The notes below the pieces were generated by a model. It was not told where the DNA came from. It saw nothing but the letters and a program-made list of their open reading frames with translations, and searched no databases. Below are positions 1-17,443 of a stretch of 17,443 nt of DNA, piece by piece (position 1 is the first letter of the stretch; every line of letters starts with the position of its first letter). The translations under genes were made by a program, and so were the position numbers. The DNA is taken from NCBI GenBank assembly GCA_900313545.1, contig OMRS01000055.1, forward strand, positions 1 through 17,443, given 5' to 3'. This stretch comes from an uncultured Eubacteriales bacterium. Lineage in GTDB: Bacteria; Bacillota_A; Clostridia; Christensenellales; Aristaeellaceae.

Positions 1-1803
1 AATCGCTTCAAGCAGTGGATCATCCAGGGAGCGGCCGTTCTGGCCGTTCTGACCGGAGCCGTGTGCTACGGATACGGTTATGCCGTGTGCCACGGGATGC
101 GACTGTCCTCCCTCGTGCGCGCCCTCCTGGCCATGTGCCGCATGTTTGCGGGGGTCAATGACCTGCAGAGCATTGCATCGGCCCCGCTCATGGCCCGTCC
201 CTGGATGCAGACGCTGTTCTGGGCCGGACATTTCATGGCCTTTTACGTCACCGCCAGCGCCGCCATCGCGACCCTGGGCGAGCAGCTGCTGCGCCAGATT
301 CGGGTGACGCTGCTCAGAAGGGGGACGCTGCTGCTCATCTACGGCATCAACGCCCGGTCCGTGGCCTATGGACGGCGCCTTGCCCGGGACAGGGACCACG
401 CCGTGGTCTTTGTGGATCAGGAGGACGGCGGGGCCTTTGAGGAGAGCATCCGCGCCTTCGGGGCCGTGGCGGACAGGGGCCCGGAGGCCATCCGGGGCAG
501 CCGGCGCTTTTTGAGGCGCCTCAACATGGAGCCCGGGAGCCGGAAGATGGAGGTGGCTGCCCTGCACATGGATGGAAGGCGGAATCTGGCCTATGCCCGT
601 GACCTGCTGGAATCCATGACGGCGGAGGGCATCAGGCCCTCCCAGATCCGCCTTGTGGCCGCGGGCACCGGCGATGAGGTGGCGGCGCTCCAGTCCATGG
701 GCGGCAAGGGCTACGGCAGCGTGTACGCCTTTGATGACTATACGCTGACCGCCCGCCTGATGCTTCGGGACCATCCGCCCTGCAACCTGATCTCCTTTGA
801 TGAAAACGGACGGGCGCGGGAAGACCTGCATGTGGTGATCCTGGGCTTTGGCTGCATGGGCCGGGCACTGCTGTCCCAGCTGGTTGTCAACGGCCAGTTC
901 TGCGGCAGCGCCTTCCGGGCGGACATCTTTGACCCCGCAGCCCAGGCGGGCTTTTTGTACGGGCACCCCATGATGCGGACCTACGATATCCGTTTCCACA
1001 ATGTGAGCGGGGCGTCTGAGGAGTTTTACAGGTTTCTGGACAAATACAGGGGAAGCATCCGGCTGATCTGCCTGTGCACCGGCACCCAGGAAAAGAACCG
1101 GGAAATGGCGGGGGACATCACCCGCTGGTATCACTGGGGCGAAATGCCGCCCCTCATCCTGCACGCCACCCGGGAGCGCTATTTCTGGATCGATGAATCG
1201 CGAAGGGAAATGCGCTCCCCCCACTTCTTTGACCGGGACGGCCTGGACCTGGAGGAAATGGACGCCATGGCCATGCAGGTCAACCACGTCTACTGTCAGG
1301 AGATGGGGTCCGTCGATGATGCCAGCAGCGAATGGGAACGCTGCGACTATGCCAGCCGCCAGGCCAGCCGCGCCAGCGCGGACTTCTATCCGGCCATGCT
1401 GCGCGCCGCCGGCAGGACGGCTTCGCAGGTGCTTTCGGGCCAGTGGCCGCCGCAGGGCGCCATGCTGGAGAACCTGTCCGTCACCGAGCACCTGAGATGG
1501 TGCGCCTGTCAGGTGGTGGAGGGGTATTCCCCCATGCCCCGGGAGGTGTGGGAGGAGCGCGCCGCGCGCTACAGGGAGCAGCTCTCCCGCGGGGAGAAGC
1601 CGTCCCTGCGCATCGGGAAGGATCCCGAAAGGCGCCTGCAGGCGTGCCTGATCCCCTGGGAGGACCTGGATGAGCTGTCCCGCCGGGAAAACGAGGTGAC
1701 CGGCGGGCATGTGGATTACCGGCAGATGGACCGCAACAACGTGATCATGCTCTCCCGGGTCCTCATGGCCCGGAAGGGCAGGGAGAAGCCAGCAGATGAG
1801 TGA
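1..1803 (+). CDS. Membrane protein with two TrkA-N/RCK-like Rossmann domains and a C-terminal RyR-like domain (5' end outside window)
   Basis: The frame is open from base 1, so the start lies upstream; 600 codons are visible. Numbering by visible codon, two hydrophobic segments (about 6-29 and 70-92) form a two-span membrane unit. A first Rossmann-like domain begins near codon 110 (LLIYGINARS, a G-x-N-x-x-S turn followed by VVFVDQED), and a second near 276 (VVILGFGCMG, a G-x-G-x-x-G turn). The C-terminus (about 489-590) has the pattern of a prokaryotic RyR repeat: ENLSVTEHLRW with His497 and Trp500, then LIPWEDLDE near 550. This layout recalls RCK-gated potassium channels, but the loop between the two spans has no TxGYG-like filter, so ion conduction is unproven. 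The stop overlaps the TIR gene start by 8 bp, implying co-translation. Alternative: a non-channel NAD-sensing membrane regulator. Domain calls are by eye; Rossmann folds are good, RyR moderate. Confidence 0.72.
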   Translation, partial: NRFKQWIIQGAAVLAVLTGAVCYGYGYAVCHGMRLSSLVRALLAMCRMFAGVNDLQSIASAPLMARPWMQTLFWAGHFMAFYVTASAAIATLGEQLLRQIRVTLLRRGTLLLIYGINARSVAYGRRLARDRDHAVVFVDQEDGGAFEESIRAFGAVADRGPEAIRGSRRFLRRLNMEPGSRKMEVAALHMDGRRNLAYARDLLESMTAEGIRPSQIRLVAAGTGDEVAALQSMGGKGYGSVYAFDDYTLTARLMLRDHPPCNLISFDENGRAREDLHVVILGFGCMGRALLSQLVVNGQFCGSAFRADIFDPAAQAGFLYGHPMMRTYDIRFHNVSGASEEFYRFLDKYRGSIRLICLCTGTQEKNREMAGDITRWYHWGEMPPLILHATRERYFWIDESRREMRSPHFFDRDGLDLEEMDAMAMQVNHVYCQEMGSVDDASSEWERCDYASRQASRASADFYPAMLRAAGRTASQVLSGQWPPQGAMLENLSVTEHLRWCACQVVEGYSPMPREVWEERAARYREQLSRGEKPSLRIGKDPERRLQACLIPWEDLDELSRRENEVTGGHVDYRQMDRNNVIMLSRVLMARKGREKPADE

Positions 1804-3244
1804 GTTTGTCTACGATGCGTTTATCAGCTACAGCCACCGGGACATGGCCTGGGCAAAATGGCTGCAGCACCGGCTGGAGACCTTCCATGTCCCCCGGGAG
1901 ATTGCGGGGGAGAGGATGGGCAGACGGCGCCTGAGGGTGTTCAGGGACCAGACGGACCTGGCCGGCGCGGAGCTGCAGGCGTCCCTCAACCGGGAGCTGG
2001 AAAAATCCCGGTTCCTGGTGGTGATCTGCTCCCCTGCAAGCGCGGCGTCCCGGTGGGTGGACGAGGAGATCCGCACCTTCCGCCGCCTCGGGCGCAGGGA
2101 CCGGATCATCCCCTTCATCGTCTCCGGCGAGCCCATGAGCGATCAGCCGGAGCTGGAGTGCTTTCCTCCCTGTCTGCGTACCGGGGAAGAGGAGGATGAC
2201 CCCCTGGGGGTCAACATCCAGGAGATCGGGCGCGGCAAGGCGTTGCTCAAGCTGGTCTCCGTGCTGCTGGAGGTGCGCTTCAACCGCCTGGTGGACCGGG
2301 AAAAACAGCGCCGGCGGCGTACGCTGCTGGTGATCTGCGCCCTGTGCACGGTGACCCTCGCGGTGACCGGCACCCTTCTGGCCAGCAACATCTCCATCTC
2401 CCGCAGCAACCGCAGGATGAAGTTTGACATCTACGGCGCTGCTCTGGTGGCCCTGGCCCGAAAGGAGTCCATGGAGCAGGAGGAGGTGGAGTTCCTGGAG
2501 GATTCGGCGGAGGAGGGAAACGTTGAGGCCATCCTGATGCTGGCGGACTGCTACCTGCGGGGCTGGGGCGTCGGGGTGGACCCCGAAAAGGCGTTCATGT
2601 GGTACGGACGGGCCGCGGAGGCGGGAAACCCCCAGGGAATGATCGGACTGGCCAACTGCTACCTCTCCGGAGTGGGGACGCAGGAGGATCCGGAGAAGGT
2701 CTTTGAATGGAACCTGAAGGCCGCCCGGGCCGGAGATCCCGCGGGCATGGTGAACGTGGCCGCCTGTTATGAGGACGGCTACGGCACTGCGCCAGGCGGC
2801 CGGGACGCCCTGCGCTGGTACCAGAAGGCGGCCAGGCGGCGGTATGATCTGGGTATGTTTCACCTGGCGAGATGCTGTACCCAGGGCATCGGCATGCCCC
2901 CCAACAACTATGCCGCCTTCCTGTGGATGCGGGAGCTGGCCCGGGACGGGAACCTGGATGCCATGTACAACGTGGGCCTCATGTACCAGTACGGATACGG
3001 CACGGGGGAGGATCCCCGGGAGGCCTACGGGTGGTACAGAAAGGCGGCGGACGCGGGATCCCCGGAGGCCATGCGCATGACGGGGTGGTGCGTCGAGCAC
3101 GGCTACGGCATTGACAGTGTCCCCCTGGAGTGGTACCTGCGCGCCGCGCAGGCCGGGGATGCCGAGGCCCTGGGCGAGGTGGAGCGTCTCATGGGGACGG
3201 CCACGGCGCAGGAGGCCGCGCGCGCAATTGAGGAAACCCCGTGA
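1796..3244 (+). CDS. TIR domain - single transmembrane helix - Sel1-repeat protein
   Basis: This 482-residue protein starts with a TIR domain (about 4-150): YDAFISYSHRD as box 1, the RDQTDLAGAEL loop as box 2, then VVICSPASAASRWVDEEI. Aligning the last motif to S-x2-YA-x-S-x-W-x3-E of NAD-cleaving TIRs puts the catalytic glutamate at Glu91, so NADase activity is plausible. A basic stretch (REKQRRRR, about 168-175) precedes one hydrophobic helix (176-198). The rest, about 225-475, is six to seven Sel1-like repeats (A-x-x-W-Y-x-x-A-A-x-x-G, A-x-x-x-L-x-x-x-Y-x-x-G-x-G), which usually bind other proteins. The positive-inside rule places TIR in the cytoplasm and Sel1 outside. The ATG at 1796 overlaps the upstream RyR/TrkA-like gene by 8 bp, with a GGGAG-type site about 10 bases upstream, so the two are probably translated together. 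Role in defence or signalling is inference. Confidence 0.85.
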   Translation: MSEFVYDAFISYSHRDMAWAKWLQHRLETFHVPREIAGERMGRRRLRVFRDQTDLAGAELQASLNRELEKSRFLVVICSPASAASRWVDEEIRTFRRLGRRDRIIPFIVSGEPMSDQPELECFPPCLRTGEEEDDPLGVNIQEIGRGKALLKLVSVLLEVRFNRLVDREKQRRRRTLLVICALCTVTLAVTGTLLASNISISRSNRRMKFDIYGAALVALARKESMEQEEVEFLEDSAEEGNVEAILMLADCYLRGWGVGVDPEKAFMWYGRAAEAGNPQGMIGLANCYLSGVGTQEDPEKVFEWNLKAARAGDPAGMVNVAACYEDGYGTAPGGRDALRWYQKAARRRYDLGMFHLARCCTQGIGMPPNNYAAFLWMRELARDGNLDAMYNVGLMYQYGYGTGEDPREAYGWYRKAADAGSPEAMRMTGWCVEHGYGIDSVPLEWYLRAAQAGDAEALGEVERLMGTATAQEAARAIEETP

Positions 3245-3256
3245 TGCTGTTACAAT
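3228..3256 (+). promoter_or_regulatory. Sigma-A-like promoter for dapF, inside the 3' end of the TIR gene
   Basis: TTGAGG (3228-3233), a 17-base spacer and TACAAT (3251-3256) match the housekeeping promoter consensus closely. Transcription would start near 3263, about 25 bases before dapF. The -35 box lies within the last codons of the TIR gene, so dapF and its followers need not depend on the upstream module. Confidence 0.6.
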
Positions 3257-3287
3257 ACGCATATCCGGCTTGAATAAGGAGAAGATC

Positions 3288-4130
3288 ATGAAGTTTACCA
3301 AGATGCACGGCTGCGGGAACGATTACCTGTATGTCAACTGTTTCAGGGAACAGGTGGAGCAGCCCCGGGAGGTGGCCAGAAAGCTGAGCGAGCGCCACTT
3401 CGGCGCAGGCAGCGACGGCCTGGTGCTCATCTGTCCGTCCGAACGGGCGGATCTGAGGATGATCATGTACAATGCGGACGGCTCCAGGGGGGACATGTGC
3501 GGCAATGCCAGCCGCTGTATCGGGAAGTACGCCTATGAGCGGGGGCTTGTGCGCAGCACGGAAATGACCCTGGAGACGGATTCGGGCATCCGTTCCCTCC
3601 GCCTGCAGGTGGAGGGCGGCAGAGTGACCTGCGTGACGGTGGACATGGGCATTCCGGAGACGGACTGCGCCCGTGTCCCCTGCCTGCTCGGGCAGGGAGT
3701 GGTCCTGGAGGCCCCCGTGAGGGTGGAGGGGCGCACCTTTGGCGTCACTCCGGTGAACACGGGAAATCCCCACGGGGTCATCTTCATGGAGGAATCCGTG
3801 GAGGACTTCCCCCTTTCGCACTTCGGCCCGCTGCTGGAAACCCATCCGGCGTTCCCCAGAAAGGCCAACATCGAGTTTGTCAACGTCCTGGAGAGGGGAA
3901 AGCTGCGCATGCGGGTCTGGGAGCGGGGCAGCGGGGTGACCCTGGCCTGCGGCACCGGGGCCTGCGCGGCCCTGTGCGCGGGCGTGCTTCTGGGGCGCTG
4001 CGACAGACGGGCCCATGTGCAGCTGGACGGCGGGGTGCTGGAGATCTCCTGGGACGAGGAGAGCGGACATGTGCTGATGAGCGGCCCGGCGGCCTTCGTC
4101 TATGAGGGAAACTGGCCGCTGGAAGAATGA
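3288..4130 (+). CDS. dapF: Diaminopimelate epimerase
   Basis: DapF interconverts LL- and meso-diaminopimelate, the last step before lysine and the source of meso-DAP for peptidoglycan; it is a cytoplasmic, cofactor-free two-cysteine racemase. The 280-residue length is typical. Both halves of the active site are visible: Cys71 in NADGSRGDMCGNASRC and Cys221 in GSGVTLACGTGACAA; the N-terminal MHGCGNDYLYV and the GNPHGVIF motif also fit. The ATG at 3288 is chosen because AAGGAG sits 6 bases upstream and the family begins with M-x-F-x-K-M-H-G; the longer in-frame extension overlaps the TIR gene and is not family-like. The stop overlaps the MATE gene start (ATGA), so the two are translationally coupled. 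Confidence 0.97.
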   Translation: MKFTKMHGCGNDYLYVNCFREQVEQPREVARKLSERHFGAGSDGLVLICPSERADLRMIMYNADGSRGDMCGNASRCIGKYAYERGLVRSTEMTLETDSGIRSLRLQVEGGRVTCVTVDMGIPETDCARVPCLLGQGVVLEAPVRVEGRTFGVTPVNTGNPHGVIFMEESVEDFPLSHFGPLLETHPAFPRKANIEFVNVLERGKLRMRVWERGSGVTLACGTGACAALCAGVLLGRCDRRAHVQLDGGVLEISWDEESGHVLMSGPAAFVYEGNWPLEE

Positions 4131-5512
4131 GCCGCCGCGCCCGCTCCCGGGACATGACCCGGGGAGAACCGGCCATGCTGATTCTCCGCTTCGGCATTCC
4201 GGTGCTCTTTGGAAGCGTGTTTCAGCAGCTGTACATTCTGGTTGACGCGCTGGTCATCGGGCAGGCGGAGGGCGTGCTTGCCCTGACGGCGGTTTCGGCA
4301 TCCAGCTGGATCGTCTGGGCGGTGGAACACATGTGCCTGGGCATGACCCAGGGATTCAGCGTCCAGGTGGCCCAGGACTTTGGAGCCGGCAGGGCGGACA
4401 GACTGCACCGGACGATTGCAAGGTCCGTGGTGCTTTCCGTCTGCATTGCCGTGGTGATGACCGTTCTTCCGCTGTGGCTGCTGACGCCCTCCCTCCGGCT
4501 GATGCAGATGCCTCCGGAGGTGCTCCCCATGACACAGGTCTATCTGAGGGTGATCCTCTCCGGCGTGCCCCTTCATGTGGGCACGTGCCTGTGCTCCGGG
4601 ATCCTGAGCGCCATGGGCAACAGCCGTACGCCCTTCCGGGCGCTGGCGGTTTCGTCCCTGGCCAATGTGGCGGGGGATCTGCTGCTGGTGGGCGTGATGC
4701 ACATGGGCGTGGGGGGAGCGGCCCTGTGTACGGTGCTTTCCAAGGGGATTTCCCTGGCGGTCTGCCTGGGGGCGCTGCTCCGGTCGGGGGTGCTCGGCCT
4801 GCGGCGCAGCGACCTGCGCCTTGACAGGGAAAGCCTGCGCCTGCTGCGCCTGGGCATTCCCATGGCGCTGAGCAACCTGACGGTGGCCGTGAGCGGCATG
4901 GTGCTCCAGCGCATGGCCAACAGCTTCGGCGTGATCGCCGCGGCGGGCTACAACACCGCCTCGACGCTCCAGAGCCCCCTGGAGGAGACGGGCATGGCCA
5001 TCGGGCACGCCGCAGGCACCTTTGCGGGACAGAACACCGGAGCGAACCTGCCCCGCCGCGTCCGGGACGGCGTCCGCAAAGCCGGATGGATGGCCGCGGG
5101 GACCGGCGTGCTGCTGGGACTGCTGGTGGCTGCAAACGCCCGCGGCATCCTGTCCCTGTTCGTGCATGCGGAGCCGCAGATGGAAGAGGCGGTCCTGGAT
5201 GGCGCGACCCGTTTCCTTTACTATATCTGCGCTGGCCTGCCCGTGCTGTACCTTCTGTTTGTGCTGCGCCATTCCCTTCAGGGGATGGGCAATACCCGGG
5301 TCCCCTTCCTGACCGGGGTGGTGGAGCTGGTGGCGCGCATCTCCCTGGGGCTGCTGCTGCCCCCCCTGATGGGAATCTCGGGCGTGTATGTGGCGGAGGT
5401 TTCCGCCTGGATTGCGGACACGCTGCTGCTGGCGGCGGGGTACCGGAAGACCCTGTCAGTACTGGAACGAACCGGCCGGGAAACAACGGAGGCCGGAGAA
5501 TGGAGGAAATGA
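4127..5512 (+). CDS. MATE family efflux transporter
   Basis: A 461-residue polytopic membrane protein with about twelve hydrophobic segments, the usual MATE size. The N-terminus (TRGEPAMLILRFGIPVLFGSVFQQLYILVDALVIGQ in outline) and the second-half counterpart (LLRLGIPMALSNLTVAVSGMVLQRMANSFG in outline) show the internal twofold repeat of the family. MATE proteins export cationic drugs or metabolites in exchange for Na+ or H+; the substrate here cannot be told. The start codon is part of an ATGA overlap with dapF, and the stop is 2 bases before the next gene's start, so it is the middle gene of a three-gene transcription unit. Confidence 0.93.
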   Translation: MSRRARSRDMTRGEPAMLILRFGIPVLFGSVFQQLYILVDALVIGQAEGVLALTAVSASSWIVWAVEHMCLGMTQGFSVQVAQDFGAGRADRLHRTIARSVVLSVCIAVVMTVLPLWLLTPSLRLMQMPPEVLPMTQVYLRVILSGVPLHVGTCLCSGILSAMGNSRTPFRALAVSSLANVAGDLLLVGVMHMGVGGAALCTVLSKGISLAVCLGALLRSGVLGLRRSDLRLDRESLRLLRLGIPMALSNLTVAVSGMVLQRMANSFGVIAAAGYNTASTLQSPLEETGMAIGHAAGTFAGQNTGANLPRRVRDGVRKAGWMAAGTGVLLGLLVAANARGILSLFVHAEPQMEEAVLDGATRFLYYICAGLPVLYLLFVLRHSLQGMGNTRVPFLTGVVELVARISLGLLLPPLMGISGVYVAEVSAWIADTLLLAAGYRKTLSVLERTGRETTEAGEWRK

Positions 5513-5514
5513 AA

Positions 5515-6147
5515 ATGAAAAAAATCGGGTGCGCTCTGCTTGTCTGCTGCCTTGCGGCGCTGTCGGCGCTTGCCTGCGCCAAGACGCTCTCCCCGCTGGA
5601 ACTGACCGGGGACCTGTTTTCCCTGACGGAAGGCAACTACTTTGCCCGACTGTCGGACCTTGACAGGATCTACAGCGGCGGGACCTTTACCGCCAGGCTG
5701 TATGTCCAGGATATCTACGATGCGGACGCCGTCCGCTCGCTGGCCCCCGGGGACACCCTGAAAGTGGCGGGAAAAAGCTTCACCGTCAAGAGCGTCAGCC
5801 CTGTGGACAACGGGGTCGAAGTCATTCCCCGGGAGGACTTTGGCGGATACATTGTCATGGTCCAGGTGGCCGCGGACCAGGCCGTGGCCATGGTCAATGA
5901 CTGCATCATCAGCTCCCCGGTGGGCGAGATCCGCGTCATGATGCCCCTGCACAATGACTTCGTGTTTACCGAGGATGGGGATGGCGAGGAAGTAGTCAGC
6001 CTGAACCAGGACCAGTTCGCGGCCATGGTGGACCGCGACAAAAGGTATACGGGATTCACCGAGTACAACACCACCCTGCGCCTGAAGGACGGGATGGTGG
6101 TGGCCATCCGGCACCAGCCCTACCCGGAAGAGCTGGACATGGACTGA
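5515..6147 (+). CDS. Small exported protein of unknown function
   Basis: I do not recognise the family. The 210-residue product opens with a classical signal peptide: basic MKK, a hydrophobic run to about residue 20, and an A-C-A cleavage site after residue 22. The cysteine at 21 does not sit in a good lipobox, so secretion or wall release is likelier than lipidation. The mature part is acidic and mostly beta-like, with a SLAPGDTLKVAGKSFTVKSV segment and a C-terminal EYNTTLRLKDGMVVAIRHQ strand-rich part. The ATG at 5515 is preferred because GGAGG (5502-5506) lies 8 bases upstream. ATG 5500 also has a GGAGG (5488-5492, 7 bases) and would add five residues. It is the last gene of the dapF-MATE unit. 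Confidence 0.75.
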   Translation: MKKIGCALLVCCLAALSALACAKTLSPLELTGDLFSLTEGNYFARLSDLDRIYSGGTFTARLYVQDIYDADAVRSLAPGDTLKVAGKSFTVKSVSPVDNGVEVIPREDFGGYIVMVQVAADQAVAMVNDCIISSPVGEIRVMMPLHNDFVFTEDGDGEEVVSLNQDQFAAMVDRDKRYTGFTEYNTTLRLKDGMVVAIRHQPYPEELDMD

Positions 6148-6236
6148 GGAGGAGCACGCTCCGGCTTCAGCGGGCGGAACCTCCGGGATTTGGATAAAAA
6201 GTCAGGAAAATGATATGCTTTTTCTTTCATTTCGCG

Positions 6237-6242
6237 TATAAT
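6237..6242 (+). promoter_or_regulatory. -10 element (TATAAT) ahead of the EAL gene
   Basis: A perfect TATAAT lies in an A+T-rich gap 34 bases upstream of the start codon. No good TTGACA-like box sits at 16-18 bases upstream (6213-6220 reads ATATGCTT), so the promoter may need an activator or be weak. Confidence 0.45.
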
Positions 6243-6275
6243 GCCGTATTAATGGACTGATGTGGAGGTGTGAGC

Positions 6276-9164
6276 ATGTACAGGGATAAGCTGTGGCGGG
6301 TGTTTGAGGGAAAGCCGGGGAAAACGGTCGTGGAGTCCCTCAGCCATACCTCGTTTGATGACATGTTCGAATTCAGCATCCGTTCGGATCACTATCACAA
6401 TCTGTACCACCGCTCCACCAAGTACCACATTCCGGTGCTTGAAGGGCGCTATTCCCAGTTTTACCGGTATTCGCTCAACTATCTGGTGCACCCCGATGAC
6501 CAGGAGCTCTTCCGGGAGCTCCTGGCCCCCGAGCGCATGGCGGAACGGATGGCGGACCCCAATTCCACGGGAATTCACGGACAGGAGTGCCGCGTGCGCG
6601 TCGTGGGCGGGGACTGGATCTGGACCCGGCAGATTGTGGTGTACGGCATGGCCTGCGGCCTGGAGGAAGGCACCGCCCGCTGCTACATCTATGACGTGCA
6701 GATCCAGCATGACCGGGAGGCGGGCGGGGAGGGCATCTCCCCGGCCGTGCGCTACGGCCTTTCAAGGGATGATGTCACGGGCCTTCTGCAGGAGTACAGC
6801 TTTTTTTCGCTGGCCCAGGACATGCTTTCCTCCATCTCCGGACAGTGGTGCATCGTGGATATCGACATCGAGCACCATACCCTCTTCACCGAATGGTTCG
6901 GCTACGAAAAGGAGCATTACCTCCTGGCGGAATTCGGCCGGAAGATCAAGGCGCTGATCCGTAAAGTCGGCGGCATTGCCGGCTACCGGGGCGCGGACCA
7001 TTTCACGTTGATGATGCCCTACAACGAGGAGAAGATCCGGGAACTGCAGGTCAGCCTGCAGAAGAGCGTGCGAAGCCAGTCCCACATGGAGGGATTTGCG
7101 CCCATGTTCGGCATCGCCATGATTGACGGCTCCAGCGATCAGATCGTGGATTACTTCAACCATGCCGTCATCACCACCGAAGGCCTGAGAAATGACTACC
7201 GCACCCGCATCCGCGTGTTTGATCCCCTGATCAAGAGGACCCAGGAGGAGGAATACAAGCTCCTCAATGAGTTCCAGCACGCCATTGAGGACGGGGAAAT
7301 CTGCTTCTGGCTCCAGCCCCAGTGCCGGGTCTCCAACGGGAAGCTGATCGGCGCGGAATCCCTTGCCCGATGGCAGCGAAAGGACGGAAGCCAGGTGCCC
7401 CCGGCCAAGTTTATCCCGCTGCTGGAAAAGTTCGGTCTGGTGACCCAGCTCGACCTGTATATCTGGGAAAGCGTGTGCCGGTGGATCCGTTCCATGATGG
7501 ACCAGGGACGCGCCATGGTGCCCATTTCGGTGAATGTGTCCCAGCTGGATATCTTCACCATCGACATTCCCGTGCACTTTGAACAGCTGACGAAGAAGTA
7601 CCGGATCCCCGCTTCCTCCCTGAAGATTGAGATCACCGAATCCGCCTATGTGGAGGATTCCAGCAAGGTCCGCGACACGGTGTCCACACTGCGTTCCCTG
7701 GGGTTCATGGTGCTCATGGATGACTTTGGCAGCGGCTATTCCTCCCTGAACATGCTGCGCTCGGTGAACGTGGATGTCATCAAGCTGGACGCCCAGTTCC
7801 TGCGCATCGAGGAGAAGGAGGAGCAGAAGGGCATCAACATCATCGAGTCCATCATCAACATGGCAAAGACCCTCCACACCCCGGTGATCGTGGAAGGCGT
7901 GGAGACCCGGGAGCAGGCGGAATTCCTGACAGGCATGGGATGCCGGTACATGCAGGGGTTCTATTATTACCGGCCCATGCCCGTGGAGCGCTTTGAGAAG
8001 ATGCTGGAGGACAGCCGGATGATCGACGGGGAGGGGCTTCTCTTCCAGTCCAACCGCCAGATGCGGGTACGCGAGATGCTGGATGAGAGCATCTACAGCG
8101 ATACCATGCTCAATGCGATTCTGGGGCCGGTGGCTTTTTACAACGTGCATGACGGACAGGTGGACATCGTCCGCTACAATGAACAGTTTTATGAACTGGT
8201 GGGGATTCCCCTTTCATTGCTGAATGAGCGCATGAACGACATTGGGCGTTTCATTTTTCCGGAGGACCGGGAGAAGTTCATGGATCTGCTTGACAAGGCC
8301 GAGCAGGACCGGTTCAACGGGGCGCGGGGGATCGTCCGGGTGTACCTGCCGGATGACACGCTCACCTGGATTTCTCTCAAGGCCTATTGTACCGGAGAGG
8401 ATCAGGAAGGCAAAAAGTTCTACGTCTCCATGCAGGACGTCTCGGAGATGCAGTATGTCAATGCGGATCTTCCGGGCGGCTATTTCCGCTGCACGGTGGA
8501 GGATGGCATGCGTTTCCTCTATGTCAGCCCGACCTTTGAGGAGATGGTGGGATACACCTGGGAGCAGATCGAGGAACGATTTGACAACCGCCTCATCAAC
8601 ATGATCCATCCGGGGGACCGGCACATGGTGGAGGAGCAGAGCCGGGACATCGCCAACGGAGAGAGGGTGTCCCTGAGGCCCTACAGGCTGATGAGCAGCA
8701 GCGGAGAGGACATTTTCGTGGCGGAGCAGACCCGCCTGACGAAGATGTTCGGTGCCCAGTGCTGGCAGAGCATGGTGATCGACGTGACCGAGGTCATGAA
8801 GACGAAGCATCAGCTCCACCTTCTTGAAAAATACTATACCGACAGCCTGATGTTCATGAGAGAGACGCCCGGCGGCCGGCACTTTGAATTTCTCACCTAC
8901 GGTCTTGAGAATGAACTGGGAATGGACCGCGAGGAGGCCCTTCGCCATCTCAATGACGGGACCTATATGTCCTGGATCAGGAGCAGCAACATCGTGCGTG
9001 ACGGCAGGGTGACCCTGGGTGAAGGAACGCGCCGGGTGGAGATCGGCCTGCCGGGAGGCGAAAACCTCATCCTGCAGATCAAGCGTTACGTGGTTTCGGA
9101 AGAAGGAGAGGACACCACCCGGATTGTGGTGGTCCGCAGGGACGACCGGGTCGAGAAGGTCTGA
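6276..9164 (+). CDS. PAS - degenerate GGDEF - EAL - multi-PAS protein, probable c-di-GMP phosphodiesterase
   Basis: This 962-residue cytoplasmic protein has, in order: a PAS-like sensor (about 20-145, ending in the W-x-W-T/R pattern), a GGDEF domain (about 160-315) whose signature has become R-G-A-D-H-F at 238-243, an EAL domain (about 325-575), and two or three further PAS domains (about 600-960). The EAL active site looks complete: Glu361 (ESL for EAL), Asn420, Glu452, Asp482-Asp483, Lys503, Glu540/Glu543 and Gln560. Hydrolysis of c-di-GMP is therefore likely, and cyclase activity very unlikely. The degenerate GGDEF may bind GTP as a regulator. Start: ATG 6276 has GGAGG 7 bases upstream; the in-frame GTG at 6270 is only one base from that site. 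PAS domains after the EAL suggest unusual signal input. It stands alone between its own -10 box and a hairpin. Confidence 0.9.
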   Translation: MYRDKLWRVFEGKPGKTVVESLSHTSFDDMFEFSIRSDHYHNLYHRSTKYHIPVLEGRYSQFYRYSLNYLVHPDDQELFRELLAPERMAERMADPNSTGIHGQECRVRVVGGDWIWTRQIVVYGMACGLEEGTARCYIYDVQIQHDREAGGEGISPAVRYGLSRDDVTGLLQEYSFFSLAQDMLSSISGQWCIVDIDIEHHTLFTEWFGYEKEHYLLAEFGRKIKALIRKVGGIAGYRGADHFTLMMPYNEEKIRELQVSLQKSVRSQSHMEGFAPMFGIAMIDGSSDQIVDYFNHAVITTEGLRNDYRTRIRVFDPLIKRTQEEEYKLLNEFQHAIEDGEICFWLQPQCRVSNGKLIGAESLARWQRKDGSQVPPAKFIPLLEKFGLVTQLDLYIWESVCRWIRSMMDQGRAMVPISVNVSQLDIFTIDIPVHFEQLTKKYRIPASSLKIEITESAYVEDSSKVRDTVSTLRSLGFMVLMDDFGSGYSSLNMLRSVNVDVIKLDAQFLRIEEKEEQKGINIIESIINMAKTLHTPVIVEGVETREQAEFLTGMGCRYMQGFYYYRPMPVERFEKMLEDSRMIDGEGLLFQSNRQMRVREMLDESIYSDTMLNAILGPVAFYNVHDGQVDIVRYNEQFYELVGIPLSLLNERMNDIGRFIFPEDREKFMDLLDKAEQDRFNGARGIVRVYLPDDTLTWISLKAYCTGEDQEGKKFYVSMQDVSEMQYVNADLPGGYFRCTVEDGMRFLYVSPTFEEMVGYTWEQIEERFDNRLINMIHPGDRHMVEEQSRDIANGERVSLRPYRLMSSSGEDIFVAEQTRLTKMFGAQCWQSMVIDVTEVMKTKHQLHLLEKYYTDSLMFMRETPGGRHFEFLTYGLENELGMDREEALRHLNDGTYMSWIRSSNIVRDGRVTLGEGTRRVEIGLPGGENLILQIKRYVVSEEGEDTTRIVVVRRDDRVEKV

Positions 9165-9170
9165 AATCAG

Positions 9171-9204
9171 GCAGCCCCCGCATCCGGCAGGATGCGGGGG
9201 CTGC
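9171..9204. terminator. Strong 15-bp hairpin between convergent genes
   Basis: GCAGCCCCCGCATCC and its exact complement enclose a 4-base loop, 6 bases after the EAL gene stop and 10 before the yqeY stop. Neither side has a clean T-run, but the position between convergent genes supports a shared terminator. Confidence 0.65.
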
Positions 9205-9214
9205 TTGTGCCTGA

Positions 9215-9661
9215 TTATGCAAAATAGGTGGAGAGGAGACGGTTGACCAGGGCGCCGTCCGCCTTTCCCCTGACCCGGGGCATGAGAACCTTCATGATCT
9301 TTCCCTTGTCCTTCGCCGTGGGCGCGGAGAGGCCGAGCTCTGAGAGCACCGCGTCAATGACCCCGCGGATTTCCGCCTCGTCCATCAGGCGGGGCGCAAA
9401 TTCGGCGTAGATGCCTGCGCGCAGGCGTGCTTCCTCAATGAGGTCGGTGCGCTCCGCCGGCGTGGTTTCCAGGGTTTCCTGGGCCTGCTTGATCTCATGG
9501 AAGATGACCGCATTCTCCTCCTCCTCGGTCAGGTCGGCGCGCTTGTCGATCATCTTCGACTTGAGCGCGGACAGGAGCAGGGAAAGGGCATCCTTGCGCG
9601 CCTTGTCCTTGTCTTTCATGGCCTGCATCATGGCGGCCCGTACGGTATCGATCTTCGACAT
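9215..9661 (-). CDS. yqeY: GatB/YqeY domain-containing protein
   Basis: A 148-residue protein of the YqeY family, which corresponds to the helical tail domain of GatB, part of the tRNA-dependent amidotransferase. The usual length is about 150, and the start MSKIDTVRAAMMQAMKDKDK, the central EEARLRAGIYAEFAPRLMDEAEI and the C-terminal MKVLMPRVRGKADGALVNRLL are all characteristic. Stand-alone YqeY proteins are widespread in Firmicutes; their exact role is unsettled, with tRNA-related functions suggested. The ATG at 9661 is chosen over longer readings because AAGGAAGG precedes it closely and the family starts there. The gene is transcribed alone from the promoter at 9710-9738. Confidence 0.93.
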   Translation of the reverse strand: MSKIDTVRAAMMQAMKDKDKARKDALSLLLSALKSKMIDKRADLTEEEENAVIFHEIKQAQETLETTPAERTDLIEEARLRAGIYAEFAPRLMDEAEIRGVIDAVLSELGLSAPTAKDKGKIMKVLMPRVRGKADGALVNRLLSTYFA

Positions 9662-9709
9662 AACAACCTTCCTTTCATCAGGTGAACTTGCATTTCCGGA
9701 TTCCGGGCC

Positions 9710-9738
9710 ATTGTACTGCGCTCCCCTGAGGGCGTCAA
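9710..9738 (-). promoter_or_regulatory. Sigma-A promoter of yqeY
   Basis: On the - strand, TTGACG (9733-9738) and TACAAT (9710-9715) are separated by 17 bases. Transcription would begin near 9703, leaving a leader of about 40 bases before the yqeY start. This is one of the best promoter matches in the window. Confidence 0.75.
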
Positions 9739-9739
9739 T

Positions 9740-10141
9740 GCCGCATGCGCACTCAGGCGGAGAAAGGGGGCACGGAGAGGGGAAAAGAGCCGGGAGACCG
9801 TCTGAGACGGAATGTCCGGAAAACAGGAGGAGTGGCTCCCTCCGGCAGATGCTCCGTGATGAGGGCGTCTGCCATATGGAAACGGGGGAGCGCCCTATTC
9901 CGCGCCGCATCGTTTTCGGTCAGATCCGCGGTCACTGCGGATGCTCCGGGATGACGGGCGAGATCAGGGGAAGGCCCTCGTCCGGAGGGAAGAAGGTGCT
10001 GAATGACCGGCAGCGGGATGCAAGGGCCTGATGAAGTGAAGACAGAGGTGGGACGTGCCTGCTGCCGGCATCGGGTCGCAGTGACCGGAAGCCTGTCCGC
10101 GCGCGGCCCCGGGGGAAAACGGTTCCCGGATGTACCGGAAG
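9740..10141. other. Gene-free stretch upstream of metK
   Basis: About 400 bases without a convincing gene. The open frames here lack ribosome binding sites and family-like sequence. There are several short hairpins, for example CCGTC-TGA-GACGG near 9800 and a 9-bp pair (9844-9852 with 9865-9873, one G-U). I see no known RNA: no RNase P, tmRNA, SRP or rRNA signature. It may hold an unrecognised RNA or a decayed gene. Confidence 0.4.
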
Positions 10142-10165
10142 ACGATCAACACGCAAAATGATCGT
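10142..10165. repeat. Inverted repeat ACGATCA-N10-TGATCGT
   Basis: Perfect 7-base arms at 10142-10148 and 10159-10165 end 10 bases before the -35 box of the metK promoter. The position fits an operator for a dimeric regulator, or simply a hairpin. No regulator can be named. Confidence 0.35.
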
Positions 10166-10175
10166 GCCATGGTCC

Positions 10176-10204
10176 TTGCTTTCTGCTCACTTCAGGCTTA
10201 TGAT
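10176..10204 (+). promoter_or_regulatory. Probable metK promoter
   Basis: TTGCTT (10176-10181), a 17-base spacer and TATGAT (10199-10204) fit the housekeeping pattern. It predicts transcription from about 10211 and a leader of about 150 bases ahead of metK. Confidence 0.55.
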
Positions 10205-10210
10205 AGAAGG

Positions 10211-10358
10211 TGGTTGACGGGAATACGGCTTTTCTGCCCTGGCGGAGATCGGCTCCGACGGATGAATGCGGGAAAGGTTCCCGCGTGCTGCCATGCAGGT
10301 CTCGCCTGCCGGCGGCACACAATGAAGTACAGGCGGAATGCCGGAAAGAGAAGAACTG
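10211..10358 (+). promoter_or_regulatory. Hairpin-rich 5' leader of metK
   Basis: The predicted leader can form three successive hairpins: CGGAG/CTCCG (10243-10257); a perfect 7-bp stem GCGGGAA/TTCCCGC with a 3-base loop (10268-10284); and directly next to it a two-tier hairpin (10285-10292 with 10311-10318, inner GCAGG/CCTGC at 10295-10309). metK leaders often carry SAM-sensing elements in Firmicutes, but the SAM-I core is absent. Whether this is a riboswitch, an attenuator or only a stable leader is open. Confidence 0.4.
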
Positions 10359-11510
10359 ATGAAAATACTGTTTACTTCGGAAAGCGTGACACAGGGCCAT
10401 CCCGACAAGGTCTGCGACCAGATTGCGGACAACCTGCTGGATGCCTATCTGGCCGGAGACCCCCAGTCCCATGTGGCCTGTGAGGTCACCGCCATTACGG
10501 ACAAGGTGCATGTCTTTGGAGAAATCACCTCCAAAACCCCGGTAAATGTGGAGCAGGTCGTGCGGGAGACCATCCGCAGCATCGGATATGATGTCCCGGG
10601 AATCGGATTTGATGCGGACACCTGCGAGGTGACGGTGAATCTGCATGAGCAGTCCCCGGATATCAACATGGGGGTCAGCCGCCATGATCCCGAGGAGGAC
10701 GGCGCGGGGGACCAGGGCATGATGTTCGGATTTGCCTGCCGGGAGACCCCCAGCCTCATGCCCCTGCCCATCGAGCTGGCCCATGCCCTGACCGTTCGCC
10801 TGGAGAAGGTGCGCAAGGAAGGCATTGTGCCCGAGCTGCTGCCTGACGGCAAGGCGCAGGTGACCGTGGAGTATGAGGACGCCCACCCGGTCCGGGTGGA
10901 CACCGTGGTCGTTTCCAGCCAGCACACCGAGGCGATCAGCCAGGAGAAGCTGAAGGAAAGGATCATCGAAGAGGTGATCAAAAAGGCCATCCCGGCGGAC
11001 CTCATGGATGAAAAGACCCGCTTCCTCATCAATCCCACAGGCCGTTTCCTGATCGGCGGTCCCGCCGGTGACAGCGGACTGACCGGCAGAAAGCTGGTGG
11101 TGGATACCTATGGCGGCTATGCCCATCACGGCGGCGGCGCCTTCTCCGGCAAGGACGCCAGCAAGGTGGACAGAAGCGGCGCGTACATGGCCCGGTATCT
11201 TGCCAAGAATGTGGTGGCGGCAGGACTGGCGGACCGCTGCGAGATTCAGGTCAGCTATGCCATCGGCGTTGCGCAGCCCGTCTCCGTTCTGGTCAACACC
11301 TACGGGACCGAAAAAGTGCCCCACGAGAAGATCGAGGCGCTGGTCAGGTCCGTGGACATGCGCCCGGGAGCCATTATCCGCAGGTTCAACCTGACCAGTC
11401 CGTGCTTTGCCAGGGTCTCCTGCTACGGGCACTTTGGAAGCAATGCTGAGGATATGCCGTGGGAAAAGACGGACCTGGCCGAAGAATGGAAACAGGCGGC
11501 CAGGGCCTGA
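10359..11510 (+). CDS. metK: S-adenosylmethionine synthetase (methionine adenosyltransferase)
   Basis: MetK makes S-adenosylmethionine from methionine and ATP, the cell's methyl donor. The 383-residue protein has the family landmarks: FTSESVTQGHPDKVCDQI at the N-terminus (ATP and Mg binding), the GAGDQGMMFG signature, the GGGAFSGKD phosphate-binding signature, and the ISYAIG-like VSYAIGVAQP. Length is normal. ATG 10359 is chosen because the family begins M-x-x-L-F-T-S-E-S; seven further in-frame residues upstream (ATG 10338) are not family-like. The ribosome site is weak (GGAAAGAG, about 8 bases away), which together with the structured leader hints at translational control. It is followed at once by an intrinsic terminator. 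Confidence 0.98.
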   Translation: MKILFTSESVTQGHPDKVCDQIADNLLDAYLAGDPQSHVACEVTAITDKVHVFGEITSKTPVNVEQVVRETIRSIGYDVPGIGFDADTCEVTVNLHEQSPDINMGVSRHDPEEDGAGDQGMMFGFACRETPSLMPLPIELAHALTVRLEKVRKEGIVPELLPDGKAQVTVEYEDAHPVRVDTVVVSSQHTEAISQEKLKERIIEEVIKKAIPADLMDEKTRFLINPTGRFLIGGPAGDSGLTGRKLVVDTYGGYAHHGGGAFSGKDASKVDRSGAYMARYLAKNVVAAGLADRCEIQVSYAIGVAQPVSVLVNTYGTEKVPHEKIEALVRSVDMRPGAIIRRFNLTSPCFARVSCYGHFGSNAEDMPWEKTDLAEEWKQAARA

Positions 11511-11532
11511 TCAAAACCAGTTTCAACCTTCC

Positions 11533-11558
11533 GGGGCAGCCGATGGCTGCCCCTTTTT
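11533..11558 (+). terminator. Rho-independent terminator of metK
   Basis: A 9-bp stem GGGGCAGCC/GGCTGCCCC with loop GAT is followed by five T, 22 bases after the metK stop. Confidence 0.92.
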
Positions 11559-11706
11559 CCGGATTCTGGGGCGGAGCGCAGACCGCCGGACGGGATTCCG
11601 TACCTCAAACCGGGTCCTGCGGATGCTGCCGGCGGCCCGGTTCCCCTGGCCTTCCGCTTTGCGCTGTTTCTGGCCCTCATTCATTCTGACCACCAGGAGA
11701 TGTATC

Positions 11707-12564
11707 ATGGAACATGCCACCTGCAATTCCTCCCGGCCCTCCGTCTTCCGGCTCATTGCGCTGGATATTGACGGGACGGCGCTTGACAGCAGCAAAAAGG
11801 TCCCGGAGAGCGTCATTCATGCGGCAGCGCAGGCCGCCCGGATGGGAAAGACGCTGGTCTTCTGCAGCGGCCGGTCCGTGTCGGAGATGGAGGAAGTGCA
11901 CAGGGCCCTGCCCATGATCCGCTACGGGGTCTTTTCAAGCGGCGCGGGCATCTATGACTATGCTTCAAGGACAGCCTTTGAGCTGCAGGGACTCAGCAGG
12001 GAACAGGTCCGCGCCATCCTGGCGGCGGCCGCAAAGCGGGAGATCATGCCCCACCTGTCCTTTGCGGGACGGGATGTGATCCAGGAATCCCACCTTCAGA
12101 ATCTGGAACGGTATCACATGGGAGTGTACCGGCCCATGTACGAGAGGGTCATGACCCGGGTGGAGGACATCTTTGCCTACGGGGCCTCCTGCGGGGAGAA
12201 CCCGCTCAAGCTGAACCTCTATCATGCGGACCCCGCGGAGCGGGAACAGACCCTGAGGGAACTTGAGGGGCTGGGGCTGGAGAGGGTCTATTCTGAAGTC
12301 TCCTCTCTGGAATGCTCCGCGTCGGGGGTGGACAAGGGACAGGGCCTGCTGCGGCTGTGCAGGCGGCTCGGCATCCCGATGGAGGCGTGCATTGCCGTCG
12401 GAGACGGGGACAATGACCTGCCGATGCTGCGCGCTGCGGGAAGGGGCATCGCGATGGGAAACGCATCTGAGCGGGTCCGGGCGGCGGCGGACCTGGTGGT
12501 TCCCGATCTGGACCATGACGGGTGCGCCGTGGCAATCCGTCTGCTGATGGGAGAAAAGCCCTGA
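11707..12564 (+). CDS. Cof-type HAD-IIB family hydrolase
   Basis: A 285-residue HAD phosphatase of the Cof/YkrA-like subfamily, which removes phosphate from sugar phosphates, flavin nucleotides or similar metabolites; the substrate cannot be predicted. All four motifs are visible: Asp20 and Asp22 in ALDIDGTALDS (nucleophile and acid/base), the Ser in VFCSGRS, Lys210 in SGVDKGQGL, and Asp233/Asp237 in GDGDNDLPML. The IIB cap lies between motifs two and three. ATG 11707 has AGGAG 7 bases upstream; longer in-frame readings run back into metK and its terminator. No clear promoter is visible in the 148 bases after the metK terminator. The N-terminal 12 residues before the core strand are slightly longer than usual. 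Confidence 0.95.
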   Translation: MEHATCNSSRPSVFRLIALDIDGTALDSSKKVPESVIHAAAQAARMGKTLVFCSGRSVSEMEEVHRALPMIRYGVFSSGAGIYDYASRTAFELQGLSREQVRAILAAAAKREIMPHLSFAGRDVIQESHLQNLERYHMGVYRPMYERVMTRVEDIFAYGASCGENPLKLNLYHADPAEREQTLRELEGLGLERVYSEVSSLECSASGVDKGQGLLRLCRRLGIPMEACIAVGDGDNDLPMLRAAGRGIAMGNASERVRAAADLVVPDLDHDGCAVAIRLLMGEKP

Positions 12565-12610
12565 AGGAAATCCGCAGGGGCCGTATGCGCCTTTGACATT
12601 CGCCGGGGCG

Positions 12611-12647
12611 AAAAAAGCCGGCGGCAGAGATGCCGCCGGCTTTTTTT
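12611..12647. terminator. Two-way intrinsic terminator
   Basis: A perfect 10-bp stem GCCGGCGGCA/TGCCGCCGGC with loop GAGA is flanked by six A on the left and seven T on the right, so it can stop transcription from both the HAD gene (+) and the flavoprotein gene (-). Confidence 0.95.
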
Positions 12648-12659
12648 GTCCCGGGAGGC

Positions 12660-13214
12660 TTACACCGAGATCTCGGAAATGGCCCTTTGGAGGATGGCCT
12701 CGGGGTCTGCCCCGTCGATGTCAAGGCCGCAGGCCTGGATGAGACGGACATCCGCAATGCCGTAAAAGTTTTCCGCGAGGGAGCGGAGATAGCCAAAGCC
12801 AAACTCCTCCGGGACAAAGCTGCCTCCCGCGGTGGACACATAGAACAGCCGCCGGGCGCTGCAAAGGCCTTTGGGATAACCCTGCGGGGTATATTTGAAG
12901 GTGATTCCCAGGACGTTGATCTGCTCGATATACTGCTTGAGCGAAGCCGGGAAGGACAGGTCCCAGTAGGGTGCCGCAATGACGATCTGGTCAGCGCGCG
13001 CAAACTGGCGGGCCATGTCAAAGAGGGGATGGTCAAAGGACGAGTCGGCGATGAGGCCGTCCCTCAGGGTCAGAAAGGACTGGTCAGCCACGGGAAAGGA
13101 GACCCGGGACAGGTTGATCTCCTCGTAAGGCTCCCCAAGGGCGGAGAGAAGTGCGCCGGCCAGACGGAAGGTCCTCGATTCCGGACGGACACAGGCGTTG
13201 ACAAACAGGATCAT
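12660..13214 (-). CDS. Flavodoxin-like fold NAD(P)H-dependent oxidoreductase (AzoR/FMN azoreductase-like)
   Basis: A 184-residue cytoplasmic flavoprotein. The start MILFVNACVRPESRTFRLA is the phosphate loop of flavodoxin-fold quinone/azo reductases, and the AAPYWDLSFPASLKQYIE and GITFKYTPQGYPKGL segments closely follow AzoR, in which they contact FMN and the substrate; FYVSTAGG matches the next flavin-binding strand. Such enzymes reduce quinones, azo dyes or nitroaromatics with two electrons from NAD(P)H. It is slightly shorter than AzoR (about 200). The start at 13214 has a perfect AAGGAGG (13221-13227) 6 bases away. It runs toward the HAD gene and has its own promoter. Substrate and whether NADH or NADPH is used are unknown. 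Confidence 0.9.
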   Translation of the reverse strand: MILFVNACVRPESRTFRLAGALLSALGEPYEEINLSRVSFPVADQSFLTLRDGLIADSSFDHPLFDMARQFARADQIVIAAPYWDLSFPASLKQYIEQINVLGITFKYTPQGYPKGLCSARRLFYVSTAGGSFVPEEFGFGYLRSLAENFYGIADVRLIQACGLDIDGADPEAILQRAISEISV

Positions 13215-13276
13215 GGTTTTCCTCCTTCAGGCGGGCAGCGCCCGGCGGGGTGACCGCGATGTTTTGATGATGCCTG

Positions 13277-13282
13277 ATTCTA
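13277..13282 (-). promoter_or_regulatory. Extended -10 box of the flavoprotein gene
   Basis: On the - strand TAGAAT is preceded by TGA, giving an extended -10 (TG-N-TAGAAT); the -35 is poor. It lies 63 bases upstream of the start codon. Confidence 0.5.
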
Positions 13283-13299
13283 TCACAGAAGACCGGAGG

Positions 13300-13632
13300 C
13301 GTTCATCGGTTTTGAGGAAAAATCCCCGGCGCAGGGAAGACCGGGAAGCCCGGGTGAGGACAGGCCAGGGGAGCCGGTTCCGGGGGAGGGCGGACACTTC
13401 GGTTTTTTCCATGGAGCGGCGGGGGATGACGGCGAAGGAGGGAGGGAATCCGCGGCTCTCCTCGTCGAAGAGCTGCACTTCGCAAAATAAACTGTTTAGA
13501 AATCCGGAGAGGAATCAGTCGGATTATCCGAGTGATCAGCATGAATTGTAAGTATTAACATGTAAATCTGCACAGGGTGGAGGAGAATTCCTGTCCAGAA
13601 ATGACAAAAGAAAAAAGTGACACCCAAATGCA
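13300..13632. other. Intergenic stretch, turning A+T-rich after about 13480
   Basis: No supported gene. The first part is G+C-rich like the chromosome. From about 13480 the sequence becomes visibly A+T-richer (TAAACTGTTTA palindrome at 13488-13498, then ATTGTAAGTATTAACATGTAAAT near 13545, written in outline), which continues into the RNA/zinc-ribbon unit. The change may mark the edge of an acquired segment, but I see no clear end repeats. Confidence 0.4.
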
Positions 13633-13661
13633 TTGTGAAGGAGGGGGTGGATGGATATAAT
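13633..13661 (+). promoter_or_regulatory. Sigma-A promoter of the RNA/zinc-ribbon unit
   Basis: TTGTGA (13633-13638), exactly 17 bases, then a perfect TATAAT (13656-13661). Start of transcription is expected near 13668, about 210 bases before the protein start, so a long untranslated RNA is made. Confidence 0.72.
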
Positions 13662-13667
13662 GTGCGC

Positions 13668-13870
13668 GTGCTGAGGGGCATGTGATTATTGTAACATAAT
13701 GACAACTCCGGACTGTGGAACAGGGAATGCCTGAAACCGAAGGTCACGGCAGGAGGATAGATGCCCGGCACACAGACAGAGAGGCTTGGCAGGCGAACAC
13801 AGGCGGTCGCGTCCATGTACGGTTCTGAGCAGAAGTCAGGGAGCCGGTGTCAGGGGAGGCGTACTGTCCG
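13668..13870 (+). ncRNA. Structured non-coding RNA or leader, possibly HEARO/omega-RNA-like
   Basis: A long untranslated stretch between a strong promoter and the zinc-ribbon gene folds readily by hand. A stem CTGTGG/TCACGG (13713-13718 with 13744-13749, one or two G-U) encloses CAGG-GAATG-CCTG (13721-13733) and ACC-GAA-GGT (13736-13744). GGCA/TGCC (13748-13751 with 13762-13765) is an alternative partner. A longer hairpin CGGTT-CTGA-loop-TCAG-GG-AGCCG spans 13820-13846. The segments GGCTTGGCAGGCGAACAC (13783-13800) and AGAAGTCAGG (13831-13840), and an ATGA at 13699-13702 just before the folded part, resemble my memory of HEARO RNAs, the omega-RNAs of IscB. That family call is recall, not a computed match. 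Alternatives: a 5' fragment of a group II intron, or a regulatory leader. Confidence 0.5.
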
Positions 13871-13880
13871 GAGGTGCAAG

Positions 13881-14273
13881 ATGAATAAGCTGGATCTGAT
13901 CGGGAAAAGGTTTGGAAAACTGACAGTGGTCTCCCTTGCCGAGGGAACGAAGAACGGCTATCTCTGCTGGCTGTGCAAATGTGACTGTGGAAATGAGAAG
14001 ATCGTCACAAGCCAGGCGCTGAGAATCGGGCATACGAAATCCTGCGGATGTCTGAAGGAAGGCAGAATTGAAGTCCTCGGAATGAAATTTGGAAAACTGA
14101 GCGTACTGGAACAGATCCCGACCGGGGAGGGAGAGGACAAGCTCTACCGCTGCAGGTGCGAATGCGGAAGAGAAGTGTTTGCCAGACGAAAGGAACTTCT
14201 GCTGTTCAGCAAGAGAAGCTGCGGATGTGCCAGACGGGTCAAAAAGACTCCGGCGGTTGAAACCAGATCCTGA
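13881..14273 (+). CDS. Small protein with two zinc-ribbon-like (C-x-C-x-C-G ... S-C-G-C) repeats
   Basis: A 130-residue protein built from two copies of one unit. Copy 1 (about 6-58): IGKRFGKLTVV, then Cys29, Cys32, Cys34, Cys36-Gly, then SCGC at 54-57. Copy 2 (about 65-117): LGMKFGKLSVL, then Cys91, Cys93, Cys95-Gly, then SCGC at 113-116. This unit is common in phage and mobile-element proteins of Firmicutes, sometimes next to HNH or AP2 endonuclease domains, and probably binds zinc and nucleic acid. No nuclease domain is present here. The tail is basic. ATG 13881 has GGAGG 6 bases upstream and starts at the repeat; ATG 13761, with AGGAGG 4 bases upstream, would add 40 Arg-rich residues but overlaps the folded RNA. 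Base use is less G+C-rich than in the neighbours, suggesting transfer. Confidence 0.8.
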   Translation: MNKLDLIGKRFGKLTVVSLAEGTKNGYLCWLCKCDCGNEKIVTSQALRIGHTKSCGCLKEGRIEVLGMKFGKLSVLEQIPTGEGEDKLYRCRCECGREVFARRKELLLFSKRSCGCARRVKKTPAVETRS

Positions 14274-14369
14274 TGAACGCTGTTTCTGACAGCAACGCCC
14301 GGGAGTATCAGAATCTGCCGCGAACGCGGACGCGACTGATGCTTTGAAGTGAGGAAATCACAAACGGAA

Positions 14370-14393
14370 GCCCCGCACGGACTCGTGCGGGGC
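14370..14393. terminator. Hairpin between convergent zinc-ribbon and PfkB genes
   Basis: A perfect 10-bp stem GCCCCGCACG/CGTGCGGGGC with loop GACT lies about 95 bases after the zinc-ribbon gene and 46 before the kinase stop. T-runs are poor on both sides, so it is a probable rather than certain two-way terminator. Confidence 0.6.
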
Positions 14394-14439
14394 CTTGCAT
14401 ATTTCCGGAAGTCCTGCGGAAAGTGACGGTCCTTTGGTG

Positions 14440-15414
14440 TCAGGAGCCGGAGGCCTGCAGGATGGAAAAACGCCGGAAGACCTCCTCACGTGACCGGAGC
14501 CCTTCGCTGGCCCCCAGACATTCCACGATGCAGGAGGCTGTCGCACAGCCAAACAGGGCACAGTCCCGGAGGGAATACCCCATCAGGCGGGCATAGAGGA
14601 AGCCCGCAGCGAAGGAGTCCCCGGCCCCGGTGGTGTCAACAGTCCGGGAAACAGGGTAGGCGGGGACCTCATGCAGCTGCGAGGCGGTGCGGATGAGGGC
14701 GCCCCGGCTGCCAAGCTTGACAACAGCGCAGCCCACCCCGGCATCATTGAGCATCCGGGCACACTCCCGCACGTCCCTGACTCCGGTAAGCCGGATGGCC
14801 TGATCCTCGTTGGGAAAGAAAAAGTCCAGATGCGGCAGGATGTTTTCCAGATCGCGGAGGGTTTCACCGGCCTTGGGGCTGGACATGTCTGCAGCCAGAA
14901 TGCGCCCGGGACGGGACTTGATCCGGGCAAACAGCCGTTCCATCTCCGGAATTCCGGTGCGCGGGGAGACGAACATGCCGGGAAAGCAGACGAGATCAGC
15001 TGCGCTGTCCACGTGGGGAAGGTAGGTGTCATCTGTCAGGCGGCGCATGCTGCCGCGGGGGTTGGTCAGAAAAAAACGCTCTCCGTCGGGACGGACCAGG
15101 ACGAGGTTGATGCTGGTGGTCAGCTGTGCATCCCTGCGGATCCGCGAGGTCGACACGCCCCGGGAGGAGAGAAAGCGCAGCAGCATCTCCCCGGCTTCAT
15201 CCCGGCCGACGGCGGAAACCAGGTCGACCTGCGCGCCCAGGCGGTGCAGGATGACCGCTTCGTTGAGGGCATTGCCGCCGCAGGACATGCGGATGTCCTC
15301 CGCGGGCAGGGAACCCTCTGAGAGGGCGGAAAAATCCACCGGACGGGCCAGAATATCCACGTTGACGGGACCCAGGAGGGTCACGGACGGACGGACGGCT
15401 TCAGGAAGCGTCAT
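14440..15414 (-). CDS. PfkB/ribokinase family carbohydrate kinase
   Basis: A 324-residue kinase of the ribokinase fold. Visible features: the N-terminal strand VTLLGPVNVDIL with Asp20 for the sugar, the GGN turn at 46-48 followed by ALNEAVILHRLGA, the FFPNEDQAIRLTG segment, and the C-terminal ATP signature DTTGAGDSFAAGFL with the catalytic base Asp266. The family phosphorylates sugars, nucleosides or sugar acids; the substrate cannot be read from sequence. ATG 15414 is preceded by AAGGAGG 8 bases away and begins where the family begins; the longer in-frame extension runs over the upstream acetyltransferase gene. It lies 73 bases downstream of that gene on the same strand and may be co-transcribed. 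Confidence 0.93.
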   Translation of the reverse strand: MTLPEAVRPSVTLLGPVNVDILARPVDFSALSEGSLPAEDIRMSCGGNALNEAVILHRLGAQVDLVSAVGRDEAGEMLLRFLSSRGVSTSRIRRDAQLTTSINLVLVRPDGERFFLTNPRGSMRRLTDDTYLPHVDSAADLVCFPGMFVSPRTGIPEMERLFARIKSRPGRILAADMSSPKAGETLRDLENILPHLDFFFPNEDQAIRLTGVRDVRECARMLNDAGVGCAVVKLGSRGALIRTASQLHEVPAYPVSRTVDTTGAGDSFAAGFLYARLMGYSLRDCALFGCATASCIVECLGASEGLRSREEVFRRFSILQASGS

Positions 15415-15487
15415 CGGGGGTACCTCCTTGCAGATGCAGAAATGATGCGGCATGCGGAACCGGCGGGAAGGAACGACAGGGCGGAGA

Positions 15488-15937
15488 TCAGAAGTCCAGG
15501 CGGTACACCCGGCTGTCTTCTCCGTGGACATCCTTGAGCAGGCCGGTGAAGCGGCATCCGTATTTTTCGTACAGGCCCACTTCGCCGGTGGAAATGTACA
15601 GTGCATGGTGCCCCTCTTCTGCCGCCAGATTTCTGGCGGCGTCCAGAAGCCGGCCGAAGCAGCGGCGGCCGCGGTAGACGGGGAAGGTGTAGACGAAGCC
15701 CACCCACGGCGTCAGGGAGGGTTCACGGATGTCATCCTGCTCGGCGAGGGTGCAGAAGGAAACCAGGCTGTCCCCGTCCGTCAGCAGCAGAAGACGGGTC
15801 GTCTCCCCGCACAGATGCCGCAGCTCATGGTTTTGAAGAAGCCGGCACAGGAAACGTCCGGCCTCCCAGCTGCAGGTCCTGAGCTGACTGAGCCAGTGAT
15901 CCTGCCGGTCACAGGAGAAATACTCAATGATCTTCAT
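15488..15937 (-). CDS. GNAT family N-acetyltransferase
   Basis: A 149-residue acetyl-CoA-dependent transferase of unknown substrate. The acetyl-CoA site is the segment VGFVYTFPVYRGRRCFGRLL, with R-G-R-R-x-F-G replacing the usual R/Q-x-x-G-x-G/A, then ALYISTGEVGLYEKYGCRF, the typical final beta-alpha-beta of GNATs in which Tyr acts as acid. The start at 15937 has GAGGGG 7 bases upstream. A possible -10 box (TATGAT, 16099-16104 on the - strand) without a good -35 would give a leader of about 155 bases and overlaps the + strand promoter at 16088-16115. The PfkB kinase follows by 73 bases; no functional link is evident. Confidence 0.88.
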   Translation of the reverse strand: MKIIEYFSCDRQDHWLSQLRTCSWEAGRFLCRLLQNHELRHLCGETTRLLLLTDGDSLVSFCTLAEQDDIREPSLTPWVGFVYTFPVYRGRRCFGRLLDAARNLAAEEGHHALYISTGEVGLYEKYGCRFTGLLKDVHGEDSRVYRLDF

Positions 15938-16087
15938 AAAGAAACCCCTCTTTCAGGACGGCGCCCCTGTCTTCGGAATATCTGCGCTCATGGTACTCCC
16001 GCTGGGGCGGTATTTCAACCCGAATGTGCCCGGACGCTGGGGACGCAACGGGAAGACGCCTTTTGAAAAAGAAGCCGGCGGAACTGC

Positions 16088-16115
16088 TTGCAAATCCGAT
16101 CATAAAGAGTAAAAT
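16088..16115 (+). promoter_or_regulatory. Promoter of the two-span membrane protein gene
   Basis: TTGCAA (16088-16093), a 16-base spacer and TAAAAT (16110-16115) in an A+T-rich patch. The leader would be about 90 bases. It overlaps a possible divergent -10 box for the acetyltransferase gene. Confidence 0.5.
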
Positions 16116-16210
16116 AATTACGAAGAGACAGAAGAAACTGTCACAGGACGCGCGGTGACGAGATTCCGGGAGAGGGGCGGCACCCTGCGGAAAAAGAAAG
16201 GAGAATTCCC

Positions 16211-16774
16211 ATGGCAAAAGACACGGCATTCAAACCCAAGAAAAGCTCCGCAAGGATGATTCGCATCCTTTTGACCGCGATTTTCATTGTGAAAGTGGTG
16301 GCCACCATCCTGGGAACCATCGTCACCCTGGTTTCCGCCTCCAGCGTGACAAAGACCCTTGTGACAACGGCAAATGACTCGATGGGCGATCTTCAGCAGG
16401 CGGCTTCGCCGGAACTGATGAACAATCTGCAGGCGATCGCGGGGATCGTTCAAGGCCTGGGCTCGGCACTGATTCCCGTGGGGATCCTTGCCGCCCTGAT
16501 CCTCATCTTCAAGTTTTATGTGGACTACTGCTACAAGATGATGGAAGTGGAGCGCACGGAGGATGTGCGGGTGCTCCGCAACCTGATGGTGGCAAAAGAA
16601 GCCGGCATCGGGAACGATACGACCCAGCTGATTGAATTCATGGACAGCAAGGCTGACAGCATCACCAGTCGTTCCTCCAGGGAGAAGAAAGCGATCTACG
16701 AAGAGATCCGCGCGGTTCATACGCTGCTTGAAAATCAGGGCGGAACCCCCAATTCTCCCTATGCAAGACGCTGA
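16211..16774 (+). CDS. Membrane protein of unknown function, two transmembrane helices
   Basis: I do not recognise this 187-residue family. A basic N-terminus (KDTAFKPKKSSAR) is followed by a first helix (about 17-42), a short polar loop with DSMGDLQQAASPELMNNL, and a second helix (about 82-105). The C-terminal 80 residues are charged and helical, with KMMEVERTEDVRVLRNLMVAKEAG and a SREKKAIYEEIRAVHTLLE coil-like end. By the positive-inside rule both termini are cytoplasmic, with a loop of about 40 residues outside. The ATG at 16211 has AAAGGAG 7 bases upstream. It is a single-gene unit with its own promoter and a hairpin after it. A scaffold or partner-binding role would fit but is guesswork. 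Confidence 0.8.
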   Translation: MAKDTAFKPKKSSARMIRILLTAIFIVKVVATILGTIVTLVSASSVTKTLVTTANDSMGDLQQAASPELMNNLQAIAGIVQGLGSALIPVGILAALILIFKFYVDYCYKMMEVERTEDVRVLRNLMVAKEAGIGNDTTQLIEFMDSKADSITSRSSREKKAIYEEIRAVHTLLENQGGTPNSPYARR

Positions 16775-16802
16775 GCAGTTTTCGGTTTGTCCCTTATGAC
16801 GG

Positions 16803-16829
16803 CGCCGCAGCAGAAAAACTGCTGCGGCG
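16803..16829 (+). terminator. Hairpin after the membrane protein gene
   Basis: An 11-bp stem CGCCGCAGCAG/CTGCTGCGGCG with an AAAAA loop, 28 bases after the stop. There is no proper T-run, only TCGCTTTG, so termination may be partial. Confidence 0.6.
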
Positions 16830-16880
16830 TCGCTTTGACGGGAGGGATGCCGCCGTGCCCTCCCGGGAGAAAATGAGGGA

Positions 16881-16897
16881 GCGCTTTTGAAAAGCGC
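16881..16897. repeat. Near-perfect palindrome GCGCTTTT-G-AAAAGCGC
   Basis: The 8-base arms are separated by one base, and flanking GAGGGA and TCTCCC extend the symmetry. It lies 10 bases before the -35 box of the next gene. It could be an operator or a second terminator-like hairpin. Confidence 0.45.
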
Positions 16898-16906
16898 ATT
16901 TCTCCC

Positions 16907-16935
16907 TTGCACACGGCAGGGTTTTCAGCTACAAT
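16907..16935 (+). promoter_or_regulatory. Sigma-A promoter of the oadA/pycB-type gene
   Basis: TTGCAC (16907-16912), a 17-base spacer and TACAAT (16930-16935). Transcription would begin near 16942, 44 bases before the start codon. Confidence 0.72.
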
Positions 16936-16985
16936 AATAGTGGCGTAAATTGGATGTTTATCTATAGTTGATAGGAGATTAAGCC

Positions 16986-17443
16986 ATGAGAAAAGTACAA
17001 TTTACAGAAACCGTCATGCGTGACGCCAATCAGTCCCTGATGGCGACCCGTCTGCCCTACTCGGATTTTGAAGCCATTCTGCCGACCATGGACAAAGCGG
17101 GTTACTATTCTGTGGAGTGCTGGGGCGGTGCCACCTTCGACTCGTGTCTGCGCTACCTGGGAGAGGATCCTTGGGAGCGTCTGCGCAACATCCGCAAGAA
17201 TATGCCCAACACCCGCCTGCAGATGCTGCTGCGCGGCCAGAACCTGCTGGGATACAAGCACTACCATGACGATGTCGTGGAGAAGTTTGTGGAACTGAGC
17301 ATCAAGAACGGCATTGACATTATCCGCATTTTTGACGCACTCAATGATTTCCGCAACCTCGGAACCGCACTGGATGCCACCAAGAAGTATGCCACCCAGC
17401 GCACCATCGCCTCCGGCTGCATCAGCTATACCCAGAGCCCCGT
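16986..17443 (+). CDS. Oxaloacetate decarboxylase alpha subunit / pyruvate carboxylase subunit B (3' end outside window)
   Basis: The frame stays open to the window end, giving 152 codons. The product is the start of a biotin-dependent carboxyltransferase: FTETVMRDANQSLMATR holds the metal-binding Asp, followed by VECWGGATFDSCLRYLGEDP, MLLRGQNLLGYKHY and IIRIFDALNDFRNL, all hallmark blocks of the HMGL-like TIM barrel in OadA and PycB. It transfers a carboxyl group between biotin and pyruvate/oxaloacetate. ATG 16986 has AGGAG 8 bases upstream. Whether it works in a Na+-pumping decarboxylase or in anaplerosis depends on genes beyond the edge (oadB/gcdB-type membrane subunit, biotin carrier, biotin carboxylase), which cannot be seen. 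The canonical RDAHQS has Asn for His here. Confidence 0.94.
   Translation, partial: MRKVQFTETVMRDANQSLMATRLPYSDFEAILPTMDKAGYYSVECWGGATFDSCLRYLGEDPWERLRNIRKNMPNTRLQMLLRGQNLLGYKHYHDDVVEKFVELSIKNGIDIIRIFDALNDFRNLGTALDATKKYATQRTIASGCISYTQSP

What the first reader, a model, noticed from the sequence alone, without database searches (positions are those of the whole stretch)
1..3244. Two-gene module: RyR/TrkA-like membrane protein overlapping a TIR-TM-Sel1 protein
Seen: an 8-bp gene overlap joins a membrane protein with two Rossmann domains and an RyR-like C-terminus to a TIR protein that keeps the NADase glutamate (Glu91). Known: TIR enzymes cut NAD to ADP-ribose or cyclic ADP-ribose variants, and RCK/TrkA-N domains gate membrane channels by binding nucleotides. 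Inference: the TIR product, or loss of NAD, could be sensed by the RyR/Rossmann protein and change membrane permeability, giving an abortive-infection or stress-signalling pair. It is notable that cyclic ADP-ribose has long been linked with ryanodine receptors in animals. The 5' part of the locus is outside the window and may hold further components.
Basis: partly seen in the sequence, partly recalled or inferred. Interest (0 to 1): 0.75.

Follow-up and report, generated by a model that had tools for sequence, protein, structure and literature searches.

The report
TIR sensor with ryanodine-like channel partner
A gut-type bacterium carries, as overlapping genes, a membrane-anchored TIR protein of the kind that makes immune signals from NAD and a membrane protein whose tail resembles the signal-binding part of animal ryanodine receptors; in many relatives a potassium channel with the same tail sits beside them, which suggests that the signal gates a channel.

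Summary
Gene 1 (window 1-1803, 5' end cut) has a membrane part, two RCK/TrkA-type Rossmann domains and a diverged RyR (Repeat12-type) tail; gene 2 (1796-3244) is TIR-TM-Sel1 with the NADase glutamate; they overlap by 8 bp. The pair is not the whole module: 62 of 80 relatives carry a third gene (X), a 2TM K+ channel with a GYGD filter, Rossmann domains and an RyR domain. In L001-type relatives X lies directly upstream, so it is probably just outside this window. TIR genes lie in 46 of 80 loci, with several kinds of sensor region; 50 of 52 of these TIR proteins have a membrane segment soon after the TIR domain. X keeps the four RyR residues that bind cyclic ADP-ribose in phage RyDEP, at identical spacing. 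In an independent sample, 8 of 9 other genomes with an RyR gene have a TIR or DUF4062 gene within 2 kb. Best reading: a Thoeris-like pathway in which a membrane TIR receptor makes an NAD-derived nucleotide that gates an RyR-RCK channel. Nothing was tested biochemically, the trigger is unknown, and no defence island was found.

The parts
1..1803 (+). P1: membrane + RCK1 + RCK2 + diverged RyR protein, 5' end outside the window (about 25 residues missing compared with P0001)
   Evidence: ORF; full-length copy; fold; domains
1..315 (+). P1 membrane region (P0001 residues 26-130): helix, pore-helix-like segment ending in G-x-N-D (X has G-Y-G-D), long helix
322..1245 (+). two Rossmann/RCK domains (P0001 about 133-440); the second keeps GxGxxG, invariant in 40 of 40
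1456..1785 (+). diverged RyR/Repeat12-like domain (P0001 about 511-620): His 1489-1491, Trp 1498-1500, Gln (His in 31 of 40 family members aligned) 1639-1641, Asp 1729-1731
   Evidence: sequence
1796..1803 (+). 8-bp overlap of the two genes
   Evidence: the same 8-bp overlap in L001, L006, L007, L013, L017
1796..3244 (+). TIR-TM-Sel1 protein
1796..2194 (+). TIR domain; catalytic-type Glu91 at 2066-2068
2324..2380 (+). hydrophobic (membrane) segment, aa 177-195
2504..3115 (+). Sel1 repeats (approximate limits)
   Evidence: similar sensor regions in 15 of 52 TIR proteins of the relatives

Best explanation
The locus is part of a TIR-to-channel signalling cassette. A membrane receptor carries a repeat domain (here Sel1), probably outside the cell membrane, and a cytosolic TIR NADase. 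When triggered it makes an NAD-derived nucleotide, most likely a cyclic ADP-ribose isomer. The RyR domains of the K+ channel X and of its companion P1 bind this nucleotide and, through the tandem RCK gating ring, open (or close) the channel, changing K+ flux and membrane potential and arresting the cell or resetting its stress state. Shown here: domain content, operon structure, the recurrent linkage, conservation of the RyR ligand residues and of the TIR glutamate, a membrane segment after the TIR domain. Inferred: catalysis, ligand identity, direction of gating, a P1-X heteromer, presence of X upstream of this window, the outward side of the sensor, trigger and outcome.
For: X in 62 of 80 loci, within 150 bp of P1 in 61; TIR in 46 of 80, within 300 bp of the P1-X core in 39, of these 37 on the same strand. 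X: GYGD in 34 of 34; RyR residues His, Trp, His in 34 of 34 and Asp in 33 of 34, at spacing 0/3/25/42 as RyDEP H75/W78/H100/D117 (numbers). P1 and X are homologous over RCK-RCK and into the RyR tail, hhalign E 5e-30. TIR Glu in 49 of 54 unique TIR sequences. 50 of 52 cassette TIR proteins have a membrane segment after the TIR, against 7 of 35 control TIR proteins. Genomes of L001, L004, L024 and L052 hold one TIR_2 match each, and a TIR gene lies beside the cassette in each. P1-like hits go with a TIR gene in 20 of 21 genomes against 93 of 227 others (p 7e-7; the sample's centre G001 is one of the 21). Independent RyR genes: 8 of 9 genomes have TIR or DUF4062 within 2 kb. Precedents: GsuK, a dual-RCK K+ channel activated by ADP and NAD+ (PMC3510474, abstract); RyR domains binding 2'/3'cADPR (PMC13232231).
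Against: 34 of 80 loci show no TIR; 14 of these have at least 3 kb on both sides (one of them, L041, looks like a TIR cut by the contig end). 26 of 27 such genomes have a TIR_2 gene somewhere, but TIR genes are common anyway (113 of 248). X is missing in 18 of 80 loci, L011, L018 and L019 among them. Four control TIR proteins (L141, L142, L148, L150) closely resemble the cassette TIRs, with membrane segment, yet no P1 or X was found in the 3.9-7.5 kb fetched around them. Of 120 listed X homologs, 88 carry a precomputed RyR domain and 32 do not. The window's P1 has Gln for one ligand His. The membrane part of P1 has no significant match to a known pore. No biochemistry. The flanks are not a defence island.
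Confidence: 0.55

Rival explanations
1. NAD-level sensor: the TIR depletes NAD and the RCK domains, not the RyR domains, sense the change (loss of NAD or rise of ADP/ADP-ribose), gating the channel.
For: GsuK, the kind of dual-RCK channel that P1 resembles, is activated by NAD+ and ADP (abstract, one section); the second Rossmann of P1 keeps GxGxxG in 40 of 40.
Against: Does not explain why RyR, rare in the sampled phylum (10 of 398 genomes), sits beside or near TIR genes even as a stand-alone 93-103 aa protein (L093, L111, L112). The first Rossmann of the one X sequence inspected (L001) lacks a clear GxGxxG.
Confidence: 0.17
2. Off-switch: the RyR domains hydrolyse the TIR signal, as RyDEP does, so P1/X end the response or protect the cell from leaky TIR activity.
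For: The RyDEP catalytic pair (H75, D117) is kept in X (34 and 33 of 34) and P1 (40 and 40 of 40).
Against: In the RyDEP preprint six of eight tested homologs bound the signals and none of the eight degraded them; an enzyme does not need a K+ pore and a gating ring.
Confidence: 0.1
3. Envelope or osmotic stress signalling: same molecules, but the trigger is an envelope, peptide or turgor cue and the channel adjusts K+, with no role in phage defence.
For: The TIR side of the membrane segment is the more positive one in 44 of 50 TIR proteins (counted from the listing), which by the positive-inside rule (recalled) puts the sensor region outside; window neighbours are dapF and MATE and the named Pfam families of the flank proteins look metabolic or regulatory (first 25 of 57 families seen); K+ channels serve osmoregulation (general knowledge).
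Against: Patchy distribution (6 strong hits in 248 genomes), different neighbours in most of 14 close relatives and swapped sensor regions look like conflict systems.
Confidence: 0.35
4. Unrelated neighbours: P1/X are K+ uptake or efflux subunits and the TIR linkage is incidental.
For: 34 of 80 loci have no TIR in the fetched stretch; cassette-like TIRs occur without P1/X nearby.
Against: Recurrence with several TIR types, up and down stream, often overlapping; 8 of 9 independent RyR genomes.
Confidence: 0.04

Closest known systems
Thoeris anti-phage systems, in particular the TM-macro ThsA variant (PMC11204291, passages seen)
   Same: TIR protein makes an NAD-derived nucleotide; the partner is a membrane protein with a nucleotide-binding domain; adjacent genes
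   Different: Candidate sensor domain is RyR, not SLOG or macro; candidate effector is a K+ channel with RCK gating ring; the TIR is itself membrane-anchored with a repeat region; no defence test
RyDEP, phage RyR-domain proteins (PMC13232231; sections 2, 4, 5, 22, 27 read)
   Same: RyR (PF02026) domain with the same four ligand residues at the same spacing in X
   Different: RyDEP is a phage anti-defence protein; here the domain is on a bacterial channel near a TIR gene
GsuK and other dual-RCK K+ channels, and CASTOR/DMI1 gating rings
   Same: 2TM pore with GYGD (X) and two RCK-type domains; among the best structural matches of P1
   Different: Extra C-terminal RyR domain; P1 has no K+ filter; linked to TIR genes
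Animal ryanodine receptors (Repeat12 domain)
   Same: Homologous domain: the X profile hits an RyR1 chimera at 3.8e-21; on an ion channel in both
   Different: Different pore and no RCK ring (general knowledge); Ca2+ store channel rather than K+ channel

Membership tests
TIR NADase | TIR fold with catalytic Glu in WxxxE | tested here: met
   TIR_2 1e-16; Glu91, Glu in 49 of 54 unique TIR sequences
TIR NADase | cleaves or cyclises NAD | not testable with these tools
   needs enzyme assay
RyR (PF02026) domain protein | Pfam hit above curated cut-off, window P1 | tested here: not met
   none for P1; 8 of 40 family members weak, best 0.0036
RyR (PF02026) domain protein | Pfam hit above curated cut-off, partner X of relatives | tested here: met
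   4 of 4 X proteins scanned, 33-37 bits against 27.4; but precomputed RyR in 88 of 120 listed X homologs
RyR (PF02026) domain protein | ligand residues His/Trp/His/Asp | tested here: met
   X 34/34, 34/34, 34/34, 33/34; P1 family 40/40, 40/40, 31/40, 40/40 with a longer insert; the window itself has 3 of the 4 (Gln for the second His)
RCK/TrkA gating-ring protein | two Rossmann RCK domains after a membrane region | tested here: met
   for P1; TrkA_N + RyR in one protein in the distant relative L113
K+ channel | TM-P-TM with TVGYGD filter | tested here: met
   for X of relatives only; X itself lies outside the window
K+ channel | TM-P-TM pore fold in P1 | tested here: inconclusive
Thoeris | ThsA effector with SIR2-SLOG or TM-macro | tested here: not met
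   no such domain in P1 or in the 4 X proteins scanned
Thoeris | anti-phage activity | not testable with these tools
   needs phage challenge
defence-island resident | known defence genes nearby | tested here: not met
   2 PADLOC families, one protein each, among 69 flank proteins of 14 loci at E<=1e-8

The most novel reading that the evidence does not exclude
Bacteria have a complete receptor to second-messenger to channel axis built from the parts that animals use for cyclic ADP-ribose and ryanodine receptors: a membrane TIR receptor with an outside sensor makes a cyclic ADP-ribose isomer that directly opens an RyR-domain K+ channel (a P1/X heteromer). RyR domains would then be the host-side receptors of TIR signals in general, and the phage RyR proteins (RyDEP) stolen copies of them.
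Probability: 0.35. Interest if true: 0.93.

Novelty: new variant of a known kind. Interest (0 to 1): 0.82.

Why it matters
Whether cyclic ADP-ribose acts directly on ryanodine receptors is an old dispute in animal physiology (general knowledge). A small bacterial RyR channel genetically tied to a TIR enzyme would let that be tested with purified parts. It also names a candidate host receptor class for TIR-made signals that phage RyDEP proteins destroy or sequester, and a candidate effector type, a gated K+ channel, for TIR signalling.

Tried and rejected
Own-genome search: no genome is held for the window, so the DNA upstream of base 1 could not be read here.

Direct profile searches of the window P1 in Pfam, NCBIfam, PADLOC and PDB sequences gave nothing useful; family-level and structure comparisons were needed. 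The weak Pfam names DUF7555 and F420_oxidored were not followed: both are below the curated cut-offs.

P1 as a proven pore: rejected as a claim. Profile comparison of the membrane parts of P1 and X failed (prob 4%) and the fold search of that part alone had no E<=0.001; the pore-loop rows (48 of 50 shown) are suggestive only. The animal RyR fold is not in the listed structural rows, which barely test the tail; that absence is not evidence. The tail was not folded on its own.

Phage or plasmid carriage: tblastn of P0001 gave no match in 50,697 phage records and one in 72,556 plasmid records. Defence island: not found.

Literature: ten searches of the open library (one search was rejected for a bad term and not counted). 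'Thoeris' with 'potassium channel' gave 0 papers, 'RyR domain' with 'TIR domain' and 'TrkA' 0, 'SMODS' with 'ryanodine' 0. By title or abstract the RyDEP preprint was the only bacterial or phage paper in the listings that treats RyR and TIR signals together; reviews of SARM1 and NAD also hold both words (listing) and were not read. Two further papers were searched for RyR terms: PMC8195603, only two reference-list mentions of ryanodine, and PMC9503650, none. The 2015 survey of nucleotide-centred conflict systems by Burroughs and colleagues (recalled) did not turn up in the searches and may already mention bacterial RyR domains near TIR genes.

Limits of the counts: the TIR profile was seeded partly with TIR genes noticed, which raised 43 to 46 of 80 loci. 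The 80 loci are the best of 147. The 20 of 21 figure includes weak P1-like hits (E up to 1e-3), includes the centre G001, and is not corrected for genome size or kinship; with the 6 strong hits alone it is 6 of 6 against 107 of 242, p 0.008. The 40 control TIR regions were picked by hand from the listing, 20 from its top and 20 lower, all in genomes without a P1 hit; 35 gave a TIR ORF with my profile, some of them weak. L048, one of the two cassette TIRs without a membrane segment, is cut by its contig end, and L038 has two segments. G579 and G663 carry very similar modules, so 8 of 9 is nearer to 7 independent cases.
Full report
What is in the window. Two ORFs on the + strand overlap by 8 bp: 1-1803 (5' open, 600 aa) and 1796-3244 (482 aa). 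A near-identical 625-aa copy of the first, P0001, begins about 25 residues earlier, so the gene start lies outside the window. The second is TIR (TIR_2 1e-16), a hydrophobic segment (aa 177-195) and Sel1 repeats. Glu91 lies four residues after Trp87, the place of the TIR catalytic glutamate (motif recalled); it is Glu in 49 of 54 unique TIR sequences of this set. Downstream follow dapF and a MATE transporter.

The third gene. One scan of species genomes gave 147 relatives; the best 80 loci were kept. In 62 of 80, a homologous gene X lies in the stretch, within 150 bp of P1 in 61, often with a 4-bp overlap. X is about 516 aa: Ion_trans_2 3e-15 and RyR 1.2e-8, above the curated cut-offs, in L001; GYGD in 34 of 34 aligned; profile hits to K+ channels and to the RyR1 repeat domain (3.8e-21). 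Of 120 listed X homologs, 88 carry a precomputed RyR domain. P1 and X align from the first RCK into the RyR tail, E 5e-30, so they are paralogs. In the closest relatives, L001-type, the order is X-P1-TIR; the window starts inside P1, so X is expected just upstream. This is inference.

The RyR site. A 2026 preprint (PMC13232231; outline and sections 2, 4, 5, 22 and 27 read) reports phage RyR-domain proteins binding or cleaving 2'/3'cADPR, with H75, W78, H100 and D117 as contacts. In X these correspond to H456, W459, H481 and D498 (L001 numbering): identical spacing, conserved in 34, 34, 34 and 33 of 34. P1 has a longer insert before the second His. In that preprint six of eight tested homologs bound and none of the eight degraded the signals, so conservation of the His/Asp pair does not decide between receptor and enzyme.

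The TIR partners. With a profile built from these loci, TIR ORFs occur in 46 of 80 stretches; in 39 one lies within 300 bp of the P1-X core, in 37 on the same strand. Of 45 loci with at least 3 kb on both sides, 31 have one. The sensor regions differ: of 52 TIR proteins, 15 are Sel1-like as in the window, and BLAST groups most of the others into six further groups of three to nine; those scanned are beta-propeller (WD40/PQQ), TPR and RHS types, with FtsK and MORN types in distant loci. Of the 52, 50 have a hydrophobic segment soon after the TIR domain; in 44 of the 50 the TIR side is the more positive one (counted from the listing), which suggests TIR inside and sensor region outside. Among 35 control TIR proteins from genomes without a P1 hit, 7 have such a segment; four of these closely resemble the cassette TIRs and show no P1 or X in the stretch fetched, so this TIR type can occur without the channel nearby. 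Six loci (L033, L034, L036, L040, L049, L077) carry a doublet whose short TIR has Arg in place of the Glu (L034 identical to L033).

Is the linkage more than chance? The genomes of L001, L004, L024 and L052 have one TIR_2 match each and a TIR gene beside the cassette. Of 27 genomes whose locus shows no TIR, 26 have one somewhere, but so do 113 of 248 genomes of the order. In that sample P1-like hits (21 genomes, 6 of them strong full-length, the centre G001 included) coincide with TIR in 20, against 93 of 227 others, p 7e-7. An independent sample asked only for PF02026: 10 of 398 genomes of the phylum have it. Leaving out G001, 8 of 9 have a TIR or DUF4062 gene within 2 kb of an RyR gene: RyR alone near TIR (L111, L112), TrkA_N-RyR beside DUF4062-TPR (L113), RyR near DUF4062 (L114), an RyR protein near TIR-NPHP3_N (L115), an RyR protein overlapping a TIR gene by 4 bp (L116, with leucine-rich repeats, and L117), and AAA-RyR, TIR and an X-like RyR protein together (L118). 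L119 has none within its 15-kb stretch, though its genome has four TIR_2 matches. DUF4062 is reported as a TIR-like NADase (PMC13174449, passages seen).

What it most likely does. A TIR receptor in the membrane makes an NAD-derived nucleotide; RyR domains on X and P1 sense it and the RCK ring gates the K+ pore. GsuK shows that a dual-RCK channel can be nucleotide-gated, by ADP and NAD+ (PMC3510474, abstract, one section), which also makes the NAD-level rival serious. The trigger is open. Among 14 close relatives most flanking genes differ; shared neighbours were seen for L002-L008, for L007, L011 and L017, for L008-L020, and an EAL gene for L004 and the window. The cassette is patchy and its sensors are swapped, as in conflict systems; but PADLOC finds no defence island (2 families in 69 flank proteins), and the sensor regions probably face outward, which also fits envelope stress.

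Membership. It works like Thoeris (TIR, nucleotide, membrane effector) as a hypothesis but is not filed as Thoeris: no SIR2-SLOG or macro effector was found, and anti-phage activity is untested. Novelty: a new variant of TIR-nucleotide signalling with an RyR-RCK channel as candidate effector. The ten library searches (listed under Tried and rejected) found no description of it; most subscription papers are not covered.

Noticed in passing
L093:6784-10788 and L094:5829-10918: Distant P1-like protein beside a stand-alone RyR gene (103 and 92 aa; PF02026 6e-35 for the first, the second not scanned) and a TIR-FtsK or TIR-MORN gene.
   Followed up: partly
L033, L034, L036, L040, L049, L077: TIR doublets: a short TIR of about 280 aa with Arg in place of the catalytic Glu, next to an intact TIR (TPR type in L033), with an 843-899 aa ORF before the doublet; in L034 and L077 that ORF starts like a secreted protein.
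   Followed up: partly
L113:5486-9130 and L115:6841-13411: RyR membrane-protein gene beside a 595-600 aa gene with an N-terminal VGVTGHR motif (SLOG-like by recall; no Pfam family above cut-off) and near a DUF4062 or TIR-NPHP3_N gene.
   Followed up: no
L097:6065-10644 (Butyrivibrio fibrisolvens D1 plasmid pNP243): P1 homolog WP_073389489.1 directly downstream of TIR protein WP_167562754.1 in a named strain; the next annotated gene is an EAL-domain protein, not X.
   Followed up: partly
L140:2163-7001: A control TIR locus turned out to carry an RCK-RyR-like ORF (cut by the stretch end) about 1.5 kb away.
   Followed up: no
window 13761-14273 and 16211-16774: Two ORFs (170 and 187 aa) without a Pfam match above cut-off; the first has repeated SCGC/CDCG cysteine motifs.
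   Followed up: no
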